A DNA stretch of 64,000 nucleotides, from the NCBI GenBank assembly GCA_022925895.1, contig JAKSYS010000195.1:1-64000 (forward strand), read 5' to 3'. How positions within the stretch are numbered: the first letter of the stretch is position 1; each line of letters begins with the position of its first letter. Below the pieces are notes generated by a model that worked only from the letters and a program-made list of their open reading frames with translations, had not been told where the DNA came from and searched no databases. This stretch comes from Fragilaria crotonensis (lineage: Eukaryota; Bacillariophyta; Fragilariophyceae; Fragilariales; Fragilariaceae). A program made the translations under genes and the position numbers. Of this stretch, positions 1 to 64,000 are shown in pieces.

Positions 1-340
1 CATCAGAAGGTGCAATATGGTAACTAAATTTTCACATGTTCAGTGTTACCGGATAATGGTGTGTCTTTCCTGTTCTTACAATGTACATGGTTGAGTAAAC
101 AAATATGTTAAAACAATATATTGTTACTTTGAACCATATTAGCAACATATTGATTTGTTTCATAAACATTTATGTTAAGATACTTTGCTTCTTGCCTTTC
201 TTATAATGACAATACACCATCTTTGTTAAGTGCATTCCGTTGGAAAATGACCATATTTGTTGTCGTTTATGTTGCTTAGTAGATATATATGCCGTTGACT
301 ATGTTTCTTTGTAACTATATATGTTACTCCTAAATTCAAT
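1..340. repeat. Left terminal and subterminal repeats of the DNA transposon
   Basis: Positions 1-12 form the outer terminal inverted repeat. The next 330 bases are AT-rich and contain many degenerate copies of a short motif around AACATAT or its complement ATATGTT, for example near 105, 140, 170 and 320. No gene is supported here. Such arrays are the usual transposase binding sites in CACTA-type elements; that role is inferred. Confidence 0.65.
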
Positions 341-439
341 TGTACAAATCACAATTGTTGATTAAATCCACCTATATTGTTTCATTACGAGTTGCTGATG
401 TTGTTGTCACTTCTAACGAGAAGGCACCCGATGCAACGT

Positions 440-2054
440 CTAGTCATCATCTGAGTCCCAGTCCGCCTCGACAGGCACCATTGCTTCCGCTCTCTCCAAC
501 GTATTATTGGGCGCTGCACCACCTGCATCTAGCTCGTCATCCTGATTATCACCAGCATTCTTCTTTCCAGCGCTTGCCCTGCAGAAACGCATCAACTCCT
601 TTTCCATTTGCTCGGCTTCCGGACACGCCCTGTCCTCTTCAACCACCTTGCGCAATGCATTGAACTGGCTAATTCCGTCTCGACTCCACCCACTGTACTT
701 GCATTGTCCCGCTTTTTTTTGGGTATACTTTCCCGCCATTCTTCTTGCTTTCTTTTGTATTCCCTGCCCGCTGCCTGTTTCTGCTTCTGTTGTTGTGCTG
801 TTGTTTTCCGTTCTTGGTCCAGTGCCTCCTGCCTCCTCATCCGCTACGACTTTCCACTTCTCCAAGTAATTGTCGATTAGCAACAAACCGAAGGCTTCGT
901 CGCTCACACTCACAATTTTTGATCCATTGCTCTCTCGCGCCGCCGAAATGAGCTGTGTTGTTTTTGCATTTCTCAAGACGTTCGCACCACAAACACATTC
1001 CAAGAAGTTGTTGAAGAACCAGAAGAACGCCCTTTTTCCCTTTCTGACGTAGATCTCCTGAGCTTGCAGAATTCCTCGAATGTGAAGAACTCTTCGCGCG
1101 CTTTTGAAGTCTTTGATTGCATCCCTTGCAATTTGGGAGCCGGACTGTTCGCAAGTACTTCGTTTTTGGTTCAACGCCTTAGTGAAACATTTTTCGTATG
1201 TCAATTGAAACACGAACGGATTCTTGGGCCTCTCCACCTCTCGCACCTTTTGAAAAGCCTTGGTGAATGATGCTTGACTGGTTACAAACTTGATCCTACG
1301 GAACAAGTTGTTTTTGACAAATATCGTAATCCGCTGCGCCACATTCTTCTCCACTGTCGGAACTTCCAACTCTGCATTAAACTGCAACTCCCGCGGCCTG
1401 TAATCATTTGTTGCCCTGCTTGGGGCTTTGACGCCTTTGAAGTTCCGTCCTCGTCCTCGCTCGGAGGATCAGCCGCACCTTCCTGGGCACGGCGGCTCGA
1501 CTCTTACGATTCTGTTGCTGACGTTTCAAGGAGTTGCTGCGACGAATCCTCGTCATCGCCCGATGATTCGTTGTCATCTGGTGAGTCATGAATAGCATCG
1601 GGGTTCGAGGAACTTTCTTCCCCGCCTCGGTATCATCATCCCTGTCGCCATCAGTAGATTTGTAGGACGAGTCATCATCCGAGTCCTTTCGTTCAGAACC
1701 CGGGTTGTTGCGTGGTGGGGGCGGAGCCCTTTTTGCTTTTGCCCTGTTTGTTTTCTTCCTCTTTGCCTTGCCGCCCGAACCAACAACACGCTTTTTTCCC
1801 GGTTTCTCCAGCTCAACTGTCTCCACAGGATCCGTTTGCTGTACTGTCTCCAATAGTTTTGCACGTTTTGCCGCCTTCCTTTTCTCCTCTTTCAGTTTCC
1901 TCTTTGTCCGCGCCGTTGGTGTTTCGGGTTCACCGTTCCTGTCTAGACGAACGCGTCCGCCTTGTCCTTGTTTGCTCCGAGTGCGCGTTGCTGGTGAGGA
2001 TTCCAGAATGTTTGTCACCACTGGAGGCATGACGGCTGCAATGGACAAGTACAA
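440..2054 (-). pseudogene. Transposon accessory protein, frameshifted
   Basis: Two adjacent minus-strand reading frames (2054-1404 and 1387-440) look like one gene broken by frameshifts. The first part is strongly basic (KRKLKEEKRKAAKRAKLL, then KAKRKKTNRAKAKRA), followed by Asp/Ser-rich sequence. Near 1600-1450 a second frame is acidic (Asp/Glu/Ser-rich) with one stop. From about 1440 the third frame opens with APSRATNDYRPRELQFNAE and continues into a 315-residue stretch ending in WDSDDD. The C-terminal part contains a Gln/Lys-rich segment. I do not recognise a domain. Its place inside the inverted-repeat element suggests an accessory DNA-binding protein, comparable in position to the second protein of CACTA elements; this is inference. 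A spliced intron is possible but no convincing GT-AG pair was found. Confidence 0.5.
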
Positions 2055-3257
2055 AAAGCAAGCAATGGGTTAGAAACAAGTCTGACTGGTACGTTTCAAT
2101 TCGCAGCAAGTGTGAGTTCAATAACAAGATTGCAATTTTTAGTCATGTACTTTTTTTTGAATCAGAGAACAGTTTTGGAAGCGTGCACTTGTTGTCCTGT
2201 TTGTTCATCATGTAACTGTACATGATTTGAACATAAATTTATTATGTTCAATTTTAACAATAATTTAACATGTGCATGTCATTTATGTTGTTTGAATGTA
2301 CTTGCGTGTTCACTACATAATGTCGTAAATGTACAGTTTCATCTACTTGGATGCATATGTGTGAGGTTTTGAATATATACGACATGTGTGTAGTGCAGTC
2401 TTGTTTTTGCATGGGCGGCCTCGCCAATCATGTATCGTCAGTACCGCTAAATGTCGTACGCAGCAGTGGTACTATTAGTTCGTGTATATATGTTTATTAC
2501 TACGGTGTATACAAATATATTTATTAACATATCTTTGAATATGTGTGTCGCGTTGAATACATAGGTGGATTATGAATCTTATGACAGTTTGAGACACGAA
2601 TCATAAAAATTGACTACTGTCGATACGTATGCTGCAGTACAACGGCCATGTAGCAGTATGCAGTCCAGTCATGGGAAACTAATAAATCATACATACATGT
2701 AAATAAGCATTCTCTTTTTTCTGACTATTAAACTTGATTAAGTACAAATATTATGATGTGTATGTCATTTTATTATACATATACACGGATACTTAATTAA
2801 CATTGCTACGAATTAAATCTATGTATTAAAACCATGTATATATGGCTGTACTCGTGCAATTACTCTAAGTAAATGCACCTCATTTAAAGGTCTTGCTTGG
2901 AGTTCCCATGTGTGAAGTTTCCTTTTTTTGCATAGCACGCAGTGTATCTTGTTTTGCCTGTTTTCTGCGCGCACTGACACCAAAAATCACAATCTGGTGT
3001 CAGAGTACTTCTATGAAGTACTTCGTTCATTGATTGTGTTTCGCAACATAACGTCGCCGTCGGATCGTTCTCGCTTCCTTTGAGACAAATTGACAGTCCG
3101 CGCCAGGAAGCGCGTTGATTGCTTTGTCAAAAAGGACACGGAACTGGCATTGTGCGGCTCACTACCTGCCAGGAAGCAGTAGAGAGCCCGATGTCGCCAA
3201 ATCGACGCGACGTTGGTTGCGTTGGCGTGGATGTTGTGGTGGAGAACCGGATGACGG
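2055..3257. other. Internal non-coding segment between divergent transposon genes
   Basis: This AT-rich stretch separates the minus-strand accessory gene from the plus-strand oxygenase-like gene. It contains further AACAT/ATGTT-type motifs (for example 2230-2290) but no supportable ORF until about 3258. It probably holds the divergent promoters of the two genes. No individual promoter element can be assigned. Confidence 0.4.
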
Positions 3258-5482
3258 TTGTGGCGGAGAGGAAGGTTGTGGGAGTGGGGTTGGCGAAGAC
3301 GAAAAGCTCGCAAAGAAGAGGAAAACGCAAAGAAGAAGGCTGCGGAGACCGGGAATAGGACTTCCCCAACTATGGCGTGTGTCAGGAACCTGGGGAACTC
3401 GCCACGTGTTCCGGGAGCGGACAGGAAATTCCTTCCTACTGGGCGCGACGAGAGGCAGAATCGCCCAACTCATCAGCGCATTATGACGCTGTTGTCCATG
3501 GCCGTTGTTCCGGAGGAGAGGATTGCATTCAGGCGGAGATTTGTGAAGGCCATGCGGGGTGGTGATGGGAGTGCCGCGAATTGTTGTGTTTTACTCCCGT
3601 GAGCGTCATTGCAAAGGCTTTCGGATGCAAGCCGTTTCAATTGCGTTCCGCTGCCGACATGTTCCCGGAGTCCGGACTCCAGTCGGAGTTCCTCAACGAG
3701 TTCTACGTGATGGACGTGATACTCAATCGGGCTCCTTCACCGGCCGTTTTGACTGGCGGTGGGAAGGGGGGGAGGAGTGGTGGCGGCCGTCGTTCGCATC
3801 GCGATGACTGCGATGCAGTCCGTCATGCCCTGTCACGCAAACCGGAAGACATTGGCCCTGGGATGGATCATTTCTACCGGGCTGCAATTCTGTTCCTACC
3901 TCAGTGTGGGGTGTTCTATTGTCACCGTGACCGTCACGTTGGGGATGCTGGCGTACCCGGCACGCTGAGAGCGTATGATATGAGCTGGCTCCGCTTGCAG
4001 AGGACGGAGGGAACAGAACACGACTTTCCGTTGTATGCCTTTGGTGGTGACAGCTTTGTGAGGCGGTTCTATTCGGATCGCGGTCTACGCGACAACCGCC
4101 GTGTTTCTGCGTGGAGGATCTCCACGGGGTACCTACCCAGTTCCCTACAGAATCGGGTGGTGTACAGGGCCGTTCACAATAGTGATGCTGAATTACCTGC
4201 GTTACCACCGGATTTCATTGCTGGCGTTGACCTGCGGACTGTCCCTGCTGACTACCGCGCTCATGAATTCCGCAACAAACTCAGAAATTCTAGTAGTGCG
4301 AAGTTTGATTGCCGGCATTACGTTGACGGCAGCCACCACTACAATCTGCAGGAGTCTTGCTGGATCATCGATCCAGAAGAAACTCACTTTGTTGATGTTC
4401 ACGTTCGCGTCGATGGAATTCCAAACCGTGAGTCTGTCGTTGCCATCCGGAACGTAACGAAGATCAGTGCGTGCGATGACCACCTTGAGTTGCTGGAGCG
4501 GTTGACATTGCGATGTCGTCAGATCCGAGTGTCGGGGCGAAGGGCACTGCCAGGGCGAAGTCGTCCGATGTCGGTTCAATGTTTGCACTGGGCACCAGAA
4601 TCGAGAAAAAGAGTCCCCGACAGGCGTTGCTGTTCACAGCAAGATTCCGTACGCAGCCAATGGATGTGTTTCGGATAGTGTCCTCCGGGGTCTCGTGGTT
4701 GACTTGGCAACCCTTGGGAGTCGCTGTTTCCTGTGGTCTACTCCGTGGTAAGGGACACCGAGGAGAACTCGGACTGAGTCCGGTGCCACCGATGGATGGC
4801 GTTGCCCTTCCGACGGGTGGGGTCGTGCGGGCGTGGGTCGGATTGCGATGATGAGAATTGTGTTGATGATGATGACGATGACGAAAGAGACGGTGGCGAT
4901 TGCCTTCGCAAGGAACTTCGGAGGAAAATGGAAGCGCAAGAGCGTAGACAACGGGTCGGATACACCGTCGACATGAGCATAAACCTGGGCAACTCCTCGC
5001 ACTACGACGTGAACGATGCCTCGCAGGGCTATAGTGTGTGGACAGAGGAGGTGCTGGGCCTTGGGAAGAACTGGTATTTTGTTATCCCCAGTGTGTGTGG
5101 CCTGCGACCGGGCACGAAAACCAAGTTCAGTGGCATGGCGGTGAAACTTGGCCACGGCGTGGCCATCAGCTGGGATGGCAGGGTGATCCGGCACTGCACG
5201 TCGGTTTCCTGTCCAGACGGGATGGAACGTGGGTTTGTTGCCAGGAAGAGGGAGTCTCCCTTTCGAAATTATCTTTATGGGACTTTCACGGCAGCAAAGG
5301 AAAAAATTGTTGAGGCGGGGCGTGCCACGTGTGCCGAGGCTTTCTGTCCCGGAAAGCCCTCTCCTGTTAAAGCGGTGGTGGATCGCAAGAAGCGGCCGAA
5401 CAGGAGGCGGAGAAGACCCCGTGGGGGCCTCGGATCGAATCCGGGATGCCGTGGTTGCGGGTGTCGGTTGTCCTGCTGTTGA
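3258..5482 (+). pseudogene. Transposon-borne 2OG-Fe(II) oxygenase-like protein, frameshifted
   Basis: Plus-strand frames at 3258-3602, 3581-4678, about 4513-4851 and 4796-5482 read as one long gene with several indels. The best part is the last frame (228 residues). It has an Asp-rich run near residues 19-32, a basic helix (about 38-54), then a segment with H69-Y-D71 in SSHYDVNDASQGYSVW, NWYFVIP near 92-98, and VKLGHGVAISWDGRVIRHC with H133. HxD followed about 60 residues later by His preceded by a hydrophobic strand is the metal-ligand layout of the double-stranded beta-helix 2-oxoglutarate/Fe(II) oxygenases, including the TET/JBP group. The C-terminus is basic (KKRPNRRRRRP). Family assignment is inference from motif layout. 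TET/JBP-like genes are known passengers of fungal KDZ DNA transposons, which makes the context plausible. The N-terminal 300-400 residues are unrecognised. Confidence 0.5.
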
Positions 5483-5758
5483 GTTCGCTTCTGTTGAGCC
5501 GACTGTTGAGCTCCCTCCGTTGTGCCGCTGGTTTTGGTGGCTGGCAGGTGGGCAACTGACCTGGAGGTTGGTGGAAGGTACAGGATACCAAGGAAACAAA
5601 AAAATAAACAACATGTTCGATTTGAATACTGAAACTACTCCTTCTACTGGTACTCTTCATTGACAGCACCCGAGGGACTGTCTACCCCTTCTTTGTCTTC
5701 ACGGGAGCTTCCCACTTGCGTTTCAAGTTCCCTGTGGACTGTTGTGCGGCAGTGGCCT

Positions 5759-8700
5759 TCACAGCCTTTGCAGCCTTTGCAGCTGCTTTCTCTGCGGCGT
5801 TGTCATCCCTCTTCTTCTTGGCGGTAACCTTTTCGGCCTTTTTGTGGCAACCTCAGCTTCAAACTCTTCGGCAGTCTTGACCCTATGCACCTCCCGTCCA
5901 CTTGGCAGGCGGCTGACAAATTCTTTCTCGTACTCCTCTTCAAACCAAGTGTCGTCGTCCTCGTCGTGTTCCAAATCTTGGTGACACTTATTGATGAGAG
6001 AATCCCACGCTTGGGGCCACTCCGCCTTCCGACGGATCAAAAACAGGTGACACCGCTTGCGCCTCGGTGCTTTGTCTACTCCAAATGGGGGGATGTCTTC
6101 GATGCCGAGTACTGGAGATACAATGGACTTGACGTCCACCAGGAACAAGGTTGGATGTCTCTCATCGGGTGAGTGGAAATGTGGGGTGTAGCGCCCTATG
6201 AGAGTGTTCGGAGTGTCAAGATCGCCAACGGAAACTGGATCAAATGAATGGGCAACAGCATACAACCCGGCTTCCAAATTTTTCTGCCCATTTGCTTTGA
6301 TGTTAATGCACTCTCCATTTGGAAGCCCACGAAGATCAACAAAGGTGTGGATGAATGCTGGATAATCACGGGGGTATCCTTCCCACTTGATCATTGCACT
6401 GTCGTTCCAGGCTTTGCCATCATAACAGGGGTGAGCGCGGTACTTGTTGCCCTTACGGTCGGTGAACAATGTGAAGCATGGAAGCGAGTGCTGCGGCATC
6501 TTGGGCAGGCAGTGGTGACTCAGGAAGTCCATTACTCGAGTTGAAAGGTGAGCTGCCTCCATGTTGTCACCAGGGGACGGATGAGTCCAGCAGCACGCTG
6601 AAACTTCATCGCCAGTCTTCCAAGAAAGGTTGAAATGTCGGCCACCCTTGCCGTCAACAAGTAATGCATCGGGTTGACCTACTCCGTTGTGGGCATCGCC
6701 TTTTCTATCGGTGTCCATGTCCGCAGAAGCAAGTGATACAACAAGATTCTCAACATAGCGATGGGCAGCTTGCTTGGTGAATGAAACGGCTCGTTTCTGG
6801 GTGTTCCGTGATGTTACCTTTGCGAGTGGAATGTGGGCTGACTCCGCGTACGAACTGTTTACGTTCTCTGGGACGCCGTGGTCAAGGATGTCCTCGCACA
6901 GATGCAAGACCAAATGTGTCTTGATCGTGTTGTTTCCCATTGCTCCTGGGCGGGGTGCCACTTCAGCGACAACACGCATCAGCCACTGAACTGCCACATG
7001 AACGCTTCACCATTTTTTTGGAATGGATGGTTGCTTCATCCATTGATGCCACACTAGAAGAGAGTCACGATGTCAATCCAATCTATGACATGGTTTTCAT
7101 AACGAAGCCTTTGGTCGGGAACCCCAAGTCTGGGTTCCTTCTTCCCGACATCGAAGATAGTGCGGAAGCAGGTGGTGTGCAACGCAAACAACTTCACCAA
7201 AAGGCACCCTGCCATCTCGTGTCCCATCAGATTGGTTCCTGATGAGAATCCCTTGGGAAAGTTTGTTCGTGGGACATCACGGTCACTCTGTCTCGACAGT
7301 TTGCGGCCCAATTTTGCACACAGTTGATCGTACTCCTTCAATGCATTGGACTTGGGACCGGCTTGGGTGGAGAAAGCCTGCAGGCAGTATTTGAACCAAC
7401 CGAGGGAAATCAAGTGTAGCATCTCACCTGGACAGGCGCCAAAAATGCCCCGCTGATTGTGCAGACCAAAACGAACCCTGGCAAAGCCGTTTTTAAGGTA
7501 GGTCTGCGACAGCAATTGGAGCTCGTTGGTAAAACCTTTGCGAACAAGGGTGTCCATTTTTCTGGGAAGGCGGTGGGGAAACTTAGACTTCGAGTAACCA
7601 GTCAAGTATGTAGGGCACTCGCAGATGCGACAAAGTTGTTTGATCTGTGAAAATCGGGCGGTGTAGTGCCCACAAAGGCGGTCGTGACCCTCTGTGTCGC
7701 CGATGATGAACGGGACATAGAGGTGGAACACGACTGGGTGTATTGTTCCGTTGTACTGCAGATTCCATCGGAAGCCGTACTTTTGCAACTGTCAAAAACC
7801 AGACTCTTGGAGAATAAACTGGATCTGCATGTGTGTCTCGTTGAGGAGCAATGTTGCCCAACTGACATTTTCATCGGGGCACCGAATTGGATTGTTGACA
7901 AGGTGCACTCCCTTTGACTTGGGATCAATTTCGGCATCTGAGGGGAGGTTGGCAGGAGTGCTGTGATTGATGTATCCAAGGATGCGCATGGCGCTTGGGA
8001 GGCGGCGCGTAATGTGGTTCAAAAGGCCGTGTGAGACTGTTATGGGCTCCATCTGGAGGCGTCCAGCCATGTCAATGTGGGTCTTGTCCATCGCCATGAC
8101 ACAAGGTAGGAGCATGTCAACACCGGGTTTCTTTATCAGGGCATCGTACGTCTTTCTATAACAACGACCTGTGTGTATGTCACCAACATCCGACGATGCT
8201 TGTGGTGCAACAAATGGATCCTTTGCTTCATCAAAAAAATAATTTGTGTCCTGATTAAGTGTGGGACACGAGAGAAGCGACGCGAACACCTCCCGAGCAT
8301 CAAAAAAAACCATGGACACTATCCTCTGCGTGTAAGGGAGATACAATTTCTTCTCCTTGGGGATCAGTCCGTTCATATTATACCTTTCGTACAACTTGGC
8401 GATGACCTTCTCTCGAGTTGGTTGAACACCCTCGCGGAACACATGACCACTCGCGTTTGATTTGGCAGCCCACTTCAGTATGATGGTAAATGCTTTGAGA
8501 GGACAGTGCAGCTTTCTAAGGAGATCTAATAACTCAATTTGGACCTTCTCCTCCTGGGAAAATCGCGCGAGACCTAGTGGGTTTGCTCGTAGCTTGAACA
8601 GTTCCAAACACAAATCCAACACACCAAGATCAGGACCTTCCTCATCCTCTTCTTCAGTTTCTTCAAAGGCATCCTGATTGCCAGCGTCGCCATCATCGTT

Positions 8701-9021
8701 GTCTTCAAACATCACAAAATTGTCATCGTCAACTGCGTTCAAATCGTTGACGTGATGCAGAGGATCCCCCGCCTCTCCTCTTAGAGATGCACCGCTCCCA
8801 CGGAGTGAAGTCCTCGAATTCGGGAAAGTGGAACGATTTCCGACTTGCGACGCATTAGTTGTGTTCGCAATGCTGTCGTTCGGGATGGTGGGTGCCACTG
8901 TTGCTGCTGCATTGACACGTGACATGTAGAATGATTTACATGCCAAATTATGAGCGAGGTGGGACTGAAGCCTCTTGAAACTCTTTCCACAAACAGCACA
9001 AGCATTAGTCGACGTTGACAT
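5759..9021 (-). pseudogene. CACTA/Plavaka-like DDE transposase, broken
   Basis: Three consecutive minus-strand segments (9021-7792, 7788-7054, 6997-5759) form one transposase. The N-terminus has a zinc-finger-like motif (CAVC...HLAHNLAC) and a Ser/Asp/Glu-rich linker. Candidate catalytic acidic residues are D in AMDKTHIDMAGRL, D in FIIGDTEGHDRLCGHY and E in NSSYAESAHIPLAKV, the D-D-E spacing seen in Plavaka/CACTA (Tnp2-like) transposases. QLCRICECPTYL after the second D fits the Cys-rich insert of that family. The C-terminus is basic. An in-frame TGA lies at 7792-7794 (same frame continues at 7788) and there are at least two frameshifts between about 7070 and 6990, so this copy cannot make a full protein as read. 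Terminal repeats at both ends support the class. Family assignment is from motif memory, not a search. Confidence 0.7.
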
Positions 9022-9029
9022 TCTGATCG

Positions 9030-9564
9030 CTGCTGATGAGTGCGTTAATGTGCAGAGTGATTAGAACAGAACACAAATGTTTTATTGTGATCAACAAAAT
9101 TTATAAGGCATGTGAGAAATGATTGGTGTACAATGATTATTTTCAATGAAGCCAGAAATGGTTCGTTCGTAATCCCCTTCTCGGATCCAATAACAAAATG
9201 TGGGATGTAATACACATACCAGTTCAATAGAAAAAGGAGTGCGTGATAAGCGTAGGTCATTCGATTAAACCATGATGGTCAGATCAAAATATATATGTCG
9301 TACTAACAACCGATTTACACAACTGTGACGCGTAATAACCAAACATGTTATGAGTTACAATGCAAAAATTTGATATTTTGCAAAGATAACAATCAAAAAT
9401 ATTACTTTTGAATATATACTATAAGGAAGGACTAATATATTTAAAACTAAGCAATCACACATTTACTTTTAACCATATTATTGCATCAACTAACAATATA
9501 TGAATCACAATGCACAAAAAAGTTAACATATAATGACATAGTTAACATTCTTCACCTTCTGATG
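9030..9564. repeat. Right subterminal and terminal inverted repeat of the DNA transposon
   Basis: AT-rich sequence with repeated AACATAT-like motifs (about 9330-9545) ends at 9553-9564 with CACCTTCTGATG, the reverse complement of window bases 1-12. The next base, 9565, begins the interrupted Copia reading frame. No gene is seen between the transposase start at 9021 and this end. Confidence 0.75.
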
Positions 9565-9565
9565 T

Positions 9566-12500
9566 TACCTCCACGACGACCCAACGGTATATGACAATTT
9601 GGAAATCCTTCGCTTTATTTATAAAGAATGGCCTAACATGGCAACCACCATTCACACCAAAACCACGATGGATACGTTGAAACGTCGTCTCTTGTCGATG
9701 AATGTCCGTTACATATACCGTGGAGAAGACCCTGGAGATTGGGCATACTGGCGCGACTATACCGATGACGGAATGTTGGAATACCATATTGCACCAACGG
9801 ACATGACATCGATGCAATATCCGGTACACGAGGATGACGAACACTCACCACCGGCAACAACGGTGCTAGATAGAAACCCCCATGTCCAATCTGTTAATAG
9901 AGAAGACGATGATGATGCTTTGCCAGCCACACCTCTGCCAGATAACGTCACGCCACCAGGGACCCAAATGCCAGATAACGTCACGCCACCAGGGACCCAA
10001 ATGCCAGATAACGTCACGCCACCAGGGACCCAAATGCCAGATAACGTCAAGCTACCACGGACCCAAACGCCAGATAACGTCACGCCCCCACTGACCCAAA
10101 TGATTCCCAAGACATTCGCACAAATCCTCCAAACGGAACGCAAAGTAAACCTGCCAGATACCGTGACACCCCACGCGAAGTTGTTCACAGGGCAAGGCGA
10201 CGCTCTACCATTGGATCAAACGCACCACACCAAGGACATTGACAGGCAGCGGGTCAAGACGGTCTTCAACCCATACACTGGACGACGCATTGCCGTTACC
10301 ACACGCCCATCAAGTCCTGTAGACAACAAGGCGTCGTCAGAAACATTGGCTCGGCGTCTCCTGACCGATTTAGACGATGAAGAATTGTTTGATACGGACG
10401 ACGGCGTGGGCATCCCCGACGGGTTCACGCCCGTCCTCTCGCGACACGGAAAACCGCAGCAAGACGGCCCGATGAAACGTACATGGCAACCACCGCCTCC
10501 CTTTCCTAGCCCTGTTTACCAGGCAGTGACCACCGCTGCCCCCAGTATGAACAACGTCACAAATGCACAACCTACGGAAGCGGAAAACCCCAACACGACT
10601 CTACCAGGACCCTCACAGCCGGCCATGGATACCTTCACAGATATCCTACATGAACACCTCCAGGACGCCCTTCAACAAATCGACCGCAAAGAGAACCAAC
10701 ATATGCGAGTGATTGAAGAGCACATGGCGGACATTGCATGCCGAAAAGAGGACTTGGTACAGAGGGAACATCAGTTGACGACGGCACAGCAATGCTTCAA
10801 CCAGCGACAGCACATCTACATTGAACGGATGAACCATTGGGAAGGTGATGTCATGTCCCAAGAAGCTACTGTAACCCGTAAACGGATTGAACTGGACACG
10901 GCCATGGCAGAATTTGATCAAACGATATCGACAGCTACTACCAGGTGCAATGACCTGGCGGATCAGACCAAGCGATCCATGCGGGCCTGGATAGAAGTGA
11001 CCCTGGAAAAGCTGAAGACTGACTAAGATATCTACAAGACAGCACACAAAGCACATACGGAGGAGTTCTGTACGGAACAGATGTCCGCACTCGAAAGCTA
11101 CCTCGATAGTTACTCGGGACATGCTGCCGGTATCCATGCAAACTTGTTAGTCAGACTCCGACGCGACATTACCCGCACATACCACGATATCCAGATGGAA
11201 AATCAAGACACGGCCCAACAGCACGCAGCTATCCCACTCGATGATGATACGGTTGAAGGCGACGAAGCGATGCCCACACAACAAACTGGCAACGTGACCA
11301 ACAACCCTAGTAGTCATATTCCCGCCCCTGCGGATACCTCCCTCCCGCACGACGTTGGAAAGATGTGGATTATGACATGCTCAAACAACCCCCTCCACGC
11401 CATGGACCTACTGGATACTCACCGACTTTGGGCCATTCTCCTTCACCTCGCATGGAAGTCATTCACCCTCCTGGAGCCTCTCTGCACTCCGACGTGGACC
11501 AACAGATATCCCGCCTACGGAAAGCGAATACTCCTACCCATCTCCGCGGACGAGACCGGAAATCCGTTACAGTGTTCTATAATTCATTTGTTGACTTCCA
11601 CAAGATTTATCGGGTTCCTTTTAAAATTCTGGATGATCTCCGCATTGATAAATTGGATGATGTCACCCAAGAGCGTTTGCACCCGGCTGATCTCCTGGAA
11701 GACCCTACATTGTATGACAGGTACAGTTCCGCTATCTACGCTCGGTTGGAAGAAGACGGTGTGTTAGACCCATCGGATCAGCTCTATCAAGGATTACTCC
11801 AAATGTATAACTCAAAACGGGACGGCTACCGCCTACTCCAGGACATCCTAGCCACAACTCTCCTGGTTCCATCGAAGAATATTGGCCAGCTCAGCACGCC
11901 TCCGACGGTTCAACAGGGTACAACGCCATACGACTTTGCATGGCAACTCAAAGAATTTTACGCATGCCAACTCCAGCACAACAGAACCTACACAGTACGC
12001 GAACAAGCCACTATGTTTCTCCAAGGAATGCAGCACGCGACCCCGTTTACACATGCCGCTACTCAGCTTCTGCACGACATGCACCAGCTTCCAGAGGGAG
12101 TCCCGCTCCCATTACGCTTGGCTTTTCCGAACAACTTGCCGTTGACTCTCCTCACCTCGGCCGAGACGATGCGTTCCCATTCCAGTACATCTGCAACTAT
12201 CAACGTAACTCGTTCGACTCCCCGTACCGTAGACGACCGCAACTCTCACGACCGTGATCGGAGTCGTGAACGACGCCCAGGCTATGATCGTCGCCCACCA
12301 CGCGATTCAAGCGTGGGACGTGAATCAAGCGCAGGCCGATCCACACGATCGACCCCACAAAGACCACTCTCGACGACTGCGGCCCCCCGCCCCACGGCTC
12401 GGAATCCTGACGTTCAATGTGCAGCCTGTGCCACAAATGGACACACTGCGCTGGATTGTCGTCAGCTCCCAAAGATTGCGGCATGTATGGAATATATCAC

Positions 12501-15500
12501 CGCACATCCTACTGAGGCCAATAGTACATTGCGACAGTACCGTCGAGCTCAACATCCCGAACATCGACGCATGGCCCGTGACCGCATCATTAACGTCTTA
12601 CAAACAAGACTTCAACAAGGTACATTGGAGGATGACGATGAGGACATAGAGGCCATAGTTGACCAATTAACTGGCGACTACTCAGATGACGACTACATCG
12701 CTCCAATATTCCACCTCCGCGCGGAGACTCCGCAGACTCTTCCCGATTCACACTGGATGGCACAAATGTCAGTACCGACACTACGAACCGAAGAGATATG
12801 CACATCGATCCACCCCGTGAAATACCCAGACATTTCGGAATTTATGGATACGAAGAGGCTGAACCGCATCCGCTACCCCATCCAGCAGGAGAATATTGTC
12901 GTACAACCCTTGAATGTCACACGGATTTCGCCACGCCTCGACACGCGCCGAGACCTCGCGGATACAGGTGCATCCGTCAGTGCGACAGGTTTGTTGAGCA
13001 TCCTCCATCAATTCACAGCCGATACCCTATATGAAATCATGGGATATGATGGCGCAGTCACGAAGGCCGCTGGCCAAGGAATCGCCCTCGTACATCAGGC
13101 CACGACAGGGAAAACGGAACCTATGCTCTTCGTTTACGTCCCTACTATCACCGGCACAATCATTTCATTGGAGCATCACGCACGTACACATCCTGCTATC
13201 CATCGATGGGTACAGGAAGCCACCCCGAGTCAGAACTCTGGATGGGTGACCTTCTATGATGCGAACGGTGACAAGGTATCAAGCTATCCAACTATTATGG
13301 ATAAAGGGCTGTATTACATCCAAGACATGATATTCATCCCGACCACCACCAACACCTCAGGTCCCACAGAGCACATCAACATGACCTCTCACCACCCCGC
13401 CGAGACGACTCCGCCACCATCATTTTTGGATGACGTAACCGTGCATACCACGAACCCATCCACACCACTCAATTGTGTGGATTACGACCAGTCACTCGTC
13501 GTGGAACACACACAGTCCATGCTCCGCCAGGACATACCCACAAATCCGATCTGCACTGATTACAACCCCCCTCAGCCAAAGCAGATTTGGATTAGCAGTA
13601 TTTTGACCAGCGCAGAACTCCCATCTGATACGAACCTTGGAAAAATGGAAAAAGACGTTCTAAACTTTGAAGTATGGCATCAACGCTTTGCACATTGTTC
13701 TGAAAAGCGTCTCCGACTGACCCAAAAACACGTAGATGGCATTCCCAAGTTTCATCATGCTACCATCCCTCACATTGTGGCGTGTCGTGCTTGTGACGTG
13801 GCTAAACTTCGGAAGGCACCTCGCGGCCCTGCGGCCACTGCTTTCCCCAGTATGGAAAAGGGCCAAGTCTTTCACTTGGATATCGGATTCATCCGAGGTC
13901 CAGCGAACCTTCCAGAAGTCCTTGCTCGTACACAAGATGCAGAGCCAAAGGTTATTGAAAGTCGTCAGGGATATGTATGTTATTTGCTTATCATCGATAG
14001 CAAGACCCGTTACGGTTGGCCATTCCCAATGAAATCAAAATCCGTCCCACCGACCCTCATCCGTACATTCCTCACAACACACGGTAATCACACGGCAGCA
14101 CACCGTCGCATCCGCACCGATGGTGAAGGCTCGTTGGCTGAATCCACTGTTTTTCGCAGCTTAGTGGCGGAACTGGGATACACATTAGAGAAAACCGCCA
14201 CCGACTCTTCCTCACAGAATGGCATCGCTGAGCGACCCCACCAAACGCTAGCAACCATGGTTCGATGTTTGCTATATGCTTCATCCTTACCCACCCCCTT
14301 CTGGGCGGATGCGTTGGTCTATGCCAGTTACGTCAATAATCGGTTATACAACTCAGGCATCAACGCCGTACCATACACACAATGGACGGGTCGTCGTGCA
14401 AACGTCAAACACCTTCGGGCTTTCGGCGCACATGTTTCGGTTAAACGAAGCGGCAACAGACCAACCAAGACGGATCCACATTACTACAACGGGCGTTTTC
14501 TCCGTTTTGGTGCTACGGAACGCAACATCATATATTATGATACTGTCACCAAGCGGGACAAGACAGCGCGACACTGCAAGTTGGACGAATTTCATTATGG
14601 TTCCCCCCCTTCGGAGCGTCCTCACGGTGCACAACACCTATTGTCTCAGGTCTTGCCTCGTTACAACCCGCTTTCACCACCTCTGGACAACCCCAAGGAC
14701 ATGCCGTTGGACGAATTCGAGCCCCACTCTGATATCCCGCTCCCTATCGATGCGATACATGAGACATTGGATGCCCAACCCACTACAGCTGTTGCCGCAC
14801 AACTTCTTGCCCATCAGCAGCACCAGGCCATCTTACATCTCGATATGTCGAAGGATATGTACGGCAAACCTATCACCCTTACGATTCCCATCAATCGTCT
14901 CCCAACGTTAGGTTTCATCGTCCACATGGATACCACCACTGGCCAACTCTTCATTAAAGGCTGCCAAGATGGTACATTCTGCTCCCGCATCCCCAGATGG
15001 CGCTCGACAATTCGCAACTCGGTGGTTCGTTCTCTTAACTCTACTCGAGTCCGTTCTCGCACACACATGGTGCAACTGATCCAAGAATCTCGAAGCCAGG
15101 GCCGAGCACACGTCACATTGATACTCGCCAAGATTGCTGTTCGTACCAACGACGACGATGAGATTCCACAGCTCCACTTCGATCAACTCCGCCACCTTAA
15201 CCAGTTACACATCGCACTACGAGCTCCGACTAATGAGGTCAACGATGCCTTTCTCAATTACACTCGTGCCCAGCTACGCAAACGTCCCGATTACAATGAA
15301 TGGCGTCAATCCGAATGGCAACAACACAACAAATTTGCACTACAAAATATGTTCGGTAAGCCTATTCCGCGCCCGGATCACGCTATTGTTTTGCCGTTTG
15401 TTTGGAATTATTCCATTAAAGAGGATCCTATCACCGGGGTTCCCAAACGTAAAGCTCGGGGAACGTGCAATGGCGGAAAACGTTATGGTAAGGCAGTCAC

Positions 15501-17182
15501 CGTTGCCGAAACATACGCTACTTGCGTAGAACAACCAGCTTGCCGATTGTATTGGGCAGTGACCGCTAGTGAAGGACTCCTTGCAATGGGCGCCGATGCT
15601 GGTAACGCATTTGCAGAAGCCCCACCCCCCGAAGAACCTTTCTTCATGAAAATTGACGACCAGTATATGGAATGGTGGATTGAGCACCTTGGCAATGATC
15701 CTATTCCACCAGGCTTTGTCCTACCCGTCAATCATGCTTTACAAGGTCACCCTGAGGCATCACGATTATGGGAGACACACATTCATGGTATTATTGTCGA
15801 CAAGTTACATTTCACACCAACCAGCACCCATGAGAAATGTTTGTACAGCAAGCGTGATCCAGATGGCAACAACCTTCAGATGATTCTCCGACAGGTAGAT
15901 GATTTCTCGGTGTCTGCGGACTCTCAGGATCAGTGTCAACAAACAATTGCAACCATCGGCTCATATCTTCAAGTCCCCTTAAACGATCTTGGCATCATTC
16001 GGAAGTTTAACGGCGTGAACGTTCTACAAACCCGCTGGTACATCAAAATTTCCTGTGAAGATTACATCTTGAAAATCCTGCTCCACCACAACTGGCAAGA
16101 CCTTAAAGCCTCCAACCTACCGATACCGATGCGACAAGATTGCAAATACCAACGCGAACTGGAACTTGCGATACGCCCGGATAGTCCCCATGCACAGCAA
16201 CAAGTCCAGAATCAGGCAGGATTTTCATATCGTATGACAATCGGAGAGCTGATATATGCCCTTGTGGTTGCCCGAGTGGATATCTCTTTCTCCATCATTA
16301 AACTGTCACAATATAGTGCAAGCCCGGCAAGTATCCATTACCAAGCAGTTCGACACGTCTTTGCGTTCCTGAACAACACCCGCACAGATGGCTTAATCTT
16401 CTGGCGGAAGACACCTCGGAACGATCTACCCCTGTCGGACATCCCTGCCCCGCGCTCAAATCCACAGGACCGTCTACCGACGCCATGTACTGCTCCTAAC
16501 CGTCTCTTGGCATATTCGGATTCGGATTGGGGTTCAGATGCCTCCCATCGACGGTCAGTGACCGGTACCATCATTTTGCTCTCCGGCGCAGCTGTACTGT
16601 ATTCCACTAAATACCAGAAAGCCGTTGCTCTCTCCAGCACTGAGGCAGAGTTCGTGGCTGCATCGGACACAGGAAAAACAGCAATATACATGCGCACCAT
16701 TCTCTCGGATCTTGGTTTTTCACAGGACAACCCGACACAACTCCTTATCGACAACACCGGTGCAGTGTTTATGATCGACGCCCAAGCGCCTACGAAACGT
16801 ACGCGCCACGTCGATATCCGTTACTTTGCTCTCTTTACAATGGAGTAACTCAGGCCAAGTAAAAGCAGAAGCGATACCTACGGACGCGAATATCAGCGAC
16901 TCCCTCACCAAGGCAACTGGACGCATCAAGTTTCACCAGCATGCCGACATCTACATGGGTCGGTCTCCACCATCCTATGTCCCTCATGATGCAGCACTTC
17001 CCCCACCAAGCACACGTCGCATCCACACTTTCATGGTACTCCCAGTGACCTTGGAAACTTTCTCTGCTCTACACCATCACCTAATCAGCTCATATGTCGT
17101 CCATCCATCGGATTACATCAATGCTACAGAGCATGGGAGGGTGAGAGGCTACAGCCCCCGTAGTACTGTAGCCACTTCCTAG
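9566..17182 (+). pseudogene. Copia gag-pol polyprotein, one stop and two frameshifts
   Basis: Domains in order: a gag-like N-terminus with a Pro/Asn/Thr repeat (9938-10102) and a coiled-coil segment (about 10630-11020); a gag core (about 11570-12180); a zinc knuckle (CAACATNGHTALDC, about 12420); aspartic protease (DTGASVS, about 12960); GAG-pre-integrase (WHQRFAHCSEKR, about 13680); integrase core; reverse transcriptase with RQVDDFSV near 15890 in place of the usual YVDD; RNase H (SDSDWGSDASHRRSVTG, about 16520; SSTEAEF, about 16640). The reading frame is broken by an in-frame TAA at 11024-11026 (the same frame continues), a frameshift near 11360, and one extra T near 16838, after which the frame ending at 17182 supplies the RNase H tail (ALLQWSNSGQ-like). 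All parts belong to one polyprotein of more than 2,400 codons. The domain order protease-integrase-RT-RNase H defines Copia. Confidence 0.85.
9938..10102 (+). repeat. 33-bp coding tandem repeat, five copies
   Basis: Five head-to-tail 33-bp units at 9938, 9971, 10004, 10037 and 10070, encoding PDNVTPPGTQM and variants (the fourth unit is PDNVKLPRTQT). The first three are nearly identical. The unit length keeps the frame, so it expands a proline-rich linker in the Copia N-terminal protein. Confidence 0.9.
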
Positions 17183-17229
17183 AATACTACTATACCCTTG
17201 TGTACTGTAGTAGACTGGTGAGCCTTACA

Positions 17230-17709
17230 AACAGACTGTTCTACGGAGTATTACTGTACTGTCATCCATGTGCGTATTAACATTTTACAGAAGAGGTTTC
17301 ATTCTTCCCCATGTGCATATTGGCCAAGACGGCAAGAGAACAACAACTTGACTCTTGCGGTGTCAGGCGTCTCAGGCTTCACCAAACACACACAACAGAA
17401 GGGATCATCTTAACTTTTTATGGCTGTCAGTGGTGTCAAAAGATTTATGCGACGGCGAACGATCAGAAAAGTGAGGACATGGTCAGTCGTCGAAACGATG
17501 GTGACGCGAGACGTGCTTCCGGTCCGGGCGATACCATTTTCTCGGTTCGCCTATAGCATAGTAGACAACATCCAGCACCCCCTGCGATCATGAAGAGTAT
17601 TCGGAAAGGTTCTACAATTCAAATATTCGCGAAGAACGGCCTAGTAGGAGGGGTTGTGGTGACTGGTGACTGGTGACTGGCGACTATCAAGAACGTGTGT
17701 CTTATGCGC
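17230..17709 (+). pseudogene. 5' part of the unrecognised plus-strand gene family, remnant
   Basis: About 410 bp align clearly with 41840-42250 and more weakly with 45560-45720: both hold the stretch around GGCCAAGACGGCAAGAG, then GTGTCAGGCGTCTCAGGCTTC and a segment translating as PCDHEEYSERFYNSNIRE. The rest of the family gene is missing; the sequence switches at about 17642 to CCTAGTAGGAGGGG, which in block B follows an ankyrin promoter (53519). This is therefore a recombinant or truncated copy, hit on the left by the Copia element and on the right by the DIRS element. Its function is unknown; see the best copy at 45803-47383. Confidence 0.55.
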
Positions 17710-18006
17710 CGTCAGCGGCAGCGGAGCAGACGGTCCCTCATCATCACACACGCACGCAGACGGACCACAGCACCCGAATAACGCAAGTCGGCCAACAGAA
17801 GTCTACGTGGATACGGAAAATGCTACATACGTGGGAGCACCAAAGATTCTGACCTCTGAACGGAACGTAATGCACAGGTCTCATTGTACGTCGAAGCTTC
17901 GGTTCAACCGACACGACTTCAAGAACCCACCGACGCTCGCGGAACCTGCATCCAGCCAGGCATCGCGAGACGGTGGCACCAACCGATAGCAGATAGTTGC
18001 TTTAAG
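17710..18006 (+). repeat. Split direct repeat A1 of the DIRS element
   Basis: A 297-bp copy matching 23677-23973 (A2). It begins CGTCAGCGGCAGCGG and ends GATAGTTGCTTTAAG. In PAT-type elements A1 and A2 allow regeneration of the full element through a circular intermediate. Confidence 0.95.
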
Positions 18007-18050
18007 TTCAATCGGTCGGGCACAACGGAACCCGTCAGAGCCGAGTATCT

Positions 18051-20239
18051 ATGGCCCTACCGGCAGCACCGGTGCTCGTAGCGGGAGGAGCGGCTATACC
18101 CGCACCCCCACCGGCACCAACGTCCTATCGAGAGCTCTACAGCGACGCCACCAACAGTCCGCCTCTGGACCGAACCGCGGCTTATCTAGCTAGCTATCGG
18201 TTTACAGATGCCGGGTTGGGAGCTGTGCCAACACCGGCAGTACTGAGAGACCAGGCTGTAGCCTTGAGCGACAGGCAGCCCATGGCGTTCCTGGCCCTTA
18301 CTACCGGCCCCGACGGAACGCCGGAAGTAGTCATCCTACATCGCCTCCTGCGGTACCTGGACATTCCCGGTGATGACCCTTCGGGGTACAACGACCGGGT
18401 TCTAGGCCTAGTAGGGGACATACTCCCCCACCAATACCCGGTTGTTGAATGTCCGAACACTGCCTTCCACTTGGTAAACACGGCGATACGTGTACCCACC
18501 GTGGAGGCCATGGAGACTCTGCTGCCCACATGGGCAGACCCTCAAGTGGCGCTGGGTCCGTACAACGAAGAAGACGCCGAAACCGAGTTGATACGTCCAC
18601 GACACATACAACTCGTGCCGGGACGCTACGCGGCGCTGTTAGTGCACCGCCGGAGGATCAAGGCTAAGCAAGCCTACCAGGAATTGGTAGGTGCCATCAG
18701 GCCGATAACGCTACCGTTGGCTGTCATGATGTGCTCGTCTGGCTCCGTGCTGCCTGCACGGCTCGCGGAGGCGAGGGAGCCCAGAATACACTACCGAGCG
18801 TGCACCACCTTTTCGCCCCCGTACATCTGCCACCGGAGGTGCATCAGTACGTCACTGCAAAAGTGCACCGCGACCTTCCAGGAATCGGCGCGACCGCCGA
18901 AGGGGCGCTTCCAGGTGCCACTGCCACTTTGCTGGGAGCGCTGCGAGCTCTGACCGATCGGCGTGACGCGACCACGGAGGGCGGAGCCCCTACAGACGTA
19001 GGGGGCCAGAGGATGGCAGCACGAGAGTCGAAGACAATTGTGGATGCCTATAAGGAAACGTACCTCACACTCCTACGTTACGGCAACGTGAATCGGCCAG
19101 AGGATGTGGCCCCGGTTTGGATACGCCTAGCCAACTGCTCGAAGAGCGAGCAGCATATTGTGCTGTCGCAAGAACTACAAAGAGTATGCATGGCGAGAGG
19201 CCTGTCCACCGAGATTTACAACCCGGTAATCACGGCAACCCTCAAGCAGATGGTTAGCGGGCTGCAGTTTGAGGGTCATGGGGCCGACGACCTGACATCA
19301 GGATGTCAGCCCTTTCTGGTGTCGTACGCTGGGAGTACCAGCCACTACCAGGCGGTAGCAGCAGCAAGTATTGCAAACCAGCTGTCGCAAGGTGAACAGA
19401 GTGCAAGCTTGTCGGACTACCGCGAAATTCGCGAAAAGGAGAGAATCAAGTTCCCTCGGGACATCTCGGAGGTGTGCATCACCTTACTCCGGTATGCAGT
19501 CCTATGCCAGGGGCTATTTCAAGGGGTAGGCCCACCTCATCCATTTGTGGAGGCCATGTGGGGACTCGCATCAAGTCTCCAGAACATGGCTCCCTTTGTG
19601 ACCGAGCGGTTTGCGCTAGTGGCGGGCACACCGCAGATAGCCAATACATACTTCTCACGCATCTTACGCACGGTGCAATTAAGTGTGTATGAGTATTTGC
19701 AACAAGTCGGAACCAATGTTGCCGACGGGGTCAACGGCATCCCACTCCCCTCCTTCGCCTCACTGCTCCAAGACCTGAAGAGGGGCACGTTCCACCTCTC
19801 GACGAACTGGGTCGCTATTCCAGACGAGTACCTCACACCCTCGGTGCAGACGGGAGTCGCCCGGAATCAGGGCTCAATTGCAGGAAGTGGCAACACCATT
19901 GCCACCCCTACCACAGGGTCCACTCACTCGGTAGTGTCGTCCGTCACCGGAGACACTTCACGCACACCAGTGGCCAGAGAAGAGAACCCGCGCCCGGACG
20001 CCGACTTCACGTCCCTCACAATGAGGCCCGGCGGCATTCGTAATGTGCTGCGCACGCACCGCCCAGCAAACAACGACTCAGGCAATGAATTCTGCGTCGC
20101 GTGGTGGACGAAGGGGGCCTGTTTTGCCAACTGTGGTAGACGCGCCACACATGCGCCATTTGCGTCGCCTGGTGAGCGCACGCGCTTACTGGCCTACGTT
20201 CGCGAACACCTCGTGGCACCCGCTAACACAGGGACCTGA
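18051..20239 (+). pseudogene. DIRS gag-like protein, one frameshift
   Basis: Reading starts at 18051 just after repeat A1 (MALPAAPVLVAGGAA) and stays open to about 18950; the continuation of the same protein is in another frame from about 18731 to 20239, so there is one frameshift near 18730-18790. The C-terminus carries a Cys/His cluster (C-x8-C-x3-C-x6-H: CVAWWTKGACFANCGRRATH) like the zinc-binding motif at the end of DIRS gag proteins. It lies directly upstream of the reverse transcriptase frame with a short gap. It would form the structural core of the element's particle. The family role is inferred from position and the Cys/His motif. Confidence 0.7.
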
Positions 20240-20317
20240 CGGGGACGCCAGGATGGCGCAGACGCAGCCGTCGCTGGCACTGCACCACCCTGGCACTCAC
20301 AGGCACCTCCATGGCCA

Positions 20318-22300
20318 ATGGAGGCCGAACACCAACACGCGGCAAGACGTCGTACCAAAAGACGAGCGGATCGTATATCGGAAGACACGCAACAGGACGA
20401 AACACGAGCGGAACTCGAATTGGGTAAGTTAGCTGATTATTACGCGGCGCAGGTACAACGTGAGGGTAGCTGGGCACAGTTTATTCGGGCCCAACGGGGC
20501 AAGTCCAACATACCACATAAAGTAGACACTTTGGCACACCGCGCGTCACGCCTTCTTCACCATTTGAGTGTCCGTGGCGCAAGCGTCACTCTGACGACAC
20601 CACCATGGGACCATCACCGCATCTCCGAGGCCATGTCGCGGGGACCCCATAAGTCCTCGCAGGGGGAACGACCATTTGTAGCGGCGGAAATGTTGGATTT
20701 TTGCAAACAAGGATACTGGGTCGTGCTTCCCTACGAGGCCGTGAGGGAGTTACCAAACCTTCGAGTCTCACCATTGGGTGTAGTACCGCAGCGAGACCGG
20801 CGCCCACGCCTGATCGTCGACTACTCGTACTCCGGTGTGAACAGCGAAACACTCTTGCACCACGTGAAGCCATGCAATTTGGCAAGGCATTGCAACGCCT
20901 CCTCAGCACTATCGTTCACGCCGACCAACGCTATGGCCCCGTCTATCTTGCCAAGATTGACATCGCAGATGGGTTTTACAGAGTATGGATACAACTCTCC
21001 GACATTCCCAAACTTGGTGTGGCTCTCCCCACCAGAGCAAATACACGTGCACTGGTGGCTTTCCCACTCGCTCTACCGATGGGATGGGCAGAGTCACCAC
21101 CGTACTTTACAGTGGTGACCGAAACAGCGTGCGATCTCGCCAACGCTATGCTCCGTCAGCGTGACGACCCACACCTACGTCAAGAACATCGCCTGGAAGC
21201 GGTAGCTGCCACGCCGCCGCCAACAGTGTTGTCCCCCACACGGCACCAAGGTGCCCCTCGCCAGTGCACCTCCACAACACTGCATGCCGATGGTCGTGCA
21301 CCCATCGCCCAGGTGGATGTCTATGTAGACGACTTTTTGTTGATGGCCCAAACGGCGTCGCAACGTCGCCAGGTCCTGCGGGCAACCTTGGCCTCCATTG
21401 ACAAAGTCCTCCGGCTCACGCCCGATGATCCCCGCATCGCAAGGAACCGGCCTCTATCAAGAAGATGCAGCAAGGCGACGCCCATTGGGCCACCGACAAA
21501 CGCATCCTCGGTTGGGATATCGACACCAGCGCCATGACACTGTCCCTCCCTCCCCACCGTCTCACACGGCTACATGCTATCTTGGATTGGATATCACCTC
21601 CCGTCGTCGTCTCCCTGTCAAACAATGGCACCAGTTGCTCGGCGAGCTTCGCTCCATGGCTCCTGCTCTTCCTGGTGCCCGCGGCCTCTTTTCCCTGCTC
21701 CAAGACGCGCTGCGGCACGCCGACCAGCGCCGCATACGCATAACCCCTCACCTGCACGCGCTAGCAGATGATTTCCGACGGCTGGTGGACGACCTCGCCC
21801 TGCGCCCCACACGACTCCAGGAACTGGTGCCCACTTATCCCTCCGACATCGGCGCATCCGACGCGTGCCAACAGGGCATGGGTGGGGTCTGGTTTGACAA
21901 CCTTGACCCCCACGCAGCGCCAATTCTCTGGCGCCACCGTTTCCCGCCACATGTTGCCTCTGCCCTCATCACGGCCGCCAACCCCACCGGCCATCTCTCC
22001 ATCTCTGACCTGGAGTTGGTATCATCGCCCATCGCGCCATTGTCGCACACGCACGCGACGTTGCCGAACGCACGATCTGGGTCAACGCTGACAATCGCGC
22101 GGCGGTGTCATGGACAACAAGGGTCCTCCACCTCCGCTGCCGCGCGTGCCCACCTGTTGCGTTTCGCGGCCCTCCACCAACGCGCCTATCGCTACGTGGT
22201 CCGCACACATTATATACCCGGCCCGGTCAATGTCATGGCCGACGACGCCAGCCGTCGCTGGGACTTGGACGATGCCGCTTTACTCACCTTCTTTAACACC
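20318..22300 (+). pseudogene. DIRS reverse transcriptase / RNase H, several frameshifts
   Basis: The reverse transcriptase begins in the frame opening at 20318 (start not certain). It holds SPLGVVPQRDRRPRLIVDYS, shifts frame near 20860, continues with AKIDIADGFYRVWIQ (active-site D), FPLALPMGWAESPPYF and DVYVDDFLLMA (YVDD box, about 21320). Further shifts occur near 21450 and 21550. RNase H follows: SDIGASDACQQGMGG (about 21850), SISDLELV (about 22005), NADNRAAVSW (about 22090, another frame) and DDASRRWDL (about 22240). At least four indels are needed to read it through. Order and motifs fit DIRS pol. Confidence 0.8.
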
Positions 22301-22319
22301 CGTTACCCTCAGGTACAGT

Positions 22320-23435
22320 CCTGGCGAATGCAGACGCTCACGCCCGCGATCAGTGCATCACTGATTGGTTCGCTGTCCAAGCCGCGTTCTCGCGCCGCGT
22401 CTCCACCCAACGGCATGCCTCCGCCACAACCGCTTGGACCCTCTGGCAGGCCTTCTGTACCAGCCTGGGCATCAATCCCTTCCAACTTGGACCCGACCCA
22501 GTTCCTCTTCTCCAACTCTTTGCCCACCGCTACCACAATGGCACCCTCGCTCCCGGCCGTCACCCCGTCCGGACTCGGACGGTGGAAGACGCCATACGCG
22601 CGCTGGGTCAGACGTATGCCCGCATGGGGGCCGTGGACCCTCGTCTAAACTCCCACGGTGCGCTGGACTTTCGCCTCACCGCTTTGTTTCAGGCATGGAA
22701 ACACGACGACGCCCCGCCATCACGGGTCAAACCCCTTCCGCTTGGCGTTGTCGCCCAAGTCTGGGCCACAGCCCACGCCGAAAGCCACCCCACTGTGCGG
22801 CGGCGCAATGCCTCGTTTTCGGCTTCTTTTTCCTGCTCCGCCCTGGCGAGTACCTCGGCCTTCCCCGGCCAGCCCTTTTCCGCCTGTGCGACGTCCAATT
22901 CTGGATTGGCTCGCGCGCCCTCGCCCACGCCACCTGCCCTGACGCGGACCTCCTTGCCTCTACCTTTGTCGCTCTGACGTTCACGCAACAAAAAAATGGT
23001 GTTCGCAATGAAACCATCGGGCATGGGCGCTCCGGGCACCCCCACCTCTGCCCTGTCCTCGCTCTTGCCTCACGTGTGATCGCACTGCGCGCCTGCGGCG
23101 CCGCGCCCGACACCACCCTTAATGCCTTCCGCCCTCGGCCGGACGCGCCCTTTCACTTCGTCACCGCCACTTCCCTCACATCCCGCATTCGAGCTGCACT
23201 CATTCTTCATCCCGACCCCGCATACACCCTTCCCGACGTCTCCGTTCGCTCCACCCGTGCGGGCGGCGCCATGGCGCTGCTGTGCGCCGGGGTCGACAGT
23301 GATCGCATTCGCTTGGTCGGTCGGTGGCGGTCGGACGAGATGTACAGGTACCTCCACGTACAGGCGCAGCCGGTGATGACTGGCCTCTCCGCCGCGATGC
23401 TTCACGGTGGTACCTTTCGCCTCACTCCCCCGTGA
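22320..23435 (+). pseudogene. DIRS tyrosine recombinase, one frameshift
   Basis: The N-terminal part is in the frame covering 22582-22800 (VEDAIRALGQTYARMGAVDP, just upstream AWTLWQAFCTSLGINPFQLG in a neighbouring frame), and the catalytic part is in the frame ending at 23435. Catalytic features visible: arginine in FFFLLRPGEYLG (about 22840), a basic RSTRAGG box (about 23255) and tyrosine in WRSDEMYRYLHVQ (about 23340), the R...R..Y arrangement of tyrosine recombinases. A frameshift lies near 22800. The stop at 23433-23435 is 64 bp before repeat B1. This enzyme would insert the circular DNA copy without making a target duplication, which agrees with the flanks. Confidence 0.8.
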
Positions 23436-23499
23436 CCAGTCCTCTTTTTCTCCCACCCGCCTTCGGCCTCCCGCCCTCCACCTTTGTGGCCCATATGGG

Positions 23500-23676
23500 C
23501 CAGAGTACATGGTTAGCACTGCCCGCGACAGCGCTACCGCACTCCGGGTAGGAGCTTAAGGCTCCCATAGTAAGATGGTCGTTACCACCATACCCTGATC
23601 ACTGTAGCATACTACTACAGCAGGGACCATTAGCATAGCAGCCGCTGAGGCGGGAAAGTGCTTGCACGCATCCCGC
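23500..23676 (+). repeat. Split direct repeat B1 of the DIRS element
   Basis: A 177-bp copy (CCAGAGTACATGG...GCACGCATCCCGC) repeated as B2 at 23989-24165. It directly abuts A2. Confidence 0.95.
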
Positions 23677-23973
23677 CGTCAGCGGCAGCGGAGCAGACGG
23701 TCCCTCATCATCACACACGCACGCAGACGGACCACAGCACCCGAATAACGCAAGTCGGCCAACAGAAGTCTACGTGGATACGGAAAATGCTACATACGTG
23801 GGAGCACCAAAGATTCTGACCTCTGAACGGAACGTAATGCACAGGTCTCATTGTACGTCGAAGCTTCGGTTCAACCGACACGACTTCAAGAACCCACCGA
23901 CGCTCGCGGAACCTGCATCCAGCCAGGCATCGCGAGACGGTGGCACCAACCGATAGCAGATAGTTGCTTTAAG
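23677..23973 (+). repeat. Split direct repeat A2 of the DIRS element
   Basis: A 297-bp repeat of A1 (17710-18006), directly joined to B1. The B1-A2 junction carries the joined element ends, as expected for a circle-derived template. Confidence 0.95.
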
Positions 23974-23988
23974 CCCGCCCGCCCACAA

Positions 23989-24165
23989 CCAGAGTACATG
24001 GTTAGCACTGCCCGCGACAGCGCTACCGCACTCCGGGTAGGAGCTTAAGGCTCCCATAGTAAGATGGTCGTTACCACCATACCCTGATCACTGTAGCATA
24101 CTACTACAGCAGGGACCATTAGCATAGCAGCCGCTGAGGCGGGAAAGTGCTTGCACGCATCCCGC
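23989..24165 (+). repeat. Split direct repeat B2 of the DIRS element
   Basis: A 177-bp repeat of B1 ending CATCCCGC at the right border. The flank TGATGCGCC follows, matching the empty site in block B near 53577. Confidence 0.95.
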
Positions 24166-24331
24166 TGATGCGCCTTTAGATTGTGAAAGTTTCTACTACT
24201 GTACCTGGTATATGGTATGTGGTATATGTCATAGTACCGGTATAAAGCTACCTCTACTAGCTACCATGCATACTTGTAGAGAGCATAAAGACTACTGGTA
24301 GAAACCTGCGCTTTTACTGAATACTCCAGTA

Positions 24332-24607
24332 CTAGTACTTGATTCGGCGAGTTCCAAAGATGAATCGCCCATCGGCTATGGTACAACGACCGTAGGACTC
24401 GTTCATATCTCTGATGTCCTTCTCGTTCAAACTGATAAGCAGGTCTTCAAAGGTTCCGAATCCTTCTTGCTGGATCCGCTCACGCATTGCCGCGGTCGTA
24501 AATCCAATCCACTGCAATGCAGTGTCCATCAGGTTCTCAAGTGCTGGTACCTCCTCAGGAGGCACATCGACGTTGACGTCGTCAGCTGCAGGTCCGATGA
24601 TATCCAT
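24332..24607 (-). pseudogene. Short gag-like retroelement ORF, block A copy
   Basis: The frame is open from 24691; the Met at 24607 (MDIIGPAADDVNVDVPPEEV) is the more likely start because upstream residues are basic and unlike the rest. The core reads ALQWIGFTTAAMRERIQQEG, then LNEKDIRDMNESYGR and GRFIFGTRRIKY to the stop. This resembles the small helical N-terminal domain of gag-type ORFs of diatom retroelements (recalled pattern, not searched). No other retroelement domain is nearby, so it is a fragment. The block B copy (54335-54691) differs by an in-frame 3-bp indel (one Leu) and a few bases. Confidence 0.5.
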
Positions 24608-25045
24608 GGTTTGTTGATAGTCTGTGGACACAACGTTGAAATTAGTAAGCTGCAATAGCGACCACAAGGGCCATCGACACTTCTGTCGCATGTCTCAGGC
24701 GTGACGAATACGCTCTACCTCGGAGTGAGTGATCAGCTCTCTCTTATTGCCTCATAGCCAAACTGACATACATCAGTTCAACCTTTCATGTGTACGTCGG
24801 TGATTGTTTCGTCTACGATCCCATCAGAACATCACACATGCACTCTTCTCATTTCGTCACCAATGCACCATTCATAGGCTATTGGGTCTGATAAACCGTG
24901 TAAAGTAAGCGGGTAACAACGTTCCCTTATCATTGTAGACTAACTTCGAGATTAAACGATAAAGCGTTCTCGATAAAAGAGTGAGCTAAACATTGCAATG
25001 AATTGCAATGTCTTGCCATTAGGGACTCAGTCATACCACGACCTG

Positions 25046-25587
25046 GGACATCCGGAATTCTTTCTTATTCGGTTGTAGGGTTACACAGATATATACGTAA
25101 ATAATAGTAAGTGAAATTTTATTATAATATAAAACTGCTGTATATGTTCATGTTTATGTCGGAAGAGTATTGGCTAGCGTGCGAGCCAGCATGGCATCGT
25201 GGCGAACTTATTTACGAGAAGAATTCTTCTCGTGAACTTATTCGTAGGAAGAAATCTTCTTATGAACTTATCTAGGAGAAGATTTCATCTTATCAATAAA
25301 CATTCTTGTAGAAGTCTAACTTATAAACGAGAAGGTATCTAATCGTGAACTTATCTACGAGAAGAAATCTTCTCATCAACTTATTCATGAGGAGCTTTCT
25401 AATCGTGGACTTATTTAGGAGAAGAAATTACCTCCGAGCCTGCCAAGCCCCCATTTGCAGTCATGACGTCAGCCAGCCTCCAACTAGCTACGTTCATGAA
25501 TTTAACGGTCGTGTGTTCACGTGACTCGATTTGATAGCCCTAATATCTCTCGGTAAAGTGAGGGTCAAGAAGGAATTCCGGATGTCC
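25046..25587. mobile_element. Non-autonomous inverted-repeat element, CTG target duplication
   Basis: The left end GGACATCCGGAATTCTTTCT and the right end (reverse complement GGACATCCGGAATTCCTTCT) are near-perfect inverted repeats. Both are flanked directly by CTG (25043-25045 and 25588-25590). The 542-bp element has no ORF. Its middle is an array of hairpin-forming units (25206-25437). The same element is in block B (55048-56613) with a LINE inserted, and a related element with the same type of ends and the same CTG duplication is at 53619-54214. Confidence 0.8.
25206..25437. repeat. Tandem array of about 30-bp palindromic units
   Basis: About eight degenerate units of the form GTGAACTTATNTACGAGAAG followed by AATTCTTCTC. 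Each contains a GAGAAG/CTTCTC hairpin; the clearest is GAGAAGAATTCTTCTC near 25219-25234. They lie inside the inverted-repeat element. The function is unknown; they could be binding sites for the mobilising transposase. Confidence 0.75.
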
Positions 25588-25861
25588 CTGATGACCCGTC
25601 CTGGAGTACTATGCTAGTCACCCATGAATCACGGTAACCATACGTCCCCGTACAGTGTGTCTTTTTCTTCGGAAAAATCTGATCAGAATTGATCCGAACA
25701 CCCCGGAATTGCAGTATGTATTGTACTTGTACAATACTCGAGTACTTCGGAACACACAACAGGAAGCAGCAGAAGAGCACCCACGACCCACGACCCACGA
25801 CGCATCTCTTCACTACCTGTTGATTTGTGTGTTTGAACTCGCTACGCGTTAGAGCGTCATC

Positions 25862-26788
25862 ATGCGAATCTCAGCTCGTCGGTCAGTAATGCTCTTTGCA
25901 TTCCTGCTAATGACAATTGTTTACCATGTCGCTTTCATTCGATCTGAATCTCTCATGATCAGCAGCTTCGACGATAAAGCTAAGCAGAACGATGCTGCAA
26001 CAGCGAAGGTGTCCCAACCGTTTAGTGACCTTGTGAATATGAAATTTGAAAAGAAGCACAACGACACAGTTGGAGTCTGTGTGGCAGTTCGAACGTACTT
26101 TGAGCACAGTACAGCTTTGACGACTCTGCTGTTGAGCCTACGAGAAGCGGCATCGAAAGTGCCACCGGGACGAATGTCGCTGTTTGTGTTCATTGTAGAT
26201 ACGGAGGGGCAGAAACAGAAGCAACATGCCAACTTTGTGAGTGATTCCATCTACGTGGCGCGGATGGTACATGCTCGAGAACAGCAGACGCGTGGAGAAC
26301 AGGCATCACATGATGTTTTCTTCGAGCAGACTTTGAAGGAATTCAACCACACTTGCATGACGGATTACGGGTATCAGGCAACCCAAGAAATCATTGATGT
26401 TTTGGTGGACAATGACAATTGTGATTGGATTGTCACCACGAATGGAGATAACTTGTTTGGTCCTCGTTTCTTTGAGAGGACTGGAGTTTTTGACGAGGAG
26501 TCAGTCAGCATCGTAGGAGTTGACTTTGCCACTCATCACCTTCGAGAAGCTCGCGACGGACAAATGCGCATGTACCAGCACATACCGGTAGCCATGAGCT
26601 TAGGTAATGTGGATTTGTCGTCAGTGCTGGTGAGGCGAAAGGCGCTTGCTGAGTGCCCAAACGCCAAGTTCTTTCCTAGTTGCGAGGAAGTTAAGTTCTA
26701 TCAGGATTGGGTTGTTCTTGAGATGCTGCTTGAAGATTGCAATGCCACATACCGACTGGTTCCGGAAATACTGCTGCTTCACAACTAG
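25862..26788 (+). CDS. Type II membrane protein, glycosyltransferase-like, block A copy
   Basis: A 308-residue protein starting at the first ATG (MRISARRSV). The N-terminus has Arg residues, then a hydrophobic span at about residues 9-26 (VMLFAFLLMTIVYHVAF) without a cleavage-like site, so a signal anchor with a lumenal C-terminus is likely. After a variable stem come GVCVAVRTY, MSLFVFIVDTEG and CDWIVTTNGDNLFGPRFFE. The alternating strand pattern with TNGDN in a DxD-like position resembles GT-A glycosyltransferases; that is inference. There are several NxT/S sites (for example NDT near 66 and NHT near 158). It ends LLHN. It is intact, with a paralogue at 59910-60836 that is about 88 percent identical in protein although the flanks are almost identical. 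An ACGACCC microsatellite lies just upstream (25785-25800). Confidence 0.7.
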   Translation: MRISARRSVMLFAFLLMTIVYHVAFIRSESLMISSFDDKAKQNDAATAKVSQPFSDLVNMKFEKKHNDTVGVCVAVRTYFEHSTALTTLLLSLREAASKVPPGRMSLFVFIVDTEGQKQKQHANFVSDSIYVARMVHAREQQTRGEQASHDVFFEQTLKEFNHTCMTDYGYQATQEIIDVLVDNDNCDWIVTTNGDNLFGPRFFERTGVFDEESVSIVGVDFATHHLREARDGQMRMYQHIPVAMSLGNVDLSSVLVRRKALAECPNAKFFPSCEEVKFYQDWVVLEMLLEDCNATYRLVPEILLLHN

Positions 26789-28258
26789 AAACCATATATA
26801 AATGCAGAGAACGTTTGAAATGTGCGATATGCGACTACTGTGAAACTGTGAGTTAGTTACACTCGGAGAGCTAATGCATACAGGAACTGGGTCGCTTGAC
26901 GGAGAGTTCGAATGTATATCAGAATGCTTATTGAAGACAACGTACTCTGCCACATAAGTGAAAGGCACCCCGCCTTCCCATGCGATCGAAGGATAAATCC
27001 AGTAGTCGCGCCGACTCGTCAGCTACTTCCATCGTTCCATGGTCACCACGAAATTGAAATGCATCGAAACCTTCCTCAAGCTTCGTTGGTACACCAAACA
27101 CAATGCTCATTGACATGTTCTGTGTCCAAGTGCCCAGCAGATTTGACCCTCGACCTACAAACCGCGATGAATCTCAATGTTGGACTCACATGCAACAACC
27201 TTCCGAGCGGATAGAGTTGGACCTGAGGACCTTGTGATAGTTTCACCTCGCGTCATGTGATAATGGCAGCAACAACAGCGGCTGCACTGCTACCGAAGGG
27301 CCTGCACAATACTTTGACCACGACTTGGGGGCGACGACCAGAGAGCGCAAGGTAATTCTAGAAATCAAGTATTTGTGGATGAGCGTGATCCTTTTGTTGG
27401 TGTCGACCGCAAGTTCGGCCAGGCGACTGTGTGGGAACCATAGGAAGGTGTCGCGACCGACAAGTGACACATCATTCATGGGGCTACCTCATCGTGGCAA
27501 CTCGTCCGGCGCGCGGCTACTACCGTCGCCCCAGCTATGTGCACCAACCAAGAACTTCAATGGCATCAAAGCCTTGCTCAAACTTCTCAGTACACCAAAC
27601 ACAATGCTCATTGAGGTGTTGGTGGTCCGAGTCCAATGGCTTGACTCTCGTCCAACAAACCGTGATGAATCTTAAGTGACTTGAATGAAACGAACAATCC
27701 GTCAACGTTGGAGAGCAACAAGGCTGGACCCTTAAACCGCACTCCGCAGTACCACGATGGAAGTCATATCTGTCGATTTTGATCGCGCTCGTAGCTTCGC
27801 CAATGCAGATGCGGCGTCCAAGGTGACAGAAGATTTCAGTGAAATGCGCCAAAAGAAGTCGCTAACTTTCGAAAAGCGTTCCGGTATTGTGCGCCAAACA
27901 CAATAATCATTAACACGATGTAAAATATGATCAATAACATTGAGAGCGCACTCAAATACGATTCACAGTACCGATCGTGAATGAACATGGATCAAGAATC
28001 CCAAGGTCGGCTCACGAGCACATTCCGCCCGCGGGACGTAGCCCATTGCTTCGTTTACGTGTGCTTGTTGTCCTACAACATCAACTGATGGCAATCCTAA
28101 TACCATCTCGTTGCTACTTCCCATGACAGACGACTCAATCGTTGTGTCTGGATAGTAAAATCCAGCCATCGCTCACTGATTCGGGACTGTCGGCATGCGA
28201 TGCGAGTCGAAGCACTATACATCAATGACGATGGGACATCATTTTACCCCTTCGCCGA
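26789..28258 (+). pseudogene. Remnant of the unrecognised plus-strand gene family plus spacer
   Basis: Between the membrane gene and the ankyrin stop codon lies about 1.4 kb with stop codons in every frame but clear similarity to the better copy at 45803-47383. Examples are CTGCTACCGAAGGGCCTGCA (about 27290), the GCGACGACCAGAGAGCGCAA stretch (about 27330), TGTGTGGGAACCATAGGAAG (about 27430), and the C-terminal part near 27760-27900 (GCGCCAAAAGAAGTCGC). Block B has the same remnant at 60837-62217 with 92 bp missing (27448-27540 here). No functional product is supported. The last 250 bp are the shared 3' spacer of ankyrin genes. Confidence 0.5.
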
Positions 28259-29740
28259 CTATTCGCAGCAATCTTTGGCAATTGATCTTTTATCAGTCTG
28301 ATAAACGACGCCGCCCTTGTCTCTGCTGTTCAATTCCATACCTTGCCGAAGGATCTTTGCTTCTGACTTACGGCACAGACAAGCCTTGGTGAATTCCTCG
28401 AGACAGTTCGCGATTTCAAACAATTCGCACTTGCGAGCAATATCCAACGCTGTCGATCCTGCTTTATTCCGAACACTCACATCCACCCTGTCGTCCTCCG
28501 AAAGCGCACCAACTAAATCCAGCCGGCCCCTGAGGCAAGCCCAGATAAGGGCTGTGTTGCCATGAGGACCTTGAACATTCACATCCAATTCGCCGCGTTT
28601 CAGCAGCTCGCGAACGACGTCCCATCGATCCTCTATAACAGTGGCCAGGTAAAAGGCTGAGCGACCTTTTCTGTCTCTTATATTCACGTCCATCTTCTCG
28701 ACTTTCAACAACTCGCAAACAATTGGCAAATCAAACTCAGGTCTTCGCCCACGTATTGTGGAGAATGCAGCGATGAGAGGTGTGCGTCCTTCAAAATCTC
28801 TGATGTTCGCATCCACCTCCTTGTGTTTCAATAATTTACAAACAATAGCGTATTCAATCTCAGATCTTGGCCTATATCCCGGAGAGCACCCAGCGATGAG
28901 GGGTGTGCGGCCTTCATTATCTCGGATGTTCACATTCACTTCTTCGTGCTTCAGCAACTCGCACACAATATGTAAACTAATCTCAGTCCTTGGCCCATGT
29001 CGCATGGAGCATGCAGCGATGAGAGCTGTGTGGCCAGCATAATCTTGGACATTCGGATCCACCTCCTTGTGCTTTAATAATTCACAAACGATAGCGACAT
29101 CAATCTCAGATCTTGGAGAAAGTCCCCCCCGAGCATGCAGCGATGAGTGGCGTGCTGCCTTCATCATCTTTGATGTTCACGTCCACTTCCTTGTGTGTCA
29201 TCAACTCGCACACAATACGTAAATTGATCTCAGATTTTGGCATTGATCTACCCCCACGTACCGTGGCGCATGCAGCGATGAGAGCTGTGTGGCCATAATT
29301 ATCTTGGATGTTCGTATCCAACTCCTTGTGCTTCAATAATTCGCCAAAAATAGCGAAATCAATCTCAGATCTTGGCCAAAATCCCGGGGAGCACACAACG
29401 ATGAGCGGAGTCCGGCCGCTGCAATCTTTGATGTTCACGTTCACTTCCTTGTGTTTCAACAACTCGGAAACAATCCTTAAATTCATCTCAGCTCTTTGCA
29501 TTAATCCCACGTAACATGCAGCAATGAGTGCTGTGCGGCCATCGCCATCTCTGATGTTCACATTCACCTCCTTGTGCTTCAATAATTCGCAAACAATAAG
29601 AAAACTAATCTCAGCCTTCGGCCCCAATCCCGTGGAGCATGCAGCGATGAGAGGAGTTCGTCGTTTATCATCTCGAATGTTCACATTCACATCCTTGTGT
29701 TTCAAGAACTCGCATATAGCTCTTTTTATGCATGTTTGCA
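28259..29740 (-). pseudogene. Ankyrin-repeat protein with extended repeats, 5'-truncated, block A copy
   Basis: Minus-strand ankyrin gene. The C-terminal frame (29167-28259, 302 residues) and the N-terminal frame (29876-29106) are joined by a one-base shift in a C run at 29124-29130 (seven C; six in block B). It holds about eight extended repeats of 41-44 residues, e.g. GRTPLIAACSTGLGPKAEIS followed by FLIVCELLKHKEVNVNIRD, then three normal 34-residue repeats. The usual N-terminal region (MSSL..., TSWTCLYIASG) is absent: upstream of about 29745 the DNA is the 3' spacer of the next ankyrin gene, so the 5' end was lost by deletion between tandem units. The C-terminus also differs from relatives (no RKRRRL). 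Ankyrin repeats bind proteins; the partner is unknown. Confidence 0.75.
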
Positions 29741-31733
29741 GTGATTTCAAAAGAAGCTGATGGCAATTGTTATAACATCTCGTTACTACTCGCATCATGC
29801 GTGCAGCGGGCATGCAAATCAGGATGGTTAAATCCAGCCATCGCTCATCACCAATTTGGGAATACTGGCACCCCATGCGAGTCGACGGATATACATTAAT
29901 GACGATAGAACATCACCGTACCCCTTCCTCCATCGTCCAGCCAATCTTCGGCATTTGATCTTTCATCAATATGACAAACGACGCCGCTTTCTTTCTCTGC
30001 TGTTCAATTCCACATCCTGCCGAAAGACATTTGTTTCCCACTCGCGACGCAGACAAACCTTGGTGTATTCCTCAAGACAGCGTACGATTTCAAACGATTG
30101 GCGTTTGCGAGCAATGTCCAAAGCTGTCGATCCTGCTTTATTCCGGACGCTCACATCCACCCTGTCGTCACCCAAAAGCTCACAAACCACATCCAACCGA
30201 TCCCTAAGGGTTGCCCACATAAGGGATGTGTTACCATGAGCACCTTGTACATTCACATCCACATCGCTGTGTTTCAACATCTCGACAACAATTTCCCATC
30301 GATCATGTAAACTCGCCACGTAAAAGGCTGTGCGACCTTTCTTGTCTCTAAGATTTACATCCACCCCCTCGTGTTTCAACAATTTGCAAACAACACCACG
30401 CTCCAATTCACTCCGCCCACGATCCACGGAGCACGCAAGGATGAGTGGTGTGCACCCACGGTTATCTTGGGAATTCACATCCACCTCCTTGCGTTTCAGC
30501 AACTCGCGAACGACGTCCAAATGCTTGTTGTAGCTTGCAATGGCGAGTGGTGTGCGGCCGCGCTTGTCGCGGGCATTCGTATCCACCGCCTTGTGCTTCA
30601 ACAGTGCGCGAACAATTCCCAAATAGCCCTCTTCGCTTACACTGTAGAGTGCAGTCCAGCCATACTTATCTTGGGCATTCAAATCCACCTCTTTGCGCTG
30701 CAACAACATGCGAACGATTGTCAGATGTCCATTGATACATGCAATCAGGAGTGGCGTACGGCCCTGCACATCTCTGATATTCATTTTCACCTTTTCCGAC
30801 TTGTGGCGCAACAATGCGCGAACAATTGCCGCGTGTCCACGGCCACTAGCAATGCGGAGTGCCGTGTCGGCATGCTTGTTTTGGGCATTCACATTGAGCT
30901 CCTTGCGTTGCAGCAACTTGCGAACAATGTCCAAAGCTCCATTTTCGCATGCATTAATGAGAGGTGTACGACCATAACAATCTTGGACGTTCACTTCCAC
31001 CCCCTCGTGTTTCAATAACTCACAAACAATCCCCACATGGCGAAAGCTGCATGCCGTGGTGAGTGCCGTTCTATTCTGTGCAGTTCTGATTTTCACATTC
31101 AACTCTTTACGTTTCAATAACTCGCGAACGATCTCCACATTGCCAGAAATGATTGCTGTAGTTAGTGGTGCAAAGCCTGCTGCATCTCTGATATTCACGT
31201 CCAACTCCTTGTGTTTCAATAACTCGCAAGCAATTCCCACATGTCCATTACGACTTACAACCTCGAGTGCTGTTTGGCCATTCTTATCTTGGGCATTCAA
31301 AGCAACTTCCAAATGTCCAAGGTTGCCTGCTATGATGAGTGCTGTTCGGCTTCTCGTACATCGGGCATTCACATCCACCTCTCTGAGCTTCAACAACTGG
31401 CGAACAATCCCCAAATGTCCAAGGTCGCTTGCAATAATGAGTGCTGTTTTGCCTCTTGCATCTCCGATCTTCAAATCAACCTCCTTGTGCTTCAACAACT
31501 CGCAAACAACTGGTACATGGTCATAATGCACGCCATCATGAGTGCTGTGCTACCGTGTCCACTGCTGCGGTCATTGACCGCCTTGATCAACACCTTGTGT
31601 TGTAACAACTCGCGAACCATTTCCAAGTCGCCAAGTCCGCTTGCAATGTAAAGGCATGTCCAACTACTAAGGTCACATGGATTCCAGTTCTTTACGTCAG
31701 CCTCCTGTAGAGTTGCACGACAATCGAAGTGTG

Positions 31734-32061
31734 TGTAGAAACCACAATATCAACTCGCAGTACCTACGTGCCAATCAGACAACGGTACAGTACTGTAGTC
31801 GACACTGGGAGATTAAATCGCTTGTAAATCGGAAAATTAAATTAGAATGAGACTATCACTCGTTTCCCAAGCTGGTCCGTTTACAATTGACCTTTTCGTT
31901 CACACGTGATACGTTCTCAGTCTTGCCGGCACTCAATCGTGACAGCTTCCGTTTCTCCTTAATGTCTTGTTTAGACTCCACGGTTCTCCATCCGGTATCC
32001 GTTTCGTCTCCGTTCGTCCTCTCACTATGTCCGGTCATTCCGACAGTAATATTATTCAACA
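31734..32061 (-). repeat. 3' LTR of the Copia element
   Basis: A 328-bp LTR, TGTAGAAACC...ATTATTCAACA on the plus strand. The 3' end of the pol reading frame (stop at 31856-31858) runs about 200 bp into this LTR. Confidence 0.95.
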
Positions 32062-35000
32062 CACTCCTGCAATCCTGCGATCCATCATCGTAGGTCGTAG
32101 GATTGACGTTCATGATCTCGTCACGGAACTTCATAAATTGCATCCCTTGCAAAGGTTTCGTAAAGAAGTCACCAACCATTTCGTTGGTAGGACAATGCTC
32201 AATTTTGACCTCTCCAGAGGCCACTCGATCCTTGATAAAGAAATAACGGATGTTGATATGTCGAGTTCGCTTTCCACTTGACGCCTTCCCGTTTTCGGCC
32301 AGTAGGATCGTACTTTTATTGTCCTGATAGACAATGGATTCGTTAACTGCGTATCCCTGGGCCTCCAAGAAATATCGGGTCCATAAGGCTTGTGGAAGAA
32401 TGTCGTTTACCCCAACCAGTTCGGCCTCAGTTGAACTTTTCGTATTAATCTTTTGGCGAGTGGAAGTGCCGTAGATTGCCCCCTTGCCAAGCATCATCAC
32501 GCCACCTGTATGACTTCGCATATCAGGGTGCACCGCAAACGAAGCGTCAACCCACCACTTAACGATGTTACATTCGTCAGCCTCCAAAGTCAAGGGCATT
32601 TTAACCGTGCCTCGCAGGTACATCATAGTCCTGCCCAATTTTTTGTAGTCGTCGACGTCCGGTTCTTTTTACGCGAGTACATAGAAATGCCACTGCTGTC
32701 TGTATGTCCGGCCGTGCGCGCTTGCATAGAAACAGAAGCTTGGCCACGTTGTGATGGAAAAAATCGGACAACTCGGTGTTCAGCTTTTCTGCATCATCAT
32801 TCACATCGAATAGATGCGATGATGCCGGTGACCTGACTGTTCCTGACATGTCGGCCGGCAATTCCGTTATCATGTTCTCGATGTAGTCGATCATCGTGAA
32901 CTTAACCTTGCCCTTCACGCTGAAGTCGATCGTCATTCCAAGGTATTCGTGCACCTTTCCTCTTGAGATCGTGAGCGGGGCCTCCTTTCCAAATTCAGAC
33001 TTCAGCAGCTCGATCACGTCATCAACGACCTTCGGGTCAACATGGGAGATTTTAAGGTCATCCACATGCCACAAAATGGTACACTGTTTACCATTGACAA
33101 TTTTGTTGGCGACACAGCTGTCATATGGGTTCAGAACAAATCCCCATTTGATTAGTTGCTTGCTTAGCTTTTTCCAAAACAGAAATGCGCCAGTCAGCGT
33201 GCCGTACAGCGCCTTCTCCAGTTCCACATAGAGTACCATTCGCCCGTTTTCCATCTGAATGTACTTCCGATACATTTTGGGATCAATTCGGACCATGAGC
33301 TCTGCCATCTTCCCTTCCAATTTCATGTGGACTGTTCTTTCACCTTTCATCCCGACCTGCATGAATGCAGCTGGGAGGTCAACCACCCCCACATCTCTTT
33401 CTTCTTTGGCGTCAATTGTGCACGATAGCATGACGGACTCAGTTGCGACTGTTGGTGAACTCGCCTCTTCCTTGGTTGTGTATGGTCGCTGTTTTCTGCC
33501 GTCCGCACAGCCTCTTCCTTTTACCGTGCCATCTCGTTTCTGCTTCAAAAACATCAGGTATTGTAGTGCCGCCTCGCGCTCTTCATCGGTCATCTCGTCC
33601 TTGCCCCTTGGCCTTATGACCTCACGGTCATACAGTTGCGTTAGTTCTTTAAGCACGGCGTCAACGCCGGCCTCGCCGAAAATTCGGAGCCCTTTTCGGA
33701 CGCTGTGCTGTGTCATGGCGATGGACTCGAGCGTAGCGTGTAGGTGGCCATAATCCCGCGGCTTGCGGGCCCGAAGATTATATTTCCCCAGTCTTCTTCC
33801 GTATCGCACGTCCATGAGTTCGTCAACTTGCATTGCAGGTCGCGCAGCCTCGACTTGTATTGTTGGCGCGACTGGAGCGATCTCGCCCTCTCTCGCGACT
33901 TCGTTCGCGTCCTCGTTCGCGTCTCTCGCAACTTCGTTTGCTTCTTCGTTCGCGTCTCTCGCGACTTCGTTCGCTACATCGTTCGCTTCTTCGTTTGCTT
34001 CTTCGTTAGCTTCGTCGTCTCTCGCGACTTCGTTCGCTTCTTCGTTCGCGTCTTCGTTTGTTTCTTCGTTAGCTTCGTCGTGGGCGTTTCTCGCGACCTC
34101 GTTCGCTTCTTCTTCACCGGCTTCACCAGCCTCTTCTATCGCGACATCCGGGATGTCTTCGTCGTTTGCATCCTCTTCTATCGCGACACCCGGGATGTCT
34201 TCAGCGTTCTCTTCAACGTTCTCTTCAACAATCTCATCATCCACTCCTGCGATCTGACCGTCGATCCAGTCATCATCATCGTCGTCGTCATTAGCTGGGT
34301 CGTCGTTCGGATCGAAATCATTATCATCATCATCGTCATCCTCATTCGCATCGTCGTCATCATCGGGGATTAGCACTCCTGCCCGATCGGAAAACTCAAG
34401 GGGAGTTAATTCGAGATCGCGACGCGATAGTTTGTGCACTCGATCAATAACGTCTGCGGGATTGGGAGCTCCGTCCATTGTGTGCGGTGCAAGCGCTTAC
34501 CAGTTGTAAGGCTGTAGAAATAGTGTCCCCTTGTGCGTTACCCGTTGGGCGGAGCGCAATGGCACCCGTCGTACGCGGTAGCATAGAGTTATCGTGGGGT
34601 TCATGGGTCTGGACGTAGGCGCCGAACTCGATCTTGCAATGAGTGGCGTAGTCAATCGTCGACCCCACCACGAGCTCGAGGGCTCAACACATCGGAAATG
34701 CCTCTTTGGACAGGGAAACTGTTGAGCCAGAACACGACGTAGTGTATGAGCTCGATGACGATCCTTGCGGGCAACTGTTTGAACGGCAGCATGCCGACCA
34801 CACTCCTGGATCTTTCTTTGATGGTCCGGATGTGGCGCTCTATTTCAGGCACATGTTCCTCGGCGGCCACACAATTAATGCTGATTCCCAGCTCCGCAAC
34901 GTCACCGACGAGACCGTCCTTGTCGAATTCGCCGTCCATCAATATCACCTCAATGTGAAACCCACGTTTTGCATACGTCTGGTGCACATGTGTGATGGCC

Positions 35001-37094
35001 TTAAAGATTGTGTCGGATTTTCGGTTGGTTAGAAACTCAGATGTTGAAAACCGGATATTCCTCGAAATCGTAACGAAAAATGGAAGCTTGTTTACGAACA
35101 TGATATCACCGGCCAGAGTTACCTTCCGGTACCGAGACATTATGGTAGCTGGTATATTGGTGTAAGTAGCCTGCACTGCTTTTGGCGTCTTTCGGACTGT
35201 TTTGCCCATGAGCGATCCGACCTCTGGGCCAAATATACGCTCCGCTGCAATAATGTCCTCACGCTTGACAGGACAATTTTGGAACAGGTTCTTGTCCACA
35301 ATGCCCAGGAATGTCTTAGTGCTTGGTCTTCCAATAATTTTTGTACCTTTCGGGCCAGTACCGCCTTCGAGTAGTCGCGTTCGGGTACTGTACGGTTATC
35401 CTACCGTATTGATCAGGTTCACGTCATAGTGTCCTGTGTCTTCATGGTCCTGCTCCTTGGTATCGATGTAATACAGCCCCTTCGGGGATTGCTTGAAAAC
35501 ACGCACCGTGCCGTCATGCTTGGTTAGGTGAAAGGCATTTCCTTCCTCGGTATCAAATGTCACGCGGTACCCACGTTCCTTCGCCTTCGCGAGAGACAAT
35601 ATGTTCGCAATGCCTGTAGGGTTGTACCATACAGTTCCGTACCCACGGAGCTCGCCGATCAATTTAGTACTGGCAATGCCTGCGTTGCAGTGAATGTCCA
35701 TCGAGTTTGAATGCTCGCGAATGTTCGATAGCAGCTTTTGTTGCAAAACACATCAACTGTAGACTGGTTATCAAGGAGGATCCAGTCTCGCGGAAGCCTG
35801 CCGTCGTGCTCGATTTGCATGACAACCCCGTGGTCGGAACCGGCAGCGCCGACGTTAACGAAGGCATAGTTGGCGACCTCATCTTGGTCATCAAGGAAGT
35901 CGATGTCGTACATGCCACTCGTAAGTAGCGTCGTTCCTGACTGTTTCTTGACTGGTTCAGCTGCTGGCTTCTTCTCATCACCCTCCGCCACACGTTCACC
36001 ATCGCACTCGTTTGCGTAGTGTCCTTTCTTCTTGCAGCGGTGACACGTAATGTGTTCTTTACTTCTGGGTTTGGCCTTTTTGTCCCCTTTCTCGTTGTCG
36101 GCGTTTACGAAAGCAATCTCCCTTCACCTCCCACCTCGCGCTGTCCAAGTCGAGGATTGTTCTGGTAGTTGGAGAGCGATGAAACGCATCGGCCCTGCTG
36201 CTGGGATAGCGAGCGTTACCCTCGTTATAATCGTTGTTGATCCCTTCGATGTACTTGCCGAAACGAGCACGGTCGCATGTCAACATGAACGCAACTCCAG
36301 GATCCTGTCTCTGATTTCGGCCTTCAAGGTACCGAGCTCTGCAGGGGTCATTGTGGCCTTGTCTCTCCCGTTTAGGACGTATCGTTCCATTCCGATGTCA
36401 TCATCGATGTTGCCGCCAGTATGTTCGAGCACATCAACGAGATTGTTGAAAACGGTGAGATGCTCCTTCAGAGTAGTGCTCCCGCTTTGCATCAAGTTGA
36501 AGTATCGCTTCTTTGCTTCATGAATGGCCCTTCCTGGATAGTTCTGGCTTTGGAACGCGTATGCAATGTTCTTGATTAGGATGAGCAGTTTCAAGCCGTC
36601 GCCGCTTCGCCAGATCTCGTCCCAGCCAGTGCTCGATTCCAGCTTCTGCTGCATCATGTCGGTGCATTGGCCCCATACGAGGGCGTATAACTTCTTGACG
36701 TTTTCGTTGAAGCCTGCCATCTGCTTTCCGACCATTGTGACTGCGTCTCCCCACAGCTTCTGCTGACCAGCAGTTGCCGTTGGCGGTAGGTCATCTGGTA
36801 AAAAACGTTGGTGCTTCGAGTGTCGATAGCGAGGCGAATGTCGCCGCCATGCTTGAAAGTCCTACCGCAATAAGCGGATAACTCCTTCTTGGTTCTGACG
36901 AACGTGTCGGCCATTTTCGATTCAGAACAATCAAAGATAGCTCCGTTCAGCTCGTCACATTTTCCTTCAAACTTCTTCGATGCGACACGATGACCCTTGT
37001 TGAAGTTGTAGCCTCTCTTCTTGGCTTCACCTTCTTCCTTGTCCTTCTGTCCTGCATCATTGTTTCGCTCGGTCCTTTCCTTGGCCTCTGCCAT
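31856..37094 (-). pseudogene. Copia gag-pol polyprotein, several frameshifts
   Basis: Read on the minus strand. Gag starts at 37094 (MAEAKERTERNN), 30 bp inside the LTR, shifts near 36800 and continues to 36280 (FNENVKKLYALVWGQ). A zinc knuckle CHRCKKKGHYANEC lies near 36030. The protease has LDNQSTVDVF near 35770, with DNQS in place of DTGA. GAG-pre-integrase (KGLYYIDTKEQ) is near 35470 and integrase at 35300-34550. The RT frame 34478-32601 starts with an acidic Ala/Asn/Glu low-complexity region (about 34370-33890), then GRGCADGRKQRPY and ILWHVDDLKISHV (HVDD box, about 33070). One indel near 32635 leads into RNase H (32638-31856; KSSTEAELVGVND, TRHINIRYFFI). HVDD and DNQS variants are familiar from diatom Copia elements. 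At least four frameshifts. Confidence 0.85.
33890..34370 (-). repeat. Acidic low-complexity coding repeat in Copia pol
   Basis: The N-terminal part of the RT frame is built of Asp runs and repeated EANEVARDANEE-type units, on the plus strand visible as repeated TTCGTTCGC/TCTCGCGACTTCG blocks. It lies between integrase and RT, so it is a flexible acidic linker of about 160 residues. The open opposite-strand reading (Ser/Phe-rich) is a shadow. Confidence 0.8.
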
Positions 37095-37124
37095 GATTAG
37101 GACTTGAGTTTTCTAATTTAATTT

Positions 37125-37452
37125 TGTTGAAACCACAATATCAACTCGCAGTACCTACGTGCCAATCAGACAACGGTACAGTACTGTAGTCGACACTGGG
37201 AGATTAAATCGCTTGTAAATCGGAAAATTAAATTAGAATGAGACTATCACTCGTTTCCCAAGCTGGTCCGTTTACAATTGACCTTTTCGTTCACACGTGA
37301 TACGTTCTCAGTCTTGCCGGCACTCAATCGTGACAGCTTCCGTTTCTCCTTAATGTCTTGTTTAGACTCCACGGTTCTCCATCCGGTATCCGTTTCGTCT
37401 CCGTTCGTCCTCTCACTATGTCCGGTCATTCCGACAGTAATATTATTCAACA
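37125..37452 (-). repeat. 5' LTR of the Copia element
   Basis: A 328-bp LTR (TGTTGAAACC...ATTATTCAACA on the plus strand), matching 31734-32061 except for one base near its start. It is followed by the target duplication GTGTG at 37453-37457. Confidence 0.95.
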
Positions 37453-37542
37453 GTGTGAATCACCGGGTGCACCGTAGAGCGACCTGATCTTCTTCCAGAA
37501 CCTCCTTTCCTGTTCAGAGGAGGAATCCAAAGATGACACCAT

Positions 37543-39104
37543 TGTGCTATTGGCCCTTGAGCTTCGACTCGTTCGAATCCTCAATGGTCGTTTGCAAAGG
37601 AGGACGGGGGTTGTCGTTACTATCAGGCGGAACTCTAGAGTAGTGGAATGCGATCATGGAATGGCGGCGTATTATTATCGATCTATTCAGATATATATAT
37701 ATATTTTACCATGTTCCTACTGCCGGTAGGGTCTACTACCACCAGTATCATATGTTGCCATCAGTGTAGTAGAATGGTGACTGTCTTACATTTATTTTGT
37801 ATGATACTGTCGTACAGTGAATACTGAAGCAGATGTGGGAATCAGAATCATATTCGAGTTGGCGGTAATTCTTTATTCTGCCACGGTACTGGTACGTCAA
37901 ACATCATACTGCAGGTTCATCTCCCGAATCACATATACACTGTGTACGGAAGACACCCCTTTTGGTCTGAGGAATGCCGAAGCTACCAGAACCACCTGTA
38001 GAGATCCATGTATGCATATGGGCTTTCTTCCCAGTCTGCAGCACTGCAGCAGTAGGAGATACTCGCAGACGAGGAAGACAGTGGCGATCCTTGCCCCTAC
38101 CCAGCACCTTATGTCTTTCCATCTGAGACCCCATACATCGATGTCTCCATCTTCTATAATGGAGTTTGAAGAAATGTCCCCAGTCTTTACACTGTCAATA
38201 CCTTTTGGGTATCCGACAGCCCCAGCACCACTCCGGTCCTGGCAAGATGTTCAATGTGTCACGCCGCGTTGAAACAAATATTCAATTTCGCACCTGCTGA
38301 TAGCACCCTGGAGTAGCGACAAAATTTTAATCGCAAGGATTTTGGACATGAAAGACCGTGTCACCAGTGTCGAGCAATTTCTGCCAGAAAGTGTGGGAAC
38401 ATTGGACGGTGTCGCGACCGACAAGTGACAACTAATCATGATGGTATGGATGACTCCAGAATCGATCCGAAATGATTATCGGTACTTCGAGATCATTGAA
38501 TATGCGGTTCGGCACCGGTTGCTCTGGTTCTGTCTGAAATCTACGCTTTCCACAAACGTTGAGGTGACGATCGGGTCGGCAGGGGTTGATATCGTCGCTT
38601 CCCGTGTCGTCGAGTGACATCAAGTAGAGCAGGCGCGTCGAGAACCCAACCGACATTCGCAATAAATAACTACAATATGCACAAGTAGTAGCAAATGCTG
38701 TTGCACGCTGTAGGGCAGTTGAAACTTGGTTGCCTCTTGAAACCTTGTGTGCTTACAAGGCACCCTCAGAATGCACGTTGAGACCTACAGAACGAAGATG
38801 CAACCCATGCGATTGAAAGTAAGCATAACATCGCGTCAACGGACTTGGATGAAACGAATGGGCTGGACCCAGCTACTGCGGGAGTCACATCGGAAGATTT
38901 GTTGGTCGCGGAGAGCATGCAAGAAGTCAGCCAACGCAACACCGACGCAGCCGCCAAGGTGACGAACGATTTGAATCAAATGCTCCAGAAGGTCAATGAC
39001 CTTCGAAAAGCATTCCTGTAGTGTCAGCCAAATGTACGAATCCCCTATAAGCACGGAATAAAAAAAGATCAACAGTTTTTAGATCGCATTATCTAGAATC
39101 GCAA
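37543..39104 (+). pseudogene. Remnant of the unrecognised plus-strand gene family
   Basis: 37543-37815 is the upstream region of the split ankyrin gene with no supportable gene; it includes a TA-rich run near 37690. From about 37980 the sequence matches the better family copy: CGAGGAAGACAGTGGCGATC (38073), CACCACTCCGGTCCTGGC (38228) and the TGTCACGCCGCGTTGAAACA stretch (38257), corresponding to 46027-46220. It then jumps to the part matching 46930-47170 (38350-38630) and the C-terminal coiled segment (SQRNTDAAAKVTNDLNQMLQ near 38930-38990, then KVNDLRKAFL and stop). Many stops and a large internal deletion make it a decayed copy. Confidence 0.6.
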
Positions 39105-39207
39105 GCAGCCCTGCTCACGAACGCAGTCAGCCTGCGGCTGGTTTGCCATTGCTCTTCAGCCCTGCTCACGAACGCAGTCAGCCTGCGGCTGGTTTGCCAT
39201 TGCTCTT
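39105..39207. repeat. 51/52-bp tandem duplication
   Basis: The unit beginning CAGCCCTGCTCACGAACGCA is present twice head to tail (about 39105-39156 and 39157-39207), directly after TCTAGAATCGCAAG. Single copies of related sequence are found after the same motif near 47710 and 51560, so the unit belongs to the spacer shared by these gene pairs. Confidence 0.85.
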
Positions 39208-39460
39208 TTCATATGTGATAGTCGTGCTTTTCAAAAGATATCAATGGAAATCCTTGTGCCTTCACGTTGAATCATTTCATCCATTCTGCGTGAAGCGGGC
39301 ATGCAGTTAAGTCGGACCAAGCCAGCTATCACTCATCACCAATTAGGAAATACTGGCACCCATGCGAGTCGAATGACATGACAAGAATGGCGATCGGAGC
39401 ATCACTGTATCCCTTAACCATCATCAACGGCAATCCTCGGCAACAAATCTGTCAGCAGTC

Positions 39461-41440
39461 TCATAAACGACGCCGCTTTCTTTCTCTACTGTTCAATTCC
39501 TCATCTTGCCGAAAGACATTTGCTTCCCACTCGCAACGCTGACAAACTTTGGAATGTTCCTCAAGACGGCTTGCGATATCAAACAATCCGCATTTGCGAG
39601 CAATATCCAACGCCGTCGATCCTGCTCTATTTCGAACACTCACATCCACCCTGTCGTCGTCCAAAAGCTCACAAACCACATCCAAACGATCCCTAAAGGT
39701 GGCCCACATAAGGGCTGTGTTGCCATGAGCACCTCGTGCATTCACATCCAACTTGTCATGCTTCAACAACTCGAGAACAATTTCCCATCGATCCTCTGCA
39801 CTGGCCAAGTAAAAGGCTGTGCGACCTTTCCTGTCTTGGAGATTCACATCGACCCCCTTGTGTTTCAACAATTCGCAAACAATGAGTGAATCACGCTTTA
39901 TTTCACTTCGCCAATGTTTCATAGAGCATGCAAGGATGAGTGGTGTGCAGCCTTGAATATCTTGGGCATTCACATCCACCTCCTTGCGTTTCAGCAAGTC
40001 GCAAACAATGTCCAATTCTTTTTTGTAGCTTGCAATGGCGAGTGGTGTGCGGCCGCGATTGTCGTGAGCATTCACATCCACCTCCTTGTGCTTCAACAGC
40101 GCGCGAACAATTACCAAGTAGCCATTTTCACTTGCACTGATGAGTGGTGTACAGCCTTCTTTATCTTGGGCATTCACATTCACCTCTTGGCGCCCCAACA
40201 ACAAGCGAACAATTCCCTTTCTTTCCCTAGAGCATGCAACGAGGAGTGGTGTTCTGTCATCCTTATCTTGGGCGTTCACATCCACCGCATGATGCTGCAA
40301 CAACGCGCGAACGATTCTCAGGCGTCCTTCGACACATGCAATCATAAGTGGTGTGCGGCCGTGCCTATCTCTGATATTCACATCCATATCTTTGCGCTGC
40401 AACAACGTGCCAACAATCGCCGCGTGTCCCCGGCCACTAGCAATGCGGAGTGCCGTGTCGGCATACTTGTTTTGGGCATTCACATCGAGCTCCTTGCGCT
40501 GCAACAACTTGCGAACAATGTCCAAATCTCCCTTTTGGCATGCAATCATGAGTGGTGAACTGCCACTGCTATTGTCGGCGTTTACTGCCACCTCCGTGTG
40601 TTTCAGCAACTCGCAAACAATCCCAACATGGCCAAACTTGCATGCAAGAATGAGTGCTGTGTTACCGCTTGCACCTCTGATATTCACATCCAACTTCTCG
40701 TGTTGTAACAACTCGCGAACAATCCCAACATGGCCAGAAATGGTTGCAGTACTGAGTGCTGTTGAATTGTGTTTATTTCTCATATTCACGTCCAACTCCT
40801 TGTGTTTCAATAACTCACAAACCATTCCAACATGTCCATTATGACTTGTAGCCCTGAGTGCTGTTCGGCCATACTCATCTTGGGCGTTCACATCCACCTC
40901 TTCGCGCGTCAACAACTCAGACGCGATTTCCAAATGTCCAAGGTCGGCTGCAATGATAAGTGGTGTTCGGCCTTTCATACATCGGGCATTCACATCCACA
41001 TCGCTGCGTTTCAACAACTCGCAAGCAATCCCAAAATGTCCGCATTCGATTGCAATGATGAGCGCTGTGCGACCTCTTACATCTCCGATATTCAAATCAA
41101 CCTCCTTATGCTTCAACAACTCGCAAACAACTGGCAAATGGTCATACAAGCATGCCATCATGAGTGCTGTGCAACGGTGCATGCGACTGCGGCCATTCAC
41201 CTCCATCACCTTCTTGTGTTGCAACAACTCGCGAACCATTTCCAAGTCGCCAAGTCCACTTGCAATATAAAGACATGTCCAACTAGTACGGTCACGCGGT
41301 TCCCACTTCTTTACATCACTCTCTTGTAGAATTTGCCGGTGGGCATCAAGAGCAGTGTATGAATAGCTGGGTTCGCATTCGAGCGAATTGATCTTGTTCC
41401 AGAATCTCCTTTCCTGTACAGAGAAATCCAAAGATGACAT
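39461..41440 (-). CDS. Ankyrin-repeat protein, 17 repeats, intact
   Basis: The frame is open from 41482 but the Met at 41440 (MSSLDFSVQERRFWNK) is preferred because paralogues start MSSL/MSSS with the same following residues; this gives 659 residues. After a unique N-terminal region come TSWTCLYIASGLGDLEMVRE and about 17 consecutive repeats of 34 residues (consensus GRTPLIIACxxGHLxIV followed by RELLKHKEVDVNAQD). One extended repeat (about 42 residues, with an inserted RSEIKRDSL) is fourth from the end. The C-terminus is basic (NSRERKRRRL), a possible nuclear signal. Ankyrin stacks bind proteins; no enzymatic domain is present. It is the longest and best preserved member of the array, convergent with the plus-strand family remnant 37543-39104. 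No introns are needed. Confidence 0.85.
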   Translation of the reverse strand: MSSLDFSVQERRFWNKINSLECEPSYSYTALDAHRQILQESDVKKWEPRDRTSWTCLYIASGLGDLEMVRELLQHKKVMEVNGRSRMHRCTALMMACLYDHLPVVCELLKHKEVDLNIGDVRGRTALIIAIECGHFGIACELLKRSDVDVNARCMKGRTPLIIAADLGHLEIASELLTREEVDVNAQDEYGRTALRATSHNGHVGMVCELLKHKELDVNMRNKHNSTALSTATISGHVGIVRELLQHEKLDVNIRGASGNTALILACKFGHVGIVCELLKHTEVAVNADNSSGSSPLMIACQKGDLDIVRKLLQRKELDVNAQNKYADTALRIASGRGHAAIVGTLLQRKDMDVNIRDRHGRTPLMIACVEGRLRIVRALLQHHAVDVNAQDKDDRTPLLVACSRERKGIVRLLLGRQEVNVNAQDKEGCTPLISASENGYLVIVRALLKHKEVDVNAHDNRGRTPLAIASYKKELDIVCDLLKRKEVDVNAQDIQGCTPLILACSMKHWRSEIKRDSLIVCELLKHKGVDVNLQDRKGRTAFYLASAEDRWEIVLELLKHDKLDVNARGAHGNTALMWATFRDRLDVVCELLDDDRVDVSVRNRAGSTALDIARKCGLFDIASRLEEHSKVCQRCEWEANVFRQDEELNSRERKRRRL

Positions 41441-42690
41441 TGTGCTATTGGCGGGTTGGGTACTGGACGGTCTTATACTCAATGGTATGCGAATGACGGG
41501 TTGTGATGAGAATCAAGACAACCTGTGCATGCGACGTGTTAGCGGTGCTTGATGTAAAAAAAATGTTCTAGTGGTACGTTTACTCTCTACTCATATTCTA
41601 GTAACATATGCTAGTAGAAGGTGAAACATGCAGCACGTCTCGTGAACTTGCGGGAATCAGAATCTCTGATGGTGAAACTGAACCGCTGTTTATCATTTTC
41701 TAGTTTTTAACAACAAAAGAACAAAAGCTCTCATAAATGACTCTTTTTCGGGTTTCAATGCAGTTAATCTTAATCTTTCTTCTGAGAACAAATTCACATG
41801 CTACCGTTCGTAGCCTCCAACGGACTGTTCTAGGAGGGCTACTGTACTGTCAACCATGTGAACTACCGCCGGTATTAACATTTCACAGAAAATGTTTCAT
41901 TCTTCCCCACGTATAGTGGCCAAGACGGCAAGAGAGAACCAAAGACAACAACATGACTCTTGTGGTGTCAGGCGTCTCAGGCTTCAGCAAACACACACAA
42001 CAGAAGGGAACATTTAAACTTTTAATGGCTGTCAGTGTTGTCAACAGATTTATGCGACGGTGAACGATCAGAAAAGTGAGGACATGGTCAGTCATCGAAA
42101 CGATGGTGATGCGAGTCGTGCTCCGGTCCAGGCGATACATTTTTCTAGGTTCGCCTATATAGTGATAGTACATAGTATAGTACACAACATCCAGCGACCC
42201 CTGCGATCATGAAGAGTATTTGGAAAGGTTCTACAATTCAGATATTCGCGACGGACGAAGGACGACATCACCTAAGACACTGACGATTAGGAAGACAGTC
42301 GGGTTGGTAGGTTGTGCTACGACTTCGACTCTGGATGTTTGGAGTTGCTATCGTCGTTACTGGTGTCTTCGAGTGAGATTACATTCAATGAATGCGACGT
42401 CCTTCGCTCCAGTCCTTTCACCCCAAGTGTTCCGAGTCATATTTGGCGCGCCAGATCGGCTCTCGAAGGACGTATCTTGTTGAAACTCGACGAGGGCCTC
42501 AAATGCAACATCGAACATCAATGCGTCATTTTGGAACAAATTGGACTGGACCCGCAGGACGTATTCCGCAGTGCCACGACAGAAGTCACATTGGAAGATT
42601 TGGTCGCGGTGCGCATGCTAGGAATTCGGCAACGAAGAACGGATGCATGGATGACTTTCGAACCCCCCTTGAAAGTGTAAGACATAGAAT
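41441..42690 (+). pseudogene. Ankyrin upstream region and remnant of the plus-strand gene family
   Basis: 41441-41820 is the 5' flank of the ankyrin gene; no clear promoter element can be named. From about 41840 the sequence matches 17230-17640 (family 5' part, with PCDHEEYLERFYNSDIRD at 42204-42260). From 42300 to 42680 a 122-codon frame holds the C-terminal part: KLDEGLKCNIEHQCVILEQI, then RSATTEVTLEDLVAVRMLGI and RQRRTDA. The central domain present at 46050-46900 is missing, so this is an internally deleted copy. Confidence 0.5.
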
Positions 42691-43041
42691 GTACTGCTCA
42701 CCAGCAACGTATGAAAAAAACAATAGTGCCCGACAGTTTCGTTTTGTTTTGTTTATGGATCTAGATTATAGAGGCCATCGCCGAACCAAGCTAGTCCAGT
42801 CTGCGGCAGTGCGGCTCGTAGTCCTTTGATCTATTCATTCCTGTTGTTTTTTCATTTACAACGCTGGTGAAAAATAAAGCACTTGCCGTCCTGTTTACGT
42901 CATTCGGGAATACCTGCGCGGGACGAGTTGAAGCATAACAACGCATAATCGACAATGGATCAGAAACATTGCCAACTAGACATCTCAAAGAAGGAAATCC
43001 CTCACCGCTTCACCCGCCACCCAACCGCAATTGTTGGCAAT

Positions 43042-44307
43042 TCATCTGTCATCTATTTGATTACGAGGCCGCTTCGTTTCTCTGCAGTTCACCTCCATGC
43101 CTTTCGAAAGGATCTCTACTTCCGACTCGCGAAGCAGACAAGTGTTGGTACTATGCTCCTCAAGACAGCCAACAATTTCAAATACCTCACATTTGCGAGC
43201 AATGTCCAACGCTGTCGATCCTGCTTTATTCCTCACACTCGCGTCAACCCTAACATCCTTCAAAAGCTCGCAAACCATGTCCAGCCTTCCCCTCAGGCAA
43301 GCCCAGATCACAGCTGTGTTTCCATGAGGACCTTGAACATTCACATCCATTACGCCGTGATTCAACAACTCAAGAACAACATCCCATCGATTCTCTGCAC
43401 TGGCCCAGTAAAAGGCTGTGCGCCCTTTATTATCTTGGGCATTCACATCAACGTCCCGGTGTTTCAACAACTCTTGAACAATTTCCAAGTTATCCTTGGT
43501 GCATGCAACGATGAGTGGTGTGCGGCCGTACGCATCTTTGGCATTGACATCCACCCCCTTGTGCTTCAACAACTCGCACACAACTTCCATGTGACCGTAA
43601 CCGCATGCAGTGATAAGTGCAGTATAATGGTGTGCATGAAGTTTGGCATTCACATCAATATCCTTGTATTTCAACAACTCGCAAACAATGCCCAAACTTC
43701 CCTTGGCACAGGCAATTATGAGTGGTGTGTGGCCCAAGTTGCAGCTTATATTCGGTTGCAATTCCTTGCGTTTCATCAACTCGCAAACAATTTCCAGACT
43801 TCCTTCCATGCACGCGGCAATGAGTGGCGTACGGCCACAAGCATCTTGGATATTCACATCAATGCTCTTGTGTTTCAAAAACTCGCAAACAATGTCAACT
43901 TTATTTTCGAAGCATGCATAGATGAGTGGTGTGCGGCCATCATCGTCATCATCTCTCACATTCACATCCAAGTCCTTGTGTTTCAAGAGCTCGCGAATAA
44001 TGTCTAAATTTCCCTTGGCACATGCAATAATGAGTGGTGTGGAGCCGACACTGCTGTCGCGAATGTTGACATTGACTCCATCGTGTTTCACGAGCTCGCG
44101 AACAATTCTCAAATGATCGTAGGCACATGCAATGAGAAGAGATGTGAAACCCCATGAATTCTGGAAATTCACGTCGTTTCCCTGTATGCACAGCTCCAGA
44201 CCACTGCGAACCTCAAATGTCAGACCGGGTGTGCTGCGTATGATTGACTTTATCTTCTTCCTGAACCTTTCCTGCTGTTCTGCTGGTGAGCAATGCAGAG
44301 ATGTCAT
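43042..44307 (-). CDS. Ankyrin-repeat protein, 10 repeats, divergent member
   Basis: The frame is open from 44409; the Met at 44307 (MTSLHCSPAEQQERFRKKIK) is chosen because it aligns with the starts of the paralogues, giving 421 residues. It lacks the TSWTCLYIASG segment and instead has NSWGFTSLLIACAYDHLRIV. About ten repeats follow; one has an extra DDD (RDDDDDGRTPLIYACFENKV) and one an altered loop (SCNLGHTPLII, KLHAHHYTALI). The last three repeats match the other family members closely. The C-terminus ends in KRPRNQIDDR rather than RKRRRL. It is intact without frameshifts. It is more diverged from its neighbours than they are from each other, so it is probably an older duplicate. It faces the plus-strand remnant ending at 42690. 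Confidence 0.8.
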   Translation of the reverse strand: MTSLHCSPAEQQERFRKKIKSIIRSTPGLTFEVRSGLELCIQGNDVNFQNSWGFTSLLIACAYDHLRIVRELVKHDGVNVNIRDSSVGSTPLIIACAKGNLDIIRELLKHKDLDVNVRDDDDDGRTPLIYACFENKVDIVCEFLKHKSIDVNIQDACGRTPLIAACMEGSLEIVCELMKRKELQPNISCNLGHTPLIIACAKGSLGIVCELLKYKDIDVNAKLHAHHYTALITACGYGHMEVVCELLKHKGVDVNAKDAYGRTPLIVACTKDNLEIVQELLKHRDVDVNAQDNKGRTAFYWASAENRWDVVLELLNHGVMDVNVQGPHGNTAVIWACLRGRLDMVCELLKDVRVDASVRNKAGSTALDIARKCEVFEIVGCLEEHSTNTCLLRESEVEILSKGMEVNCRETKRPRNQIDDR

Positions 44308-45540
44308 TGTAGTAAAAAGGCACTTTCTTTTCGTGTCAGTGTTCCAAAGCAAGGGAGGCGATGTGAACCTGGTGCTGAAATGATGTCGAGAACAACCAGG
44401 CAGCTCCAAGATGGTGGCCCTTTAATTTGTTGTGATTTATCGATAGAGTAGCTAGTCGATAGACACTGTGCTTCGAAAGAGACACTTGCTGATGAATGAA
44501 ACAACAACAATGAGTTGGTGCTGAGCTCATTTCATTGGGACTCGAATCATCTTGACTCTTGACGCAAGGTCCGGCAAAGGACGGTTTCACCACACAGCCC
44601 AAAGCCAATGCACTATGATAACAAGGATTATCAGATATTCAAGAGATATTAATAAAGCTGTATATAGTTATACACATATAGATGTATCATATGCCATATA
44701 TGATAGTATGATTGATGATTGATGATTGATCCAAGGGTTTCATAAACCCGAATATCAAATCTCAAGACCCTCGTGACGTCATAGAGCAGTACGCGGAGTA
44801 TTTATCGTTGTGTTTTAAACAAATTCAGATTTTGAATTTGTTTTAAACAGTTTAAAACTGTTTAAAACAACTTTGTTTAAAACAGCAACAGTTCACAGTA
44901 GTAAGTACTACAGTACTCCAAGTAGTCAAGTACTCGGAGTAGACCACCAATCAATACGGTTCAAAGCCTTGAGAACAAGACAACAAGGATAACCAAGACA
45001 GAAAGGAGCCCTAAGGACTAATCAGCATGAACTTATAATTGCACTTATGCCTGACAATACTCTGCCTTGTTGCATGCAGGTATCCCACCAACTGAATGGT
45101 ATGGATCCCCTATAAGTGTCCACTGATAACATCCTTTGTCTCACCATTCTTCTTGAATCAAAATGTATTGAATTGTCTGACATGCATCACTTAACTGATG
45201 TTCTGCATTTTGATGCTGTTTCAACCTATAAACAGTATAGTTATGTGATGAGCAATGAGCCTTGTCGATGAAAAAACCGCATCATAACCGTAAAACCTTA
45301 ACCCTAACCTAGATTTCAATTAAACAAATTGTTTTTTTGAAAGAAAAAAGTTGTTTTAAACAGCTGTTTAAAACAGGGTGTTTTAAACAGCAATTAAACA
45401 AACACAACGATAGGAGTATTGCATCCAAAGCTCGTCCCGTTTGCAATTTGCAATCCACCGATCCCAACATGGATGCTGAGGATCCGGATCTCACGTTAGG
45501 CTCATTCCTTCGTTACATTTTAGTATGTATGACATAGATG
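44308..45540. other. Intergenic region with TTTAAAAC/GTTTTAAA palindromic clusters
   Basis: No gene is supported. Two clusters of alternating GTTTTAAAC and GTTTAAAAC words occur at 44812-44890 and 45346-45411, each able to fold into hairpins. A GATTGAT microsatellite is at 44710-44730. A short TTAACCCTAACC stretch near 45298 resembles telomere repeats but is under three units. Tandem ATATG-type words lie near 44650-44710. Confidence 0.5.
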
Positions 45541-45802
45541 TATGTATGCCATTCAGTCTACCAGAGTAGAGAGATGGGGAAGAACAACGAATCACTCTTG
45601 TGGTGTAAGGCGTCTCAGGCGTCAACATACGACAAAAGGGAACAGGTAACTTCGTACATTGTCTTTGGTGTCAAGTGTCAACAGATATGCGAAGGCGAAC
45701 AATCAGAGAGAGAGAGAGTGAAGTCGTGTTCACTATTTCGATTTTCCATAAATTTGCGAGTTGTTCAAAGATAACATAAAAGCATCCACATTGAGACAGG
45801 GA

Positions 45803-47383
45803 ATGAGCACGAGAACAGAACTTCAAAGTGCTGAACGGATTACTAATCTGGAGGGGGTGTATGCGTTGTTATTGTCAATGAACAAGACTTCATCAGATTC
45901 TTTCAAGTCCATAAATGAGAGGCTGTCGTGTATAGACGACAGACTTTCAAAATTTAGTGAGTGATGCAATAGCTAGAGATCCATTTATGGGCCCTGCCTC
46001 TGCAGCAGCAGTAATCACGGACGACGAAGACAGTGGCGATCCGTACCGTTACCAGCACCTTGCGTCGTCTATCCCTTACCCCAAATCATTGTCTCCATCT
46101 TCTACAACGGAGTTTAAGGAATGTCTCCAGTCCTTCTTGCTACAACGCCTTTGGGGTATCCGACAGCCCACCACTCCGGTCCTGGCTAGATATTCAATGT
46201 GTCACGCCGCATTGAAACAGATATTCAATTTGGAACCAGATGATCGGACCTTGGAGAAGCTACAAGATTTATATCGCAAGGAATGGGACATTGAAAAGCA
46301 ACATGAATCCTACAAGGCACTGTTCCTGAACGAAGGCGAGGAAAGGGAGTGGGTATTTTCGGGATTGCGATTGCTTCAAAACTACGTCGAATTAGAAGAT
46401 CCGCGCCAAATTGCAAGTCCAAATCCGGTCAAACGAGTCGTCGTCAAGATCGTGACGCGAGTCGTGCTGCTTCCGGGTGGGACAATACACTTCTCGTCCG
46501 CGGTATTGTGGATCACCTAGACAACGTTTAGAACCCCTGCGATTACAAAACAGGAGAAGCTCCGCAGTTCAAATACTCGCAAAGGGTCAACCAACAAATC
46601 ACCAAGGAAATGTTCTTTCAGCTAAAAGCATACGCTCTCTTGCTGCGCGAATCCAATTCTGAATGGATGAAGGTGGATCTCAGGACCTTGCGATTGTTTT
46701 ACCTCTCGTCACAACATGATAATGCCAGCGACAACGTTGGTTGTACTGCTACCAAAGGGCGTGCACAATATTTTGACTACGACTTGGGAGCGACAGCCAA
46801 AGAGCGCCATGCAATTCTGTATGACATTTACAAAACGGTGGCCGACACGTGGACGCAGATTCGGGCTTTCGTGGAGACGCAAGATCCATTGCAGTTTCGT
46901 GGATGCAATCGATCCTTTTGTTGGTGTCACTAGTGTCGACCGCATGTTCTGCCAGGACTTGTGTGGGAACCATAGGAAGGTGCACTCCTCTACCTATGAA
47001 CACCACTGAATATATGCAGTTCGGGGCGCGTCGCTGTGCTTCTGTCTGGATCTACGCTTTCCACAAACATTACAGCGACGATCAGGTTTGCAGGGTTGTG
47101 CTATACAAGTATAACTGTGAATGTGGGCATTGCTATGAATGCTAATCGTGTCATCGAGTGACATTTCGTACAATGTATGAGCCGACTGTCAAGCAGTTCA
47201 GGTGTATCAGGAGTACAAGCGTCATTCGCAACAGACAACCGGAATGCTCAAACAATTGCACCTGCTGTTGTGCGCTTTTCCACAGCAGGAGTCACTTTTG
47301 CCGATTTGATCGCGGACAACATGCATAGAATTCGTCAACGCAGAACCGATGCGGCGTCCGAGCGGACGAAAGATTTGAGCTAA
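45803..47383 (+). pseudogene. Unrecognised plus-strand family, best preserved copy
   Basis: Reads as four segments in changing frames: 45803-45964 (MSTRTELQSAERITNLEGVY, then KTSSDSFKSINERLSCIDDR, a likely coiled coil), 45957-46400 (AITDDEDSGD-like acidic stretch, then TTEFKECLQSFLLQRLWGIR, CHAALKQIFNLEPDDRTLEK, GLRLLQNYVE), 46400-46530 (SGWDNTLLVRGIVDHLDNV), 46610-46930 (QLKAYALLLRESNSEWMKV, LGATAKERHAILYDIYKTVA), and the C-terminus 47177-47383 (GVTFADLIADNMHRIRQRRT, DAASERTKDLS and stop). Frame changes could be indels or introns; a GTGAGT at 45957 and a CTGCAG at about 46000-46005 could bound a 49-nt intron, not proven. I do not recognise the protein. Decayed relatives lie at 17230, 26900, 37980, 41840, 50792 and 60950, always convergent with an ankyrin gene or at the edge of such a unit. 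Confidence 0.5.
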
Positions 47384-47975
47384 ATACGCCAAAAGGTCGA
47401 CGACTTTCGAAAATCGTTCCGCTAAAGCATAGGAATCATAAAGAAGTCATAAAATAAACAATATTGAGAGTTCGATTAAAACTGCATAGCATAAAAAGCA
47501 CATGTATATGGATCTGAAATAGAGCCTAGCTCATGAACAAAGTCCAGTCTGTGACTCGTAGTCCACCAGTCCATTGATGCCAGGTTTCCAGAGGTCCACG
47601 GGTAAGTGAATGCAAACACACAGTGCGAGTCAAAGGTCTATCCATGAATGACAATGGGAAATCATGTTGCCCAAGGTCTGGTTTCGGCATTTTTATGTAT
47701 CTAGAATCGCAAGCCCCGCTTAGAAACACAGTATGTCTGCGGCAGGCAGGTATCCCAGTTCTTTATTCATGAATTTTCGTTGTATTCTTCAAAAGAAACT
47801 CATGGCAATCCTTGTGACATCTCGTTGATGCTTTGGATAGTACGTGAAATGGGCGTGCAACCAGGATGAAGAAATCCAGCCATCGCTCACTAACAATCCG
47901 GGAAAACCGGCACCAGACACGAGTCGAGTTTCCCCCTTGGCCACCATCGAAGGGCTACTTTTGGCAATTCATCTG
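47384..47975. other. Shared convergent 3' spacer
   Basis: The spacer between the plus-strand family and the ankyrin stop holds the recurrent motif TGTATCTAGAATCGCAAGC (about 47696) followed by a CTGCGGCAGG stretch. The same motif is at about 39087 and 51546. AATAAAC-like words are present near 47452. It probably contains the 3' ends of both transcripts. Confidence 0.4.
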
Positions 47976-49568
47976 TCAACAGACCAATAAACGACGTCGC
48001 TTTCTCGTTCTGATTTTCAATTCTTCATCTTGTCGAAGCACCTTTACTTCCCACTCGCGACGCTGACAAACTTTGGAATGTTCCTCAAGACAGCTCGCAA
48101 TTTCTAACAATTCACATTTGCGAGCAATGTCCAAAGCTGTCGACCCTGCCTTATTCCGAACACTCACATCCACCCTGTCGTCATCCAAAAGCTCACAAAC
48201 TAAATCCAGCCGGCCCCTGAGGCAAGCCCACATAAGGACTGTGTTGCCATGAGCACCCTGTACATTCACATCCGATTCGTCATGCTTCAACAACTCGAGA
48301 ACAATTTCCCATCGATCCTCTACACTGACCATGTAAAAGGCTGTGCGACCTTTCTTGTCTCGGAGATTCACATCGATCCCCTTGTGTTTCAACAATTCGC
48401 AAACAACAGGTAAAGCACGCTTCATATCACTCCACCAGTGTTCCAAGGAGCACGCAAGGATGAGTGGTGTGCAGCCTTGGTTGTCTTGGGCATTCACATC
48501 CACCTCCTTGCGTTTCAGCAACTCACAAACCATGTCCAAATTTTTTTGGTAGCTTGCAATGGCGAGTGGTGTGCGGCCCCGGTTGTCGTGGGCATTCGTA
48601 TCAATCTTCTTGTGTTTCAACAGCGCGCGAGCAATTCCCAAGTGGCCATTTTCACTTGCTCTGATGAGTGGTGTGCAGCCAAACTTATCTTGGGCATTCA
48701 CATCCACCTCATGATGCTGCAACAATGCGCAAACGATCAGCAGGCGTCCTTTGTCGCATGCAATGTTAAGTGGTGTGCGGCCATCCACATCTCTGATATT
48801 CATTATCACCTTTTCTGACTTGTGCTCCAACAACGCGCAAACAATTGCCGAATGTCCCTTGCCGCTTGCAATGCCGAGTGGTGTGTCGGCATTCTTGTCT
48901 AGGGCATTCACATTCACCTCCTTGTGCCTCAACAACTCGCGAACAATGTCCGAATCTCCGTTTTGGCATGCAATGATGAGTGGTGTACGACCTTCATGAT
49001 CTTGGACATTCACTTCCACCTCCGTGCGTTTTAACAACTCACAAGCAATCCTCGAATGGCCAAGCTCGACTGCAATAAAGAGTGCTGTTCTGCCTTTGGG
49101 ACATCGGGAATTGACATTCACCTCTCTGCGTTTCAACAACTCGCAAACAATCCCCAGATGACCGTACATGTATGCAATGATGAGTGCTGTGTGACCATTT
49201 GCATCTCCGATATTCAAATCCACCTCCTTGTGCGTTAACAACTCGCATACAATTGGCAGATGGCAATACAAGCATGCCATCATGAGTGCTGTGAAACCGT
49301 GTACACTGCTGCGGTCGTTCACCATCTCGATCACCTTCTTGTGTTGTAACAACTCGCGAACCAGTTCCAAATCGCCACGTCCGCTTGCAATGTAAAGACA
49401 TGTCCAACTAGTACGGGCACGTGGATCCCAGTTCTTCACATCAGCCCCCTTTAGAATTTGCTCATGTTTACAATGATCAGAGAATGTACATCTGGGTGCG
49501 CAATTGAGCAAATTGATCTCGTTCCAAAATGTTGTTTCCTGTTCTGAGGAGGAATGCAAAGACGACAT
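47976..49568 (-). CDS. Ankyrin-repeat protein, 13 repeats, intact
   Basis: A 530-residue protein starting MSSLHSSSEQETTFWNEINL. The N-terminal 60 residues are shared by the family, then TSWTCLYIASGRGDLELVRE and about 13 repeats of 34 residues. It includes the variant repeat with HKSEKVIMNIRDVDGRTPL and one extended repeat (LEHWWSDMKRALPVV), both in the same order as in the gene at 51867-53456. Compared with the 659-residue member it lacks about four central repeats. The C-terminus is basic (KIRTRKRRRLLVC). There is no signal peptide or membrane span, so a soluble cytosolic or nuclear protein-binding role is likely (family knowledge). It faces the best preserved plus-strand family copy across a 0.6-kb spacer. 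Confidence 0.85.
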   Translation of the reverse strand: MSSLHSSSEQETTFWNEINLLNCAPRCTFSDHCKHEQILKGADVKNWDPRARTSWTCLYIASGRGDLELVRELLQHKKVIEMVNDRSSVHGFTALMMACLYCHLPIVCELLTHKEVDLNIGDANGHTALIIAYMYGHLGIVCELLKRREVNVNSRCPKGRTALFIAVELGHSRIACELLKRTEVEVNVQDHEGRTPLIIACQNGDSDIVRELLRHKEVNVNALDKNADTPLGIASGKGHSAIVCALLEHKSEKVIMNIRDVDGRTPLNIACDKGRLLIVCALLQHHEVDVNAQDKFGCTPLIRASENGHLGIARALLKHKKIDTNAHDNRGRTPLAIASYQKNLDMVCELLKRKEVDVNAQDNQGCTPLILACSLEHWWSDMKRALPVVCELLKHKGIDVNLRDKKGRTAFYMVSVEDRWEIVLELLKHDESDVNVQGAHGNTVLMWACLRGRLDLVCELLDDDRVDVSVRNKAGSTALDIARKCELLEIASCLEEHSKVCQRREWEVKVLRQDEELKIRTRKRRRLLVC

Positions 49569-50791
49569 TGTTCTTTAAGCCCTTTAGTTGCCAGAGGAGG
49601 TCAAATACTCAATGATATGCTACTAGCAAGGGAGGGGTGTGGTGAAAAAAGAGACTGTGCTACTGCTCCAAACGTGTAGTATCTTGTGTATTTTCCCGAA
49701 ATCCATATCTACTACTACTACCGTAGTAGCTACCGGTAGTAGTACATAACGAATCTGAAGGATCCGGTGAAACGTCATTATTTTCGAGTTTTCGACAACA
49801 AAACAAACGAAAGCTCGAAAATTACGACGTTTCCAAAAGGGGAATTTCATTGTAAGTGCTGAGAGGACTCTTAAAATAGTCAGACTTTTCTTCAAGATCT
49901 TTCCCCGTGGTACGTATCATAATACGAAGTATTAGTACGAGTCTACGAGTGTAGCATTATGCTGGTATGTCCGTATTTTAAAATCATGTAACCTCACGGA
50001 GATATGCTACATACCGGTAGAAGCTTAGATTTGACGATTTGACACCGTAATTTGAAAAAGATGTCCTCATTTTATGAATCGATAAAGCATATTTTATTGT
50101 ATTCATTACACATGTGACTTCGGCTTGGCTTTGCTTGGCTGCTCCCCATGATCCCATGATCTACAAATCTACAGACCATAGAGCATGAGATCCCTCTCTC
50201 TCCGAATGCATTTGTTTTTCTCTCCTTCTTGAGTGGATCGTTCATAGTGAATCCAACTTGCAACCGAGATTCATCGTTCCTCTTGTCTTCCAAAAAATTG
50301 CTCAAACTCCATGTGGTTTCGAGCATAACAGAGCCGATATCCAGGGATCTTCACAACAATGTCATTCTCTTCCAACATGTGTCGGCTCAAAGTCTTGAAT
50401 ACTCCATCAAGCACGCCTCCACACCAGGTGTTTCAAAGACCCTCATTTTAGAGTCAAGCAGTCTCCTTTTTTCAAGTACGCTCTCGGCAGTAATCTACCG
50501 GTACTTCAAGGAAACATCGGCGATTGGGGGGAAAAAAGTACTCCTTCATCATCCTCGTAACTAGTCGAAATGACGGTTCGAGTCGCCGACGTCCGAGTCT
50601 TCCTCTTGATATAGCGATTAAGAAGATTTTGTGCTTGTTGCTGCCTCCATAAAGGATATGACTTTCGGCAGGACAGAGATGCGATGAGGCCTTTGCAAGT
50701 TCTGGTTCTTCCGCGTCTGGAATCATTCGCGTGGTCCTCCTCAAAATCTTGGCGTTGCTCGTGATCCGCCTCCCATTACGAGCGGACGGAG
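49569..50791. other. Intergenic region, no supportable gene
   Basis: The 5' flank of the ankyrin gene, with TACTACTAC/GTAGTAG runs near 49705-49750. Short frames at 50072-50326 and 50472-50744 (minus) and 50229-50564 (plus) overlap each other, lack recognisable domains and are not repeated elsewhere in the window. They may be eroded host or transposon sequence. Confidence 0.35.
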
Positions 50792-51470
50792 TTGGGCCTG
50801 GCGATTATTTCACCGGTCACGTCACGTGATCATGACAACGACAACAATGTTTGTACTGCTACCGAAGGGCCTGCAACGTACTTGGACTACGGCTTGGGGG
50901 CGACGTCCAAAGAACGCAATGCAATTCTGTATGACACTTACAAAACAGTGACCGAATTGTGGGCGCCGAGTCGGGTTTTTGTGGAGATGCATTTCATGGA
51001 TGCGATCGATCCTTGTGTTGGTGTCACCAGTGTCGACCGCGATTACTGCCAGGAAGTGTGTGGGATCCATACTATCATGGTATGGGTTACTCCTCTACCC
51101 ATGAATACCACTGAATTTATGCTGTTCAGTACAACACTGAATGATGGTATTGCCGTCATTGCTACTCCTGTCATCGAGTGGCATTACGTACAATGAACGA
51201 GCCGACTGTCCAGCAGCGCAGGCGCGTCGGGAGCACAAGCGCCATTTGCAAAAGACAACCAGAAATGCTCCGACAGTTGTACATACTGTTGAACGCCTTT
51301 CCACAGCAGAAGTCACATTGGAAGATTGGGTCACGGAGCGCATGCATACAATTTACCAATGCAGTACAGATGTGGCGCCCAAGGGGACGAACGATTTGAG
51401 ATATTGCCGCCAAATGTCGATGACTGCCAAAAAGCATTACGATAGTGTGAGCCAAGTATATAAATCCTTA
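50792..51470 (+). pseudogene. Remnant of the unrecognised plus-strand gene family
   Basis: Matches the later half of the family: CACGTGATCATGACAACGAC then CTGCTACCGAAGGGCC (50862), LGATSKERNAILYDTYKTVT (50899-50960), the segment near 51000-51070 (GATCCTTGTGTTGGTGTCACC), and the C-terminal part AEVTLEDWVTERMHTIYQC (51307-51362), then KGTNDL. The first half (coiled coil and central domain) is absent. It precedes the shared spacer with TGTATCTAGAATCGCAAGC at 51546. Confidence 0.55.
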
Positions 51471-51866
51471 ACTCGGAATAGAATACGATCAACAATATTC
51501 AGAGTCCATTGAGACGATGTTTCACACTAATGAAAGTTAATGTTTATGTATCTAGAATCGCAAGCTCCGCCTACAGACCCAGTCTGCCTGCGGCAGGTAT
51601 CCCAGTGCTTTATTCATGAATGTTGTTGTGTTTTTCCAAAGAAACTGATGGCAATGCTTGCCACATCTCGTTGATGCTTTGGATAGTACGTGAAGGGGGC
51701 ATGCCATCAGGATGAAGAAATCAAGCCATCGCTCAATACCAATTCGGGAAAAGCGGCACCAGCCAGACACGAGTCAAACGCCCATACACGAATGACCATG
51801 GGACATCACACATCAGTTTTCTCCTCAGGCAGCAGGCAAGGGCTACTTCGGCAATTCATCTTGTCA

Positions 51867-53456
51867 TCAGTCTGATAGACGACGCCGCTTTCTTTCTCTG
51901 TTGTTCAACTCCTCAGGTTGGCGAAGCACCTTCGCTTTCCACTCGCAACGCCGACAAACTTTGTAATAATCCTCGAGACGGCGTACAATTTCAAACAATT
52001 CGCATTTGCGTGCAACGTCCAAAGCTGTCGATCCTGCTTTATTCCGAACACTCACATCCACCCTGGCGTCATCCAATAGCTCACAAACCACATCCAAGCG
52101 GCCCCGAAGGGTAGCCCAGATTAGGGCTGTGTTGCCATGAGCACCTTGTACATTCACATCCAATTCGCCATGCTCCAACAACTCGAGAACGATTTCCCTT
52201 CGATCATCTACACTCGCCAAGTAAAAGGCTGTACGACCCTTTTTGTCTCGGCGATTCACATCGATCCCCTCTTTTTTCAACAACTCCCTAGCAATAAGTA
52301 AAGCACGCTTCATATCACTCCACCAGTGTTCCATGGAGCATGCAAGGATGAGTGGTGTGAGGCCTTGGTTATCTTGGGCATTCACATCTACCTCGTTGCG
52401 TTTCAGCAACTCGCAAACGATGTCCAAATGTTTTTTGTAGCTTGCAATGGCGAGTGGTGTTCGGCCACGATTGTCGTGGGCGTTCGCATCCAACTTCTTG
52501 TGTTTCAACAGCTCGCGAACAATACCCAGATGGACATTTTCACTTGCACTGAGGATTGGTGTACGGCCGTACTTATCTTGGGCATTCACATCCACCTCAC
52601 GATGCTGCAACAATGCGTTGACGATTCTCACGAGTCCTTCGGCGCATGCCATCATGAGTGGCGTGCGGCCATCCACATCTCTGATATTCACCATCACCTT
52701 TTCCGACTTGTGGTGCAACAACACGCGAACGATTCCCGCATGTCCACCCCTGCATGCAATTTGGAGTGGTGTGTCGGCATACTTGTCTTGGGCATTTACA
52801 TTCACCTCCTTGCGCCTCAACAACTCGCGAACAATATCCAAACTTCCATTTTTGCATGCAATGATGAGTGGTGTACGACCGTCATAGTCTTGGACATTCA
52901 CTTCCACCTCCACGTGATTTAACCACTCAGAAACAATCCCCGCATGGCCAAACGTGCTTGCAATGGTGAGTCCTGTTTCACCGCTTGCATCTCTGATCTT
53001 CACATCCAACTCTTTGCGTTTCAATAACTCGCGAACTATCCCCACATGGCCAGAGATGATTGCACCAGTGAGTGCTGTCATATTGTTTGCACCTCTGATA
53101 TTCAAATTAACCTCCTTGTGCTTCAACAACTCGCAAACGATTGGGAGATGGCCAAACAAGCATGCCATCATGAGTGCTGTAATGCCGTGTACACAGCTGC
53201 GGCCATTCACCGCCTTGATCACCTCCTTGTGTTGTAACAACTCGCGAACCATTTCCAAATCGCCGAGTCCGCTTGCAATATAAAGACACGTCCAACTAGT
53301 ACGTTCACATGGATCCCAGTTCTTCACGTCAGCCTCCCGTCGAATTTGAAGGTGTTCAAGACGATCCCAGTATGGATAGCCGGGTGGATGTACGAGCGAC
53401 TTGATCTTGTTCCAGAACCTTGTTTTCTGTCCCGAGGAGGAATCCGAAGACGACAT
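51867..53456 (-). CDS. Ankyrin-repeat protein, 13 repeats, intact
   Basis: A 529-residue protein starting MSSSDSSSGQKTRFWNKIKS. The layout matches the 530-residue neighbour: unique N-terminus, TSWTCLYIASGLGDLEMVRE, about 13 repeats with one HKSEKVMVNIRDVDGRTPL unit and one extended unit (MEHWWSDMKRALLIA), and the basic tail NNRERKRRRLSD. The second to fourth repeats differ from the 530-residue member and instead resemble repeats of the split gene (GNVEIV/GHVGIVRELLKRKEL type), pointing to exchange of repeat modules between paralogues. It is intact, with no intron needed. Its 5' flank reaches the block B sequence at about 53515. The function is unknown beyond a probable protein-binding scaffold. 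Confidence 0.85.
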   Translation of the reverse strand: MSSSDSSSGQKTRFWNKIKSLVHPPGYPYWDRLEHLQIRREADVKNWDPCERTSWTCLYIASGLGDLEMVRELLQHKEVIKAVNGRSCVHGITALMMACLFGHLPIVCELLKHKEVNLNIRGANNMTALTGAIISGHVGIVRELLKRKELDVKIRDASGETGLTIASTFGHAGIVSEWLNHVEVEVNVQDYDGRTPLIIACKNGSLDIVRELLRRKEVNVNAQDKYADTPLQIACRGGHAGIVRVLLHHKSEKVMVNIRDVDGRTPLMMACAEGLVRIVNALLQHREVDVNAQDKYGRTPILSASENVHLGIVRELLKHKKLDANAHDNRGRTPLAIASYKKHLDIVCELLKRNEVDVNAQDNQGLTPLILACSMEHWWSDMKRALLIARELLKKEGIDVNRRDKKGRTAFYLASVDDRREIVLELLEHGELDVNVQGAHGNTALIWATLRGRLDVVCELLDDARVDVSVRNKAGSTALDVARKCELFEIVRRLEDYYKVCRRCEWKAKVLRQPEELNNRERKRRRLSD

Positions 53457-53618
53457 TGCTCTATTGGTCCTTTAGTTGCCAGAGTAGGTCAACCGGTAGC
53501 ACTCAATGATATGATAGCCTAGTAGGAGGGGTTGTGGTGACTGGTGACTATCAAGAACGTGTGTCTTATGCGCTTATGCGCCTCTTAGATTGTGTGAAAG
53601 TTTCTACTACTGTACCTG

Positions 53619-54214
53619 GGACATGCGGCATTCCTTCTTAAACTTTGTCAGCAGTCAATTCGGGAGTTATTGGATGCATAGAACGGCTATTACAACGTTA
53701 TTAAATAACGTCTTGAAGGTAATCTTGCGTACCCAGAATCCAATCGAGCTCGCCAGTCACACCCCAACAACTTTCTGAGAGACAACAATCTTCAACACGC
53801 TTCCAGCGAAGAGGACGATTTGCAAAACATCTTCGGACGAAGAAGACATGCGAAGAAGGTTTTGCAGTGACACACGCAAAAACATTCTACGTTGGTTCAG
53901 TGTGCAACATATACCAGACCTGACTTGTATGTGAACACCTTCTTCGACGACTTAAGTAGAAAACGACATCCAACGAAGAAGGTTTCTTCACACGAAGAAG
54001 ATTTGGAAGCAGGCTTCTTCGGGCGAAGATGGTCCTTTCAACATTCTTCGTTCATAAGAAGGTTTCGGAAACGCGCAAGCCAAGCTCACGAGCGCGAGTC
54101 TGACATTTTCGGTATGCTCAAAAATATTTTGCCGTTATCCATCATTGGTTTTAAAAACAGTCAACGGCAAAAGACGGTTATTCTTTCCGTATTGAGAAGA
54201 ATTTCCGCATGTCC
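53619..54214. mobile_element. Non-autonomous inverted-repeat element, CTG target duplication (second family member)
   Basis: A 596-bp insertion with ends GGACATGCGGCATTCCTTCT and, reverse-complemented from the right, GGACATGCGGAAATTCTTCT. CTG flanks both sides (53616-53618 and 54215-54217). Block A has the uninterrupted site (24205-24207), so the insertion is proven by comparison. The interior is rich in CGAAGAAGGTTT/TTCTTCG words that can pair as hairpins (53795-54065). There is no convincing ORF. The ends are shared with the element at 25046-25587. Confidence 0.85.
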
Positions 54215-54334
54215 CTGGTATATGGTGTATGTCATAGTACCGGTATAAAGCTACCTCTACTAGCTACCATGCATGCTTGTAGAGAGCATAAAGACTACCG
54301 GTAGAAACCTGCGCTTTTACTGAATACTCCAGTA

Positions 54335-54607
54335 CTAGTACTTGATTCGGCGAGTTCCAAAGATGAATCGCCCATCGGCTATGGTACGACGACCGTAGGA
54401 CTCGTTCATATCTCTGATGTCCTTCTCGTTCAAACTGATAAGGTCTTCAAAGGTTCCGAATCCTTCTTGCTGGATCCGCTCACGCATTGCCGCGTTCGTA
54501 AATCCAATCCACTGCAATGCAGTGTCCATCAGGTTCTCAAGTGCTGGTACCTCCTCAGGAGGCACATCGACGTTGACGTCGTCAGCTGCAGGTCCGATGA
54601 TATCCAT
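54335..54607 (-). pseudogene. Short gag-like retroelement ORF, block B copy
   Basis: Block B counterpart of 24332-24607, one codon shorter (FEDLISLNEKD instead of FEDLLISLNEKD) with a few replacements (GFTNAAM, YGRRTIADGR). The open frame extends to 54691 but the Met at 54607 is the likelier start. It remains open after duplication; this could be chance over such a short length. No other retroelement domains are nearby. Confidence 0.5.
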
Positions 54608-55245
54608 GGTTCGTTGATAGTCTGTGGACACAACGTTGAAATTAGTAAGCTGCAATAGCGACCACAAGGGCCATCGACACTTCTGTCGCATGTCTCAGGC
54701 GTGACGAATACGCTCTACCTCGGAGTGAGTGATCAGCTCTCTCTTATTGCCTCATAGCCAAACTGACATACATCAGTTCAACCTTTCATGTGTACGTCGG
54801 TGATTGTTCGTCTACGATCCCATCAGAACATCACACATGCACTCTTCTCATTTCGTCACCAATGCACCATTCATAGGCTACTATTGGGTCTGATAAACCA
54901 TGTAAAGTAAGCGGGTAGCAACGTTCCCTTATCATTGTAGACTAACTTCGAGATTAAACGATAAAGCGTTCTCGATAAAAGAGTGAGCTAAACATTGCAA
55001 TGAATTGCAATGTCTTGCCATTAGGGACTCAGTCATACCACGACCTGGGACATCCGGAATTCTTTCTTATTCGGTTGTAGGGTTACACAGATATATAGTA
55101 CGTAAATAATATGTGAAATTTTATTATAATATGAAACTGCTGTATATGTTCATGTTTATGTCGGAAGAGTATTGGCTAGCGTGCGAGCCAGCATGGCATC
55201 GTGGCGAACTTATTTACGAGAAGAAATCTTCTCGTGAACTTATTT

Positions 55246-56222
55246 CTGGGAATCACATGCCAAGGCCATGAAACGATCTATTCATCGTCGCATCCATCTT
55301 TCGAAACTCGTACATGATTGTCTTCCAACGAATAGTATGAGAAACCGCATGGATTCCGGTAAACGAACGTGCCCATTATGCTCGTGTGACAGTGAAACAA
55401 GGGATCATATTATTCGATGCCAGGCGGCGGCTCGGTCACATTGGCGCACTGCATTGCAGACACGATTACAATCCTTTCACGATCAAGCACAGACAAGCCC
55501 TCTCCTTCGACACCTCCTTCAAGAGGCATTGCAACAATGGTTTCAGACGGACGACGATATAGTAGTATCGCCGATATTCTATCCCGTGGAGCTTCGGGAA
55601 ATTATTCGTCAGCAGAACGATATTGGGTGGCGTCAAATATTTAATGGGAGATTTAGTAAAGAATGGAGTATTGCGCAGGACGCATATTATCGACGAGTGT
55701 TACCTAAACCCGGTGGTACACTGGCTCGGCGATCTGGAGCTCGTTGGCAGCGTCAACTTATTTTGGCTGTATGGGACTGGTGGTTCGAACTCTGGAAATC
55801 TCGCAACGAGGATGTTCACGGAGCAGATCAGCGCACGCAGGCCGAAGCTCAGCGTCGAGAAGTGACTCGCAGACTAGGGGAAATATATGATCAACGGTCA
55901 CAATTGGAGCCTCAGGTTCAGCAATTGTTGCTACCCACCCTTCAGGATCATATTCAACGACCCACTTGGGTTAATCACAACTGGCTCGCAGTTAACGCCA
56001 ACATTTTCCGAGAGAGCATGCGCCGAGCTAGATCAAGAGCAATCCAAGGGGTCAGGTCAATTCGCACATACTTCACTCCCGTGTGACTGGAGTGTCTTTT
56101 TCTTTTTTGAGACACACTTTTTATTGGACGGTACCCTCGCAGAGTATTGTTCAATCGTGTGAGTCGAGTCTTCTAGTCAGCGAGGATAGCGGCAGCACGT
56201 TAAATGATTTTAGGTTTTTTTT
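55246..56222 (+). mobile_element. 5'-truncated LINE with 17-bp target duplication
   Basis: A 977-bp insertion flanked by TTCTCGTGAACTTATTT at 55229-55245 and 56223-56239. It starts abruptly inside coding sequence and ends in a run of T. 5' truncation plus a variable-length target duplication is the signature of target-primed reverse transcription. Because the host sequence is itself repetitive, the duplication length has some ambiguity. Confidence 0.8.
55268..56086 (+). pseudogene. LINE reverse transcriptase C-terminal fragment
   Basis: A 272-residue frame that is open through the 5' junction (WESHAKAMKRS), so the Met at 55268 is not a real start. It contains the zinc-binding motif CPLCSCDSETRDHIIRC typical of the zf-RVT region after non-LTR reverse transcriptases. 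Downstream are WSIAQDAYYRRV, a Trp-rich WDWWFELWKSRNEDVHG segment and a helical, Arg/Gln-rich tail ending SIRTYFTPV. The polymerase domain itself is missing. No frameshift is visible, in contrast to most other elements here, which agrees with a recent insertion. Confidence 0.75.
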
Positions 56223-56705
56223 TTCTCGTGAACTTATTTACGAGAAGAATTCTTCTCGTGAACTTATTCGTAGGAAGAAATCTTCTTATGAACTTATTTA
56301 GGAGAAGATTTCATCTTATCAATACACATTCTTGTAGAAGTCTTACTTAAAAACAAGAAGGTATCTAATCGTGAACTTATCTACGAGAAGAAATCTTCTC
56401 ATCAACTTATTCATGAGGAGCTTTCTAATCGTGGACTTATTTAGGAGAAGAAATTACCTCCGAGCCTGCCAAGCCCCCATTTGCAGTCATGACGTCAGCC
56501 AGCCTCCAACTAGCTACGTTCATTAATTTAACGGTCGTGTGTTCACGTGACTCGATTTGATAGCCCTAAAATCTCTCGGTAAAGTGAGGGTCAAGAAGGA
56601 ATTCCGGATGTCCCTGATGACCCGTACTATATGATAGTCACCCATGAATCACGGTAACCATACGTCCCCGTACAGTGTCTTTTCTTCGGAAAAATCTGAT
56701 CAGAA

Positions 56706-57278
56706 CCTGCGACGTGTGTATCCACTGCAGCGTCGAAACCAGTATGCCTACGTTCTTGCCCTGCTGAGTTTTGTCACCCCGTGGCCGACCCCACTCAGTC
56801 TTGGGCTAATTTGTGGTGTACGGGAGTACTTGCTATTTGAGACTGTTTGTTTGGCGTTGCTGGGCTTGCTCCCCAGCTGTAATCTTGCACCATGTCCCCG
56901 GGTTTTTTGTTTCCCGAGGGGTGGGCGGGTGGTATTTTAGAACTTAGTTATCACTAGGCTGCGGCGATGATGGTTTGCACGATTTCACTTGTTCAGTAAA
57001 ATTGTGAGAGGCCTGTATTTCGGTACAGGGCTCCAACTTCATCTCCCTTCGTTATCGGGTGGTTGGGGGTGACTGGCCGATTCGGTCCGTCACGATCGTG
57101 TCGTTTTAGGTCGGGGCCAAAACTGCTGCCGTAGTACGGCGTCTTCCCCCATTCTCCTGGATTCCTAGCTTGCTGTTTCCCACTGTACGGTATTTTGTAC
57201 CGTTCCCGAGGTCGATTCCGTTGTAGGACTGTACCGCCTCATCGCGCTGCCACTTCTTCAGACCTTGTTAGGCTGTTA
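56706..57278. other. Block B-specific insert of unknown origin
   Basis: Block A and block B agree up to CAGAA at 56705 and rejoin after 59743. The first 573 bp of the extra sequence are GC-richer, with T runs (GGGTTTTTTGTTTCCCG at 56904), and carry no clear ORF or terminal repeat. It may be the 3' end of another retroelement. It ends where the inverted-repeat element starts. Confidence 0.4.
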
Positions 57279-57639
57279 GGCCCGTTCCAACCGTCGCAGA
57301 ATCGGCCGCAAATTCAGCCGCAATTTTTATTCGAACGAGTCAAAATTTTCTGCCGCTAAATAAATAGCGCTGCGGCTGAATAACCTCCTGGCTGTTTGGG
57401 GGGAGGTTTTTCAGCCGCAGAAATCCGGGTTTTCTAAAATCAGCCGCAGGAATCCGGGTTTTCTTATATAACTTGACGAAGGAATTAGGAGGAGGTTGTG
57501 TACTGTGTACGAGATGCGTTGCTACGGCTTACAGACTTACAGTACCACACCACACCGCTCCTCCCTTCAGCATAACGTTTGATTTGCAGTTCACTCTTCG
57601 TCTTGTTCGTATGCATACATAGTGCTGGTACACGAGCAA

Positions 57640-58046
57640 TGGGGTTGCGGGAAACACCGATTTTTCAATACAGTTCCCTCAACCCCGAAAAATTCCGGCG
57701 TGATACAGTTCAGTACTGGTATCAGTATAGACTGAAATAAAGAGTATGAATAAGAATATAGCAACAGTATATATATTCAACTACGTATAAAATGAAATAA
57801 TATATTTGATTGCGTGTGCTGATTCCTCCAAAAACCCAGCATTGTACTCTGTAATACACTATGAATAGAGAACACCGTTTCCCGGCTTCGTAACGGCGTC
57901 TTGGATTGCTTCCATTCGAACTGCTCGTATAGCGTATGATCGTGTATGATATATATGATATATGCATACGTGTCATACCTATGAGCATGTACGAAACGCG
58001 ACGGACAAAGCCGGCAGCGTTTTTAGGGGATGCGGGAAACAGCTGG
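57640..58046 (+). repeat. Left arm of long inverted repeat
   Basis: A 407-bp arm whose reverse complement is found at 58560-59311. Shared landmarks are GGGGTTGCGGGAAACACCGA at the outer edge, TTTCCCGGCTTCGTAACGGC (about 57879), and CCGGCAGCGTTTTTAGGGGA (about 58011) at the inner edge. Both edges of the arm carry a GGGGNTGCGGGAA motif. Confidence 0.85.
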
Positions 58047-58559
58047 TATCGATTTGTTGTTTCGCACTATTATCGAAAAACGCAGCTCGACAAAAATGGC
58101 GTCTGTCAGAGAATTTTCGAGTTGTCCGGAGGATTTTTGAGTTGTCCGGAGGATTTTTGAGTTGTCCTGAGGATTTTTGAGTTGTCCTACTGGATCACTT
58201 CTTAACCCTATTTTTTGTAGCTTCTCGTATAAGTCTACAGGGATTATAAAGAAGTGATCCCAATTCCGGATCACTCATTTCTTGAAATGACTTTTCGGAG
58301 CGATTTGACTTTTTGAAACTCGTTTCAGAGCATGAAATAACTTTTACATGGACCACTCGCCTACTGACACTCCTACACACCCTAGTACTCAGTACCGCAA
58401 TGCATTAGGGATACGCTCTCGGACAACTGCTCGGATCACTCGGACAACTTCTCGGATCACTCGGACAACTTCTCGGATCACTCGGACAACTTCGTATATG
58501 CATCTCGAATCCGTGTCGAGTTCTCTCTGACGCAATAGCGTGACATCAGAGAATCAATT
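58047..58559. repeat. Foldback centre with mirrored tandem repeats and a hairpin
   Basis: A 20-bp unit GAGTTGTCCGGAGGATTTTT is present about four times at 58108-58190. A 21-bp unit TCGGATCACTCGGACAACTT is present about three to four times at 58420-58492. The GTTGTCC of the first and GGACAAC of the second are complementary. Between them GGATCACTTCTT (58194) pairs with AAGAAGTGATCC (58249). There is no gene. Confidence 0.8.
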
Positions 58560-59311
58560 CCAGCCGGTTCCCGCAACCCCTAAAAATGCTGCCGGCTTTG
58601 TCTTCGCGTTTCTTACATGCTCATCCTAGGTATGACATATACGCATATATCATACGATCATACACTATACGAGCTATCCCATGGACGAGATCAAAGACGC
58701 CGTTACGAAGCCGGGACAACGGTGTTCTCTACTAGCGTAGAGTACACTACTTGCACTGGGTTTTTGGAGGAAGCAGCACACGTAATCAAGTATATATTAT
58801 TTCATTTTATACGTAACTACGTAACTAGTGGGTACTAGTTACTAGTACCTCCCAATTGGTCGGACTTTTGGAATACGTGTACGGTATGGGTTGTGCACGG
58901 TTGTGTGTACTGTTTGTACAGTTCAGTACTATACGCAAGTAGTGCAGTACCCCAGAGTGGTCACACTCCGTAACAGACGCACGCACTGACGCAACTACGT
59001 ATATGCAAATCTTACCGACATCGCTTACGGAGTACTCCAGTATGCATGTATGACATATATGCTCCGAGTATGAGACAGTATTCATTTGATCCAGTACCCC
59101 AGAGTGGTCATACTCCGTAACAGACGGACTCACGCACGCACACACACAATTAATTTATAATATAGTAGGATGCATGTAAATCCATTGTTGCTATACTCTT
59201 AAACATACTCTGTATTCCAGTACTCTCTACTGATACCAGTACTGAACTGTACGCCGGAATTTTTCGGGGTTTCGGGAACCGTATTGAAAAATCGGTGTTT
59301 CCCGCAACCCC
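58560..59311 (-). repeat. Right arm of long inverted repeat, with internal insertion
   Basis: A 752-bp arm, inverted relative to 57640-58046. About 340 extra bases near 58818-59160 have no counterpart in the left arm. They include a direct repeat CAGTACCCCAGAGTGGTCA at about 58947 and 59093, each followed by ACTCCGTAACAGACG. Confidence 0.85.
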
Positions 59312-59909
59312 AATGGTACCTCGAATCTCTCGTACCAGTATCATAATCATTCTGGTACTACAGTACCCATACGTACGATGATTTTGTGTCGTTGTGATTA
59401 CGGGAATTCGCGATCCCAGATCCCAGCTGAAGAATACCACGTACTGCACCCTGGTACACACTTCATCTATTCATGCTTTCATGCTCATTCATCAGTATGA
59501 CAACTGGTTGGTATTCACTGCGGCAGTACCAGGTACAAGTACTGCTACCGTTCTAAAATACTCGCGTACTGTAAGGTTTTATTTGTTGGTTTGGCAGAAG
59601 AGAACCGAGAATCCGGTGCACATCTGAATCCGATTCTGCGGCATAATCTTCCAAAGGCCTTCCAACCGTCATGCGCGAATCAGACGCAAAAAAGGCGTGC
59701 GAAGCGTGCGGATGCGGCCGATGCTGCGACCGTTGAACGGGCCTCAATCCGAACACCCCGGAATTGCAGTACAATACTTCGGAGCACACAACAGGAAGCA
59801 GCAAGAGCACCCACGACCCCACGACCCCACGACCCCACGACCCCACGACGCATCTCTTCACTACCTGTTACTTTGTGTGTTTGAACTCGCTACGCGTTAG
59901 AGCGTCATC

Positions 59910-60836
59910 ATGCGAATCTCAGCTCGTCGGTCAGTAATGCTCTTTGCATTCCTGCTAATGACAATTGTTTACCATTTCGCTTTCATTCGATCTGAATCTC
60001 TCATGGTCAGGAGCGTCGACGATGGAGCTAAGCAGAACGATGCTGCAACAACGAAGGTGTCCCAACCGTTTAGTGACCTTGTGGATCTGATACCTGAAAA
60101 GAAACATAACAACACAGCTGGAGTATGTGTGGCAGTTCGAACGTACTATAATCATGGTACAGCTTTGACGTCTCTGCTGTTGAGCCTACGAGAAGCGGCA
60201 TCGAAAGTCGAACCGGGACGAATGTCGCTGTTTGTGTTCATTGTCGATACGGAGGGGCAGAAGCAGAATGAAGTTGACAACTTCGTGAGTGATTCCATTT
60301 ACGTGGCGCGGATGGTTCATGCTCACGAACAGCGGAAACACGGAGAACAATCATCACATGATGTTTTCTTCGAGCAGACTTTGAAGGAATTCAACCACAC
60401 TTGCATGACGGATTACGGGTATCAGGCAACCCAAGAAATCATTGATGTTTTGGTGGACAATGACAATTGTGATTGGATTGTCACCACGAATGGAGATAAC
60501 TTGTTTGGTCCTCGTTTCTTTGAGAGGACTGGAGTTTTTGACGAGGAGTCAGTCAGCATCGTAGGAGTTGACTTTGCCACTCATCACCTTCGAAATGCTC
60601 GCGACGGACAAGTGCGCATGTACCAGCACGTACCGGTAGCCATGAGCTTAGGTTATGTGGATTTGTCGTCAGTGCTGGTGAGGCGAAAGGCGCTTGCTGA
60701 GTGCCCAAACGCCAAGTACTTTCCTAGTTGCGAGGAAGTTAAGTTCCATCAGGATTGGGTTGTTCTTGAGATTCTGCTTGAAGGTTGCAATGCCACATAC
60801 CGACTGGTTCCGGAAATACTGCTATTTCACAACTAG
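59910..60836 (+). CDS. Type II membrane protein, glycosyltransferase-like, block B copy
   Basis: A 308-residue paralogue of 25862-26788 with the same start, signal anchor (about residues 9-26) and TNGDN motif region. The middle (about 80 residues from SSHDVFFEQTLKEF to FATHHLR) is unchanged in DNA, while the lumenal stem and residues 31-150 differ at many positions (for example MVRSVDDGA against MISSFDDKA; QNEVDN against QKQHAN). By eye about 35 codons differ in amino acid and about 12 are silent changes only, although the flanks are almost identical. The frame is intact. The upstream ACGACCCC microsatellite (about 59812-59848) is longer than in block A. The role is inferred as a Golgi/ER transferase; the substrate is unknown. 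Confidence 0.7.
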   Translation: MRISARRSVMLFAFLLMTIVYHFAFIRSESLMVRSVDDGAKQNDAATTKVSQPFSDLVDLIPEKKHNNTAGVCVAVRTYYNHGTALTSLLLSLREAASKVEPGRMSLFVFIVDTEGQKQNEVDNFVSDSIYVARMVHAHEQRKHGEQSSHDVFFEQTLKEFNHTCMTDYGYQATQEIIDVLVDNDNCDWIVTTNGDNLFGPRFFERTGVFDEESVSIVGVDFATHHLRNARDGQVRMYQHVPVAMSLGYVDLSSVLVRRKALAECPNAKYFPSCEEVKFHQDWVVLEILLEGCNATYRLVPEILLFHN

Positions 60837-62217
60837 AAACCATATATAAATGCAGAGAACGTTTGAAATGTGTGTGCGATATGCGACTACTGTGAAACTG
60901 TGAGTTAGTTACACTCGGAGAGCTAATGCATACAGGAACTGGGTCGCTTGACGGAGAGTTCGAATGTATATCAGAATGCTTATTGAAGACAACGTACTCT
61001 GCCACATAAGTGAAAGGCACCCCGCCTTCCCATGCGATCGAAGGATAAATCCAGTAGTCGCGCCGACTCGTCAGCTACTTCCATCGTTCCATGGTCACCA
61101 CGAAATTGAAATGCATCGAAACCTTCCTCAAGCTTCGTTGGTACACCAAACACAATGCTCATTGACATGTTCAGTGTCCAAGTGCCCAGCAGATTTGACC
61201 CTCGACCTACAAACCGCGATGAATCTCAATGTTGGACTCACATGCAACAACCTTCCGAGCGGATAGAGTTGGACCTGAGGACCTTGTGATAGTTTCACCT
61301 CGCGTCATGTGATAATGGCAGCAACAACAGCGGCTGCACTGCTACCGAAGGGCCTGCACAGTACTTTGACCACGACTTGGGGGCGACGACCAGAGAGCGC
61401 AAGGTAATTCTAGAAATCAAGTATTTGTGGATGAGCGTGATCCTTTTGTTGGTGTCGACCGCAAGTTCGGCCAGGCGACTGTGTGGGAACCATAGGAAGG
61501 TATGTGCACCAACCAAGAACTTCAATGGCATCAAAGCCTTGCTCAAACTTCTCAGTACACCAAACACAATGCTCATTGAGGTGTTGGTGGTCCGAGTCCA
61601 ATGGCTTGACTCCAACAAACCGTGATGAATCTTAAGTGACTTGAATGAAACGAACAATCCGTCAACGTTGGAGAGCAACAAGGCTGGACCCTTAAACCGC
61701 ACTCCGCAGTACCACGATGGAAGTCATATCTGTCGATTTTGATCGCGCTCGTAGCTTCGCCAATGCAGATGCGGCGTCAAGGTGACAGAAGATTTCAGTG
61801 AAATGCGCCAAAAGAAGTCGCTAACTTTCGAAAAGCGTTCCGGTATTGTGCGCCAAACACAATAATCATTAACACGATGTAAAATATGATCAATAACATT
61901 GAGAGCGCACTCAAATACGATTCACAGTACCGATCGTGAATGAACATGGATCAAGAATCCCAAGGTCGGCTCACGAGCACATTCCGCCCGCGGGACGTAG
62001 CCCATTGCTTCGTTTACGTGTGCTTGTTGTCCTACAACATCAACTGATGGCAATCCTAATACCATCTCGTTGCTACTTCCCATGACAGACGACTCAATCG
62101 TTGTGTCTGGATAGTAAAATCCAGCCATCGCTCACTGATTCGGGACTGTCGGCATGCGATGCGAGTCGAAGCACTATACATCAATGACGATGGGACATCA
62201 TTTTACCCCTTCGCCGA
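60837..62217 (+). pseudogene. Remnant of the plus-strand gene family and spacer, block B copy
   Basis: Nearly base-for-base the same as 26789-28258 apart from a 92-bp deletion at 61501, a TG insertion near 60870, a missing CGTC-like tetramer near 61612 and a handful of substitutions. It has stops in all frames. It serves as the reference for how little neutral sequence has changed since the duplication. Confidence 0.55.
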
Positions 62218-63721
62218 CTATTCGCAGCAATCTTTGGCAATTGATCTTTTATCAGTCTGATAAACGACGCCGCCCTTGTCTCTGCTGTTCAATTCCATAC
62301 CTTGCCGAAGGATCTTTGCTTCTGACTTACGGCACAGACAAGCCTTGGTGAATTCCTCGAGACAGTTCGCGATTTCAAACAATTCGCACTTGCGAGCAAT
62401 ATCCAACGCTGTCGATCCTGCTTTATTCCGAACACTCACATCCACCCTGTCGTCCTCCGAAAGCGCACCAACTAAATCCAGCCGGCCCCTGAGGCAAGCC
62501 CAGATAAGGGCTGTGTTGCCATGAGGACCTTGAACATTCACATCCAATTCGCCGCGTTTCAGCAGCTCGCGAACGACGTCCCATCGATCCTCTATAACAG
62601 TGGCCAGGTAAAAGGCTGAGCGACCTTTTCTGTCTCTTATATTCACGTCCATCTTCTCGACTTTCAACAACTCGCAAACAATTGGCAAATCAAACTCAGG
62701 TCTTCGCCCACGTATTGTGGAGAATGCAGCGATGAGAGGTGTGCGTCCTTCAAAATCTCTGATGTTCGCATCCACCTCCTTGTGTTTCAATAATTTACAA
62801 ACAATAGCGTATTCAATCTCAGATCTTGGCCTATATCCCGGAGAGCACCCAGCGATGAGGGTGTGCGGCCTTCATTATCTCGGATGTTCACATTCACTTC
62901 TTCGTGCTTCAGCAACTCGCACACAATATGTAAACTAATCTCAGTCCTTGGCCCATGTCGCATGGAGCATGCAGCGATGAGAGCTGTGTGGCCAGCATAA
63001 TCTTGGACATTCGGATCCACCTCCTTGTGCTTTAATAATTCACAAACGATAGCGACATCAATCTCAGATCTTGGAGAAAGTCCCCCCGAGCATGCAGCGA
63101 TGAGTGGCGTGCTGCCTTCATCATCTTTGATGTTCACGTCCACTTCCTTGTGTGTCATCAACTCGCACACAATACGTAAATTGATCTCAGATTTTGGCAT
63201 TGATCTACCCCCACGTACCGTGGCGCATGCAGCGATGAGAGCTGTGTGGCCATAATTATCTTGGATGTTCGTATCCAACTCCTTGTGCTTCAATAATTCG
63301 CCAAAAATAGCGAAATCAATCTCAGATCTTGGCCAAAATCCCGGGGAGCACACACGATGAGCGGAGTCCGGCCGCTGCAATCTTTGATGTTCACGTTCAC
63401 TTCCTTGTGTTTCAACAACTCGGAAACAATCCTTAAATTCATCTCAGCTCTTTGCATTAATCCCACGTAACAAGCAGCAATGAGTGCTGTGCGGCCATCG
63501 CCATCTCTGATGTTCACATTCACCTCCTTGTGCTTCAATAATTCGCAAACAATAAGAAAACTAATCTCAGCCTTTGGCCCCAATCCCGTGGAGCATGCAG
63601 CGATGAGAGGAGTTCGTCGTTTATCATCTCGAATGTTCACATTCACATCCTTGTGTTTCAACAACTCGCATATAGCTCTTTTATGCATGTTTGCAGTGAT
63701 TTCAAAAGAAGCTGATGGCAA
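62218..63721 (-). pseudogene. Ankyrin-repeat protein with extended repeats, block B copy
   Basis: Counterpart of 28259-29740. It lacks the extra C of block A (six C at 63082-63087) but has its own one-base losses near 62860 (GATGAGGGTG against GATGAGGGGTG) and near 63353 (CACACGATG against CACAACGATG), breaking it into frames 63721-63290, 63380-62787 and 62790-62218. The repeat order is otherwise the same: eight extended repeats then three normal ones, with the 5' end lost. Independent breaks in the two copies mean the parent was open at the duplication, or that single-base indels are assembly errors. Confidence 0.75.
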
Positions 63722-63920
63722 TTGTTATAACATCTCGTTACTACTCGCATCATGCGTGCAGCGGGCATGCAAATCAGGATGGTTAAATCCAGCCATCGCT
63801 CATCACCAATTTGGGAATACTGGCACCCCATGCGAGTCGACGGATATACATTAATGACGATAGAACATCACCGTACCCCTTCCTCCATCGTCCAGCCAAT
63901 CTTCGGCATTTGATCTTTCA

Positions 63921-64000
63921 TCAATATGACAAACGACGCCGCTTTCTTTCTCTGCTGTTCAATTCCACATCCTGCCGAAAGACATTTGTTTCCCACTCGC
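63921..64000 (-). pseudogene. 3' end of second block B ankyrin gene, cut by the window edge
   Basis: The last 80 bases match 29966-30045, the C-terminal end of the split ankyrin gene (stop at 63921-63923, basic tail ending KRRRLSY on the minus strand). The rest lies beyond the window, so the block duplication continues at least this far. Whether the Copia insertion is shared cannot be seen. Confidence 0.7.

Follow-up and report, generated by a model that had tools for sequence, protein, structure and literature searches.

The window analysed here is the first 64 kb (64,000 nucleotides) of contig C110 from the Fragilaria crotonensis genome (62.1 Mb, 881 contigs). It begins with a transposable element that contains a candidate oxygenase gene. 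This locus raises the question of whether a DNA transposon of a diatom carries its own enzyme for altering methylated cytosine and, if so, by which chemistry. The genome has 19 matches to the silicon-transporter Pfam family (best E 4e-193), which we take to mark the host as a diatom.

A PlavakaB-type element and its copies

A Plavaka-type DNA transposon occupies positions 1–9564 of the window. The left terminal inverted repeat (1–47, +) starts with CATCAGAAGG, and its partner at the right end (9518–9564, −) closes with CCTTCTGATG; the inverted-repeat match is 72% complementary over 47 nt. Because the contig begins at the left end of the element, the target duplication of this copy is unreadable. 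The transposase is encoded on the minus strand (5759–9060) in three frames, 7792–9060, 7054–7791 and 5759–7006. The first of these contains the Plavaka transposase family PF18759 (E 1.1e-6, 28.6 bits, cut-off 26.3), which was also detected above the cut-off in the transposase copy on contig C1 (29.5 bits). The frames at 7054–7791 and 5759–7006 matched no Pfam family. The oxygenase gene and the transposase are arranged tail-to-tail. A probable third gene (440–2069, −; frames of 342 and 221 aa) had no Pfam match, and parts of its DNA are kept in diverged copies of the element.

Long plus-strand frames resembling a Copia-type retrotransposon, a family assignment made by eye, adjoin the element at 9565–16848 and include an open frame of 1844 aa (11314–16848). 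Given this neighbourhood, the element may have inserted into a Copia-type retrotransposon.

In BLAST comparisons, relatives on contigs C98, C177, C649, C620 and C773 share 89–98% identity with the element per BLAST piece, and those on C829, C393, C295, C1 and C16 share 71–86%. Both exact ends, CATCA..TGATG, are present in five of the 11 copies read (the window, C649, C773, C829 and C393). The other six have the right end only; their left end is truncated, mismatched or outside the stretch. Target duplications of 2 bp (AA, AT, GA and AT) were found in all four other copies with both flanks readable. The elements on C649, C773, C829 and C393, with both ends and target duplications, contain the oxygenase gene. 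PlavakaB transposons are described as having 5′-CATCA..TGATG-3′ termini and target duplications of 2–3 bp (Kojima 2025; PMC12730594). The element belongs to a DNA transposon family of PlavakaB type, and this diatom has that family in abundance.

A protein search of the genome with the oxygenase frame listed 150 matches out of 296 candidates; the first transposase frame matched at least 104 pieces. Merging of the listed matches gave at least 148 gene loci and at least 91 transposase loci. Among the matches listed, the oxygenase gene lies within 8 kb of 57 of the 91 transposase loci, and 56 of these 57 close pairs are tail-to-tail. The chance expectation is 3.5 pairs, a value that assumes an even spread of loci and ignores the clustering of repeats. 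The sequence-only reading had placed the gene inside a Plavaka-like element, and the defined ends, the target duplications, PF18759 and the tail-to-tail pairing bear this out. The other 34 transposase loci, including the one on C98, are without an oxygenase gene within 8 kb among the matches listed. In the C98 copy (L009, 352–5580), about 5 kb of other DNA separates the oxygenase gene from the transposase, yet the gene is inside the element.

The candidate oxygenase gene and its conserved core

The frame at 4796–5482 (+), P0001, encodes 228 residues. Its translation contains the motifs that had first drawn attention to it: SHYDVNDASQG with H69 and D71, NWYFVIP (residues 92–98), GHGVAISW and VIRHC. 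H133 in the last of these follows D71 by 62 residues, the spacing originally given. The frame covers only part of a gene, which is longer and frameshifted in this copy. On contig C393, a relative has an open frame of 827 residues that maps by tblastn to window positions 3477–5368 in changing frames; the window copy is thus frameshifted and decayed. The similar pieces are 3477–3653 in frame 3, 3572–5368 in frame 2 (crossing stops) and 4611–4730 in frame 3. Near 5558–5596, a C-terminal motif resembling the one in the C393 protein was recognised by eye. The TET/JBP-like oxygenase gene is thus placed at 3477–5620 (+), with an approximate 3′ end.

A conserved core corresponds to residues 53–175 of P0001 (4952–5320, +) and comprises HxDxxD, W82, NWY..P, SWDGRxxRH and GTFxAAK. 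The same core occurs in a second subfamily on contig C122, inside an open frame of 1494 aa from stop to stop (L078, 1252–5736, +). Neither the 827-aa frame of C393 nor the 1494-aa frame of C122, including its long stretch after the core, had a Pfam match.

Conservation was read at 46 loci, the window plus 45 from the listed genome matches, mostly picked for diversity; these gave 37 distinct cores. The three predicted Fe(II) ligands H69, D71 (H69-x-D71 codons at 5000–5008, +) and H133 (5192–5194, +) are kept in all 37, as had been anticipated for intact homologues. E84, W93, P98, the run W126-D-G-R129 and R132 are equally invariant. D74, five residues after the first His (codon 5015–5017, +), is Asp in 36 cores and Asn in one. 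W82, at +13 from the first His (codon 5039–5041, +), is Trp in 35 cores and Phe in two.

Selection on the core was estimated by Nei-Gojobori dN/dS on 666 pairs. Only 48 pairs were usable (dS 0.1–1.5); 618 were dropped, 599 of them with dS of at least 1.5. All 48 usable pairs have dN/dS of 0.06–0.24 (median 0.14). The oxygenase gene is a transposon accessory under purifying selection.

Fold and family placement

Two AlphaFold models were compared with known structures by Foldseek. Model 1, of the copy on contig C131 with 25 sequences, has a mean pLDDT of 67.5. Most ten-residue blocks of its core (residues 121–240) reach 78–91; weak spots are the HxD block (53), the second-His block (62) and the next loop (42–50). 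Its best 15 PDB matches are all TET2, CMD1 or CcTet (probability 0.99–1.00), and the same proteins account for all 14 PDB matches with E <0.001. Model 2, built on the C98 copy (95% identity to the window frame), has a mean pLDDT of 79.6 and a pTM of 0.80, with 59 for the HxD block and 78 for the second-His block. CcTet and TET2 occupy ranks 1–8 of its PDB matches, followed by FTO (9th), CMD1, ALKBH3 and AlkB. In both models, the HxD loop belongs to the lower-confidence parts of the core. For the TET-family matches of both models, the TM-score by query length is modest (0.27–0.48) and the rmsd is 5.8–13.4. The two models have most alignment rows in common and are therefore not independent. A predicted double-stranded beta-helix had been the proposed check on the oxygenase assignment, and TET/JBP oxygenases are the top PDB matches of both models.

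In a comparison with predicted viral structures, a protein of Synechococcus phage S-CBWM1 was among four matches with E <0.001. The gp8 protein of this phage contains Tet_JBP (Pfam scan, E 4.3e-18), and another of the eight phage proteins used for comparison, gp8 and seven relatives, is annotated PF12851. An hhalign comparison of the diatom family with these eight TET-like proteins scored 37.3 (E 6.3e-4) with a probability of just 27.9, and the trimmed core gave a probability of 52. The alignment pairs H135, D137 and H198 of the C131 copy, equivalent to window H69, D71 and H133, with the phage ligands H334, D336 and H386. The score is above all controls run. None of 200 column shuffles reached it (best 25.1), and reversed alignments scored 14.3 and 16.1. 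A prolyl-hydroxylase alignment scored 19.5 against the diatom family, less than the highest-scoring shuffle, and 29.6 against the TETs. A prolyl-4-hydroxylase-like open frame near the C393 copy (L025, 2254–3360, −) served as this control, which represents a different family of 2OG oxygenases. MAFFT placed the same residues in register as hhalign, using cores pre-cut around the HxD motif. The diatom and phage families share the iron ligands, the strand pattern and, in seven of the eight phage proteins, Asp or Asn at +5 (Ser in one). In contrast to the diatom family, all eight phage proteins retain R-x-S in the final strand and mostly have Leu or Met at +13; core identity between the families is only 12–22%.

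Profile and sequence searches placed the family less readily. With E up to 1, no Pfam oxygenase family matched any of 25 members, and the 11 families listed match one member each. At the same limit, neither these members nor the whole genome gave a match to Tet_JBP (PF12851). A PHROGs search did not place the family, nor did a search of PDB sequences with P0001; profile searches of PDB with the family alignment or its trimmed core found no oxygenase. IMG/VR viral contigs and prokaryote genome contigs yielded no relatives. A mixed profile of phage TETs and diatom sequences matched TET2 (E 0.0025). This match is not counted as evidence, as part of the signal comes from the phage rows; chance matches to GAPDH rank after TET2 and ahead of CMD1 (E 0.069), and a version with fewer phage rows matched just GAPDH and one other kind of unrelated chain. 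The NWYFVIP strand resembles the K-W-Y-P strand of JmjC proteins. An assignment to JmjC was rejected; the list for model 1 has one JmjC protein, at rank 31 (E 0.17), and the residue before NWY varies.

Predicted fold and iron ligands support placing the protein in the TET/JBP superfamily, as a divergent, putative Fe(II) oxygenase. The sequence-only reading had proposed a 2-oxoglutarate (2OG)-Fe(II) oxygenase that is possibly TET/JBP-like. Its family assignment is supported; its 2OG dependence is doubtful because the Arg expected for 2OG binding is missing, as described below.

Proposed function

With a probability of roughly two in three, the frame is the catalytic core of a PlavakaB-type accessory, a TET/JBP-superfamily oxygenase that would alter 5-methylcytosine (5mC) and weaken silencing. 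The protein would bind DNA, either in the element or in the host, and flip out 5mC with D74 at the N4 position. It would then oxidise or otherwise alter the methyl group, and this alteration would weaken the methylation-based silencing of the element. In the known enzymes, the cytosine N4 of 5mC is contacted by CMD1 Asp350 and TET2 Asn1387, and NgTET1 has D234 at the same site (PMC7854593). The anti-silencing role would extend to the diatom gene what has been proposed for fungal transposon TETs, namely help in escaping silencing (Kojima 2025; PMC12730594).

In the host genome, the C5 DNA-methylase family is represented by 13 matches. The decay of the element copies was compared at CpG and other positions in the window copy and five close copies, of which C620 and C177 cover the element in part; only BLAST pieces of at least 85% identity and 200 nt were used. 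Singleton transitions are more frequent at CpG positions (56 of 836) than at other C/G positions (38 of 2703; odds ratio 5.0, p 4e-14). Singleton transversions are also raised at CpG (16/836 versus 27/2703). Such CpG-biased decay is expected if the host methylates copies of the element, and it implies that methylation reached these copies at least to some extent.

Co-substrate and alternative functions

A conserved Arg downstream of the ligands had been expected for a 2OG oxygenase. It is absent. In TET2 and NgTET1, Arg1896 and Arg289, respectively, bind the C5-carboxylate of 2OG (PMC7854593). The diatom column aligned with the 2OG-binding Arg of the phage TETs by both MAFFT and hhalign is L160 in the window (codon 5273–5275, +); it contains Leu in 18, Val in 16 and Cys in one of the 37 cores and a gap in two. 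The adjoining columns, 158–163, likewise show no Arg among their listed residues in these cores. Basic residues occur elsewhere. Position 168, near the core end, is Lys in 33 cores, Arg in two, Leu in one and a gap in one; it aligns with a phage Arg and may parallel Arg418 of CMD1. Further upstream, an Arg in the motif [AV]RxxxGDxGxM is conserved in 24 of the 26 sequences with a letter there, out of 27, and a second, in GTR, in 23 of 27. Either could correspond to the upstream active-site Arg of CMD1, Arg244 (PMC7854593).

CMD1, an enzyme of Chlamydomonas, uses vitamin C, not 2OG, as a co-substrate. Its Trp358, 13 residues after His345, takes the position that Arg1896 has in TET2 and is considered to keep 2OG out (PMC7854593), and a review describes CMD1 as lacking the canonical 2OG sites (PMC11065753). 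The diatom family has Trp or Phe at this spacing. The eight phage TETs have Leu (six), Met (one) or Pro (one), and alignments read by eye show Val in TET2 and Leu in CcTet. The missing Arg together with Trp or Phe at the spacing of Trp358 makes the co-substrate uncertain; it may not be 2OG. By the published numbering, the chemistry may be CMD1-like.

The enzyme could thus depend on vitamin C and add a glyceryl group to 5mC (5gmC), or make a related bulky change, hypermodifying the mark instead of erasing it. This is possible, if on balance doubtful. HxDxxD with D74 at the position of CMD1 Asp350, the Trp or Phe at +13, an Arg column of Leu, Val or Cys and the lack, as in CMD1, of a working C5-carboxylate Arg all agree with it, and CMD1 is among the PDB matches with E <0.001 of both models (7cy8 in model 2, rmsd 5.8 over 339 columns, gaps included). 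The host genome also has a match to PF04030 (ALO; best E 5.9e-11), a family that presumably serves ascorbate synthesis. However, the match at +13 comes from published numbering and not from a residue-by-residue alignment. At the aligned position, where the diatom family has no Arg, CMD1 retains Arg410, which points away. The two His of CMD1 are 52 residues apart, compared with 64 in the diatom family. R129 or R132, both invariant, could bind 2OG in another way. CMD1 was not singled out by sequence, being behind chance GAPDH matches in the joint profile, and it ranks 18th and 19th for model 2, after CcTet, TET2 and FTO.

The model 2 list, with FTO at ranks 9 and 15 and ALKBH3 and AlkB chains next, would also fit an AlkB/FTO-like demethylase of nucleic acids, acting on N-methyl substrates, perhaps 6mA or RNA, and not on 5mC. 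This function is clearly unlikely: TET-family chains come first in both model searches, neither FTO nor AlkB is among the best 50 rows of model 1, no AlkB Pfam family matched among the 25 members, and D74 would fit the recognition of cytosine N4. The loss of the canonical 2OG Arg could alternatively indicate that the fold binds iron without catalysing an oxidation and that the protein assists the transposase by binding DNA or as a structural component. We consider this quite improbable, as the H, D and H ligands, W-D-G-R and R-H are kept over 37 sequences under strong purifying selection. That a host gene lies near the transposon by chance is exceedingly improbable: the surrounding element was read individually at a minority of the 148 merged gene loci, but nearly all close pairs share one tail-to-tail arrangement (56 of 57) and the C649, C773, C829 and C393 elements, with both ends and target duplications, contain the gene.

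Comparison with known transposon TETs

The preferred reading, a transposon-borne TET/JBP-superfamily oxygenase that would alter 5mC, has parallels in fungi. Iyer et al. are said to have reported in 2014 that fungal KDZ transposons carry TET/JBP genes. The diatom family resembles these in combining a DNA transposon with a TET/JBP gene, by the same logic. Plavaka transposases have no sequence similarity to KDZ transposases (cited in PMC12730594). TET-bearing Plavaka transposons are known from Agaricales fungi, and all TET-bearing Plavaka families in the study of Kojima (2025) are PlavakaB; its main text does not mention diatoms (PMC12730594). The fungal elements and the diatom family have in common the Plavaka transposase, the CATCA..TGATG termini, the short target duplications and a cargo of TET/JBP type. 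They differ in the host and in the cargo itself: the fungal cargo belongs to the PE type and has HxE (PMC12730594), whereas the diatom family has HxD, no match to the Tet_JBP profile and no 2OG Arg. A TET/JBP-like gene on a diatom transposon was not reported in the literature searched, which was covered in part.

To our knowledge, CMD1 has not been described as transposon cargo. In a bolder, rather unlikely version of the vitamin C hypothesis, a large transposon family of a diatom would encode its own CMD1-like, vitamin C-dependent cytosine hypermodifier, evolved or captured apart from the fungal transposon TETs, that would make 5mC bulky and unreadable to the silencing machinery. A TET/JBP gene on a diatom transposon, with an Arg-less active site and the Trp spacing of CMD1, would point to more than one uptake of methylcytosine-altering enzymes by transposons. 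Whether further TET_JBP proteins use other co-factors was named as an open question in a 2024 review (PMC11065753). The open-frame relatives in this one genome put both that question and the possible rewriting of a host's silencing mark by a transposon within reach of testing.
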